From assembly GCF_009497155.1 (NCBI RefSeq), contig NZ_WINI01000001.1, positions 1,178,001-1,242,000 on the forward strand: a stretch of DNA of 64,000 nucleotides, read 5' to 3'. Positions within the stretch are counted from its first letter, which is position 1. Each line of letters opens with the position of its first letter. Below, one piece after another: positions 1-64,000 of this stretch. Below the pieces are notes generated by a model that was not told the DNA's origin, did no database searches, and worked only from the letters and a program-made list of their open reading frames with translations. The stretch is from Glaciimonas soli (GTDB taxonomy: Bacteria; Pseudomonadota; Gammaproteobacteria; Burkholderiales; Burkholderiaceae_D). The translations under genes were made by a program, and so were the position numbers.

Positions 1-680
1 CTTTAGGGCGTTATGCAGCGAACACTTTGCATGCCAAAAATGTTGCTGTCATTGATGATCGCACTGCCTACGGCCAAGGTTTGGCCGACGAATTCACTAA
101 AAGCGCGAAAGCTGCCGGTATCAATATTGTCACAGCACAGTACACCAGCGACAAAGCGACCGATTTCAACGCCATTTTGACAACGGTGAAAAGCAAGAAA
201 CCTGACCTGATATTTTTTGGTGGCATCGATGCCAGCGCGGGTCCCATGCTGCATCAAATGAAATTACTCGGCATCAAAACGAAATTGATGGGCGGTGATG
301 CTATCTGTACCAACCAACTGCCACAGCTGGCGAGTGACGGTTTGATCGATAACATGGTGGTGTGTGCCGAGGCCGGCGGTGTAGAAAAATCTGCGGAGAA
401 AAAATTAGGTGCCTTTGAAGCTGCTTATAAAACCCGTTACAACAGTGAGATCAAACAATATGCGCCGTACACCTACGACGCAGTAATGACGATCGCCGAT
501 GCGATGCAAAAAGCGAATTCGGCCGATCCAAAAAAATATCTACCGGTATTGGCAAAAATTACGCATCATGGCATCACTGGCGACATCGCATTTGATGCCC
601 ACGGTGATATTAAAAACGGCGCTATCACTATTTACACCTTTAGAAGTGGTCAACGTGTGGTGCTGAATGTGACCAAATAA
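1..680 (+). CDS. Branched-chain amino acid ABC transporter substrate-binding protein (LivJ/LivK type), 5'-truncated by window edge
   Basis: Periplasmic type-1 binding protein of the Leu/Ile/Val-binding family, which hands amino acids to an ABC permease. The frame is open from base 3, so only the C-terminal ~226 residues are present and the true start lies upstream. An internal Met (base 27) is not the start: the residues before it (LGRYAANTLHAKN) match the same segment (LGSYAVKTLHAKN) of the next gene. The two proteins align without gaps over nearly all of the visible part and end in the same way, so they are tandem paralogs. No permease or ATPase gene is visible nearby. The family call is strong; the actual ligand is not known. 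Confidence 0.9.
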   Translation, partial: LGRYAANTLHAKNVAVIDDRTAYGQGLADEFTKSAKAAGINIVTAQYTSDKATDFNAILTTVKSKKPDLIFFGGIDASAGPMLHQMKLLGIKTKLMGGDAICTNQLPQLASDGLIDNMVVCAEAGGVEKSAEKKLGAFEAAYKTRYNSEIKQYAPYTYDAVMTIADAMQKANSADPKKYLPVLAKITHHGITGDIAFDAHGDIKNGAITIYTFRSGQRVVLNVTK

Positions 681-802
681 CATGCTATACAACAACGTGG
701 AACGCCCGTCCATTGTCTACTACAATGTTGGGCACACGTTTTAACGTTTCTCTTGTAATTAAGTAACATATATTCGTAACAAAATTCCTTAGGAGGAAAT
801 TT

Positions 803-1951
803 ATGAAAAGTAAATTCAATACCATGTCACTCGCCATCGCAGCGACGTTGGCATTTTCTGGCGCTGCTTTTGCACAAGAACAAACCGTCACTATTGCCAC
901 CGTTGGTCCATTGACTGGCGGAATCGCGCATATTGGTAAAGACACGGAAAATGGCGTCAGGATGGCGATTGAAGAATTGAATGCCGAAGGTACGACCATC
1001 GGCGGTAAAAAAATTACATTCGTCATGCAGTCAGAAGATGACGCTGGCGATCCAAAACAAGCGACTACCGTTGCGCAAAAGCTCGTTGATAAAAAAGTCA
1101 GCGGTGTCGTTGGTCACCTGCAATCGGGTACAACAATTCCTGCTTCCAAAATTTATTACGATGCCGGCATTCCCCAAATTTCACCTGGCGCGACTAATCC
1201 GAAATACACCCAACAAGGCTTTAACACTGCCTTCCGTGTAGTGGCCAATGACGGTCAATTGGGTGGCACGTTGGGTAGCTATGCGGTGAAAACACTGCAC
1301 GCAAAAAATATTGCTGTGATTGATGACCGTACCGCTTACGGCCAAGGTTTGGCGGAAGAATTCACAAAAGGTGCAAAAAAGGCCGGCGCCAACATCGTTT
1401 CAACCCAGTACACCAATGACAAGGCAACTGACTTCAATGCCATCCTGACGCAAATTAAAGCCAAGAAACCTGATGTGATTTTCTTCGGTGGTTTGGATGC
1501 CGGCGCTGGCCCTATGCTGCGCCAAATGAAACAACTGGGTATCAAGGCTAAATTGATGGGCGGCGATGCAATTTGCACTACTGAGCTACCTAAATTGTCA
1601 GGCGATGGCCTGATCGACGACCAGGTCGTGTGCGCTGTAGCCGGTGGCGTAGCACCGTCCGGTAAAAAAGCGATGGACGATTTCAATACGGCGTTCAAGA
1701 AGCGCTACGGCCATGACGTAGTCATTTACGCACCATATAGTTACGATGCAACGATGACATTGGCAGATGCAATGAAACAGGCCAAATCCACTGATCCAAA
1801 AGTGTATTTGCCGTTCCTCGCGAAAATCAATCACAAAGGCGTGACTGGCACGGTCTCATTCGATGCCAAAGGCGATATGAAAAATGCTGCGCTGACTTTG
1901 TATACTTTCAAAGCTGGTACACGCACTCAGATCGAAGTGGTCACCAAGTAA
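803..1951 (+). CDS. Branched-chain amino acid ABC transporter substrate-binding protein (LivJ/LivK type)
   Basis: Complete 382-residue periplasmic binding protein. Residues 1-24 form a clear Sec signal peptide (basic MKSK start, hydrophobic core, cleavage after AFA). The mature part opens with the family strand TVTIATVGPLTGGIAHIGKD and carries the type-1 two-lobe fold to the C-terminus. A strong Shine-Dalgarno AGGAGG (791-796) sits 6 nt before ATG, which fixes the start. It follows its truncated paralog after 122 nt and ends in a Rho-independent terminator, so the pair may be one transcript or this gene may have its own promoter in the A/T-rich gap. The binding specificity (Leu, Ile, Val or another ligand) cannot be read from the sequence. 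Confidence 0.93.
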   Translation: MKSKFNTMSLAIAATLAFSGAAFAQEQTVTIATVGPLTGGIAHIGKDTENGVRMAIEELNAEGTTIGGKKITFVMQSEDDAGDPKQATTVAQKLVDKKVSGVVGHLQSGTTIPASKIYYDAGIPQISPGATNPKYTQQGFNTAFRVVANDGQLGGTLGSYAVKTLHAKNIAVIDDRTAYGQGLAEEFTKGAKKAGANIVSTQYTNDKATDFNAILTQIKAKKPDVIFFGGLDAGAGPMLRQMKQLGIKAKLMGGDAICTTELPKLSGDGLIDDQVVCAVAGGVAPSGKKAMDDFNTAFKKRYGHDVVIYAPYSYDATMTLADAMKQAKSTDPKVYLPFLAKINHKGVTGTVSFDAKGDMKNAALTLYTFKAGTRTQIEVVTK

Positions 1952-1970
1952 GAATACTGCACAACACGTA

Positions 1971-2002
1971 AAAAAAGCGCCCTTGGTGTGGGGCGCTTTT
2001 TT
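1971..2002 (+). terminator. Rho-independent terminator between the binding protein and the convergent cytochrome c gene
   Basis: AAAAAAGCGCCC and GGGCGCTTTTTT form a 12-bp perfect stem around a loop of 8 nt, followed by a T-run. The A-run on the left arm gives a T-run on the other strand too, so it can stop both convergent genes. Confidence 0.92.
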
Positions 2003-2037
2003 TATTCTTACAAGATCTGTTTTGAGAATACTTACGA

Positions 2038-2370
2038 TTACTTCTGCGACAGAATCCACTTAACCAAAATGTGCGCTTCTGCCGGTGTCACTTGGGCGTT
2101 GGCAGGCATAGGGATGGCGCCCCATGTTCCGGTGCTACCCTTCAGCACTTTGTCTACCAACATATCTTCCGCACCCTTTTGACCTGCAAATTTTTTGGCG
2201 ACATCGATATACGCAGGGCCAACAATCTTAGTCTTCACGGAGTGGCAAGCCAGACAATTTTTGGCTTTAGCCAAATCAAGACCGGCATCTGCGTAACTCA
2301 GTGTCGAGACTGATGCCATAACACCGAAAGTCGCACAGACTAACAAACTACGTGTTGCAAATTTCATCAT
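2038..2370 (-). CDS. Class I c-type cytochrome (cytochrome c551/c552-like), periplasmic
   Basis: Small electron carrier of 110 residues. Residues 1-27 are a Sec signal peptide ending SYA. The haem-binding CLACH motif is at residues 39-43, and a Met in IPMP (residue 88) is the likely distal axial ligand, as in single-haem cytochromes c551/c552. The minus-strand Shine-Dalgarno AAGGA lies 6 nt before the first of two adjacent ATG codons; either could be used. It is a lone gene, convergent with the binding protein, so its redox partners are not shown by context. Family assignment is firm; the respiratory pathway is inferred only in general terms. Confidence 0.9.
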   Translation of the reverse strand: MMKFATRSLLVCATFGVMASVSTLSYADAGLDLAKAKNCLACHSVKTKIVGPAYIDVAKKFAGQKGAEDMLVDKVLKGSTGTWGAIPMPANAQVTPAEAHILVKWILSQK

Positions 2371-2559
2371 TCTTCATCCTTTCGTTAAAACTGCTTGCAT
2401 TGTACTTAACGGTCGCCAATGTCTCATATTCACCCAACATCAGTAGTCATCAAGAATCGCACATATAAGTACATATATCAATCGGACCTTGCGGATTATT
2501 GACCATTGCCATAAATCAACATATGCTACGAATCAGTGAAATTTAGTCAAGGAAACGTA

Positions 2560-2799
2560 ATGCCGCTCATCATCATCATTGTATTGTTAGTTGTCATGAA
2601 ACTAACCGAATTTGGACCATTAGGCACTATTTCCTGGTGGTGGATCTCCGGCTTGATGGCGGTTGCTTTCATTTGGTTTGAATTTATAGAACGCTTGCTA
2701 GGCCTGGATAAAAAGCGAGCGCATGAAGCCATGGAAAAGTCTCGCTTAGACCGGGTTAAAAAAACTTTCGAAGGGCCTGGACGCTCAAGACGAAAATAA
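2560..2799 (+). CDS. Small Trp-rich membrane protein (TIGR04438-like)
   Basis: 79-residue protein starting MPLIIIIVLLVV. Two hydrophobic helices (residues ~2-14 and ~20-40, the latter with a run of three Trp) are followed by a charged tail rich in Lys and Arg ending GPGRSRRK. This matches the small Trp-rich family common in Burkholderiales, which has no known function. The start is set at the ATG with AAGGAA 5-6 nt upstream; an in-frame GTG 24 nt earlier has no ribosome-binding site. The gene stands alone before the LysR gene. Confidence 0.75.
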   Translation: MPLIIIIVLLVVMKLTEFGPLGTISWWWISGLMAVAFIWFEFIERLLGLDKKRAHEAMEKSRLDRVKKTFEGPGRSRRK

Positions 2800-2830
2800 G
2801 GTTCACGTTGATTGTGCGTCAACCTTATTT
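2794..2830 (+). terminator. Hairpin overlapping the stop codon of the Trp-rich protein gene
   Basis: AAATAAGGTT (2794-2803) and AACCTTATTT (2821-2830) are a perfect 10-bp inverted repeat. The left arm contains the TAA stop codon. There is only a short T-run, so termination is likely but weaker than at the classical sites in this window. Confidence 0.5.
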
Positions 2831-2867
2831 AAGCATATGATTTAGCCATAATTAATATGGATATCAT

Positions 2868-3782
2868 ATGAATATAGAATTACGCCAGCTACGCTACTTC
2901 GTTGCAGTTGCTGAAGAAATGCATTTTGGTCGCGCTGCATTACGCTTGCACATGACCCAACCGCCGTTATCGCAAACCATACAAGCGCTTGAGGCCCTGC
3001 TGGGCACTCCACTATTTATCCGCACCAATCGCAGCGTGGCGTTGGCTCCTGCTGGACTGGCGCTACTGCCTGAGGCACGCCGTATGCTGCAACAGGCTGA
3101 AATGCTTCCCGATTTGGTGCAGCGCGCCGCTTCCGGAAAATCTGGCTTGTTGACGCTGGCATTTGTATCGACCGCCGACTACAGCATTCTGCCGTCTCTG
3201 TTGCGCGAGTTTCGTACCGCCTATCCACAGGTACAAATAGAACTTAAAGAAGCCACCAGCGATGTTCAGTTAGAGCAATTGATGCAGGATCAAATTGATG
3301 CCGGATTACTGATTCCTCCGCTCTCAGACAAAGCCAGACTCATATTAAATTATCAAGCCATATTATCGGAGCCTTTAGTCTTGGCTGTGCCTGCCGACCA
3401 TGTTTTAGGCGATCCCGACGATGCAAAAAATAAAATAAGTTTGAACTCCTTGAGCGATTTACCACTCATCATCTTTCCGCGTCGTATTTCACCTGGTTTA
3501 CACGATACGATACTGTCTTGTTTCCGTAATGCCGGTGTGACGCCGCATGTCGGGCAAGAGGCAATCCAGATGCAAACCATCGTAGGCCTGGTGTCCGCTG
3601 GTATGGGATGCGCGCTTGTGCCACAATCGGTGTCGAATTTAAAACGCCCCGGTGTCACCTATCGGGAATTGAAAGAAACCACGCCATCGGTCGAAACCGG
3701 TTTGGCCTGGCGTAAAGACAATGCGTCGCCAGTGTTGCAAGCATTTTTAGAACTAGTGCAATTGAGAAAGAACCTATGCTGA
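2868..3782 (+). CDS. LysR-family transcriptional regulator
   Basis: 304 residues with the standard LysR plan: winged helix-turn-helix at residues 1-60 ([20 protein letters not shown], then [20 protein letters not shown]) and a type-2 periplasmic-binding-protein-like effector domain from ~residue 90. It resembles the CatR/BenM branch that often controls aromatic or organic-acid catabolism, but no such target is adjacent. Its last codons overlap the start of lgt by 7 bases (ATGCTGA arrangement), so the two are co-transcribed or at least coupled, although lgt is a housekeeping gene. The ribosome-binding site is weak. The target genes and effector are unknown. Confidence 0.9.
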
Positions 3783-4594
3783 TTCACCCCATGCCTGACC
3801 CTATCGCCCTATCCATAGGCCCACTCCACGTCCGTTGGTATGGTCTGATGTATTTACTGGCGTTCATCCAATTCATTTACGTTGGACGCATCCGCATCAA
3901 GCAACCGCATATTGCCGCTCAAGGCTGGAAAAAAGAAGATCTTGATGACATGCTGTTTTATGGCGTATTAGGTGTCGTCATTGGCGGGCGCTTAGGGCAA
4001 GTATTTTTTTACGACCCCGTCTATTACTTTACCAATCCATCCCAAATCATCGCCGTGTGGAATGGCGGCATGTCATTTCATGGTGGCTTCCTCGGCGTGA
4101 TGCTTGCAATGTGGTGGTGGGGTCGCAAACACGGTCGCAAGCTAATGGACATTATGGATATGATCGCACCGATGGTCCCGCTTGGGTATGCTGCTGGCCG
4201 TTTGGGTAACTTCATCAATGCCGAATTACCTGGTCGTGTTGCCGACCCTTCGTTGCCGTGGGCGATGATCTGGCCGAATGTTGATAACTTACCGCGCCAT
4301 CCATCGCCGATTTATCAAATGCTGGTCGATGGCATTTTAGTGTTTATCATTCTCTGGATTTTCTCTCGCAAACCGCGCCCACGCATGGCAGTGGCTGGCT
4401 TGTTTTCGCTGCTGTATGGTTGCGCCCGTTTCTTCACAGAGTACTTCCGCGTTCCCGATTACAACGTCACCTTTGCAGGCATCACGATTTCAGCCGGGCA
4501 GATGTTATCGATACCGATGATTATTCTGGGAATTATTTTGCTGGTGATTGCTTATCGAACGCCGCAATCTGAGCAGACTGTCAAAAGGACGTAG
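3776..4594 (+). CDS. lgt: Phosphatidylglycerol--prolipoprotein diacylglyceryl transferase
   Basis: Inner-membrane enzyme that moves the diacylglyceryl group of phosphatidylglycerol to the lipobox Cys of prolipoproteins, the first step of lipoprotein maturation. 272 residues, the usual size. The opening [20 protein letters not shown] and WYGLMYL are typical of betaproteobacterial Lgt; HGGFLG (His102) and the signature [14 protein letters not shown] (residues 141-154, with the essential Arg) are intact. Several hydrophobic helices span the chain. It overlaps the LysR gene by 7 bases and faces the EVE-domain gene. One client lipoprotein with an LSGC lipobox is encoded later in this window (50162). 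Confidence 0.98.
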
Positions 4595-4608
4595 TACGTC
4601 ATCATGAA

Positions 4609-4639
4609 ATCGGCAGCTACAAAAATTGTGGCTGCCGAT
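4609..4639. terminator. Long hairpin between convergent lgt and EVE-domain genes
   Basis: A 14-bp stem (ATCGGCAGCTACAA against TTGTGGCTGCCGAT, one G-T pair) with an AAA loop lies between the two stop codons. It has no long T-run, so it may end transcription weakly or protect 3' ends. Confidence 0.6.
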
Positions 4640-4644
4640 GTTGA

Positions 4645-5103
4645 TCACTTCAACAAACCCATCAAACATTTCCATTCGACTGCGCTGACCGGCGTAATCG
4701 ACAAGCGATTCCCTTTTTGCAAAATGCGCATCTCTGCCAATGCCGGCAAACTGCGTATTTCCGCCAGACTCAGCAAGCGCGTCTTTTTAAGTGCGCGCAC
4801 GTCAACCATCACCCAACGCGGCGTCTCTTGGGTTGCTTTGGGATCAAAATATTTGCTGTTTGGGTCAAACTGCGTATCGTCTGGATATGCAGTGCTGGCG
4901 ACTTCTGCGATACCGGCAATCCCCGGTTCGGCGCAACTGGAGTGATAAAACAGTACGCCATCACCGACTCGCATTACATCACGCATGAAATTACGCGCCT
5001 GGTAATTACGGACACCGTACCAGGCGATGGTTTGCTTAGGCAACGCCAACACATCATCGATGCTGGCATCTGCGGGTTCGGATTTCATGAGCCAATATTG
5101 CAT
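4645..5103 (-). CDS. EVE domain-containing protein (PUA-like fold)
   Basis: 152 residues that are nearly all one EVE domain: MQYWLMKSEPAD at the start, IAWYGVRNYQARNFMRD, then VGDGVLFYHSSC and the PGIAGIAEV strand. The EVE fold is related to PUA and YTH domains and binds modified nucleobases in RNA or DNA; the bacterial single-domain form has no settled substrate. In Burkholderiales this gene commonly lies near zapA and 6S RNA, as here. It is convergent with lgt, and its upstream region (5104-5241) is A/T-rich and probably holds divergent promoters for it and for the DUF6356 gene. Confidence 0.9.
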   Translation of the reverse strand: MQYWLMKSEPADASIDDVLALPKQTIAWYGVRNYQARNFMRDVMRVGDGVLFYHSSCAEPGIAGIAEVASTAYPDDTQFDPNSKYFDPKATQETPRWVMVDVRALKKTRLLSLAEIRSLPALAEMRILQKGNRLSITPVSAVEWKCLMGLLK

Positions 5104-5241
5104 GTTAATCCTATCGCAAAATGAAAATTAGATTAGTTTTTACAGGCAGCTTCGATTACATAGAAAAAATTTCTAAAAAGTAACATTTTTTGACTGAATT
5201 ATAGAAATCTATTCTACATAACTAGTTTTACGATCTGTTTT

Positions 5242-5493
5242 ATGAAAACACTATTACGTCCATTTACACAGCACCCGGCGTCAGTTGATGAGACCTATCT
5301 GCAGCATATGGCGACATCACTGTCATTCGCGTTGCCATTGCTAATCGCAGCATTGGCATGCTTAATTCATGCCGTATTTCCTTTTCTGTGCACATCCACA
5401 GGCAGCAAAACTATCACCCGATTATATGACCGGATGGTGACAAATCGGTGTAAAACAAAACACCAGAATCTAACGCAAAAGAAAAACTCTTGA
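5242..5493 (+). CDS. DUF6356 family small membrane protein
   Basis: 83 residues. The N-terminal half reads TQHPASVDETYLQHMATSLSF, then a hydrophobic helix (ALPLLIAALACLIHAVFPF, residues ~30-50) and a short polar tail with TGSKTITRLYDRM. This is the conserved pattern of DUF6356, often described as a capsule-associated or membrane protein of unknown role. The C-terminal tail is lysine-rich. No strong ribosome-binding site is visible; the ATG at 5242 is the only sensible start because the conserved HPASV block begins 10 residues later. It is convergent with 6S RNA. Confidence 0.75.
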   Translation: MKTLLRPFTQHPASVDETYLQHMATSLSFALPLLIAALACLIHAVFPFLCTSTGSKTITRLYDRMVTNRCKTKHQNLTQKKNS

Positions 5494-5509
5494 AATACCT
5501 TACGAGCAT

Positions 5510-5543
5510 AAAAAAGCGGCTGCATCTTTGAAAATGCAACCGC
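5510..5543 (-). terminator. Rho-independent terminator downstream of 6S RNA
   Basis: On the minus strand GCGGTTGCAT and ATGCAGCCGC pair (one G-T) around a short loop and are followed by TTTTTTA. It lies just past the 3' end of 6S RNA and ends its precursor. Confidence 0.85.
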
Positions 5544-5551
5544 GTCAGTAT

Positions 5552-5728
5552 TAAGTCCCGCCTATGCCGCTTTGCCGGCATCCTGAACCAAGGAGGTTCA
5601 AGTTGGCTACAGTTAGTTCAATTTCGGGTTCATCGGACTAGCGACGATCACGCCCATCAAACGATGTTCCGTAACCGCTGCGTAAAAATGGTTCAAGGAA
5701 TTTTAGCAATGGCGAACAAGGCAGGAGC
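5552..5728 (-). ncRNA. ssrS: 6S RNA
   Basis: 6S RNA binds sigma70 RNA polymerase as a promoter mimic and lowers transcription in stationary phase. Position and sequence agree: it is directly downstream of zapA, as in many proteobacteria. The minus strand contains the typical 3' half GAACCTCCTTGGTTC, then GGATGCCGGC, AAAGCGGCAT and AGGCGGGA. The 5' end TCCTGCC (5726-5720) pairs with GGCGGGA (5562-5556), closing the terminal stem, and TTGTTCGCC near the 5' end resembles the E. coli 5' region. Length is ~177 nt, the normal size. Ends are inferred from the closing stem and the promoter, so each may be off by a few bases. Confidence 0.88.
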
Positions 5729-5732
5729 GCCA

Positions 5733-5760
5733 AGTTTACTCCAACCACTTCTCATGTCAA
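5733..5760 (-). promoter_or_regulatory. Sigma70 promoter of 6S RNA
   Basis: Minus strand: TTGACA (5760-5755), 16-bp spacer, TAAACT (5738-5733). The predicted start, ~7 nt further, falls at the base of the 6S terminal stem, which supports both calls. Confidence 0.75.
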
Positions 5761-5807
5761 ACACTTTGACGAATAAAAATGTAATCGAAGTACAGTACTA
5801 TCAATTA

Positions 5808-6119
5808 TTAAAACAATGCCTCTTGCGGCCCCAATGCCTTGTCCAGCGCTTCATGCATAGTTGTAATTTCTTGTTTCACTTCTGCCATTGTCAAACCAGA
5901 CATTGGACCGTCAGGTGCCCTTGCAGACAGCATTTCTGCCGCCATTCCCAGAGCTGCCATGACAGCAATACGATCGTTGCCCCGCACTTTTCCACCGTCG
6001 CGTATGCTGCACATTTTGCCGTCCAGATAAGCGACCGCCTGCCGTAAAGCAGTTTCTTCGCCCTCTTTACACGCCAAGGTATAAGCCTGCCCCATGATAT
6101 TGACGCTTATCTGTGTCAT
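5808..6119 (-). CDS. zapA: Cell division protein ZapA
   Basis: Cytosolic FtsZ-ring stabiliser, 103 residues. The N-terminal MTQISVNIMGQAYTLAC strand and the helix containing AVAYLDGKMCSIRDGGKVRG match the ZapA globular head, with the C-terminal part forming the dimerising helix. The start ATG overlaps the stop of the upstream gene by 4 bases (6116-6119), so the two are translationally coupled. The 6S RNA gene lies downstream, separated by its own promoter. Confidence 0.95.
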   Translation of the reverse strand: MTQISVNIMGQAYTLACKEGEETALRQAVAYLDGKMCSIRDGGKVRGNDRIAVMAALGMAAEMLSARAPDGPMSGLTMAEVKQEITTMHEALDKALGPQEALF

Positions 6120-6382
6120 ATGATTTCCTCATCATGTGCATCGTCATGCTCACTGCCATGATTCTGCACCAGATCATGATCATCCTGTGGCGGTGCCGGG
6201 ATTTTATTGAGTAATGTTGAAACGCGCTGATGCGCCGTATTAATACGACGCGTCAAGTCCGTATTTTGAAGAGTAAGCGCGGCGACATTCTTGCGCAGTT
6301 CCTTATTTTCTAATCGTAAGGATTGCGTCAATTCTGCCAGCAGGCGAATTTTTTCGGATAATTGGTGGAATTCTGAAATCAT
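6116..6382 (-). CDS. ZapB-like coiled-coil protein (TIGR02449 type)
   Basis: 88-residue protein, almost all coiled coil from residue 3 to ~60 with leucines at heptad spacing (LSEKIRLLAELTQSL, NKELRKNVAALTLQN). Such short coiled-coil proteins precede zapA in beta- and gammaproteobacteria and act with it at the division ring. The C-terminal ~25 residues are unusual: rich in His, Asp and Glu (DDHDLVQNHGSEHDDAHDEE), a possible metal-binding or solubility tail. It is the first gene of the zapBA pair; its promoter must lie in the gap to 6528. Exact orthology to E. coli ZapB is not shown. Confidence 0.8.
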   Translation of the reverse strand: MISEFHQLSEKIRLLAELTQSLRLENKELRKNVAALTLQNTDLTRRINTAHQRVSTLLNKIPAPPQDDHDLVQNHGSEHDDAHDEEII

Positions 6383-6527
6383 CCCATCACTATAGTGGTG
6401 CAGATGATTTCACGTCAATAGATACTATAAATAGTTTTATGCAATGCAGCATATAAGACTATAAGCAACTGAGGTTTCGGTTAATTTATTGCGGTTTTAA
6501 CACTGATAAGCAAATCAGATTACTGTC

Positions 6528-6633
6528 TAAGTAAGGCTGCATAAGTATTTAGACTAGGCGCTTCGGCGCAGACAGTACGACTGTATGGCAAGGCGGAGGC
6601 AACAATGTATAAATACTTATGCGACCTTACTTA
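6528..6633. repeat. Dispersed ~106-bp palindromic intergenic element, copy A
   Basis: The two 24-bp ends are inverted copies with only two mismatches (TAAGTAAGG..GCATAAGTATTTA on the left, its complement on the right). The centre reads AGACTAGGCGCTTCGGCGC, AGTACGACTGTATGGCAAGG and CAACAATGTATAAA and recurs at 33611-33713 and, more diverged, at ~32535-32626. It can fold into one long hairpin and lies between zapB and fdsD, where it may also act as a transcript end. No open frame or transposase. Confidence 0.85.
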
Positions 6634-6642
6634 ATTAACGCA

Positions 6643-6867
6643 TTAACGGATCACATCGGCATGCAGGCGAATACCCTCTCTGGCAGTTTCATTCAAATCA
6701 GTGCCGCCTTCTTTTTCCACATATTCCAGCAATTCACGCCGCATCCGTGGCTCCCAGGAGCGCTTGATATGCAAAGCAAAATCATTCAACGCTTGCCTTC
6801 TGTCTGGCATGGTTTCAAAAAAAACTGCGATTTGATTTGCCATGGTGATTAAGTGACGTTGATTCAT
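6643..6867 (-). CDS. fdsD: NAD-dependent formate dehydrogenase, delta subunit
   Basis: 74-residue small subunit of the soluble NAD+-linked formate dehydrogenase; it is needed for assembly or activity of the complex and may help insert the molybdenum cofactor. MNQRHLITMANQIAVFFE followed by MPDRRQALNDFALHIKR and SWEPRMRRELLEY is the standard FdsD pattern. A longer frame from a TTG at 6930 would add 21 unlike residues and lacks a ribosome-binding site, so the ATG at 6867 is preferred, though its own Shine-Dalgarno is poor and it may be coupled to fdhD. It is the last gene of the fdsGBACD operon. Confidence 0.9.
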   Translation of the reverse strand: MNQRHLITMANQIAVFFETMPDRRQALNDFALHIKRSWEPRMRRELLEYVEKEGGTDLNETAREGIRLHADVIR

Positions 6868-6931
6868 GATGATAATAATTTTCGGTTTAGTAGGAGTAAC
6901 GCGATTGGGACAGTTTTGCCGGCTATCCAAT

Positions 6932-7774
6932 TTAGCTGATTATGCGCCGCTCATGCGTATACACCACATGCGACCTTGAGTGCGTACGAACAAATCCCAA
7001 CAAAGTAACGTCAGCCTGCTGCGCCAATCTGATCGCCAGGGCCGTCGGCGCAGAAATAGCAGCAATAAAACCTATCCCCATGCTGGCTGCTTTTTGTACC
7101 ATTTCATAGCTGGCGCGGCTAGTGATGATGACCGCGCCGCAACTTAAATCTTCCTTGCCTTCATTCCTCGCGGCCAAAGCGCCGATCAATTTATCCAACG
7201 CATTGTGCCGTCCCACATCTTCCCGCACCAGCAAAATCTCGCCATTTTTATTCAGCCATGCAGCCGCATGCGTAGCGCCAGTTTGTTGCTGCAATTGCTG
7301 TTGTTGCTGCATGCTGGCAATCGCTGCGTACACGGTCGCGACACTAAACTTCGCACTGGAATTGACCGGCAACGGCTTACGTATAGCTTGCGCCAATGTT
7401 TCAGCCCCGCATAAACCGCATCCGGTACGACCTGTCAGATTTCGACGCTTTTCTTTCAATGCAATAAAGCGCTCTGTTGCAATCTGCATCTGCACTTGTA
7501 TGCCGTCAGGCACAGCGACGACCTCACAATCGAACAATTCACTCGGATCAGTCAAGATGCCTTCAGTTAGCGAAAAACCTAACGCAAAATCTTCCAGATC
7601 AGCTGGTGAAGCCATCATCACAGCATGGGAAATGCCGTTGTATTCCAAGGCTATTGCGACTTCCTCCGCCACGACATCTTGTTCTTTGATTGAGACGCTT
7701 TCACGCCATTTCTCTACAGTGACTGTCGCCACAGTAGAAAAATCAACATCATCCGTATCCATAGACGCACTCAT
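6932..7774 (-). CDS. fdhD: Formate dehydrogenase accessory sulfurtransferase FdhD (FdsC)
   Basis: Takes sulfur from the IscS cysteine desulfurase and delivers it to the bis-MGD molybdenum cofactor, which activates formate dehydrogenase. 280 residues. The two catalytic cysteines lie in GRTGCGLCGAE (Cys119 and Cys122); the C-terminal part has the REDVGRHNALDKLIG and RASYEMVQKAASMG motifs of the family. It sits between fdsA (18-nt gap) and fdsD, the place occupied by fdsC in fdsGBACD operons. A Gln-rich stretch (MQQQQQLQQQ) near residues 150-160 is a local oddity. Confidence 0.96.
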   Translation of the reverse strand: MSASMDTDDVDFSTVATVTVEKWRESVSIKEQDVVAEEVAIALEYNGISHAVMMASPADLEDFALGFSLTEGILTDPSELFDCEVVAVPDGIQVQMQIATERFIALKEKRRNLTGRTGCGLCGAETLAQAIRKPLPVNSSAKFSVATVYAAIASMQQQQQLQQQTGATHAAAWLNKNGEILLVREDVGRHNALDKLIGALAARNEGKEDLSCGAVIITSRASYEMVQKAASMGIGFIAAISAPTALAIRLAQQADVTLLGFVRTHSRSHVVYTHERRIIS

Positions 7775-7792
7775 CGCAACCTCACTCAGTTC

Positions 7793-10654
7793 TTACTTTG
7801 TCACTAACGTATCCGCTTCCTGCAGCAACCGTGTTTGCTCTTCATGCACGCGATTGAAATCTTTTTGCCATGCCGATGATTGTTCATGAGCGGGCACAGG
7901 CATCACTTGCACCGCAGTGACTTTATATTCAGGGCAATTGGTTGCCCAATCCGAATTATCGGTAGTAATCACGTTGGCGCCCGATTCAGGGAAATGGAAA
8001 GTGGTGTACACCACGCCCGGTTGCACCTTCTCTGTCACCGTCGCCCGCAACACAGTTTCACCGGCACGCGAGGCAATCCCGACCCAATCATTTTCCTTGA
8101 TGCCGCGGTCTTCAGCATCATGGGGATGGATTTCCAAACGATCTTCACTATGCCACGCAACGTTTTCGGTGCGCCTTGTCTGAGCGCCGACGTTGTATTG
8201 CGACAGGATTCTGCCTGTGGTCAAAATCAGTGGGTACTTACGCGTTACTTTTTCAGAAGTAGCGAAATATTGGGTGTTGATGAATTTTCCTTTGCCACGC
8301 ACAAATTCACCTATATGCATAATTGGCGTACCTTCTGGCGCTGCGTCATTGCATGGCCATTGCAAACTGCCAACCTGATCCAGCTTGGCATAACTGACGC
8401 CGTGGAAAGTGGGTGTCAATGCAGCGATTTCATCCATGATTTCTGATGGATGTTGGTAGTCCATCGGATAACCCAAAGCGTTAGCCAGTGCTACGGTCAC
8501 TTCCCAATCCGATTTCCCGGCTTTAGCAGGCATCACTTTGCGAACGCGTGAAATACGACGCTCAGCGTTGGTGAAGGTGCCATCTTTTTCCAGGAACGAT
8601 GAACCCGGCAAGAACACGTGCGCATATTTTGCGGTTTCGTTCAAGAATAAATCCTGCACCACTATGCATTCCATTGCTGTCATCGCGGCGATCACGTGTT
8701 GCGTATTTGGGTCAGATTGAACTATGTCCTCACCTTCGCAATACAAACCCATGAAACTCCCGTCGAGCGCAGCATCGAACATATTCGGAATGCGCAATCC
8801 TGGTTCTGGACTGAGTGTCACGTTCCATGCTTGCTCAAATTGCGTTCTGACCGTGGTATCCGAAACATGACGATAACCCGGCAATTCATGCGGGAAGGAA
8901 CCCATATCACACGAACCTTGCACATTGTTCTGCCCACGCAATGGATTAACGCCCACACCCTCGCGCCCGACATTGCCAGTTGCCATAGCAAGATTGGCGA
9001 TGCCGATTACCATTGTCGAGCCCTGTGCATGTTCAGTCACGCCCAAGCCGTAATAAATCGCACCATTGCCGCTGCTGGCAAACAAGCGTGCGGCGCCGCG
9101 GCATTCTTCGGCGGAGACACCAGTGATTTCAGCCATGGCTTCTGGCGAATTATCCGCACGTAATACGAATTCTTTCCAGTCAGCGAACGATTGCGTATCG
9201 CAACGCTCGGCGACAAAAGTCTCATCGTGCAAACCTTCCGACAAAATCACATGGGCCATTGCAGTGATCAACGCAACGTTAGTGCCGGGGCGCAGTTTCA
9301 AGTGATAATCAGCTTCCACGTGCGGCGACTTGACCATCTCGGTGGTACGCGGATCGATCACTATCAACTTTGCACCCTGACGTAATCTCCGCTTCATTTG
9401 TGAAGCAAACACCGGATGTGCAGATGCAGGGTTGGCACCGATGATCATGATCACATCGGATTTCATCACTGAGTCAAAAGTCTGGGTTCCAGCTGATTCG
9501 CCTAAAGTTTGTTTCAGTCCATAACCAGTCGGTGAATGGCAAACCCGGGCGCAAGTGTCGACGTTGTTATTGCCAAATGCGGCGCGGACTAATTTTTGCA
9601 CCAGATAGGTTTCTTCATTGGTACAGCGTGATGAAGTAATACCGCCGATTGAGTCCTTGCCATGTTTGGCCTGAATCCGACGGAACTCGCTTGCAGCGTA
9701 AGTCAACGCTTCATCCCACGAAACTTCACGCCAGGGATCAGTGATTTTACTGCGTATCATAGGCTTGGTAATGCGGTCTTTATGCGTGGCGTAACCCCAT
9801 GCAAAACGACCTTTGACGCAAGAATGTCCATGGTTAGCCTGACCATCTTTATGCGGCACCATGCGCACTACTTCGTTACCCTTCATCTCGGCTTTGAATG
9901 AACAACCGACTCCGCAATATGCACATGTCGTAATCGCACTGTGCTCGGCTTGCCCCAACATGATCACCGATTTTTCGGTCAAGGTCGCCGTCGGGCAGGC
10001 TTGTACACAAGCACCGCAAGAAACGCATTCTGATTCCATGAAACTATCCAACTGCCCAGCCGAGACGCGCGACTCAAAACCACGGCCATCTATTGTCAGT
10101 GCAAAAGTCCCTTGCGTTTCTTCGCAGGCGCGGACGCAACGATTGCAGACGATGCACTTGGATGGATCGTAAGTGAAGTAAGGATTGGATTCATCCTTTT
10201 TCATTTTCAGATGGTTGTCACCTTCGTAGCCATAACGCACCTCGCGCAAACCAACCACGCCAGCCATATCTTGCAATTCGCAATTACCGTTTGTCGGGCA
10301 AGTCAGACAATCGAGCGGATGATCAGAGATATACAATTCCATCACGCCACGGCGAATATCCGCCAGTTTTGGTGTTTGCGTACGCACCTTCATACCAGCT
10401 TCACATGGCGTGGTACAGGATGCCGGATAACCACGCTTACCGTCGATTTCTACTAAACACAAACGGCAAGAGCCAAACGGTTCCAGGCTGTCGGTCGCAC
10501 ATAATTTTGGTACGTTAATGCCAGCATCAACTGCTGCCCGCATCACCGATGTGCCGGCAGGCACTTGCACTGATATGCCATCGATTTCCAGCGTGACGCT
10601 TTGCTCAGAATGCTTTTCTGGCGTGCCATAATCCAGATCGTTTAATTGGTTCAT
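7793..10654 (-). CDS. fdsA: NAD-dependent formate dehydrogenase, alpha (catalytic) subunit
   Basis: 953-residue cytosolic molybdoenzyme that oxidises formate to CO2 at a bis-MGD molybdenum centre. Domains in order: N-terminal [2Fe-2S] ferredoxin domain (Cys-rich, residues ~20-110), a His/Cys segment with CLTCPTNGNCELQDMAG, two [4Fe-4S] clusters (CIVCNRCVRACEE and CVSCGACVQACPTAT), a further cluster in CAYCGVGCSF, then the molybdopterin domains. The active-site ligand is Cys372 (VDTCARVCHSPTGYGL), so the enzyme is the Cys form rather than the selenocysteine form. The C-terminal pterin-binding domain has TGRILSQYN. It lies in the fds operon after fdsB. Confidence 0.98.
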   Translation of the reverse strand: MNQLNDLDYGTPEKHSEQSVTLEIDGISVQVPAGTSVMRAAVDAGINVPKLCATDSLEPFGSCRLCLVEIDGKRGYPASCTTPCEAGMKVRTQTPKLADIRRGVMELYISDHPLDCLTCPTNGNCELQDMAGVVGLREVRYGYEGDNHLKMKKDESNPYFTYDPSKCIVCNRCVRACEETQGTFALTIDGRGFESRVSAGQLDSFMESECVSCGACVQACPTATLTEKSVIMLGQAEHSAITTCAYCGVGCSFKAEMKGNEVVRMVPHKDGQANHGHSCVKGRFAWGYATHKDRITKPMIRSKITDPWREVSWDEALTYAASEFRRIQAKHGKDSIGGITSSRCTNEETYLVQKLVRAAFGNNNVDTCARVCHSPTGYGLKQTLGESAGTQTFDSVMKSDVIMIIGANPASAHPVFASQMKRRLRQGAKLIVIDPRTTEMVKSPHVEADYHLKLRPGTNVALITAMAHVILSEGLHDETFVAERCDTQSFADWKEFVLRADNSPEAMAEITGVSAEECRGAARLFASSGNGAIYYGLGVTEHAQGSTMVIGIANLAMATGNVGREGVGVNPLRGQNNVQGSCDMGSFPHELPGYRHVSDTTVRTQFEQAWNVTLSPEPGLRIPNMFDAALDGSFMGLYCEGEDIVQSDPNTQHVIAAMTAMECIVVQDLFLNETAKYAHVFLPGSSFLEKDGTFTNAERRISRVRKVMPAKAGKSDWEVTVALANALGYPMDYQHPSEIMDEIAALTPTFHGVSYAKLDQVGSLQWPCNDAAPEGTPIMHIGEFVRGKGKFINTQYFATSEKVTRKYPLILTTGRILSQYNVGAQTRRTENVAWHSEDRLEIHPHDAEDRGIKENDWVGIASRAGETVLRATVTEKVQPGVVYTTFHFPESGANVITTDNSDWATNCPEYKVTAVQVMPVPAHEQSSAWQKDFNRVHEEQTRLLQEADTLVTK

Positions 10655-10698
10655 ATTTTATTTCTCCAACGCGTAAGCTGATCGTTTTTTGTCCACAA

Positions 10699-12234
10699 TT
10701 ATGCGAAGTCTTCAGGGAAGTGATCCAACGCTGATAAAACTGGCAGTGGTGTCATATTCCCCATAGCACATAACGAACCATTGATCATCGTGTCGCACAA
10801 ATCACGCAGCAACGCGATGTGGGGTGCTTTATCTTGATCGGCAACGATTTTATCGATCACTTCCACGCCACGGGTTGAACCTATGCGGCATGGCGTGCAT
10901 TTCCCACACGACTCAACCGCGCAAAATTCCATCGCATAGCGTGCTTGCGCGGCCATATCTACACTGTCGTCAAACACCACGATACCGCCATGTCCGACCG
11001 TGCCGCCGACAGCGGCGAAACTTTCATAGTCAATTTTGGTGTCAAATAAAGAATCAGGTAAATACGGACCTAACGGGCCGCCAACTTGCACCGCCCGTAT
11101 CGCCCGACCACTGGCCGTACCGCCACCAAAATCAAACAACAATTCGCGTAGCGTTACACCGAAAGCCTTCTCTACCAAGCCACCGTGTTTAATGTTGCCC
11201 GCCAATTGCATCGGCAATGTACCGTACGAACGACCGATACCGTAATTCTTATAAAACGCTGCGCCACGTGCCAAAATAATCGGCACCGAAGCCAACGAGA
11301 TCACATTGTTGATGACGGTTGGTTTGCCGAATAAACCCTCAATCGCTGGCAACGGCGGTTTAGCGCGAACAATGCCGCGCTTTCCTTCCAGGCTTTCTAG
11401 CAAAGCGGTTTCTTCGCCGCAGACATAAGAGCCGGCACCCTTACGCACTTCCAGATGGAAGGAAGTGCCGGAATCAAGCAGATTTTCACCGAGATAATGT
11501 CGTGCATTGGCAATAGCAATAGCCTCATTTAAAGCGGCAATTGCGTGCGGATATTCAGAGCGAACGTAGATATAACCTTGCGTCGCACCGACTGCCAAGG
11601 CTGCAATTGTCATACCTTCGATCAGCATGAAAGGATCATCTTCCATCACCATGCGATCGGAAAAAGTCCCGGAATCGCCTTCGTCGGCGTTGCAAACTAT
11701 GTATTTTTGCGTAGCCGGAGTATGCGCGACCGTTTTCCATTTAATCCCAGTCGGAAAAGCTGCACCGCCACGGCCACGCAAACCCGAGTCGAGTACTTCT
11801 TGCACCACATTTTCTGGCGACATGGCCAAAGCACGTTGCAAGCCCTGATAACCTTCGTGCGCCAGATAGTCATCCAGCGATACAGGATCAGTGATACCGA
11901 CACGGGCAAAGGTCAAGCGTTCTTGTTTTTGCAGATAAGGGATCTGGTCAACCAAACCGATGGCTAACGCATGCTTGCCACCGTTCAGAAAGTCAGCGTC
12001 AAATAATCCGACTACATCTTCTGGCTCTATCGGCCCGTAGCCTATGCGACCTTGGGCGGTCACGACTTCAACCAATGGCTCTAGCCAAAACATTCCGCGC
12101 GAACCATTACGGATTAGATTGACCGCAATGCCGCGTTGCTCGGCTTGTTCGATAATGGCTGCAGCAACCTGATTGGCGCCAAGCGCGATCGCAGTCGAGT
12201 CGCGTGGAACATAAACAGTATAAGTAGTGCTCAT
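10699..12234 (-). CDS. fdsB: NAD-dependent formate dehydrogenase, beta subunit (NuoF-like, NADH/FMN)
   Basis: 511-residue diaphorase subunit that accepts electrons from FdsA and reduces NAD+. It is related to NuoF of complex I with an extra N-terminal thioredoxin-like domain (residues ~1-110). The NADH/FMN site motifs [16 protein letters not shown] and [19 protein letters not shown] are intact, and the C-terminal [4Fe-4S] site has [16 protein letters not shown]. The start ATG overlaps the fdsG stop by 4 bases, and fdsA follows after 44 nt, so the three form one coupled transcript. Confidence 0.97.
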
Positions 12235-12788
12235 TCGACACCTCGTTTGGCCGCTACTAAGCGATTAAATTTGTCTGCACTAACACGTGCGTATAAGTCA
12301 TCATCTATCATGATGTTAGGGCCGCAAGCGCATTGCCCTAAGCAATACACCGGCTCTAAAGTAAATTGTCCATCACTGGTGGTGTTATGAAAGTCGCAGC
12401 CCAGGGCTAATTTCGCATGCTCTGCCAGCTTCTCCGAACCTACAGCCTGGCAAGCTTCTGCGCGACAAATTTGCACGACATGCTTGCCTGCCGGTTGTTG
12501 ACGAAAATGATGATAAAAACTGATCACACCATGCACTTCAGCGCGTGACAGATTCAACTGATCAGCAATCAGTGGCACTGCATCCGATGGAATATAACCA
12601 ACCGCATCCTGTATCTGATGCAAAATCGGCAGCATCGCGCCGGGCATGGTTTTGTGCGCGCTGACGATGGCCGCGACTTGCGCAAGAACCGCTGCGGAAG
12701 AAACCGTTTCGATTGCTGGCTTCACGAAATTTAATGCAAATGTCTTCGTCGCTTCTTTCGTCGCTTCTTTATCTGTCACTGCAGTCAC
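12231..12788 (-). CDS. fdsG: NAD-dependent formate dehydrogenase, gamma subunit (NuoE-like)
   Basis: 185-residue [2Fe-2S] thioredoxin-fold protein related to NuoE. It relays electrons within the FDH diaphorase part. Cluster ligands are seen as [10 protein letters not shown] and [20 protein letters not shown] start at 12788 with a good Shine-Dalgarno (AGGAG, 6 nt spacing) is chosen; the first ~35 residues are poorly conserved and rich in Ala, Lys and Thr. It is the first gene of fdsGBACD. The operon promoter should lie in 12789-12928, unless it is read from the transporter gene just upstream on the same strand. Confidence 0.95.
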
Positions 12789-12884
12789 AACAATCTCCTA
12801 TACCGCTTTATTTTATAAAACTTATGCAGAATTCATTCAGATTAGGGGAGGCGCAAAATACCGTTCCCACCCTATCCAACTCTT

Positions 12885-12925
12885 CATAATGATGGGTGTC
12901 GCTATGCTCCACCCATCCTACTACT
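12885..12925. repeat. REP-like hairpin between the OFA transporter and fdsG
   Basis: GATGGGTG (12891-12898) and CACCCATC (12910-12917) are an 8-bp perfect inverted repeat around TCGCTATGCTC, followed by CTAC. The form 'gatgggtgtcgct..gctccacccatcctac' is a common repetitive extragenic palindrome in proteobacteria. It could lower read-through from the transporter gene into the fds operon. Confidence 0.65.
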
Positions 12926-12928
12926 CTT

Positions 12929-14566
12929 CTACTTAAACAATACTGCTGCTTTTTCCAGCGTAATGGTGACGCCCCAGATTAACGGGATAATCACTGCAGC
13001 CCAGGCAAAGAACAACAACGCCGGATGACCACCATTACCGATTTTATCCATCTCTGCCTGACTCAGTACAGCTGTACCATCTTTTGCGGCTCTTTCATGC
13101 GCCAATTGCTTCTCATGTGCCAATTCGTCCGGCGTCATGAAATACTTGGCAGCGACCGGGCGTATCAATAAATTGCAAATCAAACCCAGCACCAGCATAC
13201 TGGCCAGAATGTACATCGTCGTGTTATAAACTGATTCTCTTGGCATACCAAGCGACAATTGATATTCGCGCATGTAGTTGACCACTACAGGGCCGAGAAT
13301 CCCGGCAGTTGCCCATGCAGTCAACAAACGGCCGTGAATCGCCCCCACCATTTGCGTGCCAAACAAATCCGCCAAATACGCCGGAACCGTAGCAAAACCG
13401 CCGCCGTACATAGACAAAATCACGCAGACTGCCGCCACAAACAAAGCGATATTACCAATTGCCCCACTCCATGGCAGACTGACGAACATCACAAAACCGA
13501 GAACGAAAAACACCACATAAGTCATCTTGCGTCCGATGTAATCGGAGCACGACGCCCACACAAAACGACCGCCAATGTTGAACAAACTGATCAAACCGGT
13601 AAAACCAGCGGCAATCGCAGCAATCGCACTTTTTTGCTCAATCGACAAGTCCGTAAACTTAGTCGCTACACCCAATAAATGACCACCAAACATTTCTTGC
13701 AACATCGGCGATGCCATACCGATCACACCGATACCTGCCGACACGTTCAAACACAGCACTAACCACACCAACCAGAATTGAGGGATACCCCACACTTTAC
13801 TGACATGCACATGTTGTTGCGTAATCATGGCATTGCTGACCGTTGCGGGTGCTGTCCAACCCTTTGGTTTCCAGCCGGTTGGTGGAATCCGATAACCGAA
13901 AGCACCTGCCATCATAAAAACAAAATAAATCACGGCCATGACGACAAAAGTTTGCCAGACACCGACCGAACTTGGCGTTGCGAAATGCTTCATCAACAGA
14001 TCAGCCAATGGGCTGCCGATCAATGCGCCACCACCAAAACCCATGATGGCCATGCCTGTCGCCATACCACGCTTATCCGGAAACCATTTAATCAAAGTCG
14101 ACACCGGCGAGATATAACCCAAGCCCAAACCGACACCACCGATCACACCAGAACCTAGCCACATCAACCAAATTTGATGGAGATACACACCGACGGCTGA
14201 AATCAACAGGCCGCCACACCAGCACAGTGCAGCAACCACGCCTGCTTTACGCGGGCCAGCACGCTCTAACCAACCTCCCCAGATGGCTGCTGAGATACCA
14301 AGTATCACAAAAAACATGGTGAACATCCAACCCAACATGGAAATTTTCCAGTCACAGTTGGTAGCAAAAATCTGTTCAAAAAATCCCAAGTCTTTGGCGC
14401 ATGCAACGCTATCTTTAATTCCTATCGCTTTCGACAACGGCAACCAAAACACCGAAAATCCATAGGCCATACCAATACACAAGTGAATTGCAAGCGCCGC
14501 TGGCGGTACTAGCCAGCGATTAAAACCCGCACCTGCGATGGTGCGTTCTTTTTCTAAAAACCCCAT
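12929..14566 (-). CDS. OFA-family MFS transporter (oxalate/formate antiporter-like)
   Basis: 545-residue inner-membrane carrier of the major facilitator superfamily. About 12 hydrophobic helices, with a long loop near residues 45-70 carrying a DSVACAKDLGFF..ATNCDW segment and an MFS loop motif in FPDKRGMATGMAIMGFGGG. The OFA subfamily includes OxlT of Oxalobacter, which swaps oxalate for formate. Location directly upstream of the formate dehydrogenase operon on the same strand suggests transport of formate, oxalate or a related monocarboxylate to feed FDH. The C-terminal cytosolic stretch (HEKQLAHERAAKDG) is charged. The ribosome-binding site GGGGAAAG precedes ATG. No oxalate decarboxylation genes (frc, oxc) are in view, so the substrate is inferred. 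Confidence 0.88.
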   Translation of the reverse strand: MGFLEKERTIAGAGFNRWLVPPAALAIHLCIGMAYGFSVFWLPLSKAIGIKDSVACAKDLGFFEQIFATNCDWKISMLGWMFTMFFVILGISAAIWGGWLERAGPRKAGVVAALCWCGGLLISAVGVYLHQIWLMWLGSGVIGGVGLGLGYISPVSTLIKWFPDKRGMATGMAIMGFGGGALIGSPLADLLMKHFATPSSVGVWQTFVVMAVIYFVFMMAGAFGYRIPPTGWKPKGWTAPATVSNAMITQQHVHVSKVWGIPQFWLVWLVLCLNVSAGIGVIGMASPMLQEMFGGHLLGVATKFTDLSIEQKSAIAAIAAGFTGLISLFNIGGRFVWASCSDYIGRKMTYVVFFVLGFVMFVSLPWSGAIGNIALFVAAVCVILSMYGGGFATVPAYLADLFGTQMVGAIHGRLLTAWATAGILGPVVVNYMREYQLSLGMPRESVYNTTMYILASMLVLGLICNLLIRPVAAKYFMTPDELAHEKQLAHERAAKDGTAVLSQAEMDKIGNGGHPALLFFAWAAVIIPLIWGVTITLEKAAVLFK

Positions 14567-14967
14567 TGCTTTCCCCGATATAAAAATTCTTATTATATGT
14601 ACAAAGTTGCATATATTTCTACGGGGAAATGCATTTTTGTACAGTATTTTTTATGGATAGGACTTACGTAAAAAATAGTCACGGATAAGCACACTGCCTT
14701 CCGACTTACTTCATACGTAATGCCAAAACCATCCGCTTGAATCGGTTTTGCAGTTCCTTTTAAATGACATCAACAATGCAGTCGGCGCTTACCTGCCGCT
14801 ACAAATTAAATATGCGGATGCTTATGGGCGGAATTCCCACACTAAACGAGTTGTAGCGAAAGCGCATTCCGCAGCTTTTCGAGAAGATTTTGGGGGGAAC
14901 GATAAAAATGATAATAAATTAATAATAAAATAGCAATGAGTTATTATTCGCGCTGCCAAGCAATTTA
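14567..14967. other. Intergenic region, no gene recognised
   Basis: About 400 bp between the divergent OFA transporter and tetR genes. It is A/T-rich near both ends (TATAAT-like run at ~14593-14599 on the minus strand may serve the transporter) and has no supported reading frame. The middle contains a loose inverted motif (GACTTACGTA... at 14651) that faintly recalls the ends of the dispersed palindromic elements, but no second arm was found. Confidence 0.5.
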
Positions 14968-14986
14968 AGACGACTGGTCATATAAT
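14968..14986 (+). promoter_or_regulatory. Operator plus -10 box of the tetR gene
   Basis: AGACGACTGGTCAT (14968-14981) matches 13 of 14 bases of the site before the reductase gene (15641-15654). It abuts TATAAT (14981-14986), placed 7 bases before the ATG, so the transcript would begin at or next to the start codon. A repressor bound here would cover the -10 region: autoregulation is inferred. Confidence 0.65.
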
Positions 14987-14992
14987 AGCGAA

Positions 14993-15589
14993 ATGAATAA
15001 AGCCAACACGATCAACGACACCCGCGAAACCCTGCTCGAAACCGGTCTCAGACTGTTTGCGGAGCAAGGCTATAACGGTACCGGCATCAAGGAAATCGTC
15101 GATGCCACTGGTGTACCCAAGGGTTCGTTTTACAACTATTTCAAGAGTAAAGAAGACTTCGGTGCCGAGGTCATCTCGTTCTACGCCACCGGCTTCGCAG
15201 ACAAATGGTCGGCGTATTTTGCCGAGGGTCCGGAGCAACCGCTAGCCGCGCTACGCTACACCTACGAACGCATCATCAACTACCACGAACAGTACGAAGT
15301 GAAAGCGGGCTGTCTACTAGGCAATTTTGCTGCCGAAATGTCGGAATCCAGCGAGCTCTGCCGTCTCACCCTGCAAGAAGTAGTTGGCGGCTGGCGCAAG
15401 CGCTTCGCCAGCTATCTGCGCAAAGCCCAGGCCGATGGTTCGGTGCGCACCGATCTGAGCGCGGAGCAGCTGACCGATTTTTTCTGGAATGCTTGGGAAG
15501 GTGCTCTGCTGCGCATGAAAATCGAACGCTCGACGGCACCGGTGCATGCCTGCGTCGACATGATGTTTGATCATTTTTTTCTGCCGTAA
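14993..15589 (+). CDS. TetR/AcrR-family repressor (NemR-like)
   Basis: 198 residues. The N-terminal helix-turn-helix (residues ~8-55) reads RETLLETGLRLFAEQGYNGT, then IVDATGVPKGSFYNYFKSKEDF, very close to the NemR-type repressors that sense electrophiles. The C-terminal ligand domain has a Cys (CLLGNFAAEMSE) that could be reactive, as in NemR, but this is inference. It precedes an Old Yellow Enzyme gene by 151 bp and shares an operator motif with it, so it most likely represses itself and the reductase. Base composition is richer in G+C than the flanking genes, suggesting acquisition of the pair. The mRNA appears leaderless. Confidence 0.88.
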   Translation: MNKANTINDTRETLLETGLRLFAEQGYNGTGIKEIVDATGVPKGSFYNYFKSKEDFGAEVISFYATGFADKWSAYFAEGPEQPLAALRYTYERIINYHEQYEVKAGCLLGNFAAEMSESSELCRLTLQEVVGGWRKRFASYLRKAQADGSVRTDLSAEQLTDFFWNAWEGALLRMKIERSTAPVHACVDMMFDHFFLP

Positions 15590-15640
15590 CGTTACAGAAG
15601 CCAGACAAGGAATTGAATCCATTTTTTAAAAAAGAATTCG

Positions 15641-15654
15641 AGACGACCGGTCAT
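15641..15654 (+). promoter_or_regulatory. Operator upstream of the alkene reductase gene
   Basis: AGACGACCGGTCAT with the perfect palindrome GACCGGTC at its core, ~87 bp before the reductase ATG and matching the tetR operator. Likely binding site of the TetR protein encoded next to it. Confidence 0.6.
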
Positions 15655-15740
15655 TTATTGTTCTGTAATGCAGTTTGGTTTTTTAATAACAAGTCAAACC
15701 ACCACTCGCTTAAACGCGATTTATTCACAAAGGAATATAT

Positions 15741-16856
15741 ATGAGCCGCACACCAGAAACCCGTACCGAAAACAGCCTGTTTCAACCGGCCCGCATCGGT
15801 GACATAGAAGTGTCCAACCGAATTGTGATGGCCCCCCTGACGCGTAATCGCGCCGGCGAAGGCAACGTACCCAATGAACTGAACCTGAAGTATTACGCTC
15901 AGCGCGCAACGGCGGGGTTGATTGTTACCGAAGCGACCCAAGTATCGGCACAGGCTCAAGGTTATGCCAATACACCCGGCCTGCATACGCCGGAACAAGT
16001 CGCCGCCTGGAAAAAAATCACCGATGCCGTGCATGAAAAAGGTGGTCGTATCGTGGTGCAAATCTGGCATACCGGCCGTATGTCGCATGTCTCTTTCCAG
16101 CCCAACCGTGAAGCACCGGTAGCGCCGTCCGCCATCCGCGCCGAAGCCAAGACCTTTGTGCTCGGTGAAGGTTTTGTCGACACTTCGGTGCCGCGCGAAT
16201 TGGCTTTGGACGATATTCCCGGCGTAGTAAATGATTTCCGCCAAACGGCGCGACGCGCCATAGAAGCCGGTTTCGACGGCATTGAAATCCACGGTGCGCA
16301 CGGCTATCTGCTCGACAGCTTCCTGCGCGACGGCTCGAATCACCGGAGCGACATCTACGGCGGCAGCATTGAGAATCGCAGTCGCCTGCTGCTCGAAGTA
16401 GTGGCAGCCACTACCGCTGAAATCGGCGGTGGTCGGGTCGGTGTGCGTCTCTCCCCGGTATCGCCGGTCAACGATTCCAGCGAAAGCCAGCCGCAACCAT
16501 TGTTCAACTATCTGGTGGAACAGCTCAACCAGTTTGGCCTGGCCTATCTACACGTGGTCGAAGGCCACACTGGCGGCCCGCGCGATAACGCGCCGTTTGA
16601 CTACGAGGCGCTGCATCAGCGCTTTGACGGCGCATGGCTGGTGAACAACGGTTACGACCGCATCATGGCGCGTGAAGCCATCGCCAGCGGTCATGCCGAT
16701 CTGGTTGCCTTCGGCCGTGCCTTCATTACCAATCCGGATCTGGTGTATCGCCTGCAGCACAACCGGCCGCTAAATACACCGTTTGAAGATGCACCGCTGT
16801 ACGGTGGCGTCGGCGAGCATGGCTATACCGATTACCCGGCATTAGACCAGGCATAA
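15741..16856 (+). CDS. nemA: Old Yellow Enzyme family alkene reductase (N-ethylmaleimide reductase-like)
   Basis: 371-residue FMN-dependent NADPH oxidoreductase with a TIM-barrel fold that reduces activated C=C bonds and related electrophiles. Family signs: FQPARIGDIEVSNRIVMAPL at the start, the Tyr/His-region VVQIWHTGRMSHVSFQPN, and FDGIEIHGAHGYLLDSFLRD with YGGSIENRSR. A good ribosome-binding site (AAAGGA, 15739-) precedes the ATG. The TetR gene upstream and the shared operator make it an inducible detoxification gene. NemA symbol is by family likeness; other OYE members (XenB, morphinone reductase) differ in substrate range. Confidence 0.93.
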   Translation: MSRTPETRTENSLFQPARIGDIEVSNRIVMAPLTRNRAGEGNVPNELNLKYYAQRATAGLIVTEATQVSAQAQGYANTPGLHTPEQVAAWKKITDAVHEKGGRIVVQIWHTGRMSHVSFQPNREAPVAPSAIRAEAKTFVLGEGFVDTSVPRELALDDIPGVVNDFRQTARRAIEAGFDGIEIHGAHGYLLDSFLRDGSNHRSDIYGGSIENRSRLLLEVVAATTAEIGGGRVGVRLSPVSPVNDSSESQPQPLFNYLVEQLNQFGLAYLHVVEGHTGGPRDNAPFDYEALHQRFDGAWLVNNGYDRIMAREAIASGHADLVAFGRAFITNPDLVYRLQHNRPLNTPFEDAPLYGGVGEHGYTDYPALDQA

Positions 16857-16878
16857 GCGACACTTCCAGTGCTCCCGT

Positions 16879-16924
16879 GCTTGCGCATTCGTTGTTGGAT
16901 ACGATCTGATACGAATTGCGCAAG
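16879..16924. terminator. Hairpin between convergent reductase and sensor kinase genes
   Basis: GCTTGCGCATTCG and CGAATTGCGCAAGC form a long stem with one bulged A around an 18-nt loop. There is no T-run; a transcript-end or stabilising role is inferred. Confidence 0.5.
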
Positions 16925-16968
16925 CCATCGTGTAGAAGCACGTAGATTTACGCAAACCCTACAAAATA

Positions 16969-19272
16969 TCATCGTGATGCACTGCTCAAGTAAGCATCAA
17001 CCCGCAAAACTTCACACGACAATGCAGCCACTTTCTCACCAATCTGCTTCCCTTCCACTGGCGGTATATGGCATAACTCCAAATCCAGGCAAAGCCGTGA
17101 CAAGACATCTGCTCGGATCAGTGTTGCAGTTCCCCTCACTTTGTGTGCCAGTTCAGAAATGCGTTGCCAATTCCCGATTCGCAAAGCATCTGCTATCGCC
17201 AACATATCGTTACGATTGGAAATGCGTAACTCTGCCATCAGACTTTTCACCAGCTGCTGGTCACCGCCGGTCAATGTGTTAAGTGCGTCTGGATCAAAAG
17301 AAATTTCTGTATGGTTTTGAGGTAGTGCAGATACACGTTCTTTATCCGGTGGCATACCTGCGTTCTTTGCCAACGCCTGAGATTTAATTAAACAGCGATG
17401 CAAATCGTGTAGCAAAATCGGTTTAAACAAACAGTCATTCATCCCGGCATCCTGGCAGTGCTGTAGTTCTTCTGGCAGCGCGTTTGCGGTAAGGCCAACG
17501 ATAAGACAAGGAATAAGCCCTTGTTCTTGCTCACGCTGTCGAATCTGTTGCGCCAATAAATAGCCATTCATGACCGGCATATTGCAATCGGTAATAATTA
17601 AATCAAAAGTTTCTGAGTTCCACCGCAACAAAGCTTCTTCCCCATTTTCGGCTTCACTGACCAAATGCCCAAGAAAAATCAATTGCTGCCGCAGGACCAG
17701 TCTGTTTGGGCGATTATCATCGACCACTAGTACGCGTAAAGCTAATTGTTCACTTACGTTTTGTGGCGCTACTTCAATGATTTTTTCTGTAATGCTTTCC
17801 AGTGTCAACAAAGTCAAATTAACATGAATTTCGGTGCCCAGATTCACTTCACTCTTGAGCAGCAATGTCCCGCCCATCAATTCAACTAGCTTACGGCTAA
17901 TCATCAAACCCAAACCAGTGCCGCCATTCTGGTTATTTTCTGCAGTGTGAATTTGAGAAAATGGCGCAAACAATTTGCGCTGATCGGCGAGACTAATCCC
18001 CTGCCCCGTATCTTCAACGCTCAACGTAACATGGAGTAATTCCTTGCTCTTGTTATCGCTTTCAATCGCTCCGCTGAGTTTGATAGTAACTTGTCCTTTG
18101 CTGGTAAATTTGATGGCGTTGCTAATCAAATTTGACAGTACTTGATTAAAACGAACGGAATCAATCAAAACATCTCGGACTATCTCCGGATCGATGAACA
18201 CTCGCAGACGCAAGCCCTTTTGCCTTGCCAGTCCGTCGAATAAGCGTGTCACAGACTCCACCAGTTGACGTAAATCCGCCCGATGTAGCGCCAATTCGAA
18301 TTTTCCTGATTCAATTTTTGCGATATCTAAAATACCGCCAATCAATTCCAGCAGAGTCTGTGCGGAATCGTAGGCAACTTCAATTGAACTGCGCTCCCAA
18401 TGTCCTTGCTCAGAGCGTTTCAGAATGAGCTCCAACATGCCGATAATCGCGCTCATGGGAGTGCGGATTTCATGGCTCATGGTCGCCAAAAAAGTACTTT
18501 TTGCGCGACTGGCCTCATCAGCCTGTTCTTTGGCTAAGTGCAATTCGGTGATATCAACCCAACCGCCAATAATTCCCATAACGTTTCCTAAGGAGTCACG
18601 ATATGGACAGTGCCAATATGAAATCGTATAACTACGGCCATTGACTATAAACTCACCTTCAGAAATGACAGGCGAACCATGGACCAGGGCCCCACCAAAT
18701 TTCTTCTGAAATTGATCTGCAGTCGCGGCATCAAACACGCCGGACTCCACCAACGTTTTACCTAGCATTTGCGCCAAGGTTGCATCGAAAACAGCCAGAT
18801 AACTACGATTGCAACTAATCAAACGCGCGTTTATATCGCGTACATAAATAGGATGCGGCGTGTCATCAATTAAGACTCGCATAAATTCGAGCTGATCACT
18901 TAATGCGCGTTCCACGATTTTACGTCGACCGATCTGGTGCCATAAATAGGCATTCCATGGAAGAAACGCCAGCAACAGTAAAATAATGCAAATGAGAAAA
19001 TAGGCCTCTTTACGATAGGATTCCCATTCGGGGCCTTGTGAATCTGGAATTTCTCGCGTCCCTAAAGCCATTCCCACTGTATCTTGCAATGCGCGAAAAT
19101 CATTGAGGTGTTTTACGAATGCCGATTGATCTGTATATGAAATATCAACTATTTCCTTTACTGATCGCTTATCGTCGCACGATATGGCGCTTGATTCACT
19201 TGCATTAACATTTGCGCCACAAACGCAAATCAATAATCCAACACACCACAGGCAAATAGCAAAAGCTCGCAT
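16969..19272 (-). CDS. Hybrid sensor histidine kinase (PAS-HisKA-HATPase-REC-HPt), BvgS/EvgS-like
   Basis: 767 residues. A signal peptide (residues 1-24), a short periplasmic part (~25-88), one transmembrane helix (~91-110), a PAS domain (~125-245, ends GGWVDITEL), HisKA with the phospho-His in MSHEIRTPM (His267), an HATPase domain with GTGLGLMISRKLVELMGG, a receiver domain with phospho-acceptor Asp562 (LIITDCNMPVMNGY) and a C-terminal HPt domain with His710 (AHKVRGTATLI). This is the full phosphorelay of BvgS/EvgS, but the paired Venus-flytrap sensor domains of that group are missing, leaving only ~65 periplasmic residues. No response regulator gene is adjacent, so the output partner is unknown. 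A binding-protein gene lies divergently upstream. Confidence 0.93.
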   Translation of the reverse strand: MRAFAICLWCVGLLICVCGANVNASESSAISCDDKRSVKEIVDISYTDQSAFVKHLNDFRALQDTVGMALGTREIPDSQGPEWESYRKEAYFLICIILLLLAFLPWNAYLWHQIGRRKIVERALSDQLEFMRVLIDDTPHPIYVRDINARLISCNRSYLAVFDATLAQMLGKTLVESGVFDAATADQFQKKFGGALVHGSPVISEGEFIVNGRSYTISYWHCPYRDSLGNVMGIIGGWVDITELHLAKEQADEASRAKSTFLATMSHEIRTPMSAIIGMLELILKRSEQGHWERSSIEVAYDSAQTLLELIGGILDIAKIESGKFELALHRADLRQLVESVTRLFDGLARQKGLRLRVFIDPEIVRDVLIDSVRFNQVLSNLISNAIKFTSKGQVTIKLSGAIESDNKSKELLHVTLSVEDTGQGISLADQRKLFAPFSQIHTAENNQNGGTGLGLMISRKLVELMGGTLLLKSEVNLGTEIHVNLTLLTLESITEKIIEVAPQNVSEQLALRVLVVDDNRPNRLVLRQQLIFLGHLVSEAENGEEALLRWNSETFDLIITDCNMPVMNGYLLAQQIRQREQEQGLIPCLIVGLTANALPEELQHCQDAGMNDCLFKPILLHDLHRCLIKSQALAKNAGMPPDKERVSALPQNHTEISFDPDALNTLTGGDQQLVKSLMAELRISNRNDMLAIADALRIGNWQRISELAHKVRGTATLIRADVLSRLCLDLELCHIPPVEGKQIGEKVAALSCEVLRVDAYLSSASR

Positions 19273-19676
19273 ACCATTTACACCAACACGTTACGTCAAA
19301 AGAATTTTGCCAACACGAATGGCGATGCATATTAAATTTATGCGTCAAACCAAGTCTATGAGAACGTTGCGCTCTATTGTGTATCGCAAAAAATCTAAAC
19401 CTCAAACAGAGTATTGCATATTTAACATTTAAACCATATTAGCTCCCTCAATATCTTCCTTTTATTAGCTCGGCCGCGGTTCGCTGAAACAATCAAAAAA
19501 ACCTTCCATCAGCCATAAAAATATTAGTTCCAACCTCAATGAACTGTCATTTAATGAAGCACAAACTGATAAGATGCTTGATGGAAATATTGTGTCTCAC
19601 TCATTCACTTTATGGCTAAGAAGAATGTCTCAGCTGATGTTTTCACTCTTGATCAACATTAAAGAAAATCGATTTT
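19273..19676. other. Divergent intergenic region, nothing coding recognised
   Basis: 404 bp between the sensor kinase and the binding-protein gene, A/T-rich, presumably holding both promoters. Short frames here have no ribosome-binding sites or recognisable protein pattern. Confidence 0.5.
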
Positions 19677-20831
19677 ATGCGCCTCCGTCAACATGCCCTC
19701 ACTTTCGTCCTTCCTGTATTACTAGGAATATGTACTCCGTGGTCAGCCAGCTTTGCTGAAAACGGGATTACCGACCAAAAAATCGTGTTAGGCCAATCTG
19801 CCGCATTTTCTGGACCTGCTGCCCAATTAGGAATAGAGATGCACGCAGGCGCAAAAGCCTACTTTGACGAAATTAATGCGCAAGGTGGAGTCTATGGGCG
19901 TCGCATCGAAATCGTCACAGCCGACGACAAATACGAGCCTGATCTGGCTGCCGCAAATACAAAACAATTCATTGAAAAAGATAATGTTTTCGCCCTGTTC
20001 GGCTACGTCGGCACACCGACCAGCAATGCCGCATTGCCTATTTTTACACAGGCGAAAGTACCTTTTTTTGCGCCATTCACCGGCGCACAAAGTTTGCGCG
20101 AACCGTTAAATCGCGAAGTGTTTAATATTCGCGCCAGCTATTTTGATGAGACCGGCCATTTGGTCGAAAAACTGGTGAATACCGGTATCAAAAATATCGC
20201 CGTTTTTTATCAAAATGATGCTTATGGCAAAGCTGGATTGGAAGGCGTGCAACGTGCCCTCAAACAAATGAATGTGCAAATGGTAGAGACTGCCACCGTT
20301 GAACGCAATAGCCTCGACGTCGCTAAAGCAGTTTCCACCATACTGCCGAAACGACCTGATGCCGTGATTGAAATCAGCGCATACGCTTCTTCGGCCGCCT
20401 ATATTAAAGCCATGCGCAAAGCCGGCTATACCGGTCAGTTCTATAACGTTTCATTTGTTGGTAGCCAACCACTGGCTGATACATTAGGCAAAGATGGGGT
20501 GGGTATTGTCATCTCTCAAGTTGTTCCCTTCCCTTGGACTTCATCGGTGCCGGTGGTCGGCGAATACAACAAACTACTAACAAAAACCGGTATTAAAAAT
20601 CCTAATTTCACCAGCCTGGAAGGATTTTTGGCGGCCAAAATATTCGTTGAAGGATTACGTCGTGCAGGCAAGGATTTGACGCGTGAAAAACTAGTGAAAG
20701 CATTAGAGACCATCAACATACATAACTACGATACCGGTGGCTTTGACATCAATTTTTCGCCGACGAATCACAGCGGCTCGAAATTCGTAGAAATGACGAT
20801 GATTACAAAAGATGCGAAATTTTTGAATTAA
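19677..20831 (+). CDS. ABC transporter substrate-binding protein, type-1 periplasmic fold (orphan)
   Basis: 384 residues with a signal peptide (1-27, ends ASFA), then ENGITDQKIVLGQSAAFSGP and the two-lobe LivK-like fold. It belongs to a different branch from the tandem pair at the start of the window, closer to proteins annotated as amide-, urea- or aromatic-acid-type receptors; the ligand is not known. No permease or ATPase genes flank it. It is divergent from a hybrid sensor kinase whose own periplasmic domain is very short, so a role as a ligand-sensing partner is possible but not shown. The ribosome-binding site is weak. Confidence 0.9.
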   Translation: MRLRQHALTFVLPVLLGICTPWSASFAENGITDQKIVLGQSAAFSGPAAQLGIEMHAGAKAYFDEINAQGGVYGRRIEIVTADDKYEPDLAAANTKQFIEKDNVFALFGYVGTPTSNAALPIFTQAKVPFFAPFTGAQSLREPLNREVFNIRASYFDETGHLVEKLVNTGIKNIAVFYQNDAYGKAGLEGVQRALKQMNVQMVETATVERNSLDVAKAVSTILPKRPDAVIEISAYASSAAYIKAMRKAGYTGQFYNVSFVGSQPLADTLGKDGVGIVISQVVPFPWTSSVPVVGEYNKLLTKTGIKNPNFTSLEGFLAAKIFVEGLRRAGKDLTREKLVKALETINIHNYDTGGFDINFSPTNHSGSKFVEMTMITKDAKFLN

Positions 20832-20838
20832 GTGTTAT

Positions 20839-20870
20839 TTTCCTCTCTCCTTTATTTGGGAGAGAGGAAA
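20839..20870. terminator. Hairpin between convergent binding-protein and tamB genes
   Basis: Perfect 12-bp stem TTTCCTCTCTCC / GGAGAGAGGAAA with an 8-nt loop just after the stop codon. Neither side has a long T-run, so strength is uncertain. Confidence 0.6.
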
Positions 20871-20999
20871 TAGATAAACGATTGAGTACAGATGATGTAC
20901 TACGATACGAGTAGTTATATCTAAGCCTTGAAGCAGCAGAGTAACGACCATTTCAAACTAGCGACAACAAAAGTCCTCACTGAGACGTACTTCTCAAAG

Positions 21000-23900
21000 C
21001 TATTTCGAATGATCTCCGTCTTTATCTTCAGTATTCTCCGATGACTTACGGTCTCTCCAGAATTTATCAAAACGGCGGTTATACAGTACGTCGAAGCCAT
21101 TGATGGTGCCGCCCTGTAATGTCAGGGACCAACGCCGCGAAAATTGCCACGTAAGTTTCAAAATACTCTCCGCAGTGCTAATCCCTTGTTCATAGCCAAT
21201 ATTGATTTTTTGCGTGATGGCTTTACCAATATTGACGACTTGCGTGTCGACCAGACCAGATTCACTGTTACCGATCGAAAATTCATCCAGCCCGAGTCCA
21301 CTTGCAATTTTTTTGCCACCATAGTTACCCAATAAGGCTAAGGCCGCACCGGCCGCTTGACGCTGGCCGACGGCGCTGCTGTCACTGCCGTGGCCAAACA
21401 TCATCCAGGAGAGTTTTTCTTCGTCTGAAACATTCGGATCAGATACCAATTTAACGCGCAAAGTTGACGGATACCCGGTAATCTCAGCGCCCGCTGCAAC
21501 GTCTTGATTACGGCGCATGGCAAGAATACTGATATTCGGATTATTAATCGGCCCCTGGAAATTAATCAAACCCCGCTCGATCGCCAATTTAACGCCAAAC
21601 ACTTCATAGGTTCCTTCCGCGACGCGGATAGAGCCGGTAGCACGCAGTGGTTTATATGGTTCACTGTTGACGTTCATGACACCCGCCAATCGCAAATCCG
21701 CGCCACTGCCTCGGAAACGGAAATCGTCGCCGAAATCGACGCCGATATTCATTATTGGGGTCATGCCATTGGCTTTCTTTCCTGCCGCTTTTTCCATCTG
21801 CTCTTTATCTGTCAATGGAGTGGCACGTGTGGCACCATCATTCTTACTGACGATAACGACGTCGTCGCCCAGCGTCGGCGCGCTGTCTTTAGGCAAATCA
21901 AACAGCGCTTTATTCACAACAAATTTGCCATCGACATGCAATTGTTCATTGACGTTAGCAACCTTGGCCTGACCGGACAACATCAACTGCCGATCTGGGC
22001 TGGCAAATAGTTGCAAATGGTCAGCGACGATCGTCGCACTTAAATCCGGATTTGCGCGTCCAAGCTGCAACCGACCGCTAGCACTGATAGTGCCATCACC
22101 GCCGTGGAAGATTAATTGCTGCAAGTCGATCACGTTCTCGGTCACATTAATCCGCGCAGACCCATCACGTAATTGAATACCTTGATCAAACAAGGTTACG
22201 GCTAACTGATCGCCGTTGAGCGCACCGGATAATTTTGGTTGACTCAATACACCGTCGAGTTTCAGATTTAGTCCCAGACTGCCAGTCATCCCGATCTGTG
22301 GACCGAATAAACTGCCAACTTTTTTAAGTTCAGGAACATTCGCTTTGATAGTCCCGGATAAGGGCGAATTATCAACGGGTAACAATATAGCTCCCTGTTG
22401 TTTCAATCCCAACTGCAATGCCGCATTGAGCGTGCCAACCCGTTCCGCAACCAGTGCCGCATTAAGCTGCATTTGCGTCCCGCTAAAATCAATCCGCGTG
22501 CGCAATTCAGACAATCCTAATGCCGTCCCGCCAATACCTGAACTGGAGCGCACATCACCGCTGCGCCGCGCAATTTGAATAAAGCCACTGGCGCTTTCTG
22601 CCAATGCAAAATCCCAGCTGCTATCCAACACCAGATCGGATTTAACTGCTACTGGCTTGTCCGTGAACTCGTGAACAAGATCTAATACAGTATTGATATT
22701 AAGTGCGTTGATTTCGCCAGCAGAACGGAGGCGGCCATTATCAAAGCTGAAATTCTTAAGTGCTATCACTGCATTGGCAATCGTCAAACGCGTTGCGCCT
22801 AAGGTCACCTTGGTTCCTGATGCCGCTACTGAAGCAGTAATTGCCAGTGGTGCCTCTAAAGCAAAATTCGGTGTGCCTTGATTTTTTAATTCATTGACAC
22901 TACCCTGCCAGCCATAACCGCCGACACTTTCGGTGAGCTTGCCTTGCGCTGCCAAAGTCAACGCCATTGGTTTTTCATGCACCGTGCCAGTGCTGTCCAG
23001 TTTCAAGGTGTGATCAGCGAAGGTGCCACTTAGATGTGCATTTAATTTATTTAAGACAACGCCAGGGCCGTGGTAACCGCTAGCATCAAGATTCAATTGC
23101 AGGCGATTTCCAGCCGCGCTAACTTTTGCATTGAGATCGGTTTGAATATCCGCGTCACCAGATAAACTATCCACTCTATGTTCGCCAAAAATGACTTTTT
23201 CGGCACGATACGTGGCGCGTACGGCAGGACGTTGCAGTGTCCCGGTGACTTGCCCATCCACCTGAACTGCGCCGGACAAACCGAATCCCAGGCGCTCCAA
23301 TTGCGGCGCATTGATCTTCACATGCAATTGATCGTTACTATTTCCAAAACTGCCATTTAATTGTGCATCATTACCAGCGATCGACAGCGCTGCGTCGCTA
23401 GGCAATAGACGCTTGCCAATCAGGTTGATCGTGCCATTGCCGCTCATTGGCAAATTGTTGTATTCGCTATCAAGAATGCCAAACTTGAGTTTGAGTTGCA
23501 GTTCCGGTGACACTTTTCCGGCAGCGTCAAATGTCATGTTGATGCGCGCGTTTATTGGCTTGGCACCGTTACTTTTTGCCTTGGCACTGGCACTCGCGCC
23601 GCTGATTTTCATCCATACCGCCGGATCAAAATCCCGCAACTGCCCCTTTGCCGCGTAGACCATTTGCGGATCACGGCTCAGGCTACCAGTCAGATCCAAA
23701 CGTGATGGGCGCGCACCTGCTTGCGCGGCAAGTTGCGCTGATTTTATATTGATTTGTTTCGAATCGATCAGTGCGTCTATTTTTGCAGAAAGCGTGTTAT
23801 CTGCCAGATCCAAAGCTATTTCTTGGGTCTTCTCAGTCAGCTTGACACTGATCGGACCACGCAATTGGGACGGTTGTAATTTTCCATGTAGCGCCTGTAA

Positions 23901-25157
23901 ATTTAAATTGGCGACATTGAAATCAAACGCACCATTATTTTTTTCTTTACCGTCGGTGTAATAGTGACCTGAGCCGGTAATGGTTGCGTTTTCTTGTAAC
24001 TTGATCTGCAAGCTGGTTAAGGTTTGCGTGTGCGCATCCAGGCGTACTTGGGCATCTGCAGAAATCAATGGCAGATGATCTTTGTCGATAGCGCCAGGAA
24101 TGGCATTACTAATATGAAGGGGACCACTGACCGCCAGCAGTGCCAGGTCTGGCGCTTTGCCAGTATCAGCCTTGATATTGTCAGCCTTGTCGGCGTTACC
24201 AGTTGCAGCAGGCGATACCGGCACTAAATCTGCCTGCAAACTCAAATCAGCTAACGGCGCACCTTCACTGAACAATTTCGGGTTGATATGATTCGCGCTA
24301 AGTTGTATCCGTTCGAATGGGATCGGCGCGAAAGGTGTTACCGCGATATTTGCTGTGGCACTGAGTTTATCGCCATTACCTTTGAGCAGCACCTTCAGGG
24401 CTGAAAGATTGCCTGAAACATTGGCGTTAAGTTGATATTTTTCTTGTTCATACGCGCCGGATAAAGCGACGTCGCCAGTGATGATAAATGGCGACTGCCC
24501 GTCCAGATTAGCATTGGCGTTGGCCTTGCCATATGGCGTGTCCAGATTTTCCACTACCAAATGGTGTTGACGGCCATCTGAGTCGCCATGCAAAGATAAG
24601 TTGCTCAATTCGGTGGTGCTGTCTCTCTCGTGCAAAGAGAGTTTATCTAATTGAATATTGTGCAGTTCTAATGCCAATGGCAACGTTAAACTTTGAGGTA
24701 AGACGGTTGGCTCTGAAGGTGTCGGTTGTATATATGCGTCCACCGTACCGACGTGTAAATGATCAACGGTGAATTTGAGTGGGGAAAAATTCAGCGACCA
24801 GCCACCATCGATTTTGTCGATCACGTAGCGCTGTGTTTTGTCTTGAAACTGGACATTGCGCAAACGAATGCCTTTATTCAATGTGCCGCCCACAAACTCA
24901 CCGGTCAGATGACCTTGCGATAAGGATGTCGCTGTTTGCCAGATTTTTTGTGTCCCGACTTCAGAGCGCACGCCAACCCAGATAGTCAGCGCAGCCAACA
25001 CCAGTAGCAGTACTACGATCAAAAATAAGGCCACCAGCCCGCGTAGCATGGCGCCAACAGCATGAATAGCACCATTGCCAGGCACCTTGCCGGTAGACGA
25101 TGGTGTCGGGGCAGTATCGTTTGATTGATCTGGCGGTGGTGTTGATGCTTGATTCAT
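21000..25157 (-). CDS. tamB: Translocation and assembly module protein TamB
   Basis: Very large (~1385 residues) inner-membrane-anchored, periplasm-spanning beta-helical protein of the AsmA/bridge-like lipid-transfer group. With TamA it aids outer-membrane protein assembly and phospholipid traffic. An N-terminal hydrophobic helix (VALFLIVVLLLVLAALTIWV) is followed by >1000 residues of beta-rich repeats and a C-terminal DUF490 domain ending in the typical LQGGTINGFDVLYNRRFDKFWRD region. The start is taken at the ATG at 25157 (MNQAST); the frame also allows a TTG at 25199, and neither has a clear Shine-Dalgarno. It directly follows tamA, so both are one operon. Confidence 0.93.
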   Translation of the reverse strand: MNQASTPPPDQSNDTAPTPSSTGKVPGNGAIHAVGAMLRGLVALFLIVVLLLVLAALTIWVGVRSEVGTQKIWQTATSLSQGHLTGEFVGGTLNKGIRLRNVQFQDKTQRYVIDKIDGGWSLNFSPLKFTVDHLHVGTVDAYIQPTPSEPTVLPQSLTLPLALELHNIQLDKLSLHERDSTTELSNLSLHGDSDGRQHHLVVENLDTPYGKANANANLDGQSPFIITGDVALSGAYEQEKYQLNANVSGNLSALKVLLKGNGDKLSATANIAVTPFAPIPFERIQLSANHINPKLFSEGAPLADLSLQADLVPVSPAATGNADKADNIKADTGKAPDLALLAVSGPLHISNAIPGAIDKDHLPLISADAQVRLDAHTQTLTSLQIKLQENATITGSGHYYTDGKEKNNGAFDFNVANLNLQALHGKLQPSQLRGPISVKLTEKTQEIALDLADNTLSAKIDALIDSKQINIKSAQLAAQAGARPSRLDLTGSLSRDPQMVYAAKGQLRDFDPAVWMKISGASASAKAKSNGAKPINARINMTFDAAGKVSPELQLKLKFGILDSEYNNLPMSGNGTINLIGKRLLPSDAALSIAGNDAQLNGSFGNSNDQLHVKINAPQLERLGFGLSGAVQVDGQVTGTLQRPAVRATYRAEKVIFGEHRVDSLSGDADIQTDLNAKVSAAGNRLQLNLDASGYHGPGVVLNKLNAHLSGTFADHTLKLDSTGTVHEKPMALTLAAQGKLTESVGGYGWQGSVNELKNQGTPNFALEAPLAITASVAASGTKVTLGATRLTIANAVIALKNFSFDNGRLRSAGEINALNINTVLDLVHEFTDKPVAVKSDLVLDSSWDFALAESASGFIQIARRSGDVRSSSGIGGTALGLSELRTRIDFSGTQMQLNAALVAERVGTLNAALQLGLKQQGAILLPVDNSPLSGTIKANVPELKKVGSLFGPQIGMTGSLGLNLKLDGVLSQPKLSGALNGDQLAVTLFDQGIQLRDGSARINVTENVIDLQQLIFHGGDGTISASGRLQLGRANPDLSATIVADHLQLFASPDRQLMLSGQAKVANVNEQLHVDGKFVVNKALFDLPKDSAPTLGDDVVIVSKNDGATRATPLTDKEQMEKAAGKKANGMTPIMNIGVDFGDDFRFRGSGADLRLAGVMNVNSEPYKPLRATGSIRVAEGTYEVFGVKLAIERGLINFQGPINNPNISILAMRRNQDVAAGAEITGYPSTLRVKLVSDPNVSDEEKLSWMMFGHGSDSSAVGQRQAAGAALALLGNYGGKKIASGLGLDEFSIGNSESGLVDTQVVNIGKAITQKINIGYEQGISTAESILKLTWQFSRRWSLTLQGGTINGFDVLYNRRFDKFWRDRKSSENTEDKDGDHSK

Positions 25158-25202
25158 GCTTGGTTCATGCAAAGTGTGAAATGAAATTAAGGGAATCAAA
25201 CA

Positions 25203-27005
25203 TTAAAAAGCGATGCCAAGTGAAATATGTGGGCGGAACTGCTTTGCTTGCACACCATAGCCTAAATCCAGGTTGACTGGTCCTACCGGGCTGCGCCAGC
25301 GTATTCCGGGACCAATACCAACTTTCGTTTCTTTATCGGCCCACGAATTGGTTGCCGTACCAACGTCATAAAACACTGCGGCACCCCACTCACGGGTAAA
25401 CCAGTGCTGATATTCGGCGCTTGCCGTCATCAGAAACTTAGTGGGGTATACCGTGCCGTTGAAGCTAGTACCGATACTGTCATAACTATAACCACGCACC
25501 GAATCAACACCTCCTGCGCGGAATAACAGGGATGCAGGTACCGATGAAACAGTTCCGGCAGAGGATATGGCACCGCCCTCAATACGGAAAATCACAATGT
25601 CACGCTTGGCCATCGGTATGAATTTTTTATACCGCGAATACAGGCGCATAAAAGTTTGATCAGTGAGCAATCCTTTCAGCGCAACGCCAGCTTGTATCGT
25701 CACGATGTCACCGTCGGATGGGAAAATCTGATCATCCACATCGCGCCGCGTCCAGGCAAACCCCGGAACTAACGCTTGATGTTCACCGGGAAAAACCACC
25801 GTATTGGGTGGTAATGTTGCACCAATATCTTGACGCAATTGATCACGATAATAAGTCAGAGTCCAGGTTGTATCGTAGTTCTCAAAGGAGCGCGTACGTT
25901 TCAATCCCGATTGCAAACTGCGTAAATCGACCCCTTCGGAGGTAGTGCGAGTATAAGAAGAAACAATACCATTAACGAAACTGCGCTCATCTGGCGGCAT
26001 ATCCAGTTCCAACGAAGCTGCCTGACTTCTCTGTTCCAGTTTTAACTGACTATCAAACACATAGGCTTTGTCGAACACGTTGTAATTGGTATAGCGCCCT
26101 TGCACATGCGCGCCGGTATCGGTGTCGTATCCGACACCAGTTCTGATCCGTTGCGCCGCAAACTCCGTCACTTGCACCTTCACCGGCACCATACCGGCAT
26201 GCGCTGGATCATCGTCAATCCCGACAATCACGTTCCCGTAATAATTGGTGTTTTGTATTTGCCGCTGCAAATACAAAAGTCGATCAATGTCGTATTCCTC
26301 ACCAATGGCGAGAGGATTAACATTTTCGATAATCTTGACCGGATAGCGCCTGGCACCAGTAATTTGCAATGGGCCTAAAGTAAAAGTCGGGCCGCTATCG
26401 TATTTCACAGATAGTTGAGCATCGTGCTCATCAGGATCTATACGCGCTTGGGAATCGACGATTTTCGCTGCAGGAAAACGCTTATATTGCAACAACCGCA
26501 AAGCGTGTTGTTTGGCATCATCCCATGTGCTTTGCTGAAAAGGTGCACCTACTGGCAAACTCCAGTTACGTTGTACACGTGGGATACGTTCCGGTACTTC
26601 CGTTTCAACCGGGCCGACCACCTCAATTTTGGCGCTGGAAACAATTGTGCGCTGATGAAGATCAACTGTCAGATGAATGACAGGTGTCTTGCCATCATCA
26701 ACTTTCACTTCAGTAGTAGGCGAAAAATAGCCCTGTGTTGAAGTGAGCTGAGTAATTTTCTCGTTCACGGTTTCAATCATGAACTTCAATTGATCTTCGC
26801 TTATGTCATCACGCTTTTGATAGCGAACCAAATCAAGATGATCGGTCAACAGCGCTTTGATTTCTTTGGGCGCGTCAATCTCAACTTTATAGGCGGCGAA
26901 GGCAAAGTTGCTTATCGTCAGTCCACTGATCAGCGGAACTAACGTGAAAAGAATAAGACGCAAAGATTCGCGCAAGCATAAGGCTAGCTTGAGTCGGCAT
27001 GTCAT
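25203..27005 (-). CDS. tamA: Outer-membrane assembly factor TamA (Omp85 family)
   Basis: 600-residue outer-membrane protein. A long N-region with signal peptide (to ~residue 38, AFA), then three POTRA domains (residues ~40-265, including DLHQRTIVSSAKIEVVGPVE and FTLGPLQITGARRYPVKIIE) and a 16-strand Omp85 barrel with RAGGVDSVRGYSYDSIG, the VRGY/F-type motif of lid loop 6. It ends in a C-terminal aromatic Phe (ISLGIAF) as barrel proteins do. The start Met could be further in; the first ~12 residues are more charged than usual for a signal peptide. The stop codon is nearly touching tamB. Confidence 0.93.
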   Translation of the reverse strand: MTCRLKLALCLRESLRLILFTLVPLISGLTISNFAFAAYKVEIDAPKEIKALLTDHLDLVRYQKRDDISEDQLKFMIETVNEKITQLTSTQGYFSPTTEVKVDDGKTPVIHLTVDLHQRTIVSSAKIEVVGPVETEVPERIPRVQRNWSLPVGAPFQQSTWDDAKQHALRLLQYKRFPAAKIVDSQARIDPDEHDAQLSVKYDSGPTFTLGPLQITGARRYPVKIIENVNPLAIGEEYDIDRLLYLQRQIQNTNYYGNVIVGIDDDPAHAGMVPVKVQVTEFAAQRIRTGVGYDTDTGAHVQGRYTNYNVFDKAYVFDSQLKLEQRSQAASLELDMPPDERSFVNGIVSSYTRTTSEGVDLRSLQSGLKRTRSFENYDTTWTLTYYRDQLRQDIGATLPPNTVVFPGEHQALVPGFAWTRRDVDDQIFPSDGDIVTIQAGVALKGLLTDQTFMRLYSRYKKFIPMAKRDIVIFRIEGGAISSAGTVSSVPASLLFRAGGVDSVRGYSYDSIGTSFNGTVYPTKFLMTASAEYQHWFTREWGAAVFYDVGTATNSWADKETKVGIGPGIRWRSPVGPVNLDLGYGVQAKQFRPHISLGIAF

Positions 27006-27169
27006 CGTGCGTCAATATCGTGATGAAAGGAAATGGGAGAAACCATAGGCTTTTGGAGTTTTGTAAATAAATTGCTAAATATTTATGGAAAATACCTGCC
27101 ATTATAATAAAAGCCTTTGCGGTTAAACCTATTTATTAACACGATTTAACGCAAAGTATGCGAATACTA

Positions 27170-27255
27170 ACTTATGCAAAATTGTCCCTGCAAGACATTC
27201 CGGCAAAGACGGTACGCATGGGAAAATAACCTGACTGAAGCAATTTTGCGTAAGT
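27170..27255. repeat. Palindrome-ended intergenic element, 86 bp (element D)
   Basis: Ends ACTTATGCAAAATTG (27170-27184) and CAATTTTGCGTAAGT (27241-27255) are inverted copies with one mismatch. The end sequence is like that of copies A and B, but the centre does not carry their AGTACGACTG core, so it is a relative or a diverged member. It lies between fumC and tamA. Confidence 0.6.
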
Positions 27256-27272
27256 CCTGCAAATCTTAAATC

Positions 27273-28664
27273 TTAGTTATCTGGATGCGTCATCTGTTCC
27301 GGCTTGACCCAAGCCGCGAACTCTTGTTCAGTGACATAACCCAAGACTAGCGCCGCTTGCTTCAAAGTGCTGCCGTCATGGTGCGCGCGCTTAGCAATTT
27401 GTGCCGCTTTGTCGTAACCAATATGCGGCGCCAATGCGGTGACCAACATCAAAGAACGTTCCATCAAGTCGGCTATCCGCTCTTCATTGGCGACAATGCC
27501 GCGCGCGCAATGCTGATCAAAACTTGCCATGCCATCGGCCAGCAAACGTACACTTTGCAGGAAATTATGAACGATCAGTGGTTTAAATACGTTTAATTCA
27601 AAATTACCCGAAGCGCCACCGAAATTGATCGCGACATCATTTCCAAACACTTGACAGCAAATCATCGTCAACGCTTCGCACTGTGTGGGATTAACCTTGC
27701 CTGGCATGATGGAGCTACCTGGTTCATTTTCAGGAATGCTGATTTCTCCCAAGCCAGAGCGTGGGCCGGACGCCAGCCAACGAATATCATTGGCAATTTT
27801 CATCAAGGCAGCCGCCAGCGTTTTTAACGCCCCATGTGCAGCCACGAATGCATCGTGCGCCGCGAGCGCCGCGAATTTATTGTCGGCGGTGTGAAATGGC
27901 AGCAGCAGCAATTCACTTAGTTTAGCAGCAACTTGCGCACCAAACTCAGATGGTGCATTTAAGCCGGTACCAACCGCTGTTCCACCAGCGGCCAAAGCGG
28001 ACAAGGCATTTAATGACGCATTAATGATCACTTCGGCGTGATTGAGTTGTGCAACATACGCCGAAAATTCCTGCCCTAAAGTCAATGGAGTCGCATCTTG
28101 CAAATGGGTCCGACCAATCTTCACTATCGTAGCGAAGGCAATTGCTTTTTGGTCCAAGGTAGTCCGCAAGGCGCGCAAGGCGGGTAGCAATGATCGCGTA
28201 AGCCCGACCATCGCTGCCACATGCATTGCCGTTGGAAAAATATCATTCGATGACTGACTGAGATTGACCGCATCATTAGGGTGAACCATCCGCGTCTGAC
28301 CACGTACACCTCCCAACAACTCCGAGGCGCGATTGGCTAAAACCTCATTCATGTTCATATTGCTTTGCGTACCCGAGCCGGTTTGCCATACCGCTAATGG
28401 AAATTCATCCGGGTGCTGACCATTCATCACTTCTTGTGCAGCTTGCATAATGGCAGTGGCTTGCCGTTGATCCAATTTTTTCAAATCAAGATTGGTTTGC
28501 GCACAAGCATATTTCACGGTTGCCAGCGCTGCAATCAATTCCGTCGGCATGCGTTCAGTAGAGATATGAAAATGCTCCAGTGAGCGCTGCGTTTGCGCTC
28601 CCCATAATCGCGCAGCGGGGACTTTAATATCGCCAAAGGTATCCCGTTCAATTCTGGTGCTCAT
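27273..28664 (-). CDS. fumC: Class II fumarate hydratase (fumarase C)
   Basis: 463-residue iron-free cytosolic enzyme of the citric-acid cycle that interconverts fumarate and malate. Signatures: [14 protein letters not shown] near the start, [19 protein letters not shown], and the superfamily loop [15 protein letters not shown] with the catalytic Ser at residues 317-318. Length and order match FumC. The gene is alone on the minus strand; promoter in 28665-28855. Aspartase and adenylosuccinate lyase share the loop but not the rest of these motifs. Confidence 0.97.
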
Positions 28665-28677
28665 GATCAGCCTTATG

Positions 28678-28703
28678 AAATTGAATAATTAAATTGAATA
28701 ATT
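28678..28703. repeat. Short tandem repeat upstream of fumC
   Basis: Two exact copies of the 13-bp unit AAATTGAATAATT, followed by a partial third. A/T-rich, just before the fumC ATG, so it may affect promoter or leader activity. Confidence 0.7.
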
Positions 28704-28855
28704 AAATTAAATATATAAAGTGATGGCTTCGAAAATGTAGGGTGGTCGGAACGTTGCAATACGCATTAATGGTCGACGATGGACACCGATGGATATCACC
28801 ACATGCGTTATGGATCTGCGACCGGCTCTCTGATTAACGTAAATTATATAATTTA

Positions 28856-31714
28856 CTACAGCATTTTTCCTTCTCTCAGCATTGCCTCAAATGCCTCACT
28901 CGATACTGGCGGGCTAAAATAAAATCCTTGTATTTCATCACAATGCTGACGCCGCAAAAAGGCAATCTGTTCATTCGTTTCCACACCTTCAGCAATCACT
29001 TGCAGACGCAAGTTATGCGCTAACGAAATGATAGAAGCCACAATCGCAGCATCGTCTTGATCGTTAGTAATATCACGTACAAAAGATTGATCAATTTTCA
29101 GCGCATCAATCGGAAAGCGCTTAAGGTAAGCAAGGCTGGAATAACCGGTTCCAAAATCATCAATCGATAACTGAACACCAACGCTTTTCAAATGTTTGAG
29201 AATGCCGACAGCAAGCTCCACGTCTGACATGACCAGACTTTCCGTTAACTCCACTTCCAGATAATGCGGCGTTAACTCAGTGTCATGTAATGTCTTAATA
29301 ATCGACTGTACCAAATCTTTTTGATAAAACTGACGCACTGATAAATTGACCGCCACGCGTAAATAGCCTAGGCCTTTACGTTGCAAATCTTTATTAAATT
29401 CACATGCGGTACGCAAGACCCACGCGCCAATTTGTACAATCATGCCGGTTTCTTCGGCCACTTCGATAAATCGAATCGGGGAAATAGCACCAAATTTAGG
29501 ATGTATCCAACGAATCAACGCTTCCATCCCAATAATACGCCCTGTGCGCACATCCACTTGCGGCTGGTAATGCAAGACAAACTCCTTGCGTTCCAATGCA
29601 GTGCGTAAATCGCCTTCGATACGTAAGCGCTCTAAAGCCCTTTCATTCATGGCCGCGGTGTAAAACTGGTAATTATTGCTCCCCATTTCCTTGGCGCGAT
29701 ACATGGCGATATCGGCATTTTTAAGCAAGGTTTCCGGATCTTGTCCATCATTCGGATATACCGCCACCCCCACACTGCAAGTCAGGAAAAAATCATGGCC
29801 CTCAATTTGCAACGGCTTTGCAATCGCATCCATCAAACGTTGTATCAGATTAACTGCCAAGGTTTCTTCAGGACGCTCCGGCAAAATCAGAACGAACTCA
29901 TCTCCGCCAAGGCGGGCAATCGTATCGAATTCACGTGTAAAAGCTTTAAGCAATGCCGCCACTTTGTTCAGTAGTTGATCACCGGCGTTGTGACCCAAAG
30001 TGTCATTAACGAATTTAAATCTATCCAAATCCAGAAATAGCACCCACACTTGATGGTTATAGCGGGCACCATAAACAATCGACTGGCTTAAGCGATCCCG
30101 CAGTACATTGCGATTGACCAATCCGGTAAGCGTATCGTGACGCGCTTGATGTTCCAGCTCGGACTCATAACGCTTCATTTCTGTGATGTCGTACAAAGCG
30201 GTGACGAAATGCGTGACCTTATCGAAATCGTCTTTGACCGGCGCAATATACATATCCGTCCATAACAACCCACCGTCTTTACGATAGCTACGAAATATGG
30301 CATTGCCAGTGCGCTTTTCTTTGATGGCACTGTAAATTTCTTCTTTGCCTATCTGCTCAATATCTGCTCCCTGCAGAATTTCGAGATTGTGTCCTATCAC
30401 TTGCTCGGCACTGTAACCGGTGATGCGTTCAAATGCAGGATTAACATATTCGATAGCATAGTCCGGCGCGGCGGCACTACTAATAATAATGGCGTGCGCA
30501 CTCGATTCAATCGCGCGTTCACGCAGCTGCAGCGCTTGCTCCGCACGTTTCCGTGCGACGCTATCTTCTTTCATTAATTCGGTTGCTATGCGCACTTGCT
30601 GACTCTGCACGCCGACTAATTGCTGAATCTGTCTTGAACGCCTTCCGGTTACATACACATAAGTAGCGCCAAACAAACTCAATAAAGTGCCAAGCAGCAG
30701 AACCAGTAGCGAGCCTTCATGATTTTTAGTGATTCGTCCCACAGGGATTGCGGCAACGACATACCATTCCTTCCCGGCGACATCAAAAGTGCGTGAAATG
30801 GTTTCAGGAGTATCTTGAAATAACCATTTTGGCAGATGATCGAAAACACTGGTTTCCACCATCTTCACCGGTTTAATAGCGCTGCGATATACCAAAGCGT
30901 TCTCATCGGGTGTCGCGCTGGCATACACATGAAGTATGACGTTAGCTAAGGGCTGGTTGCCCTCATTTTCCAAAATTTTCTCTACTACCTGATCCGCACG
31001 AAGCACTGCGCTGGTATAGCCGACTACCTCCCGATGCCTGTCTTCTACTGTATTTATCACCGCACCATGCCGATACACCGGCATCACAATGACGAAACCC
31101 AATCGATTATTACGCAATTGCGCAACGTTAAATAAATTGGAGGCCGATGGCAGACCGGTATCGCGTGCGCGTTCAGTCGGGCCTTGCAACGCCGGACTAT
31201 TGCTGACGTCCAGACCAAATGCAAGTTCATTGCCTTGCATCGGTTCTATATAGTCAACAATACGTAATTGTTTTGAAGTGATCGGCTCTTCCGTCTCGAT
31301 TGCCGAAGCATCCGCCCAATCCAGTTCTTTAATTTTAAAATCGGGATAACGCTTGCGCATCTGCGCTTCAAATGCAGTGCGTTCTGAGGGCGCAAGTATC
31401 CGTTGGTAACTCAGCGCATAGATGTACGGAGAGCGCTGTAGCAATGGCTGGACAAAAACGCGGAATTGATCACGCGTAGGTTTATCAACGGCGATAAAAA
31501 GCTGCGTCACCGTGCGTAAATCATGCACCATATCTTCAAAACCTTTAACCACCGTACGCAGATGGATATCGGCACTTTGATGAAAATCAGAACGCATTTT
31601 TTGATGTTCCAGGTGACGCACACCCAAAAACATACTCATCGTGATGAGGAAACCCGACAACAAGGTTGCAAAAGTTACTAAAGGTAAAAAAAGAGGATGG
31701 TCTCTTCGAAACAT
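28856..31714 (-). CDS. CHASE-PAS-GGDEF-EAL cyclic-di-GMP signalling protein
   Basis: 952-residue membrane protein. Transmembrane helix at the start (PLFLPLVTFATLLSGFLI), periplasmic CHASE sensor domain (to ~residue 310), second helix (LLVLLLGTLLSLFGATYVYV), PAS domain with ALYDITEMKRYE at its end, GGDEF domain with intact LGGDEFVLILPE (GGDEF at 603-607), and EAL domain with GMEALIRW (EAL at 731-733) and DDFGTGYSSLAYLKRFPID. Both catalytic motifs look complete, so it may synthesise or degrade c-di-GMP. The ATG at 31714 has GGAG 5 nt upstream; a longer frame to 31807 is less likely. Ligand is not known. Confidence 0.93.
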   Translation of the reverse strand: MFRRDHPLFLPLVTFATLLSGFLITMSMFLGVRHLEHQKMRSDFHQSADIHLRTVVKGFEDMVHDLRTVTQLFIAVDKPTRDQFRVFVQPLLQRSPYIYALSYQRILAPSERTAFEAQMRKRYPDFKIKELDWADASAIETEEPITSKQLRIVDYIEPMQGNELAFGLDVSNSPALQGPTERARDTGLPSASNLFNVAQLRNNRLGFVIVMPVYRHGAVINTVEDRHREVVGYTSAVLRADQVVEKILENEGNQPLANVILHVYASATPDENALVYRSAIKPVKMVETSVFDHLPKWLFQDTPETISRTFDVAGKEWYVVAAIPVGRITKNHEGSLLVLLLGTLLSLFGATYVYVTGRRSRQIQQLVGVQSQQVRIATELMKEDSVARKRAEQALQLRERAIESSAHAIIISSAAAPDYAIEYVNPAFERITGYSAEQVIGHNLEILQGADIEQIGKEEIYSAIKEKRTGNAIFRSYRKDGGLLWTDMYIAPVKDDFDKVTHFVTALYDITEMKRYESELEHQARHDTLTGLVNRNVLRDRLSQSIVYGARYNHQVWVLFLDLDRFKFVNDTLGHNAGDQLLNKVAALLKAFTREFDTIARLGGDEFVLILPERPEETLAVNLIQRLMDAIAKPLQIEGHDFFLTCSVGVAVYPNDGQDPETLLKNADIAMYRAKEMGSNNYQFYTAAMNERALERLRIEGDLRTALERKEFVLHYQPQVDVRTGRIIGMEALIRWIHPKFGAISPIRFIEVAEETGMIVQIGAWVLRTACEFNKDLQRKGLGYLRVAVNLSVRQFYQKDLVQSIIKTLHDTELTPHYLEVELTESLVMSDVELAVGILKHLKSVGVQLSIDDFGTGYSSLAYLKRFPIDALKIDQSFVRDITNDQDDAAIVASIISLAHNLRLQVIAEGVETNEQIAFLRRQHCDEIQGFYFSPPVSSEAFEAMLREGKML

Positions 31715-32014
31715 TTCCGCTCCGCTATATTGGACTTCTGTCAAAACCATCGCCTCCGCTAAAGCTAGCCCGCATAAATTTATGCCGATAAACGCAGACG
31801 TACGCATGTACGATGCGCATCACGGGTACGATAATTGATTGGTCAGCTTAAGCTGAGAACAGATTCCAAAAGTTGTCTATTTACTTGTTCAAAATATTAC
31901 GACAAGTTTAACTAGGAAAAGTCTAGCTGAGATTTCTTTTCGGGATTAAAGCAGTATTTCAATGCAAATTAATGAATTTATTTCCGCAATGAAATTTAAT
32001 GTTGTTTGGCGCTA

Positions 32015-32362
32015 TCAAACGCCTGATTTATCGGTGGTTGATGGCTCTGGAAGCAAGCAGGCATCTACAACTTGCAAATTGTTATCTTTCGCAAAGTTAA
32101 CCACAAAATGATAGGCAAGCGGTTCGATCTCACGCAGATCCTCATTGACCACTACTGAGCGGATCCCATTGAGCAAAATAGGCCGGACGTATGGGGAGTA
32201 TTGCAGATGGGCATTGCGCCCTCCGCTTTCTGGGCGAAAACATGACATCACACCACATAAGCGATCAGACCAGTCACTAGGTCGGAATTGCTTACCGTCG
32301 GTGGTAACGCCTAGGATAAAAAACTCGCGGGCGAGATTAGCAGGTGGAATAGTATCGGCCAT
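32015..32362 (-). CDS. DUF3579 domain-containing protein
   Basis: 115 residues, small soluble protein. The block REFFILGVTTDGKQFRPSDW followed by SDRLCGVMSCF and YSPYVRPILLNG is the core of DUF3579, a family found mostly in betaproteobacteria with no known function. There is no signal peptide or membrane segment. It is a lone gene, with the CobD-like gene downstream on the other side of a palindromic element. A promoter should lie just above 32362. Confidence 0.85.
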   Translation of the reverse strand: MADTIPPANLAREFFILGVTTDGKQFRPSDWSDRLCGVMSCFRPESGGRNAHLQYSPYVRPILLNGIRSVVVNEDLREIEPLAYHFVVNFAKDNNLQVVDACLLPEPSTTDKSGV

Positions 32363-32534
32363 GCATACAACTCATTTCTTCTATAACAATACGTACAGAT
32401 TGATGCTCACCATCCTTGTGGGCGGTGCGCCAGTGATTAGTAAGTAAGGCTTACGAAATCATGCATATTATATCTTATAGAAGACTAGAAGTACTTGATG
32501 AAAAATGCGGGAGCATTAAATGCCCCGCTTTTAT

Positions 32535-32626
32535 GTGCGCTAAAAAATTTTAGACCCGGCGCATCGACGACAGTACAACGGCAAGGTCAGTCGGCACAAC
32601 AACGTAGAAACATTTTGGTGCTTTTA
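32535..32626. repeat. Dispersed palindromic element, diverged copy C
   Basis: AGACCCGGCGCATCGACGA, CAGTACAACGGCAAGG and CAACAACGTAGAAACA mirror the core of copies A and B with substitutions and a small deletion. Imperfect ends CTAAAAAATTTT and CATTTTGGTGC pair weakly. Its right end reaches the stop codon of the CobD/CbiB-like gene. Confidence 0.65.
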
Positions 32627-33589
32627 AGCAACCCAGATAGCGATAGACAGCAATAATAACAAAAACATCCAGAGTAGCACCGCCCTCCAGACCAAGCCGA
32701 CCGTGCTTTGCAATGCGCGCGGCGTTGGCGCATCACCCGGCGGAGCATCACTCTCCTCATCAAGTTCGCTCGCATCTACAATCGAGGCATCAACAGGCAG
32801 AATCGTACTCGCATTTTCGTCAGGCGTGCCAAGCAATACTCCCATGGCACCACCGCCGGCTGACAAAATAATACCGTCAGTTTCACTTTTCCAGCGGCCA
32901 GCAAAATTACGCCAGGCGAAAATTGCATCTTCAAAATTACCCACAACGGCAAATGCAGCTGCCGTCAAACGTGCTGGAATCCAATCTATCCAGTAGAAAG
33001 CTTGTGCTGCGAAGCGCCCAAAATTTTCATTTCTCATATGATCTGGCTCATTCCAAGCCCGTGCCAAGTACTCAGACACACGATACATTACTGCACAAGC
33101 CGGACCGATCGGCATCAGAAACCAGAAAAATACGCCAAACACATTCCGATGTGTGGTGATTAAAGCCTTTTCAACGGCAATCCGGGAAATTTCACCCACC
33201 TCCATATTGGTCGTATCTTGCTTAGTCCACTCCGCCAACAATGTCCGCGCGGTTGTTTCGTCCCCAGTATTGAGCGCCAGCTGAATAGAGGTGAAGTAAT
33301 GACTATAGTGGCGAAATCCCAGCGTCAGATAAACGATCACCACATTCCAGATAAACGCCGCAGCAAAGCCGATATGCAGACATAACCAATAAATCAACGC
33401 CGTCGGCACCATCAATGCCAACATCATGCAACACCACGCCAATCGTCCATGACGCGCCTGCCCTGCATTGAACCACGCCTCCATTCTGGTAGCGAAATAT
33501 TTGATCCATGCATAAACTGGATTGTCTGCGCGTAGCGGCTTGAGTTGCTCGATCAGCAGCGCCAATAGAATAGAGAAAAAAGTCATCAA
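32624..33589 (-). CDS. CobD/CbiB-like membrane protein
   Basis: 321-residue multi-helix inner-membrane protein. The opening FFSILLALLIEQLKPL and later GVFFWFLMPIGPACAVMYRV with YWIDWIPARLTAAAFAVVGNF match the CobD/CbiB family, which includes cobalamin adenosylcobinamide-phosphate synthase and AmpE-like proteins. In Burkholderiales this version lies next to a Nudix CoA pyrophosphatase and away from cobalamin genes, so a cobalamin role is doubtful. It ends in a hydrophobic helix (WRAVLLWMFLLLLLSIAIWV) after an acidic loop. The function is unknown. Confidence 0.85.
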   Translation of the reverse strand: MMTFFSILLALLIEQLKPLRADNPVYAWIKYFATRMEAWFNAGQARHGRLAWCCMMLALMVPTALIYWLCLHIGFAAAFIWNVVIVYLTLGFRHYSHYFTSIQLALNTGDETTARTLLAEWTKQDTTNMEVGEISRIAVEKALITTHRNVFGVFFWFLMPIGPACAVMYRVSEYLARAWNEPDHMRNENFGRFAAQAFYWIDWIPARLTAAAFAVVGNFEDAIFAWRNFAGRWKSETDGIILSAGGGAMGVLLGTPDENASTILPVDASIVDASELDEESDAPPGDAPTPRALQSTVGLVWRAVLLWMFLLLLLSIAIWVA

Positions 33590-33610
33590 CCAGCCTTAGG
33601 TGTTAGGAAA

Positions 33611-33713
33611 TAAGTATGCAAAAAATTGTGTAGACCAGGCGTATCGACGCAAATAGTACGACTGTACGGCAAGGCGGCGCAACAAGGTATAAACAATTTT
33701 TTGGTCGTACTTA
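33611..33713. repeat. Dispersed palindromic element, copy B (~103 bp)
   Basis: Ends TAAGTATGCAAAAAATTGT and ACAATTTTTTGGTCGTACTTA are inverted copies with small differences. The core AGACCAGGCGTATCGACGCA, AGTACGACTGTACGGCAAGG and CAACAAGGTATAAA matches copy A closely. Located between the Nudix and CobD-like genes. Confidence 0.85.
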
Positions 33714-33823
33714 CATCTCGTGAAACTTGTTTATTATTATGAATACAAGGATATGACTATACGATAACGCAGGCTGGTCACAGAATCAAATTTGACGCAA
33801 AAAAACTGATGCTTAAGCGCTCA

Positions 33824-34495
33824 CTATGCCCGCAATAGGTGAAACAGATTACGCAGCATAGCGGCAGTTGCCCCCCAAATAAAAAATCTATCGTAGGGCA
33901 TCGTATAAAAAGTCCGACGATAACCATCCGGCAGATCCAGTGTACGTAGCTGATGATTCAAGCCATCCATCAAAAATGCCAATGGCACTTCGAATATCTC
34001 TGCCACTTCATCGGCATCAGCTTTAAATTCCACCGGTGGCGTAATCAATCCCACCACTGGCGTGACACGATATCCTGTTCCGGTGAAATATTCGGGCATA
34101 GTGCCGATCACTTCCACTTGCTCGCGTGGCAAGCCGATCTCCTCCTCCGCTTCACGCAATGCGGTCTCTATCGGCGAGGTGTCGTATGTTTCAGCACGCC
34201 CACCCGGAAAACTCACTTGCCCGGCATGATCTGTCAGATGTGCGGTGCGCTGCGTAAATAGCAAAGTAAGCCCTTCGTCGCGCAATACAATTGGCATCAA
34301 TACGGATGCTGCGGTAGGCTCAACCTGCTGCGTCTGCAGACGTAAGCGTTCATCGGTTTTTTCAGGCTGCCATACAGGAGGTTGGACGAAACGCTGCCGT
34401 AACCATGCAGCATTTAAGCGCTCTGGAGACAATGCCAACTCGCCGGCCACGTTGTCGATTGGCAGCATTAATGGATCAAAAGTCAACTTAACCAA
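33824..34495 (-). CDS. Nudix hydrolase, CoA pyrophosphatase family
   Basis: 223-residue enzyme likely to cleave CoA or acyl-CoA into phosphopantetheine and 3',5'-ADP. The CoA-type Nudix signature is complete: VSFPGGRAETYD, then TALREAEEEIGLPREQVEVI, with the two-residue offset seen in NudL/YeaB. Upstream LLFTQRTAHLTDHAGQVSF is also characteristic. The N-terminal 60 residues are a family-specific extension. It precedes the CobD-like gene on the same strand, a conserved pair in betaproteobacteria. Confidence 0.92.
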   Translation of the reverse strand: MVKLTFDPLMLPIDNVAGELALSPERLNAAWLRQRFVQPPVWQPEKTDERLRLQTQQVEPTAASVLMPIVLRDEGLTLLFTQRTAHLTDHAGQVSFPGGRAETYDTSPIETALREAEEEIGLPREQVEVIGTMPEYFTGTGYRVTPVVGLITPPVEFKADADEVAEIFEVPLAFLMDGLNHQLRTLDLPDGYRRTFYTMPYDRFFIWGATAAMLRNLFHLLRA

Positions 34496-34614
34496 AACAT
34501 TTCCTATTTAAGGATGCACCATCTTATTTTTTCTGCAATATGCTTGTTATATATTTTAATTATGGCCGCATGAAAATAAATTGAACAGTAAATTGCGCAA
34601 CAAAAAGGTGAAAT

Positions 34615-34645
34615 AAAAAAGGACGCCAATTGGCGTCCTTTTTTA
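34615..34645 (-). terminator. Rho-independent terminator of the rpsP-rimM-trmD-rplS operon
   Basis: AAAAAAGGACGCC AATT GGCGTCCTTTTTT is a perfect palindrome, just after the rplS stop codon. The symmetric A/T runs make it work in both directions. Confidence 0.95.
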
Positions 34646-34665
34646 TGTAAAACATACCAAACAAC

Positions 34666-35049
34666 TTATTCGGCAGCTTTAGCGACAACACGACGTTGTG
34701 GCAATTTTTCTTTGATACGTGCCGATTTACCTGAACGCTCACGCAGGTAGTACAGCTTAGCGCGACGTACATCACCGCGACGTTTCACTTCAATCGAAGC
34801 GATCAGTGGCGAATACAATTGGAATGTACGCTCAACGCCTTCGCCGGAAGAAATCTTACGGACGATGAAGTTGGAATTCAAACCACGGTTACGACGAGAA
34901 ATTACAACACCTTCGTAAGCCTGCGCACGCTTGCGTGTACCTTCAACCACGTTGACGTTAACGACAACGGTGTCACCAGGGGCGAATTCAGGGATGTTTT
35001 TGCCTAAACGGGCAATTTCTTCTTGCTCAAGTTGCTGGATCAGATCCAT
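34666..35049 (-). CDS. rplS: 50S ribosomal protein L19
   Basis: 127-residue large-subunit protein at the 30S-50S interface. [20 protein letters not shown] and the central [20 protein letters not shown] are standard L19, as is the basic tail with [18 protein letters not shown]. The ATG at 35049 has GGAG 6 nt upstream, which rules out the longer TTG start at 35061. Last gene of the operon with rpsP, rimM and trmD, directly before the terminator. Confidence 0.98.
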
Positions 35050-35145
35050 TTTTAGCTCCAAATGCCATCTTGCTGACGCTGTTATTACCTGTGCATTGCT
35101 GCGTGCTCAGTAGAGGATGGGGTTTAAAAAATTACATCATTTTTA

Positions 35146-35907
35146 CTACTTCTCTGCGCTCACTACATTGCGCAAAAACTTTTCGTCGCTGGCTGAAAGC
35201 AAACCTGCCATACGCGCTTTGACTATCAAGTCCGGCCGTTTCTTCGCAGTCGCCAAAAGCGCCTGCTGACGTCGCCATTTCTCAATTTCAGCATGGTGTC
35301 CACCCATCAATACAGGGGGAACAGGCATACCATCATATTCTTCAGGACGAGTGTAATGTGGACAATCAAGCATGCCGTTGACAAAACTGTCTTCGACCGC
35401 TGACGCGCCATCGTTCAGTACGCCAGGCAATTGCCGGATCACCGCATCCATCAATGCCATCGCCGGCAATTCACCGCCCGACAAAACAAAATCGCCAAGG
35501 CTGATTTCTTCGTCAACACAGCGATCCAACAAACGTTGATCGACAGCTTCATAACGACCGCACAACAATATCAAACCCGGCTCTGCACTGAATTGCATTA
35601 CACGCTGATGCGTAAGTGGCTGTCCTTGCGGTGATAAATACACCACTTTAGACACCACCGAAGAAACTTGTTGTTGCCGTTGCTTAGCCGCGTTGATCGC
35701 CGCTTCCAGCGGTTTGGCCAGCATTACCATGCCAGGACCACCGCCGTAAGGCCTGTCATCTACGGTGCGATGATTATCGGTCGTGAAATCACGCGGATTC
35801 CACAATGCCAATTCGCATTTTTTTTGTTCAAACGCACGTCGTGTAATACCCGACTGCGTGAGCGCCGCAAACATTTCAGGGAATAGCGTGACGACATCAA
35901 ATTGCAT
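35146..35907 (-). CDS. trmD: tRNA (guanine37-N1)-methyltransferase
   Basis: 253-residue SPOUT-fold homodimer that places m1G37 next to the anticodon and guards the reading frame; S-adenosylmethionine is the donor. Start [20 protein letters not shown], then [17 protein letters not shown] and the knot motif [14 protein letters not shown], and [18 protein letters not shown]. Normal size. It follows rimM after 39 nt and precedes rplS in the universal order. Confidence 0.98.
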
Positions 35908-35946
35908 TATTTATGCCCATCCTCGCCATACCCGCTTCGTTGCGAC

Positions 35947-36579
35947 TTAATAATCCAGACCCCAGTCTACTGTGATCTTTTTTGCCGCCTGATCAACAGT
36001 TTTGACAAATTGGTCCACAAACGGGATCAGCAATTCTGCTGGTGCCTTAGCTTGCACAGCCATATCGGCTGCTGCAGCGATTACAGGTACTGTAATGCGC
36101 AAAATCGGATGTGCGCCATTGTCCATCATGTCAGTGACAATGCCGAGCTGTTCACCTTGCAGATTCTCAACGGCTAAACCGATCAAATCCAACCAGTAAA
36201 ACTCGCCATCTTCCAATGCTGGAAAATGACTACGCCGTACGTGCACCACCGAGCCTTTGAGTGCTTCAGCAGCCTCACGCCCGGCGACACCAACCAAACG
36301 CGCCACAATGTCGCCACTGTGGTGTTTTGCCTGCATCATCTCAACGTCATGCAAATCATGAGGATGAACTTGCCCGCCAAGCTGCGCAGGCTTACCCAAC
36401 CACCATTTTTTAGCACTCAATAAAGCATCAGCATCGGGCGAGTACGGTTTAATCCGGACCCAACCAACAATGCCATAGGCCCCGGTAATGTGACCGACCA
36501 TCACCAAATCTGCTGGGATCGCAACTTCTGCTGCCATTCCGGATTGCTGAGCCGATTGCGTGACGTTAGACAAAGGCAA
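35947..36579 (-). CDS. rimM: Ribosome maturation factor RimM
   Basis: 210-residue 16S-processing factor that binds S19 and helps form the 30S head. The N-terminal RimM domain has MVGHITGAYGIVGWVRIKPY, and the C-terminal PRC-barrel domain has FYWLDLIGLAVENLQGEQLG with the end VDQAAKKITVDWGLDY. An Ala-rich ~25-residue N-terminal extension precedes the core. It starts 5 nt after the rpsP stop codon. Confidence 0.96.
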   Translation of the reverse strand: MPLSNVTQSAQQSGMAAEVAIPADLVMVGHITGAYGIVGWVRIKPYSPDADALLSAKKWWLGKPAQLGGQVHPHDLHDVEMMQAKHHSGDIVARLVGVAGREAAEALKGSVVHVRRSHFPALEDGEFYWLDLIGLAVENLQGEQLGIVTDMMDNGAHPILRITVPVIAAAADMAVQAKAPAELLIPFVDQFVKTVDQAAKKITVDWGLDY

Positions 36580-36584
36580 TACTA

Positions 36585-36833
36585 TTAAGCAGCTTTAGGA
36601 GCAGCAGCAACCAAACGCGCTACTGTTGGCGACATTTGTGCGCCAACGCCTTGCCAGTGTGTCAAACGATCTTGAGCAACACGGAAGCTTTCCGATGCGC
36701 CAGACGCTACTGGGTTGTAAAAACCAATGCGCTCAATAAAGCGACCATCGCGACGATTGCGTGAATCAGTCACTACGATATTGTAAAAAGGGCGCTTCTT
36801 AGCACCACCACGAGATAAACGGATAACGACCAT
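36585..36833 (-). CDS. rpsP: 30S ribosomal protein S16
   Basis: 82-residue small-subunit protein needed for 30S assembly. [20 protein letters not shown], then [20 protein letters not shown], is typical S16. A longer frame to 36953 adds 40 residues that do not belong to the family; GGA ~10 nt before the ATG at 36833 is a weak ribosome-binding site. First gene of the operon; its promoter lies between here and the divergent TM2 gene. Confidence 0.97.
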
Positions 36834-37125
36834 AATGATTCCAAAAAGTGTTGTCGAGCACGGAAAAAGCCGTGGATTATAACGCCATTCACCACACCAC
36901 CGCAACCTTATACTGCCAAATTCATATAAAACTATGTCGCATCGCTGCATCATTACGCTGCAGAAATTGCGTTTTAATTCACATTTCCCCCTCTGTTTAT
37001 TACTTTATAGCAAAAATTTTGGCGCACTTTCATTCTGATCGTTTTGACCAGCACGCCTTACGTTACACTACCGCACTCAATAGAGTTATTTCGCCTAGCA
37101 ACCACTCACATCTGCAGCAATACTC

Positions 37126-37542
37126 ATGACCACGCCACATAAAAACAAAACCCTAACCACTTTTCTCGCCACCGTTTTCGGCGGCATCGGACTACATCGT
37201 TTTTACTTGAATGGCATGAAGGATAAATGGGGCTGGCTGCATTTTGTCACTTTGCCATTATCGCTATTGGCATGGTTAATATGGCCGGATCAGCAAAAAA
37301 TGTTTCTATTTTTGCCTTTGTTTATCTCGGCATTAATTGCGATTCTGGAATCGCTGATCATAGGCTTAACGCCAGATGAAAAATGGGATGCGCAACACAA
37401 TGTCGCTTCCGGCAAAAAATCAGCATCAACATGGATATTAGCCGTGATTTTAGTACTTACTGTCGCCGTTGGTGCGACCGGCCTGATCGCTGCCATTGCC
37501 CGCACTTTCGATTTACTATTTACCGGCGGCGCTTATGGATAA
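37126..37542 (+). CDS. TM2 domain-containing membrane protein
   Basis: 138 residues. The TM2 core is the N-terminal half: LTTFLATVFGGIGLHRFYLN followed by WGWLHFVTLPLSLLAWLIWP, with the conserved G-hairpin turn and helix pair. A third helix (TWILAVILVLTVAVGATGLI) follows. The function of bacterial TM2 proteins is not known. It lies divergent from rpsP and 39 nt before the enoyl-CoA hydratase gene on the same strand. Confidence 0.8.
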   Translation: MTTPHKNKTLTTFLATVFGGIGLHRFYLNGMKDKWGWLHFVTLPLSLLAWLIWPDQQKMFLFLPLFISALIAILESLIIGLTPDEKWDAQHNVASGKKSASTWILAVILVLTVAVGATGLIAAIARTFDLLFTGGAYG

Positions 37543-37581
37543 CATTTTCGCCTAATTCCGTTTTATTTTTTTGGAAGAGAC

Positions 37582-38430
37582 ATGACTACAGACTATCAAC
37601 GCCACGGAACAGTGGCCGTCATCACATTAAACAATCCGCCGGTCAATGCGATGAACATTGCCACACGCACTGCATTCGTTGATGGCATTCACAAAGCACT
37701 CAACGATGATACGGTAAAAGCCATCGTCATCACTGGTGCCGGCAAAGTATTTTCAGGCGGCGCAGATATCAAAGAATTCAATACGCCCGCCATGCTGGCC
37801 GAACCTAACTTACATATGATGATAGATGCGGTTGAGAACGCCACCAAACCTGTCGTCGCCGCCATCCACACTTTATGCATAGGTGGCGGACTGGAATTGT
37901 CACTAGCCTGCCACTACCGTGTCGCTACACCAAGCGCATTGTGCGGCCTGCCAGAAGTACAACTCGGTCTTTTGCCAGGCGCAGGTGGCACTCAACGATT
38001 ACCGCGCGCCGTCGGACTGGAGCGCGGACTAGCCATGATCGTTTCCGGCGTGCCAGTGGAAGCAGAAAAACTCGCCAACACCGCGTTATTCGATCAGATG
38101 ATTAATGGCGATCTGTTGCAAGATGCAATCACCTTCGCCGAGAGCATTGCCGATGCCCGTCCACTGCCCAAGATACGCGATATCAGCATGGATCATGCAA
38201 ACGCGGAAGTCATCTTACAAACGATGCGCGACAAGATCGCTGCCAAGGCCGACACATTTCCTGCACCAGCGAAATGCGTAGATGCCATTGCGGCCACTCT
38301 CACACAAAGTTTCGATGAAGGCATTCAACTCGAAAGTCAATTTTTCATAGAGTTGCTGCTAAGCCCGGAATCCAAAGCTCTGCGCGAGGCCTTCTTCAGC
38401 CAACGCGCCGCAAAAAAACGTGACGCGTAG
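37582..38430 (+). CDS. Enoyl-CoA hydratase/isomerase family protein; looks like the N-terminal half of a FadB/FadJ-type enzyme
   Basis: 282 residues of crotonase fold. The oxyanion-hole motifs KVFSGGADIKEFN and GGGLELSLACHYRV and the loop LPEVQLGLLPGAGGTQRLPR are present, and both catalytic glutamates (Glu105 and Glu125) are kept, so hydratase activity is plausible. The chain also carries the bifunctional-enzyme linker up to ESKALREAFFSQRAAKK, which in Burkholderiales homologs leads straight into the 3-hydroxyacyl-CoA dehydrogenase domains. Here it stops after three more residues and the next gene is convergent, so those domains are absent. It may be a truncated survivor or a stand-alone hydratase. 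Confidence 0.85.
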   Translation: MTTDYQRHGTVAVITLNNPPVNAMNIATRTAFVDGIHKALNDDTVKAIVITGAGKVFSGGADIKEFNTPAMLAEPNLHMMIDAVENATKPVVAAIHTLCIGGGLELSLACHYRVATPSALCGLPEVQLGLLPGAGGTQRLPRAVGLERGLAMIVSGVPVEAEKLANTALFDQMINGDLLQDAITFAESIADARPLPKIRDISMDHANAEVILQTMRDKIAAKADTFPAPAKCVDAIAATLTQSFDEGIQLESQFFIELLLSPESKALREAFFSQRAAKKRDA

Positions 38431-38436
38431 CCATCA

Positions 38437-39180
38437 TTAAAACCGCCAGGTCACACCAACACCAAGTTGGTGTGCAACCTCCGCCTCATTCAATCCAAAT
38501 TTAATACCTGCATCAAGATCAACATTCTTCGTCGGCGAGTAGACAAGACCTGTCAAAAAATAAGCAGGGTTGACGGATTGAGCGCGCTCAGAATTACGTG
38601 CAACACCGATATCAGCCGCCACCATCCATTGCTCATTTAGCTGATATGACGCAGCCGTTGACGCATACCACACCGCACGTTGGTTCTCATCCCGATCAAT
38701 TTGCAAATCATAACGATCAGAAGAGATGCCGATATTGGCATTAAATGTCCACGGCGCAGCGTCATAAGAGCCAATCAAAGTCAGCGTAGTGCTAGTACGT
38801 CCATTGCCGTTGCCAAAATGTTGATTACCTGTCGGAAGAATGAGCTCAGGTCTCAATGCAAAACTCATCGCACCCTCTTCGTAAAAGCGCCATTTAGCAC
38901 CAAGCGTCGTATCATTCAGGCCACGTGGCGTTGTATATGTAACGGGAACATTGACATAGACATCCAGTTTATCTGACGCCCCAACAGTGTAAGTGATATT
39001 GCCCTCATGGACACTAGCCCCATCTTGTGATGCCCAGTCAGTGTTTGCTTCCAACTGTTGGTTTCCTGTGCCTTGTGTATTCGTATCATCGGTAACGAAG
39101 GGATGTCCGGCAAAAGCTGCCGGCATCACGAATGTCAGGTATAAGACGACAATGATGTGTGATTTTTTGAATAAAACCAT
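38437..39180 (-). CDS. Outer-membrane beta-barrel protein of the phenol-degradation MetA (transporter) type
   Basis: 247 residues. Signal peptide to AFA (~residue 24), then GHPFVTDDTNTQGTGNQQLE, a strand-rich body with alternating hydrophobic residues, and a C-terminal Phe (GVGVTWRF) as expected for an outer-membrane barrel. The opening block matches the Phenol_MetA_deg-like family, members of which are thought to form channels for hydrophobic compounds. A ribosome-binding site AGAGG precedes the ATG. It follows mgtA on the same strand after 154 bp and faces the enoyl-CoA hydratase gene with a 6-bp gap. Substrate not known. Confidence 0.8.
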   Translation of the reverse strand: MVLFKKSHIIVVLYLTFVMPAAFAGHPFVTDDTNTQGTGNQQLEANTDWASQDGASVHEGNITYTVGASDKLDVYVNVPVTYTTPRGLNDTTLGAKWRFYEEGAMSFALRPELILPTGNQHFGNGNGRTSTTLTLIGSYDAAPWTFNANIGISSDRYDLQIDRDENQRAVWYASTAASYQLNEQWMVAADIGVARNSERAQSVNPAYFLTGLVYSPTKNVDLDAGIKFGLNEAEVAHQLGVGVTWRF

Positions 39181-39334
39181 TTGTACCTCTCAAATTTTTT
39201 GTGCTTTCTTATTTTGCCTTTCCTCCCGAAGAAGAGAAAAGCGAGCCGTAGCATTGCGCAAATTGCAGGGGCACGCGATTTTTCAACGCATCACGCCCCT
39301 ACGAATCTGCTCTGTACGCAACATTGATCAATAA

Positions 39335-42097
39335 TTACTGCCAGCCGAAGCGCTTGATGTAAAAGGTCTTCATCGCCTGCGTCAGCATCACATAAGCGGC
39401 CAAGATACCTATCAACCATGGGAAATACGATAATGGCAACGCTTCCAATTTAAAGAATCCCGCGAGCGGCCCCATCGGCAAAAATATCCCGATTGCCATG
39501 ACAATCATTGTCATGATGATTAACGGCCACGCAGCGCGACTTTGTAGGAACGGAATTTTTTGAGTACGAATCATGTGCACAATCATCGTCTGCGTTAGTA
39601 AGCCAACCACGAACCAGCCTGATTGGAACAAAGTCTGATTCGCCACTGTATCCGCGTGAAAAACATACCACATGATGACGAAAGTGGTGATATCAAAAAT
39701 AGAGCTAATCGGCCCGAAGAACACCATGAATCGTCCCAAAGAACGCGAATCCCAACGCAATGGCTTCTCCACATCTTCTTTATCCACATTGTCGAACGGG
39801 ATGGCTATTTGTGAAATATCGTAGAGCAAATTCTGCACTAACAGATGCATGGATAGCATAGGCAAGAATGGCAAGAACGCACTGGCAACCAATACCGAGA
39901 ACACGTTACCGAAGTTAGAGCTAGCGGTCATGCGGATATATTTCAGCATGTTGTTAAAGGTTTTACGACCTTCAATCACGCCCTCTTCCAACACCATCAA
40001 ACTCTTTTCCAGCAAAATCAAATCCGCTGCTTCTTTGGCGATATCGACTGCAGTATCTACTGAAATGCCAATATCCGCAGCACGCAACGCAGGCGCATCA
40101 TTGATACCGTCACCCATGAAACCGACTACGTGACCATTGCTGCGTAATGCGCGCACAAGACGTTCTTTATGCAGTGGAGACAGCTTGGCAAACACATTGT
40201 TTTTCTCCGCCAGTATTGCCAGTGCTTCGTCCGACATTTTGTCAAGTTGATGGCCCAACACAACACCCTGCACATCCAGCCCGACATCATGACAAATTTT
40301 TGCTGTCACCAGTTCATTGTCTCCAGTCAGTACTTTGACGGTAACACCATGCCCTGCCAATGCTTTGATCGCTGGCGCAGTAGACTCCTTTGGAGGATCA
40401 AGAAAAGCGATGTAACCAATTAGCGTCAACTCGCCTTCGTCGGCAACGCCATAATTTGCTTTATGGGGAGGAACTTCCTTGGCAGCCACCGCCACTACGC
40501 GCAAACCTTCTTGATTCAGCCCGCGTGTCACTGCTAATACGCGCTGCAACATAGCATCATCTAACGCGACAACGTCGTCACCATCTTGCACATGAGTACA
40601 AATAGAGAGCAGCTCTTCGACTGCACCTTTGCAAATCAACTCATGATGATCTTCACGCTCGGAAACCACCACCGACATGCGGCGACGTTGAAAATCAAAC
40701 GGCACTTCATCAATTTTTTTGTAATCTTGCGCCAGCTTTAATTCCGTCTGCAATTCAACGTGATCAAGTACCGCGCGGTCTAGCAAATTCTTCAGGCCGG
40801 TCTGGTAATAACTGTTCAAATAAGCGAACTTCAGGACATTATCAGAGGCCTGTCCAAACACATCGGTATGACGCTCCAGGCAAATTTTATCCTGTGTCAA
40901 AGTGCCAGTTTTATCTGTACACAATACATCCATCGCACCAAAATTTTGAATGGCATCAAGGCGTTTTACCACCACTTTTTTACGTGCCAATATCACCGCG
41001 CCTTTGGCCAAAGTCGACGTGACAATCATCGGCAGCATTTCTGGCGTCAACCCAACCGCCACCGCCAGTGCAAACAAAAATGCTTCGCTCCAGTCACCTT
41101 TGGTAAAACCATTGATCAACAATACGATCGGCACCATGACCAGGGCAAAGCGAATCAACAACCAACTGACACTATTCACACCTTGCTGAAATGCGGTTGG
41201 CGCGCGATCCGTAGACGTAACGCGTACCGCCAAAGTACCAAAATACGTCTGATTACCTGTCGTCAGCACTACTGCCATAGCTGAACCGGAAACCACATTG
41301 GTACCCATGAAGAGAATGTTATCCAATTCAATTGGATTATCCCCACCCACACCGTCTTGGTTTTCAACAAATTTCTCCACCGGCAGCGATTCACCTGTCA
41401 TCGCCGACTGACTAACGAATAGATCTTTGGCAGAAATGACTCTGCAATCGGCTGGAATCATGTCGCCCGCAGATAGAAAAATCAGATCTCCAGGGACCAG
41501 TTCTTTGATTGGCAGTTCTATTTTATGGGCAGGATTAACGTGAACATTGATTTCAAAATAGCGCCTGGCTTCAGCACTGGCCTCAATCGAATTATCACGT
41601 CGCAGCACTGTTGCGGTATTGCTGACCATCGCTTTCAACTTGTCTGCAGCGCGGTTAGAGCGCCCTTCTTGCACGAAGCGAATCATGGTCGATAGCACCA
41701 CCATAATGCTGATGACGATAGTCGCTTCAATATCATCGGTGACGTAGGAAATAATCGCCAACACAGTAAGCAGTAAGTTGAACGGATTTTTATATGAGTG
41801 CCATAAATCCATCCACCATGGCGACGGCTTCTCATGCGCCACTTCATTGATGCCCACCCGCTCCCGAATTCTTTCGGCTTCAGCGTTGCTTAACCCTTCC
41901 TCATGTGCATGCAGGCGCACTAACACGGCAGGAATATCTTCACGCGATGCGAGCAATAACTCTCGTGACAAATGATCAGGCACAGCGCGCGACAAATTTG
42001 CCGATGAGTTCACATCCGGCATAGCGGTGCGGCGGAATTGGCGAGGCATGCTTTTGCTATGCAAAAATGCGTCAAACAGACTCTTAAATAGATTCAT
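39335..42097 (-). CDS. mgtA: Magnesium-translocating P-type ATPase
   Basis: 920-residue P3B ATPase of the inner membrane that imports Mg2+ at the cost of ATP. The phosphorylated Asp395 is in DVLCTDKTGTLTQDK; other P-type signs are MTGESLPVEKF, KGAVEELLSICTH, LTGDNELVTAKICHDVGLDV and GFMGDGINDAPALRAADIGIS. A ~40-residue N-terminal tail precedes the cation ATPase N-domain. The ATG at 42097 has GGAG 6 nt upstream; an extension to 42151 is not supported. The gene has a long leader with an MgtL-like peptide frame, so Mg2+ control is likely. MgtB differs little in sequence; the MgtA name is by family. Confidence 0.95.
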   Translation of the reverse strand: MNLFKSLFDAFLHSKSMPRQFRRTAMPDVNSSANLSRAVPDHLSRELLLASREDIPAVLVRLHAHEEGLSNAEAERIRERVGINEVAHEKPSPWWMDLWHSYKNPFNLLLTVLAIISYVTDDIEATIVISIMVVLSTMIRFVQEGRSNRAADKLKAMVSNTATVLRRDNSIEASAEARRYFEINVHVNPAHKIELPIKELVPGDLIFLSAGDMIPADCRVISAKDLFVSQSAMTGESLPVEKFVENQDGVGGDNPIELDNILFMGTNVVSGSAMAVVLTTGNQTYFGTLAVRVTSTDRAPTAFQQGVNSVSWLLIRFALVMVPIVLLINGFTKGDWSEAFLFALAVAVGLTPEMLPMIVTSTLAKGAVILARKKVVVKRLDAIQNFGAMDVLCTDKTGTLTQDKICLERHTDVFGQASDNVLKFAYLNSYYQTGLKNLLDRAVLDHVELQTELKLAQDYKKIDEVPFDFQRRRMSVVVSEREDHHELICKGAVEELLSICTHVQDGDDVVALDDAMLQRVLAVTRGLNQEGLRVVAVAAKEVPPHKANYGVADEGELTLIGYIAFLDPPKESTAPAIKALAGHGVTVKVLTGDNELVTAKICHDVGLDVQGVVLGHQLDKMSDEALAILAEKNNVFAKLSPLHKERLVRALRSNGHVVGFMGDGINDAPALRAADIGISVDTAVDIAKEAADLILLEKSLMVLEEGVIEGRKTFNNMLKYIRMTASSNFGNVFSVLVASAFLPFLPMLSMHLLVQNLLYDISQIAIPFDNVDKEDVEKPLRWDSRSLGRFMVFFGPISSIFDITTFVIMWYVFHADTVANQTLFQSGWFVVGLLTQTMIVHMIRTQKIPFLQSRAAWPLIIMTMIVMAIGIFLPMGPLAGFFKLEALPLSYFPWLIGILAAYVMLTQAMKTFYIKRFGWQ

Positions 42098-42593
42098 TTT
42101 TTTCTCCGTATGAACAGCAACAATAAATGCACAGCTAGCTAGCGTAGCCACGTGCGTTGTCTGTTCTATGCGTTATTTATTAGGTGGTGCATGCACCAAT
42201 TGCAGGTACTGGAAAAGTACCAGGCAATGCGTCTTTAGCAGCGGCTAAAAAGCGATATAGGAGCGGGTTCCATATGTATTCCTTAATATTACGCAATGGG
42301 TAATGGACGTAAGACGGCCACGCGTAGGGAACCACTGTGAAACTTGTGATGTCATTGCACACGATGGCATTACTGACTAAAAAACAAGACAGGCAGCAAG
42401 GCGCAACATGCGCGCATAAAACAGCAGAATTTGATTTTGAGTGTCGGAAAAATCCGACCAAGACACCATACCTGTGAAGTCAGGTACGGAGAAGATGAGA
42501 TCCGTGGGCCAGACTACGCAGCGATGACTATCAACAAATAGTTACTACTATCACCAGAACAAGTACCCACAAAGGTCTCCATGAAAACTAAAC
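42098..42593 (-). promoter_or_regulatory. Long structured leader of mgtA
   Basis: The promoter at 42600-42629 places the transcript start near 42593, giving a leader of ~495 nt. It contains the MEPAPISLFSRC frame (42235-42273), then the hairpin GGTACT/AGTACC (loop TTTCC) and the palindrome GGTGCATGCACC before mgtA. Further up are the hairpin GTCGGATTTTTCCGAC and two longer short frames (42514-42582, 22 codons; 42377-42469, 30 codons), neither with a good ribosome-binding site. I did not recognise an M-box or other known Mg2+ riboswitch. Confidence 0.65.
42235..42273 (-). CDS. Candidate MgtL-like leader peptide MEPAPISLFSRC
   Basis: 12 codons, MEPAPISLFSRC, too short for usual gene calling. 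The Shine-Dalgarno AAGGA (42284-42280) lies exactly 6 nt before the ATG. The start matches enterobacterial MgtL (MEPDPTPLP...): Glu2 and Pro at positions 3 and 5 are the same. In that system low Mg2+ destabilises ribosomes at acidic and proline codons, so the peptide is aborted and mgtA is transcribed. The stop is 138 nt before the mgtA ATG, similar in scale to the enterobacterial leader. That this frame is translated and regulatory here is inference. Confidence 0.6.
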   Translation of the reverse strand: MEPAPISLFSRC

Positions 42594-42599
42594 GGGGCG

Positions 42600-42629
42600 A
42601 TTATAATTGGTGCGTTGCGGTAAAGTCAA
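42600..42629 (-). promoter_or_regulatory. Sigma70 promoter of mgtA
   Basis: Minus strand: TTGACT (42629-42624), 18-bp spacer, TATAAT (42605-42600). The only strong promoter found upstream of mgtA. A PhoP-type box was not clearly seen. Confidence 0.75.
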
Positions 42630-42848
42630 CTCACAATTTTATTCTTAGTGCTAAATGCAAAGACTCGTTCATCAGTCGAATTTAAGTGCCCGGTTATGCT
42701 GTTTTATTTGCTTCTTTTAGACTTGTAACGCGATGTGGTGCGGCCAATCTCAACGCGTTTGATTAGCAATAATAAATTTCAGACTCTCGGCCGCAATGCA
42801 AGCGATTAACGTGCACAAGAACACGGTGTGCCAGATTCACGGGGGATA

Positions 42849-43724
42849 CTACGGTGGCGGTTTCCGCGATCTGCTAGTCAAAACTAATGCTATGCCTCCA
42901 AGGATTGCCGCAGAAGCACCAACGAGGCGCGGCGTGATTGCCTCCGAGAGGAACACCACCCCGCCAAATGAAGCGATCAGCGGCACCGACAACTGTACGG
43001 TGGCGGCTCGCATTGCGGAAAGGTTGTTCAGCGCGGCGTACCAGATGACATACCCGATGCCGGACGTAAGTGCACCGGAGGCAATAGCCAGGACGATCCC
43101 GGTCGCATCCGCGTAAGCGTGGGCGATGAAAAGCAAACTCAGCACAAGGGCGAGCGGCACCGCTCTCGCGAAGTTGCGTGCCGTGGCGGCCAGCGGGTCG
43201 GCCACTCCGCGACCGCGCAGCGAGTACACTCCCCACGACACGCCAGCGACCACCATCAACGCAGCACCGAAGAGCGGCGGTGATGCAACGCCCGGCGATA
43301 CCAGGTAGACCAATCCCGCGACAGCCAGCGCGAGACCGAGCCATGCGATGAATCCGAACTTCTCGCCTGAGCGCAAACCCACGCTGAACATCGTCAATTG
43401 AACCGCCCCGAATAGTATCAACGCACCTGTACCTGCGGACAAAGTGAGGTAGGCGAAGGAGAAGAACGCAACATAAGCAAACAGCATGGCCACAGCGAGC
43501 CAGTCGGTACGGTTGGGCACGACTGGTTCCGACTTACACAGAACGATGATGGTAAGCATGATCGCACCTGAAACCAGCCGGATGCATGCGAAGCTGGCCG
43601 GATCAATGCCGCCTTGCTGTAACGCGAGCCGGCACAATAGAGAATTGGCTGCAAAGGCGAGTATCGCCACCGCAGTGAGGGCAATGGTCTGCAAGGTGGG
43701 CCGATCACCGCGCTCTTTATGCAT
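42849..43724 (-). CDS. EamA/DMT-family transporter
   Basis: 291-residue inner-membrane protein of the drug/metabolite transporter superfamily with ten hydrophobic helices in two EamA repeats (residues ~10-135 and ~150-285); GVVFLSEAITPRLVGASAAILGG is the usual end of the second repeat. It probably exports a small metabolite. The ATG at 43724 overlaps the DUF2182 gene end by 8 bases, so the three-gene set is coupled; a longer frame to 43862 is not supported. Base composition is very G+C-rich compared with mgtA. Confidence 0.85.
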   Translation of the reverse strand: MHKERGDRPTLQTIALTAVAILAFAANSLLCRLALQQGGIDPASFACIRLVSGAIMLTIIVLCKSEPVVPNRTDWLAVAMLFAYVAFFSFAYLTLSAGTGALILFGAVQLTMFSVGLRSGEKFGFIAWLGLALAVAGLVYLVSPGVASPPLFGAALMVVAGVSWGVYSLRGRGVADPLAATARNFARAVPLALVLSLLFIAHAYADATGIVLAIASGALTSGIGYVIWYAALNNLSAMRAATVQLSVPLIASFGGVVFLSEAITPRLVGASAAILGGIALVLTSRSRKPPP

Positions 43725-44523
43725 GAGTCGCCACCAATACGACAGCCCAAGACAACAGCGCGACACCGAGCGGTTTGCTGAGGCGCTGCCCCCAGCGAAC
43801 GTTCTTTTCAATCGCCATCGCGGCCGCAAGCAGGAGCATCCAGCCGAGGCTGCCGGTGCCAAACGCGAACATTAACAACATCAGCGCCCAGCAGCATCCG
43901 ACACAAAATAGGCCGTGCTGCGCACCAAGCGCGAACGCGTGCCACGCTTGCGCATAACCACGCCAATGTTCGATAACGAAGCTCAAGGGTGTGCGACACT
44001 TTTCCAGGCAACGGTACTTGAGCCTGCTGAACTGGAAGGCACCCGCCAACGCAATGATCGCAGCGCCAATCAGCCAACCATGCCAGGCTAATGTCGGTAC
44101 GCTGGTGATCAGGATCAGCATTGCACTGTGAAGTAGATGCGCCACGAGTCCGAATGCTCCCCACACTGTCACGTAGCCCAGGCCGAGCAGCATGAGGAGA
44201 CGCCCATGATCCGGGCGCTGGGCAGTCAATCGGTCGAAAACGTCAAACAACGGCAAGGTGGTTGGCAGCATCATGGCCGCAATCATGAGTATCCACGCGA
44301 CGGTGTAGAGCGCCATGGGTACGACAATATCGCCAGCGGGAATCACTCGGCACAGAAACGCCGCCGGCCCTGATGCCGTCCAGTCGCCGTGCTCAAGATA
44401 GCGTCCGTATGGGCTGCGCGCCCACGCCCACAAGGCCACCCATGCTAGTGCGATCAGAATCGGCAGAAACACACGATGGTGGCGCGAAATGCCAGGTGAT
44501 TGCGAGCCTGCCCTCAGACTCAT
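43717..44523 (-). CDS. DUF2182 integral membrane protein
   Basis: 268-residue membrane protein with about seven helices. Conserved motifs of the family are present: WILMIAAMMLPTTLPLFDVF (residues 77-96), the Cys pair in KYRCLEKCRTPLSFV (Cys172 and Cys176), and HGLFCVGCCWALM (residues 203-215, three Cys). The repeated Met and Cys suggest metal binding, but no function is established. Such genes are nearly always next to a DUF1326 gene, as here, and the start overlaps its stop by 4 bases (ATGA). G+C-rich. Confidence 0.87.
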   Translation of the reverse strand: MSLRAGSQSPGISRHHRVFLPILIALAWVALWAWARSPYGRYLEHGDWTASGPAAFLCRVIPAGDIVVPMALYTVAWILMIAAMMLPTTLPLFDVFDRLTAQRPDHGRLLMLLGLGYVTVWGAFGLVAHLLHSAMLILITSVPTLAWHGWLIGAAIIALAGAFQFSRLKYRCLEKCRTPLSFVIEHWRGYAQAWHAFALGAQHGLFCVGCCWALMLLMFAFGTGSLGWMLLLAAAMAIEKNVRWGQRLSKPLGVALLSWAVVLVATHA

Positions 44524-45122
44524 GCGTCAAAGACGAACGTGCTTTGCAAAGCGTTGTGGTTCTTGATGTTAAGGTCAATACCGAGGGCTGCATTCTTGGA
44601 TCGATAGGTCGGGGCCTTACCGACGAACACCGGAGCCCCCGGTACCGTCGAAAATATGGTGTCGGAAAGGACGGTCTGACCACCAGTCGCGCCGAGATAG
44701 GGTTCGAGTTCAGCATAGTAGTTTTTGCCGATCTCGATTTCACCCTTGCCTGCAACCACGGTGAAACGGATTGGTGCCCGCTCTACCGATACCACCTCGC
44801 CAATGAGCTTGGCGAGATCGGCAACCGGCCCACCGGCTTGACCTGTGTAGACTTTCAGCAGTGCCTCTTCCTGCGCCTTGGATGCCTGATCGTCGACGTA
44901 GATTGCAGCAGTCCAGTTACCCGCCAGGATATTGCCGGGCACATGAGCCACGGCCGCGATAGTGTTGCCGCCGACATCAACGCCGTCAACCGTTCCTTTG
45001 TCAACGCGCCATGCGACGATGGTGTCGCAGGTACCATTGTCGGGATCTTCGCCGATCCAGCAGGGGCACAGGACGTTGCAGTTGCAAACCTCAAGCAAAC
45101 GACCTTCTAGGTGATAGCTCAT
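44520..45122 (-). CDS. DUF1326 domain-containing protein
   Basis: 200-residue soluble protein. The N-terminal EVCNCNVLCPCWIGEDPDNG and TCD carry five cysteines (Cys13, 15, 19, 21 and 32), the hallmark of DUF1326 and a likely metal or cluster site. The rest is beta-rich with no membrane helix. Function unknown; family members travel with DUF2182. The ATG at 45122 has GGAGG 5 nt upstream, which fixes the start over the one at 45134. First gene of the coupled DUF1326-DUF2182-EamA transcript, with its own promoter and a palindrome just upstream. Confidence 0.88.
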   Translation of the reverse strand: MSYHLEGRLLEVCNCNVLCPCWIGEDPDNGTCDTIVAWRVDKGTVDGVDVGGNTIAAVAHVPGNILAGNWTAAIYVDDQASKAQEEALLKVYTGQAGGPVADLAKLIGEVVSVERAPIRFTVVAGKGEIEIGKNYYAELEPYLGATGGQTVLSDTIFSTVPGAPVFVGKAPTYRSKNAALGIDLNIKNHNALQSTFVFDA

Positions 45123-45154
45123 ATAAACCTCCATTGAGCCACACGAGCATCGAC

Positions 45155-45178
45155 TTGTCGCCGTGGCTCAGGCGACAA
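45155..45178. promoter_or_regulatory. Palindrome in the leader of the DUF1326 operon, candidate operator
   Basis: TTGTCGCC and GGCGACAA (8 bp, perfect) are separated by 8 nt. The site falls at about +6 to +30 of the predicted transcript start, a usual place for a repressor or an RNA hairpin. No regulator gene is adjacent. Confidence 0.5.
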
Positions 45179-45190
45179 ATTGGAAAATTA

Positions 45191-45219
45191 ATGCTACGCC
45201 GTGCAATAGGCCAAGTCAA
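45191..45219 (-). promoter_or_regulatory. Promoter of the DUF1326-DUF2182-EamA operon
   Basis: Minus strand: TTGACT (45219-45214), 17-bp spacer, TAGCAT (45196-45191). Start predicted near 45184. Confidence 0.6.
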
Positions 45220-45482
45220 GCCAGCTACTGGGCTAACAAGCCGTGGTGAGATGTCATTGCGTCATTTAACTTGGGGAGTAACGCATCGACGTTCGCATTG
45301 CGCAACGCCCTTAAAAGATGCTTGTAGCCGATATGTCACTTTCGCAGTTCGGCCAAAACTCAACAGTCAGTTTTACCTTGAGAGAAAGCACAATGCATTA
45401 CGGCTGCTAATGCTGAATATCCTGCCATAAGAACCTGACAGGTCAAGAATTGCGGCAAAATTAATCATGTTGCAACTAGAAA
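45220..45482. other. Intergenic region upstream of the DUF1326 operon, nothing coding recognised
   Basis: About 260 bp between the operon promoter and the doxX terminator. Short frames on both strands lack ribosome-binding sites and protein-like patterns. It may hold the junction of the G+C-rich insert with the host DNA. Confidence 0.45.
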
Positions 45483-45515
45483 AAATGGCTTATACCAAAT
45501 ACGTATAAGCCATTT
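45483..45515 (-). terminator. Rho-independent terminator of doxX
   Basis: AAATGGCTTATAC and GTATAAGCCATTT form a 13-bp perfect stem with a 7-nt loop; the minus strand runs on into TTTTTC. Confidence 0.85.
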
Positions 45516-45549
45516 ACATAAGTCATTTTTACTCTATTTAGAATAGAGC

Positions 45550-45951
45550 TTAATTTAAGAACCCGTTTTTGCCACCCACACTAAAACGACCCGCTCCCAA
45601 TAACAACACGGCAACGGCAACAAACAAGTAAAACCCTTGCAGTTCTAACTGCCAGCCGCCGGTATCGTTGATCATCATCAGTTGTTTGCTGTGAACCAGG
45701 CCAAACGCAACCAACATATTCACCACCACGATCAGTGCACCGATGCGACTCCAGACGCCGAATAAAATCAGCAGCGGCGCCACGATTTCGCCGACATACA
45801 CCAGATATGCCAATGCTGGTGGCAGACCTGCATGACTCAACAAGCCAACGATATAACCAGGCCCGCTTAAAATTTTAGACACGCCATGAAACAAAATCAA
45901 AATAGCTAGCGTCGCACGAAGGACTAATTTTCCCAGGTCATCGGTATGCAT
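45550..45951 (-). CDS. DoxX family membrane protein
   Basis: 133 residues with four hydrophobic helices (TLAILILFHGVSKILSG, AYLVYVGEIVAPLLILFGVW, ALIVVVNMLVAFGLV, FYLFVAVAVLLLGAG). This is the DoxX/DoxD fold, whose members occur with redox or thiosulfate systems, but no exact role is known for this one. It stands alone, 54 bp downstream of fbp on the same strand, and ends in a strong terminator. Confidence 0.85.
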   Translation of the reverse strand: MHTDDLGKLVLRATLAILILFHGVSKILSGPGYIVGLLSHAGLPPALAYLVYVGEIVAPLLILFGVWSRIGALIVVVNMLVAFGLVHSKQLMMINDTGGWQLELQGFYLFVAVAVLLLGAGRFSVGGKNGFLN

Positions 45952-46005
45952 GTATTTATCCCCTTTGTAGATACAAAATGAATCGGATCAAATTTTGTTT
46001 ATATA

Positions 46006-47007
46006 TCACTCTTGATTATAAGCCGTAATTCGCTCAACCTCAACCTTAGACCCCAGAAAAACTGGCACGCGTTGATGCAGCTTGGTCGGTTGAATATCCA
46101 AAATCGCCTGTTTACCGTCGGTCGCCAGACCACCGGCCTGCTCCACTAATAGCGCCATTGGATTGGCTTCATACATCAAACGCAATTTGCCCGGCACGCT
46201 GGTATCGCGACTGTCGGCGGGATACATGAAAATACCGCCACGTGTAAGGATGCGATGCACATCAGCTACCATCGCAGCAATCCAGCGCATGTTGTAATTT
46301 TTCTTCAACGGTCCAGTCGCGCCCGCTTGCATTTCATTGATATAACGCGTTACCGGCGGATACCAATGACGCGCGTTCGAAGCATTAATCGCATATTCTT
46401 GAGTCTCCACTGGAATTTGCATATTGCTTTGCGTGAGCACCCATGAACCGGTTTCACGATCCAAAGTAAACGCGTGAACACCATTCCCGGTTGTCAGTAT
46501 CAACATGCTTTGCGGACCGTAGATCGCATAGCCAGCGGCAACCTGTTTACGTCCAGGCTGCATAAAATCTTTTTCAGTTGGCGTTGTCATGCCATCCGGT
46601 GCTTTCAATACGGAGAAAATCGTGCCGATAGAAACGTTGATGTCAATATTGCTCGAACCATCCAATGGATCAAACAATAGTAAATATTCACCTTGCGGGT
46701 AACGATTTGGAATCGGATGAATACTTTCCATTTCCTCCGAGGCCATTGCCGCTAAATGGCCGCCCCACTCATTCGCTTCCAGTAAAATTTCATTGGAAAG
46801 AATATCCAATTTTTTTTGTACTTCACCCTGCACGTTCTCACTACCGGCGCTGCCAAGCACTTCACCCAAAGCACCTTTGGAAACTGCATGACTAATGGTT
46901 TTACACGCGCGCCCAACGGTTTCAATTAATAGACGCAATTCTGCGGGAATACTGTTGTGCTGACGCTGTTGTTCGATCAAATGTTGCGTAAGACTGATGC
47001 GTTTCAT
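46006..47007 (-). CDS. fbp: Fructose-1,6-bisphosphatase, class 1
   Basis: 333-residue enzyme of gluconeogenesis that removes the 1-phosphate of fructose-1,6-bisphosphate. The metal-binding motif [20 protein letters not shown] and the C-terminal [18 protein letters not shown] are complete, as are MASEEMESI and [17 protein letters not shown]. Normal length; ATG at 47007. It follows pepN after 89 bp on the same strand. Confidence 0.97.
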
Positions 47008-47096
47008 GGTGTTCTTTCTTTAAAACTTATTACTCGTTTATGCTTTTCCGCTCTACTCTCTCCCACTTGCAGGAAAGAGCAGCGGTTGCGGTTAAA

Positions 47097-49811
47097 TTAA
47101 TTGGCCAATGCCTTGGTAATCACTTCCAACACATCTTTTGATAAATTCTTCTCAGCAGCAACGCGCTCCAAAGCAGTGCGCATTTTTTCCTGCAGCGCTG
47201 GAGCATATTTGCGCCAACGATCCAAGGTGCGCGACAATCTGGCAGCCACTTGCGGATTAACGCCGTTCAAGGCAATCACTTGATCTGCCCAGAACTCATA
47301 ACCACTACCATCAGCCGCATGGAATTTAGCAGGATTGCCATTGCAGAAACTAAAAATCAGACTACGCGCACGATTAGGGTTTTTTAACGTGAACGCCGGA
47401 TGGTTGAGCAAATCACGTACAGCAGCAACGTCCGCAGTACGTGCCATCGCCTGTAAAGAAAACCATTTATCAATGACCAAGGCTTCTTGTTCAAAATCTT
47501 TATAGAACTTGGCCAACGCCGCTGTTTTTCCCGGTGCACTACTATTTGCCAGTGCCATCAATGCTGCAAACCGGTCAGTCATGTTGTTGGCGTTATCATA
47601 TTGCTGTTGCGCCAATTTATGCGATTCGGCGTCATCTGCTTCCATCAGATAGGCCAAAGCCAGATTTTTCAATGCACGCTTACCCGACGCTTCCGCATCA
47701 GGACTATATTCGCCCGGTGTTGCATTGGCTTTATAGGCTGCCAGCAAATCCGTTTTAAGCGCGTTCGCTAAAGTACGACGCAGATACTGACGGGCCGAAT
47801 GAATTGCCAGCGGGTCAATCACATCGCATTGCTCTGCCAATGTCGCTTCCGACGGCAAGCTCAAAATCACGTCTCGGAAAGCTGCGTCTAACGACTGATC
47901 TATTAACGCTGCTCCAAAAGCATCGCTAAGAGCGGCATGATTCGCCGGCGTCACTGACAGCAGTCGATCGATCCAAGAGCTATCATTTTTTTCCATGTTG
48001 GCAGGGTAATTTTCCCGTACAACAGCGGTCATTGCTAACAAGCTGCGCGCAGCCAATCGTTGACCAGCTTCCCAACGATTAAATGCGTCACTGTCGTGCG
48101 CCAACAAGAAAGCCAACTCTACGTCTGTATAGTCGATATCAAGCACAACTGGCGCAGAGAAATTGCGCAAAATAGATGGCACTGGCTGTTTTTCGATATC
48201 GACAAAACGGAAGGTCTGCTGCGCCTTAGTCAGTTCCAATACACGCGTAGTTGCACCGTCCTTGGCTTCGCCACGCAGACGCAAAGGAATGTCATTGCCG
48301 CTGCTGTCCAATAAACCAACCGCAACAGGAATATGGAAAGGTAATTTCTTGGCTTGCCCCGGAGTCGCCGGACACGCTTGCGACAAGGTGATTTCATAGG
48401 CCTTTTTAGCCGCGTCATAATGCGTTTTTACCTGCACACGCGGCGTACCCGCCTGGTTATACCAGCGTTCAAACTGCGTTAAATCACGGCCATTCGCATC
48501 GGCCATCGCTGCGCGGAAATCATCGCATGTTACGGCTTGCTCATCGTGACGTTGGAAATACAGATCCATCCCTTTGCGGAAACCATCGCGTCCCAACAAA
48601 GTTTGATACATGCGCACCACTTCCGCGCCTTTTTCGTAAATGGTGACTGTATAAAAATTATTAATTTCGACGTAATCATCAGGGCGTACCGAGTGCGCCA
48701 TCGGACCGGCATCCTCAGGGAATTGCACCTGACGCAAAACTCGTACGTCATCAATGCGCTTCACAGCGCGACCGCTGTCAGTACCAACCATATCGGCTGA
48801 AAATTCCTGATCGCGGAACACCGTCAAACCTTCTTTCAACGACAACTGAAACCAATCGCGACACGTCACGCGATTACCAGTCCAGTTGTGGAAATATTCG
48901 TGACCAACCACTGCCTCAATACCAGCATAATCGGTATCAGTCGCGGTATCTGGCTTAGCCAGAACGAATTTGGTATTGAAAATATTCAGACCTTTATTTT
49001 CCATCGCGCCCATGTTGAAATCACCGACGGCGACAATCATGAAACGGTCCAAATCCAATTCCAGACCAAAACGCTCTTCATCCCAGCGAATGCTGTTGAT
49101 CAGGGAATCCATCGCATGCTGGGTTTTATCCAGATTGCCTTTTTCTACCCATACCTGCAGCAATACTTCACGACCAGACTTGAGCGTATATTTTTGTTCC
49201 TGCTTGACCAATTTACCCGCCACTAAAGCGAATAAATACGATGGTTTCTTGAACGGGTCTTCCCATTTTGCATAGTGACGACCATCACCTAAATCGCCTT
49301 CTTCAAGCAAATTACCGTTCGATAGCAGCACCGGATATTTTTTCTTATCCGCACGCAGCATGACAGTATATTTCGCCATCACATCCGGACGATCCGGGAA
49401 ATAAGTGATTTTGCGGAAACCTTCGGCTTCGCACTGTGTGAAGAAATTTTTATTAGAGACGTATAAACCGCTGAGCGATGTATTTTTTTCCGGCTGCAGC
49501 AATGTTTCGACGTCAAGAATGACTTTTGCAGGCGCATTAGCAATGCGTAGCACCCCTGCCTTTAATGTATATTGACTGGGCTTCAGCACTTTGCCATTCA
49601 AGCGCAATTGCACTAATTCCAACTCTTCGCCCAACAAAACGATCTCTTTGCTGGTGCTGGCCGGGTTACGGCGCATAGCTATACGGGTCGCGACGCGGGT
49701 AGCTGTCGGATCCAAATCAAAGCCCATTTCTACCGTATCAATCAGATAAGATGGTACGGTGTAATCTTTACGATAAATAGTGGCTGGCGTAGAAACTGTA
49801 TCGTTGCGCAT
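47097..49811 (-). CDS. pepN: Aminopeptidase N (M1 family)
   Basis: 904-residue cytosolic zinc aminopeptidase that trims peptides from the N-terminus. GAMENKGLNIFNTKFVLA is the substrate-binding motif; the zinc site is HEYFH (His304, Glu305, His308) with the third ligand Glu327 in SLKEGLTVFRDQEF, at the same spacing as E. coli PepN. The C-terminal superhelical domain follows to residue 904. Start ATG 49811 gives the normal MRNDTVSTPATIYRKDY beginning. Lone gene, divergent from the lipoprotein gene. Confidence 0.97.
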   Translation of the reverse strand: MRNDTVSTPATIYRKDYTVPSYLIDTVEMGFDLDPTATRVATRIAMRRNPASTSKEIVLLGEELELVQLRLNGKVLKPSQYTLKAGVLRIANAPAKVILDVETLLQPEKNTSLSGLYVSNKNFFTQCEAEGFRKITYFPDRPDVMAKYTVMLRADKKKYPVLLSNGNLLEEGDLGDGRHYAKWEDPFKKPSYLFALVAGKLVKQEQKYTLKSGREVLLQVWVEKGNLDKTQHAMDSLINSIRWDEERFGLELDLDRFMIVAVGDFNMGAMENKGLNIFNTKFVLAKPDTATDTDYAGIEAVVGHEYFHNWTGNRVTCRDWFQLSLKEGLTVFRDQEFSADMVGTDSGRAVKRIDDVRVLRQVQFPEDAGPMAHSVRPDDYVEINNFYTVTIYEKGAEVVRMYQTLLGRDGFRKGMDLYFQRHDEQAVTCDDFRAAMADANGRDLTQFERWYNQAGTPRVQVKTHYDAAKKAYEITLSQACPATPGQAKKLPFHIPVAVGLLDSSGNDIPLRLRGEAKDGATTRVLELTKAQQTFRFVDIEKQPVPSILRNFSAPVVLDIDYTDVELAFLLAHDSDAFNRWEAGQRLAARSLLAMTAVVRENYPANMEKNDSSWIDRLLSVTPANHAALSDAFGAALIDQSLDAAFRDVILSLPSEATLAEQCDVIDPLAIHSARQYLRRTLANALKTDLLAAYKANATPGEYSPDAEASGKRALKNLALAYLMEADDAESHKLAQQQYDNANNMTDRFAALMALANSSAPGKTAALAKFYKDFEQEALVIDKWFSLQAMARTADVAAVRDLLNHPAFTLKNPNRARSLIFSFCNGNPAKFHAADGSGYEFWADQVIALNGVNPQVAARLSRTLDRWRKYAPALQEKMRTALERVAAEKNLSKDVLEVITKALAN

Positions 49812-50161
49812 AAAATTGGAGTAAAGAAAGTCGTGGAAAGCACGATTCTACCAATCTACGGCGCTTTGCTATGGTTTTTTGCTGAAAATTTACTGCATAC
49901 ATTTATTAAAAAATTACTCTTTTGCTGACAACTATGAAGCGCTCGTCATCGTTGCTGCACTTTTGGCTGGATTAAAGCCCCGACCAGCTCATGCGGACTT
50001 ATGCTAAGAACTACCTCTCAATAAAGTTACAAACAGCAACAATTGTTAGCAATCCAACTGAGTAAAAGAGTGATAATTGAGCTTCTTGTACCCTTGCTAT
50101 AATAGCGAAATGGGGAAATACAAAAATAATCTATGGACCAGAATAGAAACGAGGACACGTC
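49812..50161. promoter_or_regulatory. Divergent control region of pepN and the DUF4136 lipoprotein gene
   Basis: 350 bp, A/T-rich, no frame. On the plus strand TGCTATAAT (50095-50103) is an extended -10 site about 59 bp before the lipoprotein ATG, with a weak -35 TTGAGC at 50077-50082. No pepN promoter stood out. Confidence 0.5.
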
Positions 50162-50836
50162 ATGAAAATTAATATCAAGCGTTATTTAGGACTCGGCATC
50201 GTAGCATCGTGTTTACTATTATCTGGTTGCGCTTCCGTCATCCGTAGCAACGTCACGGCATTCAATGAATGGCCAGCCGATCTGACTGACAAGTCGTACA
50301 CGTTTGCAACAACGGCCGAACAAAACAATGATCTGGAATATCGCAATTACGAAACGCTGATCGCAGCAGAATTACAGCACCTCGGCTTTACCCAAGTAGC
50401 CAACGGCGCGCCGGCACAACTTAAGGTGTCATTCGACTATGGAATCAGTTCACGCGAAGTGCGCGTGGTGGAACCGGTAGTCGTTGATCCTGGCTGGCCT
50501 GGATATCCGTTCTACGGCCCATATTGGGGTGCCGGGCCTTATGGTCGGTACTATGGTCGCGTGTACGATCCACTTTGGTATGGTGGCATGTATGGTCCGG
50601 CACCTGGCGTCATTGTCCCACGTGAATCGAACTACGAAATGTTTACGCGCCATCTGCATATCGATATCGCGCACGCCGGCAATGGTAAAAAGCTCTATGA
50701 AGTCAACGTGAATAGCGAAGGCCGTATCGGCGTGTTAGCCACCGTCATGCCTTATCTGGTACGTAGTGCATTTACTGACTTCCCGGGCCAAAGTGGTCTG
50801 TCACATGTGGTCGAGTTGAAGCTGGACGGCAAATAA
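50162..50836 (+). CDS. DUF4136 domain lipoprotein
   Basis: 224-residue outer- or periplasm-facing lipoprotein. The signal peptide ends in the lipobox LLLSGC (Cys23), the attachment site for Lgt. The mature part has the DUF4136 pattern with YRNYETLIAAELQHLGFTQV, and a central low-complexity patch rich in Gly, Tyr and Pro (YPFYGPYWGAGPYGRYYGRV, residues ~115-135). Ribosome-binding site GAGGA 6 nt before ATG. It stands alone with a strong terminator. Function unknown; family members are envelope lipoproteins. Confidence 0.88.
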   Translation: MKINIKRYLGLGIVASCLLLSGCASVIRSNVTAFNEWPADLTDKSYTFATTAEQNNDLEYRNYETLIAAELQHLGFTQVANGAPAQLKVSFDYGISSREVRVVEPVVVDPGWPGYPFYGPYWGAGPYGRYYGRVYDPLWYGGMYGPAPGVIVPRESNYEMFTRHLHIDIAHAGNGKKLYEVNVNSEGRIGVLATVMPYLVRSAFTDFPGQSGLSHVVELKLDGK

Positions 50837-50864
50837 AAGCGTATTTTACAAACGATTTACATAG

Positions 50865-50906
50865 CAAAAAAGCTGACCACATAAGTTTATGTGGTCAGCT
50901 TTTTTA
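50865..50906 (+). terminator. Rho-independent terminator of the DUF4136 lipoprotein gene
   Basis: AAAAAAGCTGACCACATAA and TATGTGGTCAGCTTTTTT form a ~17-bp stem with T-run. Confidence 0.95.
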
Positions 50907-50962
50907 TTAACAGCGTTGGATTTTAATCTTAGATGCCTAGCGCAATTGCTTAGCCTGACCGG

Positions 50963-51133
50963 TTAAGTATACAACCATTCACTACCCATCGTAATGAGAC
51001 AAATCAACGCCACTACCAAGATCAATATAATTAACAAGCGACCAAATTTAGGCGTACCGCTTGTATCAGTTACTAACTCTTCATCTTCTTCAGTGATTGT
51101 CGCCAAATTTTCTTTTGTTTTGTTGTCGGTCAT
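50963..51133 (-). CDS. Small single-helix membrane protein, 56 residues
   Basis: Short frame below the usual cutoff: an acidic N-terminal half (MTDNKTKENLATITEEDEEL) then one transmembrane helix (GRLLIILILVVALICLITMG) and a short tail SEWLYT. The ATG is 8 nt after the quinone oxidoreductase stop codon, so translation is probably coupled to that gene. The pattern is protein-like: acid-rich cytosolic part, clean hydrophobic helix, aromatic tail. I do not recognise the family. Confidence 0.6.
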   Translation of the reverse strand: MTDNKTKENLATITEEDEELVTDTSGTPKFGRLLIILILVVALICLITMGSEWLYT

Positions 51134-51140
51134 GATGTCA

Positions 51141-52115
51141 TTACGGAATAAGAATTGTGGAACCAGTGGTGTTCCGCGATTCTAATGCAATATGCGCCTG
51201 GGCAACATCTTTCAACGCATAACGTTGATTAATCTCAATCTTGATTTTCCCGCTCTCCACCATCTGAAACAGATCGGCGGCGGCGGCATCTAACGCCTCA
51301 CGCGTAGCCACATAAGCAGGCAGCGATGGTCGTGTGATGAATAAAGAACCACGCGATGCTAACTCGTTCAAGCTAAATGGCGGCACGGCACCGGAAGCAT
51401 TCCCGAAACTGACCATCGTTCCCAACGGTGACAAGCAATCCAGAGAGCCGATAAACGTATCTTTGCCGATCGAATCGTAAACCACCGGTACACCTTTTCC
51501 ATCCGTGATTTCTTTGACACGCTCGACGAAATTTTCTGTTTTATAGTTGATCACATGGGTACAACCAGCGGCTTTTGCCAGCGCTGCTTTCTCCGGCGTA
51601 CTCACGGTACCTATCATCTTGACACCCAAGGCACGCGCCCATTGCGCCGCAATCAGGCCAACCCCGCCAGCTGCTGCATGAAACAAAATCGTTTCACCAC
51701 CCTTTAATGGAAATGTCTGACGAAATAAATATTGCGCAGTTAACCCTTGCAACGTCATCGCTGCTGCGGTGTCATAGCTTATCGCATCGGGCAGCTTAAT
51801 CAGCAATGCTGCTGGTAACAATCGCTCTTCCGAATAAGCACCATTAGGGCGACCGCAATACGTGACGCGATCGCCAGCTTTGAAGTTATGCACACCGGCA
51901 CCAACAGAGATAATCTCGCCAGCAGCCTCTTGCCCCAAGCCAGCCGGCAGAGGCTGCGGATACAATCCGGTACGGAAATACACATCGATAAAATTCAAGC
52001 CACAAGCGTGATGCTTAATTCTGACTTCCCCCGGGCCAGGCTCGCCAACCTCCACATCAACATATTCCATCACCTCAGGTCCGCCGGTCTTACTTATTCT
52101 GATTGCTTTCACCAT
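51141..52115 (-). CDS. NAD(P)H:quinone oxidoreductase, zinc-independent MDR family
   Basis: 324-residue reductase of the quinone oxidoreductase (zeta-crystallin) branch of the medium-chain dehydrogenases. The quinone-reductase part HHACGLNFIDVYFRTGLYP, the nucleotide-binding loop AAAGGVGLIAAQWARALG and VVYDSIGKDTFIGSLDCLSP are clear. The structural-zinc cysteines of alcohol dehydrogenases are absent. It reduces quinones or enones with NADPH. Lone gene except for the small protein behind it. Confidence 0.92.
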   Translation of the reverse strand: MVKAIRISKTGGPEVMEYVDVEVGEPGPGEVRIKHHACGLNFIDVYFRTGLYPQPLPAGLGQEAAGEIISVGAGVHNFKAGDRVTYCGRPNGAYSEERLLPAALLIKLPDAISYDTAAAMTLQGLTAQYLFRQTFPLKGGETILFHAAAGGVGLIAAQWARALGVKMIGTVSTPEKAALAKAAGCTHVINYKTENFVERVKEITDGKGVPVVYDSIGKDTFIGSLDCLSPLGTMVSFGNASGAVPPFSLNELASRGSLFITRPSLPAYVATREALDAAAADLFQMVESGKIKIEINQRYALKDVAQAHIALESRNTTGSTILIP

Positions 52116-52210
52116 GATACGTCTCGCTTCTTCTATAGAAATGATATGGTGGAATTGTAATGCGTATGGAAAATTTCGTTTTGATGTGACGAATTATGAA
52201 AATGCGATGT

Positions 52211-52248
52211 AAAAAAGGAATAGTCGTATGCACCGACTACTCCTTTTA
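52211..52248 (-). terminator. Rho-independent terminator of the HerA-like gene
   Basis: Minus strand AAAGGAGTAGTCG and CGACTATTCCTTT pair (one G-T) around a 7-nt loop and run into TTTTTT. Confidence 0.8.
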
Positions 52249-52266
52249 ATATGATTGCTAAAAAAT

Positions 52267-53808
52267 TTACTTGCCTTTAAATATCGACCCCAACACCCCG
52301 CGCACAATCTGCCGCCCAACTTGCGATCCCATCGTCCGCGCAGCAGATTTAACGACCGCTTCTACTAACGTATCTTTATTTTTTGGCGATCCGCTGCCGC
52401 CAAATAAACCACCCAGCGTGTTACTCCAATAGCCGCCTGTATTGCTATTGGGATTTGCTGGCGCCGGTGCTGAACCAACCGCGCCACCTCCTGCCGATCT
52501 CCCCCAACCGTCAGACGATGCGCTATCTGTTGTGTGTTGCGCTTTGAGAATTTCGTAGGCGGACTCACGATCGACTGCTTTTTCATACACGCCAGCAACG
52601 ACGGAGTTGGCCATCAATTGCTGACGCTCTTCTGATGTAATCGGGCCAATTTGCGACGCTGGAGGAACAACATAAGCACGCTCAACAATAGTCGGACTGC
52701 CTTTTTCATCCAGAAACGACACCAATGCTTCACCAACGCCCAACTCAGTAATCACTTGCGCGGTATCTAATTGCGGATTTGGGCGGAAAGTGTCAGCGGC
52801 GGCTTTCACCGCTTTTTGATCACGTGGCGTAAAAGCACGCAAAGCATGTTGCACCCGATTGCCTAACTGGCCGAGTATGGTGCCTGGAATATCTAACGGA
52901 TTTTGCGTCACAAAATATACCCCGACGCCTTTAGAGCGAATCAAGCGCACTACCTGTTCGATTTTTTGCAGCAACGGCTTGGGCGCTTCACTAAATAACA
53001 GGTGCGCCTCATCGAAGAAGAAAACCAGCTTGGGCTTATCTTGATCACCGATTTCCGGCAAGTGCTCGTAAAGCTGCGATAACAACCATAGCAAAAAGGT
53101 CGAATACAAATGCGGTGCATTCATCAACTTATCGGCGGCCAAGATGTTCACAATGCCTTTGCCGTTGCTATCGGTCTGGATCAAGTCGTCGATGTTGAGC
53201 ATAGGCTCGCCAAAGAAGATATTGCCGCCTTGCTCCTCTATCGCAATCATGCCACGTTGAATCGCGCCGATACTGGCCGCAGAAACATTCCCGTACTCAG
53301 TTTTAAAGCTCGCAGCATTATCACCAACGTGCTGCAACATCGCGCGTAAATCTTTGGTATCGAGCAGCAACCAGCCGTTGTCATCAGCGATTTTAAACAC
53401 CAGTTGAAATACACCTTGCTGAGTCTCGTTGAGATTGAGCATGCGTGCCAATAGTAAAGGACCAAGATCTGAAATCGTTGCCCGCACCGGATGACCTTGC
53501 TGTCCATACACATCCCAAAACGTCACGGGTACTGCCGCCCATTTTGGTTCAGTGATGCCGCGCTCAGCCAGGATTTTCAACAATTTCGACGACGGCTCAC
53601 CTGCCTTTGCCATACCAGATAAATCGCCTTTTACGTCTGCCATAAAAACCGGCACACCGATATCCGATAATTCTTGCGCAAAAGTTTGCAAGGTCACAGT
53701 CTTGCCTGTACCGGTTGCGCCGGTAATGCAACCATGTCGATTGATTAACGCTGGCAGCACTACAAATTCAGATGTCGCATTTTTTGCTAATAAAAGGGGA
53801 TTTGGCAT
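52267..53808 (-). CDS. HerA-like ATPase (DUF853 family, YjgR-like)
   Basis: 513-residue FtsK/HerA-superfamily ATPase. Walker A is GATGTGKT (residues 30-37), and Walker B is LVFFFDEAH with Asp266 and Glu267. The C-terminal part is less conserved and Gly/Ser/Pro-rich (residues ~435-480). The DUF853 branch has no known DNA target; HerA proteins elsewhere pump DNA with the NurA nuclease, which is not seen here. It is a lone gene, divergent from yebC. Confidence 0.88.
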
Positions 53809-53928
53809 GATTTTGTCCGTTTCTGACGAATTTCAGTCAAATTGATAAGAAGTTCGCTATGGTAAAATGTCGTGCTAATTATATGCTTTCCTAACCACAT
53901 CCAAATAAGAGAACAAAGAGAGAATCGC

Positions 53929-54654
53929 ATGGCTGGACACAGTAAATGGGCCAATATTAAACATAAAAAAGCCGCGACCGATGCTAAACGCGGCAAAATC
54001 TGGACCCGAGTCATTAAAGAAATAGCCGTCGCTGCTCGCCTCGGGGGCGACGATGTCAATGCCAATCCGCGCTTACGACTTGCTGTCGACAAAGCCGCCG
54101 ATGCCAATATGCCGAAGGACAATGTCACACGTGCCATTCAGCGCGGTGCCGGGAAATTGGAAGGCGCAAATTACGAGGAAATTCGCTACGAAGGTTATGG
54201 CATCGGCGGCGCAGCGATTGTGGTCGATTGCCTGACCGACAACAAAGTACGGACCGTGGCCGAAGTGCGCCATGCATTTTCTAAATACGGCGGCAACATG
54301 GGTGCTGAAGGTGCCGTTGCATTTATGTTCAAACATTGCGGTCAGTTGTTTTATGCGCCAGGCACAGATGAAGATAAATTGATGGAAGCGGCGTTAGAAG
54401 CTGGTGCTGATGACGTGCTGACAGATGACGAAGGCGGTTTTGAAGTGTTATGCGACCGCTACGCTTTTGTCACGCTAAAAGAGAAGCTTGAAAAAGCCGG
54501 ATTTAAAGCCGAAATGGCAGAAGTCACCATGAAACCGGATGCTGAAACAGTGCTGACTGGCGACGATGCAATCAAGATGCAAAAGATATTAGATGCGTTA
54601 GAAAATCTGGACGATGTTCAGGAAGTATTCACCAACGCAATCATTGAAGAATAA
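53929..54654 (+). CDS. yebC: YebC/PmpR-family regulatory protein (TACO1-like)
   Basis: 241-residue soluble protein. [20 protein letters not shown] is the constant start, followed by [20 protein letters not shown], and [20 protein letters not shown] of the three-domain fold. Members act as transcription regulators or translation factors that relieve stalls at proline runs. The ATG at 53929 is chosen by that start; the frame upstream (to 53872) does not match. It lies before purD with a short gap. Confidence 0.95.
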
Positions 54655-54694
54655 TGCAACACAATTTCCACTAAAAGAAATCCGCGAATACTCT

Positions 54695-55969
54695 ATGAAA
54701 ATCCTGGTAGTTGGCTCTGGTGGCCGTGAACATGCTCTGGCATGGAAAATTGCACAATCTCCTCGCATCCAAACCGTCTTTGTCGCGCCCGGCAATGGCG
54801 GCACGGCACTCGACTCTCGATTGCATAATGTTGATATTACTGATTACAACGAGCTCGCCGATTTCGTCGAAAAAGAGCATATTGCCTTGACCGTGGTCGG
54901 ACCGGAAACACCTTTAGCCGGTGGTATCGTGAATGTTTTCCGCAATCGCGGCTTGAAAATTTTTGGCCCGACTCGCGAAGCAGCGCAATTGGAGAGTTCT
55001 AAAGATTTTGCTAAAGCTTTCATGCAGCGTCATCATATTCCCACCGCTGAATATCAAACTTTCACCGACGTCGCTGCAGCACATCAATACCTGGATAAAA
55101 AAGGCGCACCCATCGTCATCAAGGCTGATGGTTTAGCCGCTGGTAAAGGCGTTGTCGTCGCCATGACGCTGGAAGAAGCACACACTGCAGTCGACGACAT
55201 GTTGGCTGGCAATCGCTTTGGTGAAGCTGGTGCACGCGTGGTAATTGAAGATTTCTTGCAAGGTGAAGAAGCCAGTTTTATTGTGATGGTCGACGGCAAA
55301 AATATTTTGCCTCTCGCCTCCAGTCAGGATCACAAGCGTCTGAAAGACGATGATCAGGGCCCAAATACTGGTGGCATGGGTGCCTACTCCCCTGCACCTA
55401 TCGTGACGCCCGCAGTGCATGCGCGCGTGATGCGCGAAATCATTCGTCCGACCGTGCAAGGCATGGCCAAAGACGGCATACCGTTCTCCGGCTTTTTGTA
55501 CGCTGGTTTGATGATTGACGCCGATGGTGCGCCAAAAACCATCGAATTTAACTGCCGCATGGGTGATCCAGAAACGCAACCTATCATGGCGCGCCTCAAA
55601 ACTGATTTATTGGCGGTGATGGAGCATGCCGTCAATGGAACGCTAGACACGATAGAACTGGAGTGGGATCGCCGCACTGCGCTTGGCGTTGTGATGGCTG
55701 CAGCAGGATATCCAGATGCGCCGGTCAAAGGCGACCTGATTTCCGGCATTCCGGCAGAAACAGCTGATAGCGTGACTTTCCACGCAGGCACGGTTTTATC
55801 AGACAAAAAATTAACTACCGCCGGCGGCCGCGTATTGTGCGTTGTCGGTTTGGGAGACAGCGTAAAAGTCGCACAAAAGCATGCTTACGATGTGCTTGAG
55901 AGCATTCATTTTGATGGCGCGCAATTCCGCCGTGATATTGGCTGGCGCGCAGTTAAGCGACATAGTTAA
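54695..55969 (+). CDS. purD: Phosphoribosylamine--glycine ligase
   Basis: 424-residue ATP-grasp enzyme, second step of purine synthesis. MKILVVGSGGREHALAWKIA opens the N-domain; KADGLAAGKGVVVAMTLEEA is the ATP-grasp lysine loop; FNCRMGDPETQPIMARLKTD is the metal-binding part. Start ATG 54695 is fixed by the family start; an upstream frame from 54614 is not real. It follows yebC by 40 nt. Confidence 0.98.
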   Translation: MKILVVGSGGREHALAWKIAQSPRIQTVFVAPGNGGTALDSRLHNVDITDYNELADFVEKEHIALTVVGPETPLAGGIVNVFRNRGLKIFGPTREAAQLESSKDFAKAFMQRHHIPTAEYQTFTDVAAAHQYLDKKGAPIVIKADGLAAGKGVVVAMTLEEAHTAVDDMLAGNRFGEAGARVVIEDFLQGEEASFIVMVDGKNILPLASSQDHKRLKDDDQGPNTGGMGAYSPAPIVTPAVHARVMREIIRPTVQGMAKDGIPFSGFLYAGLMIDADGAPKTIEFNCRMGDPETQPIMARLKTDLLAVMEHAVNGTLDTIELEWDRRTALGVVMAAAGYPDAPVKGDLISGIPAETADSVTFHAGTVLSDKKLTTAGGRVLCVVGLGDSVKVAQKHAYDVLESIHFDGAQFRRDIGWRAVKRHS

Positions 55970-55985
55970 TTTCTCGCTCCCTTCG

Positions 55986-56009
55986 AAATGCGCACACTGT
56001 TGCGCATTT
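55986..56009 (+). terminator. Hairpin between purD and hemF
   Basis: AAATGCGC and GCGCATTT form an 8-bp stem with an 8-nt loop, with a T-rich tail after it. It may attenuate transcription into hemF rather than stop it. Confidence 0.5.
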
Positions 56010-56038
56010 CTTATTCACTTTTAAGCATTTTTCGCCTT

Positions 56039-56998
56039 ATGACTGCAAACACACCCTCAGCAAGCGTCGTCAAATCTTACTTACTCGGGCTACAAGAACG
56101 TATCATCGCGGCATTGGAAGTTGTCGATGGCAAGTCTTTTGGGGCTGACCATTGGGAGCGTGCCAGAAGTGAGAATAGCAGCATCAGCGGCGGTGGTATC
56201 TCGCGCATCATCGAAGAAGGCAATGTTCTGGAACGCGGCGGCGTCGGTTTCTCGCATGTGAAAGGCAAAAATTTACCGCCATCGGCGGCTGCCAATCGAC
56301 CCGAAATCGCTGGGCGTGAATGGGAAGCGATGGGCGTATCGTTAGTGATCCATCCCCGCAATCCCTATGCGCCGACCGTCCATATGAATGTGCGCTTTTT
56401 TACAGCGACCGCAGAAGGTCAAGAACCGGTTTGGTGGTTTGGTGGCGGGATTGACCTGACGCCTTTTTATGGTTTTACAGAAGATGCGCAACATTTCCAT
56501 CGCACTTGCAGAGATGCGTTGACAGCGTTTGATGTGGATGCAGACAAAGGCACTGACAATGCGCTTTATCCACGTTTCAAAAAATGGTGTGACACCTATT
56601 TTTATTTGCCACATCGTAAAGAGCAACGTGGGATCGGCGGGATCTTTTTCGATGATTTCCATGCGCTTGGCTTCGATCAAAGCTTCGCCATGATGCAAAG
56701 CGTCGGCGATGCGTTCATTCCTGCATACGTCCCGATTTTAAGCAAACGTAAAGATATTCCGTACACAGAAAACGAGCGCGATTTTCAGGCATATCGACGC
56801 GGCCGCTATGTGGAATTCAATCTAGTGTATGATCGCGGCACTTTGTTCGGCTTGCAATCTGGTGGGCGCACCGAATCAATTTTGATGTCGATGCCGCCAG
56901 TGGTCAAATGGCGTTATAGCTGGGAACCGGCACCTGGTAGTGCTGAAGCGGCCTTGTATTCAGACTTTTTAGTCCCTAAAGACTGGATAAACGGATGA
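56039..56998 (+). CDS. hemF: Oxygen-dependent coproporphyrinogen III oxidase
   Basis: 319-residue cytosolic enzyme of haem synthesis that makes protoporphyrinogen IX from coproporphyrinogen III with O2; its presence implies growth in air. Motifs [46 protein letters not shown] and the C-terminal [20 protein letters not shown] are all present. The ATG at 56039 is taken; the next start upstream (55988) adds unlike residues. nadD overlaps its end by 4 bases. Confidence 0.97.
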
Positions 56999-57735
56999 CA
57001 GCAAAGACGCATCCAACCCCAGAACATCGCCGCTGCATAGCGGTGCTCGGCGGTAGTTTTGATCCGGTTCACAATGGTCATGTTGCACTGGCAAACTATT
57101 TTGTGACATTACTGCACCCAGATCAATTGCGTGTTATTCCTGCGGGGAATCCGTGGCAAAAACATGGTTTAGAAGCAAGTTCGGCTGATCGTGTAGAAAT
57201 GGTTAAGCGTGCATTCGGTGTAGTAAATACCGTAGTTAATGCACAACAAACCGTTGAAGTAATGATAGATCAGCAAGAAATTCAGCGCCACACTGCAACG
57301 TACACAATAGATACATTAAAAGCATTACGCAGTGAACTGGGACCTGACACTTCCATCATATTTTTGATGGGTGCAGATCAATTGCTGCATCTCAATACCT
57401 GGCAAGGTTGGGATGAACTATTTGCATACGCCCATCTGGGCGTGGCTTCGCGCCCCGGCTTTGCCATGGACGCGGACCAAGTACCACCAGAGGTCAAACG
57501 CGAATTTACGCGCCGTGCGGCTACGCCGGAGCAGATTCGACAGAGTGCACACGGCTTGACCTATCTGGCAGAAAATCTTTTTATAGATATTTCGTCAACA
57601 GAAATACGCACTGCTTTACGTAATACCTCAAGTAATACATCAGGTAGCGAATCCGGCTCAACGCAAAAACCAGACGCGCTGATACCAAAGGCAGTGCTAG
57701 ACTATATTGAATTACACCATCTTTATAAGAATTAA
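56995..57735 (+). CDS. nadD: Nicotinate-nucleotide adenylyltransferase
   Basis: 246-residue enzyme of NAD synthesis that joins nicotinate mononucleotide and ATP. The nucleotidyltransferase motif [14 protein letters not shown] (residues 17-30) and the C-terminal [10 protein letters not shown] are intact. It overlaps hemF by 4 bases (ATGA) and abuts rsfS, so all three are one transcript. A ~15-residue Ser/Thr-rich insert ([15 protein letters not shown]) near the C-terminus is an oddity. Confidence 0.97.
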
Positions 57736-58413
57736 ATGGAAATCAAACAATTACAAAGTATCGTCATCGACGCCCTGGAAGATGTTAAAGCGCAAGAAAT
57801 CCGCGTCTTTGATACATCCCATCTGACCGGTATGTTCGATCGCATCGTTGTCGCGTCAGGGACTTCGAACCGCCAAACCAAAGCACTGGCATCATCGGTG
57901 CGCGATAAAGTCAAAGCTAGCGGCGGCAATATCCTTAGCATGGAAGGCGAAGGCACCGGAGAATGGGTACTGGTCGACTTAGGCGACATGGTGGTGCATA
58001 TCATGCAACCGGCCATCCGTGCTTACTATCGTCTGGAAGAAATCTGGGGCGAGAAAGAAGTCAAATTCGGTGCCGCCAAACGTGTTTCCTCCCGCGCCGC
58101 GCCTACTGCTGCTGAAGAAGCTACACAGAAAAAAGTGTCGCGTCATTTAGCCGCATCGCAAGCGCTGCCAGAAGAAGATGAAACACCGAAAAAAGCGCCT
58201 GCGCGCAAGAAACCAGTCAAAGTCGATGGTGTCCCAAAAGTAGCTGTCGGTAAAAAAATCAAAGTGGCAGTGTCAAAAAGTGTCACCGCGAAAAATGCTG
58301 CACACAAAGCAGCGACTGCACCAAAAAAAGCAGTTGTTAAAAAAGCGGCACCCAAAACAGGTGTAAAAGCTACCACCAAGCGCGCGCCTGCCAAACCTAA
58401 AGACGCAGCTTAA
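57736..58413 (+). CDS. rsfS: Ribosomal silencing factor RsfS with lysine/alanine-rich C-terminal extension
   Basis: 225 residues; the RsfS/Iojap core (residues ~1-115: MEIKQLQSIVIDALEDVKAQ, then ASGTSNRQTKALASSVRDKV and MVVHIMQPAIRAYYRLEEIW) binds L14 and keeps ribosomal subunits apart in starved cells. Typical length is ~105-130, so the last ~105 residues are an addition: low complexity, rich in Lys, Ala, Pro and Val (KKAVVKKAAPKTGVKATTKR), like a histone H1 tail. Its role is unknown; an RNA-binding role would be inference. It begins one base after the nadD stop and is followed by rlmH. Confidence 0.92.
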   Translation: MEIKQLQSIVIDALEDVKAQEIRVFDTSHLTGMFDRIVVASGTSNRQTKALASSVRDKVKASGGNILSMEGEGTGEWVLVDLGDMVVHIMQPAIRAYYRLEEIWGEKEVKFGAAKRVSSRAAPTAAEEATQKKVSRHLAASQALPEEDETPKKAPARKKPVKVDGVPKVAVGKKIKVAVSKSVTAKNAAHKAATAPKKAVVKKAAPKTGVKATTKRAPAKPKDAA

Positions 58414-58425
58414 GTCGAGGTTGCG

Positions 58426-58896
58426 ATGCAGCTCATCATCGCTGCCGTCGGCCATAAAATGCCGGCATGGATAGAAACGGGATTCGGCGAGTATGCGAAA
58501 CGCATGCCGCCGGATTGCCGTATTGTCCTCAAAGAATGCAAACCCATAGAACGCACTGGTAGTAACACTGCCGCTTCGGCCATGGCACTGGAACGTGCGC
58601 GGATTGAAGCGGTCTTACCAAAAGGCGTACGTATCATCGCATTGGATGAACGCGGCAAAGACCTGACTTCGGTGCAATTATCACAGCAGCTAACCCAATG
58701 GCAGCACGACGGTCGTGACGTCGCCTTCATCATTGGCGGCGCCGATGGATTGGATCCGGAATTCAAGGCTAAAGCCGATTCTTTACTGCGCATTTCTAGT
58801 TTAACCCTACCACATGGCATGGTACGCGTATTGCTTGCAGAACAGCTGTATCGCGCTTGGTCGATCACACAAAATCACCCTTACCATCGAGTCTAG
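58426..58896 (+). CDS. rlmH: 23S rRNA (pseudouridine1915-N3)-methyltransferase
   Basis: 156-residue SPOUT-fold methyltransferase that modifies pseudouridine 1915 of 23S rRNA on assembled ribosomes. [20 protein letters not shown], the knot [13 protein letters not shown] and the end [20 protein letters not shown] are typical. 12 nt after rsfS. Confidence 0.97.
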
Positions 58897-58951
58897 AGAC
58901 AGACAATCGACATGCTCTAAAGCATGATAAAAACATAATAAATATCAGGCC

Positions 58952-59572
58952 ATGAAAAACGTTAACCAGAAAATCTATCTTGCATCGCAAAGCCCTCGGA
59001 GACGGGAGCTTTTACGCCAAATTGGTGTCGATTTTGATGTGCTTTTATTGCGCAGCCAAACGCCCCGCGGTCCGGACGTCAGCGAAATCGCGTTGGAACA
59101 TGAGTCGCCGGAAAATTACGTCGCCCGCATCGCTTCAGAAAAGGCCAACTTTGCATTGCAAGCCATGCATAGCCGAAAATTGCCTCAACGTCCCATACTG
59201 GCGGCGGACACTACCGTCACCATCGATGACAAAATCCTCGGTAAGCCGGTAGATACCGCCGATGCCATGGCGATGTTACGTTTGTTATCGGGACGCACGC
59301 ATCAAGTCTTGACCAGTATTGTCGTCATACATCAGGAAAAATCGCAGCAAATCACGCAAACTTCGGAGGTCGTATTTCAGCCGCTGTCAGAACAAATGAT
59401 TCACGCCTATTGCGTCACAGCTGAACCCTACGACAAAGCGGGGAGCTATGGTATTCAGGGTAGCGCCGCGATGTTTATTGAAGGCATACGCGGCAGTCAT
59501 TCTGGCATCATGGGTTTACCTCTATTTGAAACTTCAAAACTCTTACAACAGGCCGGCATCCGCATTTTATGA
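58952..59572 (+). CDS. maf: Maf-family nucleoside triphosphate pyrophosphatase
   Basis: 206-residue house-cleaning enzyme that hydrolyses nucleoside triphosphates to monophosphates and so removes non-canonical ones. The start IYLASQSPRRRELLRQIGV, the DTTV motif ILAADTTVTIDDKILGKP and YDKAGSYGIQGSAAMFIEGI are the family motifs. Follows rlmH after 55 nt and overlaps rng by 4 bases (ATGA). Confidence 0.95.
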   Translation: MKNVNQKIYLASQSPRRRELLRQIGVDFDVLLLRSQTPRGPDVSEIALEHESPENYVARIASEKANFALQAMHSRKLPQRPILAADTTVTIDDKILGKPVDTADAMAMLRLLSGRTHQVLTSIVVIHQEKSQQITQTSEVVFQPLSEQMIHAYCVTAEPYDKAGSYGIQGSAAMFIEGIRGSHSGIMGLPLFETSKLLQQAGIRIL

Positions 59573-61032
59573 GCGAAGATATCCTCGTCAATATCACTCC
59601 ACAAGAAACCCGTGTTGCACTGATTTATCAAGGTGCGGTGCAGGAATTGCACATTGAACGCACCTTGTCACGCGGCCTCGCCGGCAATATCTATCTGGGT
59701 AAAGTCGTGCGCGTGCTGCCGGGTATGCAATCGGCATTTATTGATATTGGCCTGGAACGCGCGGCTTTTTTGCATGTTGCCGACATCTGGGAAACTCGCC
59801 CACACGATGGCCAGCCGGCAGTGCAAACGCCGATAGAGAAGTTGTTATTCGATGGCCAGTCACTCATGGTGCAAGTGATCAAAGACCCGATCGGCACAAA
59901 AGGAGCACGACTTTCTACCCAAATTTCGATAGCTGGGCGAATGCTGGTATATCTGCCGCAGGAACATCACATCGGCATTTCGCAGCGCATTGAAAATGAA
60001 GCCGAGCGTGAGCTATTACGCAGCAAAGTACAACAGTTAGTCCCTGCCGACGAAAAAGGCGGATTCATCATCCGTACCATGGCCGAAGATGCCTCCGAAG
60101 CTGATCTGGAAATGGATATCGCCTATCTGCGTAAAACCTGGGCTTCAATTACTCAACAGACTAAAATTCACCCTGCCCCATCCTTGCTACATCAGGATTT
60201 GAGCCTGGCGCAACGCGTCTTGCGTGATTTCGTCAATGATGAAACCTCCAGTATTCAGGTTGACTCACGCGAAAATTTTTTGAAGCTGCAAGAATTCGCC
60301 ACCACCTATACTCCATCGGTCACCGCACGTGTAGTTCATTACACCGGTGAGCGACCATTGTTTGATTTGTACGCAGTCGAAGAAGAAATTCAAGGTGCCT
60401 TAAGCCGCCGCGTGCCGCTCAAATCGGGTGGCTATGTGATTGTCGATCAAACCGAAGCGATGACCACCATCGACGTCAATACCGGCAGCTTTGTCAACGG
60501 CCGTAATTTTGATGACACTATTTTCAAAACCAATCTGGAAGCTGCACATGCGATTGCACGTCAACTGCGCCTTCGCAACCTTGGCGGTATCATCGTTCTC
60601 GATTTTATTGACATGGAAAATGTCGAACACAGAACGGCAGTCTTGGCAGAGTTAAACAAAGCTTTATTGCGCGACAACACGAAAAAATCGGTCTCTGATT
60701 TTTCAGCACTAGGTTTGGTTGAAATGACCCGCAAGCGCACTCGCGAATCGTTAGCACATATTCTATGTGAACCTTGTCCCGCTTGCCAAGGCAAGGGGCA
60801 GGTCAAAACTGCCAGAACAATTTGCTATGAAATTTTGCGTGAAGTGCTACGTGAAGCCAAACAATTCAATCCACGTGAATTCCGCATTCTGGCGTCACAA
60901 ATCGTGGTGGATATGTTTTTGGAAGAAGAATCACAGCATTTAGCCATGCTGGGCGACTTCATTGCGAAGCCGATTTCACTGCAAGTTGAGACCGTTTACC
61001 CGCAGGAACAGTACGATATTATTTTGATGTAA
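59569..61032 (+). CDS. rng: Ribonuclease G
   Basis: 487-residue endoribonuclease of the RNase E/G family that matures 16S rRNA and cuts some mRNAs. An S1 domain with GLAGNIYLGKVVRVLPGMQS is followed by the catalytic DNase-I-like domain (TTIDVNTGSFVNG, GIIVLDFIDME) and CEPCPACQGKGQVKT, which binds the zinc between protomers. Length matches RNase G, not the longer RNase E. Coupled to maf by the 4-base overlap. A strong inverted pair lies after the stop. Confidence 0.97.
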   Translation: MSEDILVNITPQETRVALIYQGAVQELHIERTLSRGLAGNIYLGKVVRVLPGMQSAFIDIGLERAAFLHVADIWETRPHDGQPAVQTPIEKLLFDGQSLMVQVIKDPIGTKGARLSTQISIAGRMLVYLPQEHHIGISQRIENEAERELLRSKVQQLVPADEKGGFIIRTMAEDASEADLEMDIAYLRKTWASITQQTKIHPAPSLLHQDLSLAQRVLRDFVNDETSSIQVDSRENFLKLQEFATTYTPSVTARVVHYTGERPLFDLYAVEEEIQGALSRRVPLKSGGYVIVDQTEAMTTIDVNTGSFVNGRNFDDTIFKTNLEAAHAIARQLRLRNLGGIIVLDFIDMENVEHRTAVLAELNKALLRDNTKKSVSDFSALGLVEMTRKRTRESLAHILCEPCPACQGKGQVKTARTICYEILREVLREAKQFNPREFRILASQIVVDMFLEEESQHLAMLGDFIAKPISLQVETVYPQEQYDIILM

Positions 61033-61084
61033 GTAAAGTCTAAAAAAACTGATTTGAATTATTATCGATAAATAAAATTCATCT

Positions 61085-61152
61085 CCGTCATTCCCGCGAA
61101 CGCGGGAATCCATCTTACGCAACTTGGATCCCCGCGTTCGCGAGGATGACGG
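61085..61152. repeat. REP/dRS3-like inverted pair downstream of rng
   Basis: CCGTCATTCCCGCG..CGCGGGAATCCA on the left and TGGATCCCCGCG..GAGGATGACGG on the right are nearly perfect inverse copies; each half is also a smaller hairpin (TTCCCGCGAACGCGGGAA, 61091-61108). Units of this ATTCCCGCG..CGCGGGAAT form are common in Neisseria and Burkholderiales. The T-run after 61152 means it may also end rng transcription. Confidence 0.75.
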
Positions 61153-61232
61153 TGTTTTTTTCTAATCGATTATTTGGTATTACTTAATGCGAGCAAGTAA
61201 TTCCTTATCTATCAAAACTGACCGCTTCAACA

Positions 61233-62300
61233 ATGCCAATCAAAAGCCAGCACATCATGATATGCCGCACCGACAATATCGGTGATGTCATATTGACTCT
61301 GCCTCTTACCGCTTATCTCAAGCAACATTTCCCCTCGATAAAAATTAGTTTTCTTTGTCGTGCATATGCGGCACCGGTTGTGCGCTTTTGTCAGACGGTT
61401 GATCAAATTGTTGAGTTGGAAACATTGGATGATCCAGTGGCTTATTTTTCTGCATCAGACATTGATACCATCGTCTTTGCTCAACCGGATAAACGTTTAG
61501 CAATTGCTGCGCATAAAGCCAACGTCCCCAACCGGATTGGCAATACTTATCGTACATGGTTCAACTGGTTCCATTGCAACTGGCGGCTACGTTTTTCCAA
61601 AGGCAGTTCTACCGATCACGAAGCACAACTCAATTTTCATTATCTACGCCCGCTAGGATGTAATGCCATTCCGGATCGAGACACGATTAAAAATCTGTAC
61701 CACTTCGCGATTCCTCGCGATCCTGCTCTGGAACATTTAATCAGCCCGTACGCATTCAATTTGATTATTCATCCGAAATCAAATGGTCATGGCCGTGAAT
61801 GGCCTATTGAGCACTATGTCGCACTGGCGCATTTACTAAGCACCAATCAAGATCTACATTTATGGGTATCCGGAAGCGCCGCTGAAGGCCTATGGATAGA
61901 AAAACATGCACCAGAATTGCTGCAATTATCCAACGTGACCAATGTCTGCGGTCAATTTACATTGCAACAATTTAGCGAATTTATTCATATGGCAGACGGA
62001 TTAATTGCCAGCGGTACTGGCCCATTGCATATGTCCGCAGCGTTCGGCCAACGCACCATTGGATTATTCCCCGGCGCTCGCTCTATGAACCCAAGTCGAT
62101 GGGGGGCATTGGGCGCACGCGCACAATCACTGTGTCAGCCGGTTGTCGATTGCCAGGGATGCAAAACAAAAAATGCGATGACGTGCGCATGTATGAAAAA
62201 TATTTTACCAGCCACCGTAGCAAAGACAGTTTTGCAGTGGTTGACTGAAAAACGTATTAGCGAAAATACTTATTCCACAAATAGCGCAAACTCCATTTGA
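61233..62300 (+). CDS. Glycosyltransferase family 9 (heptosyltransferase-like)
   Basis: 355-residue GT9 enzyme of the GT-B fold, like WaaC/WaaF, which add heptose to the lipopolysaccharide core. MICRTDNIGDVILTLPLTAY is the opening fold, IIHPKSNGHGREWPIEHYVA and ASGTGPLHMSAAFGQRTIGL mark the C-terminal sugar-nucleotide site. Cysteines cluster near the end (CQGCKTKNAMTCACM), as in some GT9 proteins. The exact sugar is unknown. Its last 44 bases overlap the convergent GT8 gene. Confidence 0.9.
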   Translation: MPIKSQHIMICRTDNIGDVILTLPLTAYLKQHFPSIKISFLCRAYAAPVVRFCQTVDQIVELETLDDPVAYFSASDIDTIVFAQPDKRLAIAAHKANVPNRIGNTYRTWFNWFHCNWRLRFSKGSSTDHEAQLNFHYLRPLGCNAIPDRDTIKNLYHFAIPRDPALEHLISPYAFNLIIHPKSNGHGREWPIEHYVALAHLLSTNQDLHLWVSGSAAEGLWIEKHAPELLQLSNVTNVCGQFTLQQFSEFIHMADGLIASGTGPLHMSAAFGQRTIGLFPGARSMNPSRWGALGARAQSLCQPVVDCQGCKTKNAMTCACMKNILPATVAKTVLQWLTEKRISENTYSTNSANSI

Positions 62301-63189
62301 GGCTCTGCAACTGATGTCCGGTTTTATTCAACCCTTGCGCATACATGCGCATTTCTTTGTAATTTTTGGGCGGGTAAAGAGGCGCATCAGCCCAGGGCGA
62401 TAACGCTTTGTACTTTAAAAATACTTGATTGGCTGAGTTACAACACCAGGTATGCCAGGGCTTTAACCTGCCAACAAAGTGAATGCAAACCACTTCTTGA
62501 GCTATACGTCTGTCTGTCTTTGTTTCAAAGAACAAGTCGTACATCAAGTTATAGATAGATGGCAGAAATTTGACTTGACCATCAAGCACAATATTAAGTG
62601 CATCCTGATCAGGAAAGCAAAATTTCTTTTCGCTGGCAAGGATAGTTTTAACGCTTTCTTGCCAGACATCATTGGCAATCCAATTCTTTACATTAATGTA
62701 AAGCACACCGGAATTGAAATAATGTCCGTGCTGCAGATGCAGTTGCTCTATCTGCTCTCCCACAATATCTCCAGCTTCAGCAACAGCAGCCAAAATACAA
62801 TCATCAATATCGATAGACTGTAATCCTTCAATGCTGCCCTGACAGATAATATCGGCATCCAGATAAAGCACTTTATCTGTGACGCCTTGCAATGCAGCGG
62901 GAATTACCAAACGCGTAAATATGGACGGTGAATACTGTCCAATACTTGGGAAATCCGCAAATTCGTTAAAGATAGATGGATCAATTATTTTGACATCAAT
63001 AACCGTTTGATAGGTGGCTTCAATCTCACGTAATTTGCGTTGATTTTCTTCCGTCATGGCAGGTGTAAAGACATGGAAAATAAAGGACACATTACGATTG
63101 TTTTCCAGAACAGAAACAATCGCAACGCCCATCCCCAAAAAATAATCGCCATCGGCGCCAAAGGCAACATGCAAAACGGGAGAAGACAT
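62257..63189 (-). CDS. Glycosyltransferase family 8 (LPS sugar transferase-like)
   Basis: 310-residue GT-A enzyme of the RfaI/RfaJ (WaaO/WaaJ) type that adds glucose or galactose to the LPS core. The metal-binding DxD is in VLYLDADIICQGS; earlier VAFGADGDYFLGMGVAIVSV is the usual start and YFNSGVLYINVKNW and CFPDQDALNIVL follow. It starts at the ATG at 63189, overlapping or abutting the stop of the gene upstream on the same strand, and ends inside the GT9 gene on the other strand. Substrate is inferred from the family. Confidence 0.9.
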   Translation of the reverse strand: MSSPVLHVAFGADGDYFLGMGVAIVSVLENNRNVSFIFHVFTPAMTEENQRKLREIEATYQTVIDVKIIDPSIFNEFADFPSIGQYSPSIFTRLVIPAALQGVTDKVLYLDADIICQGSIEGLQSIDIDDCILAAVAEAGDIVGEQIEQLHLQHGHYFNSGVLYINVKNWIANDVWQESVKTILASEKKFCFPDQDALNIVLDGQVKFLPSIYNLMYDLFFETKTDRRIAQEVVCIHFVGRLKPWHTWCCNSANQVFLKYKALSPWADAPLYPPKNYKEMRMYAQGLNKTGHQLQSLKWSLRYLWNKYFR

Positions 63190-63191
63190 TA

Positions 63192-64000
63192 TCAAACTAC
63201 CTGAACGTTGGGTGAATGCTGTACGTATTGGTCGAATGCAGCAACGACTTGGTCGACTGTAATTTCTTTAACCCAATCGCGACGTTTACCGGCAGTAATG
63301 ACTGTGCTGTTTGCTTTATCGACAGGTGCCCACTCCGGGTTTTTCTGGCGCATCAAAGCTATCACCGGCACATGAACAGCATTGGCCAAATGCATAACCG
63401 CTGTTTCCACTGAAAGTATCAAATCACATTGCGCCAACAATGCCGGCAATTGAAAGAAGTTTTCTTGCGCGCTAAATAAATGAATGTGTTCAGCGTTATA
63501 TTCAGAACTATGGCTAGCAAAAAAACTCTTTGCATGTGCCATCTCTTCGGGCACGACATTGATCACAAAATGTGCATCGCGCCACTCTGCCTGCTGCTTT
63601 AACGCTGTCACCAATCCAAGCACATGCTCTAATGGCCAGCAGCGTTTTGGCGTTTTAGCGTAGGAGTTAATGAATAACAGCTTCCCCGATGTTCGCGTTT
63701 GACGATTTTCATTCTCGTCACGAACACAACCCCATGACCGCACTAGCTCTTTAGCTCCGTGCTGCCATTGCTCAGGAATTAATACAAATGGAAAGCGTGA
63801 TGCCGGTGCAGTGGTATACCCAAATAAACTGGCAAACCACTCGGCATAAACATCACTGATATGCTGATCGGTCATACCTTTCGCATCATAGTTCACGGTT
63901 GCATTCAATTTTTTGTAAACTGCGCGCTCACCGAATGCAAAAAAACGCGGCTTTTTTTTCATACCGGTCACAAAACCGTGCGGGCTGATATCGCGCGCCA
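63192..64000 (-). CDS. Glycosyltransferase family 9 (heptosyltransferase-like), 5'-truncated by window edge
   Basis: C-terminal ~269 residues of a GT9 enzyme, paralogous in fold to the gene at 61233 but distant in sequence. Motifs include LFINSYAKTPKRCWPLEHVL and ILSVETAVMHLANAVHVPVI, the ribose/sugar-binding end of the fold. The frame stays open to base 64000 (ISPHGFVTGMKKKPRFFAFG), so a start at 63971 is not real and the N-terminus lies beyond the window. The downstream GT8 gene is coupled to it. Confidence 0.88.
   Translation of the reverse strand, partial: ARDISPHGFVTGMKKKPRFFAFGERAVYKKLNATVNYDAKGMTDQHISDVYAEWFASLFGYTTAPASRFPFVLIPEQWQHGAKELVRSWGCVRDENENRQTRTSGKLLFINSYAKTPKRCWPLEHVLGLVTALKQQAEWRDAHFVINVVPEEMAHAKSFFASHSSEYNAEHIHLFSAQENFFQLPALLAQCDLILSVETAVMHLANAVHVPVIALMRQKNPEWAPVDKANSTVITAGKRRDWVKEITVDQVVAAFDQYVQHSPNVQVV

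Follow-up and report, generated by a model that had tools for sequence, protein, structure and literature searches.

Two putative tandem leader frames, one with an MgtL-like start, upstream of mgtA in Glaciimonas soli

The leader peptide of mgtA, MgtL, is the textbook example of how a ribosome can serve as a Mg2+ meter. The annotated mgtL frame of E. coli K-12 (leader L248) encodes 17 residues and ends 140 nt before mgtA. In E. coli the effect is abolished when both acidic residues of the EPDP motif, Glu2 and Asp4, are mutated at once (PMC11282234), and the Salmonella MgtL contains four prolines (PMC6460261). Transcription of the Salmonella mgtCBR operon, which is Mg2+-related and to which mgtC belongs, is governed by mgtP, a leader frame containing proline codons (PMC6460261). 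For the M. tuberculosis M-box, a conserved small upstream frame is reported together with Rho (PMC12810186).

The window analysed here is a 64-kb stretch of the Glaciimonas soli genome. It carries on its minus strand an mgtA gene (39335..42097) encoding a Mg2+-importing P-type ATPase of 920 amino acids, an assignment based on the open reading frame, on identity to relatives (up to 78% with the best of them) and on plasmid relatives annotated as mgtA. A predicted sigma-70 promoter, TTGACT-18-TATAAT, lies on the same strand at 42600..42629 and matches the consensus at 11 of 12 positions; transcription would start near 42592, giving an mgtA leader of about 495 nt. Within this leader only two meaningful frames bear a ribosome-binding site (RBS), a GTG-started frame at 42570-42514 (frame 1) and an ATG-started frame at 42273-42235 (frame 2). 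The same genome has two further mgtA copies, 70% and 66% identical; neither has the frame 1 element, and a scan of some 800 nt in front of each turned up no MEPxP frame. In the leader of a second mgtA copy (L002 1300-1500, contig C30), TAGTCAGCCCGGTTAAATTAGTGGG ... CCCACTAATTTAACCGGGCTGACTA make up an inverted repeat that spans about 150 nt and resembles a small mobile element. Directly 3' of mgtA in the window, a minus-strand gene (38437-39180) matches Phenol_MetA_deg (PF13557). A similar N-terminus (PMITDDA) is found in the gene between the frame 1 element and mgtA in leader L067, and after the element in L011 and L189, which suggests that a Phenol_MetA_deg-type gene is a recurring partner of mgtA. 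Elsewhere in the window, 6S RNA is matched at 5551-5730 on the minus strand (Rfam RF00013, 56.5 bits).

Frame 2 (42235..42273, minus strand) encodes MEPAPISLFSRC in the codons ATG GAA CCC GCT CCT ATA TCG CTT TTT AGC CGC TGC TAA, and its stop lies 137 nt before the mgtA ATG at 42097. It had been proposed in the initial annotation as a minus-strand leader frame of 12 codons with AAGGA placed 6 nt before its ATG, and the sequence bears out each of these particulars, the RBS lying at 42280..42284 (minus strand). The start Met-Glu-Pro-x-Pro, which the initial annotation equated with that of MgtL (MEPDPTP), is indeed there, with Glu2, Pro3 and Pro5 of the EPDP start, but Asp4 is replaced by Ala, as in an MDPAP frame of Variovorax, and Pro7 and Pro9 are absent. 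Frame 2 retains only Glu2 of the Glu2/Asp4 pair and, of the alternating prolines at positions 3, 5, 7 and 9, only Pro3 and Pro5, two of the four in Salmonella MgtL. When the 495-nt leader was dinucleotide-shuffled 20,000 times, a Shine-Dalgarno sequence, ATG and M[DE]PxP start came together once, a chance of about 5e-5, and a search of both strands of the window revealed no second instance.

A hairpin predicted to span the final codons of frame 2 together with its stop (42229..42253, minus strand) is absent from the initial annotation. The two hairpins it did describe after the stop codon are both recovered on the same strand: GGTACT/AGTACC, as part of a larger predicted stem ATTGC..GGTACT/AGTACC..GCAAT (42199..42228), and a short palindromic hairpin, TGGTGCATGCACCA, with the palindrome GGTGCATGCACC and a 5-bp stem (42185..42198). 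This stretch folds better than its shuffles (z -2.3). Under constrained folding around frame 2, hairpins were lost, and no clear alternative such as stem C took their place.

Conservation of the frame in close relatives, the check which the initial annotation set for itself, gave the opposite result. Frame 2 is missing from the leaders of the nearest mgtA relatives for which leader sequence exists, namely those of a Rhodoferax MAG (L038), a Glaciimonas MAG (KJC.1, L039), G012 and G053, and by that check this counts against this particular frame. Nor is there an MEPxP frame in the examined mgtA leaders of Glaciimonas, Herbaspirillum and Janthinobacterium. The genome of the window and G054 belong to the same genus, and the G054 leader matches that of Glaciimonas immobilis DSM 23240 (L032, L045). 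One further leader (L159, from G035) has a frame, MDPEPYWRLISPPRCR, without a strong RBS and 195 nt before mgtA.

The broader suggestion that MgtL-like leaders extend beyond the Enterobacteriaceae has fared better, drawing on several lineages and on conservation at the peptide level in Comamonadaceae, despite the absence of the window's own frame from its close relatives. In Sapientia aquatica, AGGAG is followed by MEPDPESTMRQ... between mgtC and mgtA. Stenotrophomonas species have MDPDPAGR... or MDPDPSGR... before mgtA, an Acidovorax mgtA leader has MDPDPRRR... and Delftia has MDPDPSRS.... A Variovorax plasmid encodes MDPAPHLRPC... with an intact RBS, 174 nt before mgtA and with Ala4 as in the window. 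The same surveys recovered the expected MDPDPTPHPR... of a Klebsiella copy. The nearest parallels of frame 2 are MEPDP of Sapientia aquatica and MDPAP of Variovorax. In a sample of 125 non-redundant mgtA leaders, RBS-bearing frames with at least four of residues 2-6 being D, E or P numbered 7, several of them related Stenotrophomonas sequences, against 0.42 expected, and 0 of 60 shuffles reached 7. Background rates were taken from the loci themselves, and the 1.55 Mb of non-leader DNA from mgtA-type loci contained no RBS-bearing M[DE]PxP frame of 6-70 codons.

A survey of two genera of Comamonadaceae (Delftia-like G789 and the genus of G1064) identified M-D-P-D-P frames in 14 leaders, 13 of which read MDPDP[SG]RS. 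In these 13 frames codons 2-5 change silently only (pS 0.58, pN 0), whereas codons 9-16 change at nearly equal rates (pS 0.53, pN 0.52), which points to selection for the peptide start M-D-P-D-P. Together this recurrence and codon constraint make the occurrence of putative MgtL-like leader frames before mgtA outside Enterobacteriaceae well supported at the sequence level; frame 2 of the window is a plausible, individually unproven, lineage-specific case. RNAalifold was globally uninformative on the Comamonadaceae MDPDP leaders. Behind the MDPDP frame, a hairpin seems to hide the RBS belonging to another short frame, which reads ATGCAACG... in Comamonadaceae (L249, L250, L265, L267-L275 and L277) and ATGTCCTACAAG... 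in Stenotrophomonas (L100, L105, L106 and L111), and a two-frame relay before mgtA is possible in those leaders.

The best-conserved part of the mgtA leader in the window was overlooked in the initial annotation. This is frame 1 (42514..42570, minus strand), about 240 nt upstream of frame 2, which begins GTG GGT ACT TGT TCT GGT GAT AGT some 22 nt after the predicted transcription start, encodes MGTCSGDSSNYLLIVIAA and ends in TAG. Its RBS, GGAG at 42577..42580 (minus strand), is evident in the sequence and in relatives. Frames of this M[GS]TCS[SG]DS type precede mgtA in Pseudomonas, Herbaspirillum, Glaciimonas, Janthinobacterium, Propionivibrio and others, among them many Burkholderiales. The peptide is conserved, and the frame is kept in 102 distinct elements, with GTG, ATG or TTG as the start, GGAG or GGGG 6-9 nt before it (101 of the 102) and closure always after 15-21 codons, the other two reading frames closing irregularly. 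Silent changes (0.26) exceed replacement changes (0.06), a difference to which RNA structure may contribute. No obvious low-Mg2+ stalling motif is present in frame 1.

The frame 1 element is also found before mgtC (L010, L061 and L078), before the gene of a CorA-like transporter that weakly matches MgtE_N (L196) and before OprB porins (L058 and L195); in L058 and L067, mgtA is next after the first gene behind the element. That Mg2+ transport genes unrelated to one another share the element is an argument for control linked to Mg2+. In L194 the element precedes an ABC transporter permease (BPD_transp_1) which is not obviously a Mg2+ gene. In L260, on a Cupriavidus metallidurans plasmid, and in L058, mgtA is immediately preceded by the gene of an OprB-type carbohydrate porin, hinting at a role for such porins in Mg2+ uptake. 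A variant leader frame in Burkholderiaceae bacterium 16 (L041 4390), MDSCSSWPPAKL, looks like a diverged frame 1. Across 399 genomes of the order, a sequence pattern for frame 1 matched 10 and the reversed control 1; in the class sample the pattern matched the window alone. A covariance model likewise matched the window alone in the 369-genome class sample, which means little with regard to the remaining genomes since only 9 candidates were scored in each.

The RNA behind frame 1 resembles a four-segment attenuator. The region 42440-42586 folds with z -3.5 and includes, on the minus strand, the segment 3:4 hairpin CCGTACCTG...CAGGTATGG (42466..42489), backed by pairing and covariation in relatives, and a further predicted hairpin, GTCGGA/TCCGAC (42443..42459). 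Over 31 aligned relatives, segments 1 (CTTGTTCGAG) and 2 (CTCGGCAAG) are paired in 93.5% of cells with no pair changed on both sides, so that the 1:2 helix, which hardly varies, draws its support from pairing only. Segments 3 and 4 are paired in 92.6% of cells, 8 of 11 pairs having changes on both sides, and the alternative 2:3 helix in 84.9%, with 4 such pairs. Helices 1:2 and 3:4 are mutually exclusive with 2:3, and the frame 1 stop codon coincides with segment 2 or lies close to it. When the window was folded with a ribosome placed at codon 6 as the constraint, the 2:3 helix formed; with the ribosome at the stop, the 3:4 hairpin (42489-42466) formed. A possible hairpin inside frame 1 (ACTAT/ATAGT, 42527..42542, minus strand) is outside the free minimum-energy fold, and in alignments relatives carry different stems at this location; a start-codon hairpin (CCC/GGG) showed no covariation and was dropped.

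Downstream of frame 1, C exceeds G in 94 of 102 leaders compared with 45 of 100 upstream controls, and it does so through most of the length of the window's mgtA leader. No U-run terminator was noticed in the frame 1 leaders, and the combination of C-rich, G-poor sequence with the lack of such a terminator fits Rho. RNAalifold found almost no structure in a mixed MAFFT alignment; splitting off the uniform Pseudomonas/Herbaspirillum-type set resolved it. Rfam covariance models (M-box, Mg_sensor, mgtC_leader and others) gave no leader match at threshold in the window, four related loci and a Pseudomonas leader. An HDV-like match on the opposite strand (E 0.11, below threshold) and an mgtC_leader match to the Pseudomonas frame 1 element (E 0.081, 20.8 bits against a threshold of 48) were taken as chance.

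On balance it seems probable, by a modest degree, that the leader holds two regulatory frames in tandem, frame 2 being an MgtL-type sensor and frame 1, with its mutually exclusive helices, an upstream attenuator of the same logic. The mechanism suggested for frame 2 is drawn by parallel with MgtL, whose acidic-proline start is inefficient at low Mg2+. In low Mg2+, ribosomes would pause at the Glu2-Pro3-x-Pro5 start or drop off there, the hairpin that spans the final codons and the stop would stay undisturbed and transcription would run on into mgtA. With sufficient Mg2+, frame 2 would be read to its stop and the transcript would be exposed to termination, probably Rho-dependent. Each frame would link its translation to what becomes of the nascent transcript, placing one gene under two-step control. 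We infer from sequence that both frames are translated, respond to Mg2+ and involve Rho.

A different view of frame 2, which we consider rather doubtful, is that it is a chance MEPxP and that mgtA of the window is controlled by frame 1 and its attenuator-like RNA alone, as in Herbaspirillum, other Glaciimonas, Janthinobacterium and Pseudomonas. The conservation of frame 1 across these genera and the failure of close relatives to keep frame 2 are in keeping with this, but chance alone is disfavoured by the probability of about 5e-5 from shuffling of the leader and by the recurrence of the motif before mgtA in several lineages, with none in the 1.55 Mb of background. Alternatively, frame 2 may be the decaying remnant of an ancestral arrangement, frame 1 - mgtC - MEPDP frame - mgtA, in which mgtC was lost and MEPDP, no longer needed, became MEPAP. 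Exactly this order is seen in Sapientia aquatica, and Asp4 has been lost in the window. Such decay nevertheless appears unlikely given that the RBS, start, Glu2, Pro3 and Pro5 of frame 2 are all intact, and the intact RBS of the Variovorax MDPAP frame indicates that Ala4 need not mean decay.

The frame 1 element, for its part, is strongly conserved at the nucleotide level (TGTTC, GTGACAGT) and has covarying helices, features expected of an RNA sensor, that is a riboswitch-like fold binding Mg2+ directly, to which the reading frame would be incidental. This is improbable in view of the closure of the frame after 15-21 codons in 102 of 102 elements alongside two irregular frames, the interchange of ATG, GTG and TTG starts and the excess of silent over replacement changes.

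The tandem-frame reading can be set in a wider context. Whether MgtL-like M[DE]P[DA]P frames and the M[GS]TCS[SG]DS attenuator serve as translated Mg2+ sensors in non-enteric beta- and gammaproteobacteria, the window having both in series, is in our judgement evenly balanced. The M[GS]TCS[SG]DS-type element is apparently a leader-peptide attenuator of a new kind, placed before Mg2+ transporters in Pseudomonas and many Burkholderiales, groups in which post-transcriptional control of mgtA seems uncharacterised. No paper on either leader type in these groups was found among the openly licensed literature, the scope within which novelty is provisionally claimed. The papers that were found there describe MgtL in E. 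coli, Salmonella and relatives only, and those naming mgtL together with mgtA seem, by title and abstract, to deal with E. coli, Salmonella and Shigella or with general topics. If the wider reading is true, the attenuator would be shared by mgtA, mgtC and a CorA-like gene as well as OprB porins. The finding of M[DE]P[DA]P frames in Comamonadaceae, in Stenotrophomonas and in Oxalobacteraceae relatives suggests that the MgtL mechanism either is of ancient origin or evolved more than once, and the natural variants among these frames (Ala4, short forms) offer a test of which MgtL residues matter.

A number of parallels can be drawn with the known systems. The M. tuberculosis M-box is likewise reported to be a Mg2+-related leader with RNA structure and an upstream frame, and Rho, involved there, is proposed for the window; the window leader, however, matches no M-box or other Rfam family. 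With mgtP it shares a proline-codon leader frame before Mg2+-related genes, but the sequences are not similar and both genes and organisms are different. As in trp-type amino-acid attenuators, frame 1 is followed by segments pairing as 1:2 with 3:4 or as 2:3, and its stop lies near segment 2. In contrast to these attenuators, frame 1 has no run of codons for a single amino acid, no U-run terminator was noticed and the genes concerned are those of Mg2+ transporters. MgtL differs from frame 2 in length (17 residues against 12) and in Asp4, which is Ala in frame 2; for the A/B-versus-C stem switch of MgtL, the window offers predicted hairpins and no clear alternative structure. The window leader also holds a second, unrelated frame upstream. 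Frame 2 is kept out of the MgtL class because it lacks Pro7 and Pro9, does not resemble MgtL after residue 5 and is not conserved among its close relatives. Despite this, it most likely works like MgtL. The two have in common a short frame with a strong RBS in the mgtA leader, the start Met-Glu-Pro-x-Pro, hairpins after the frame and a similar distance to mgtA, 137 nt in the window and 140 nt in E. coli.
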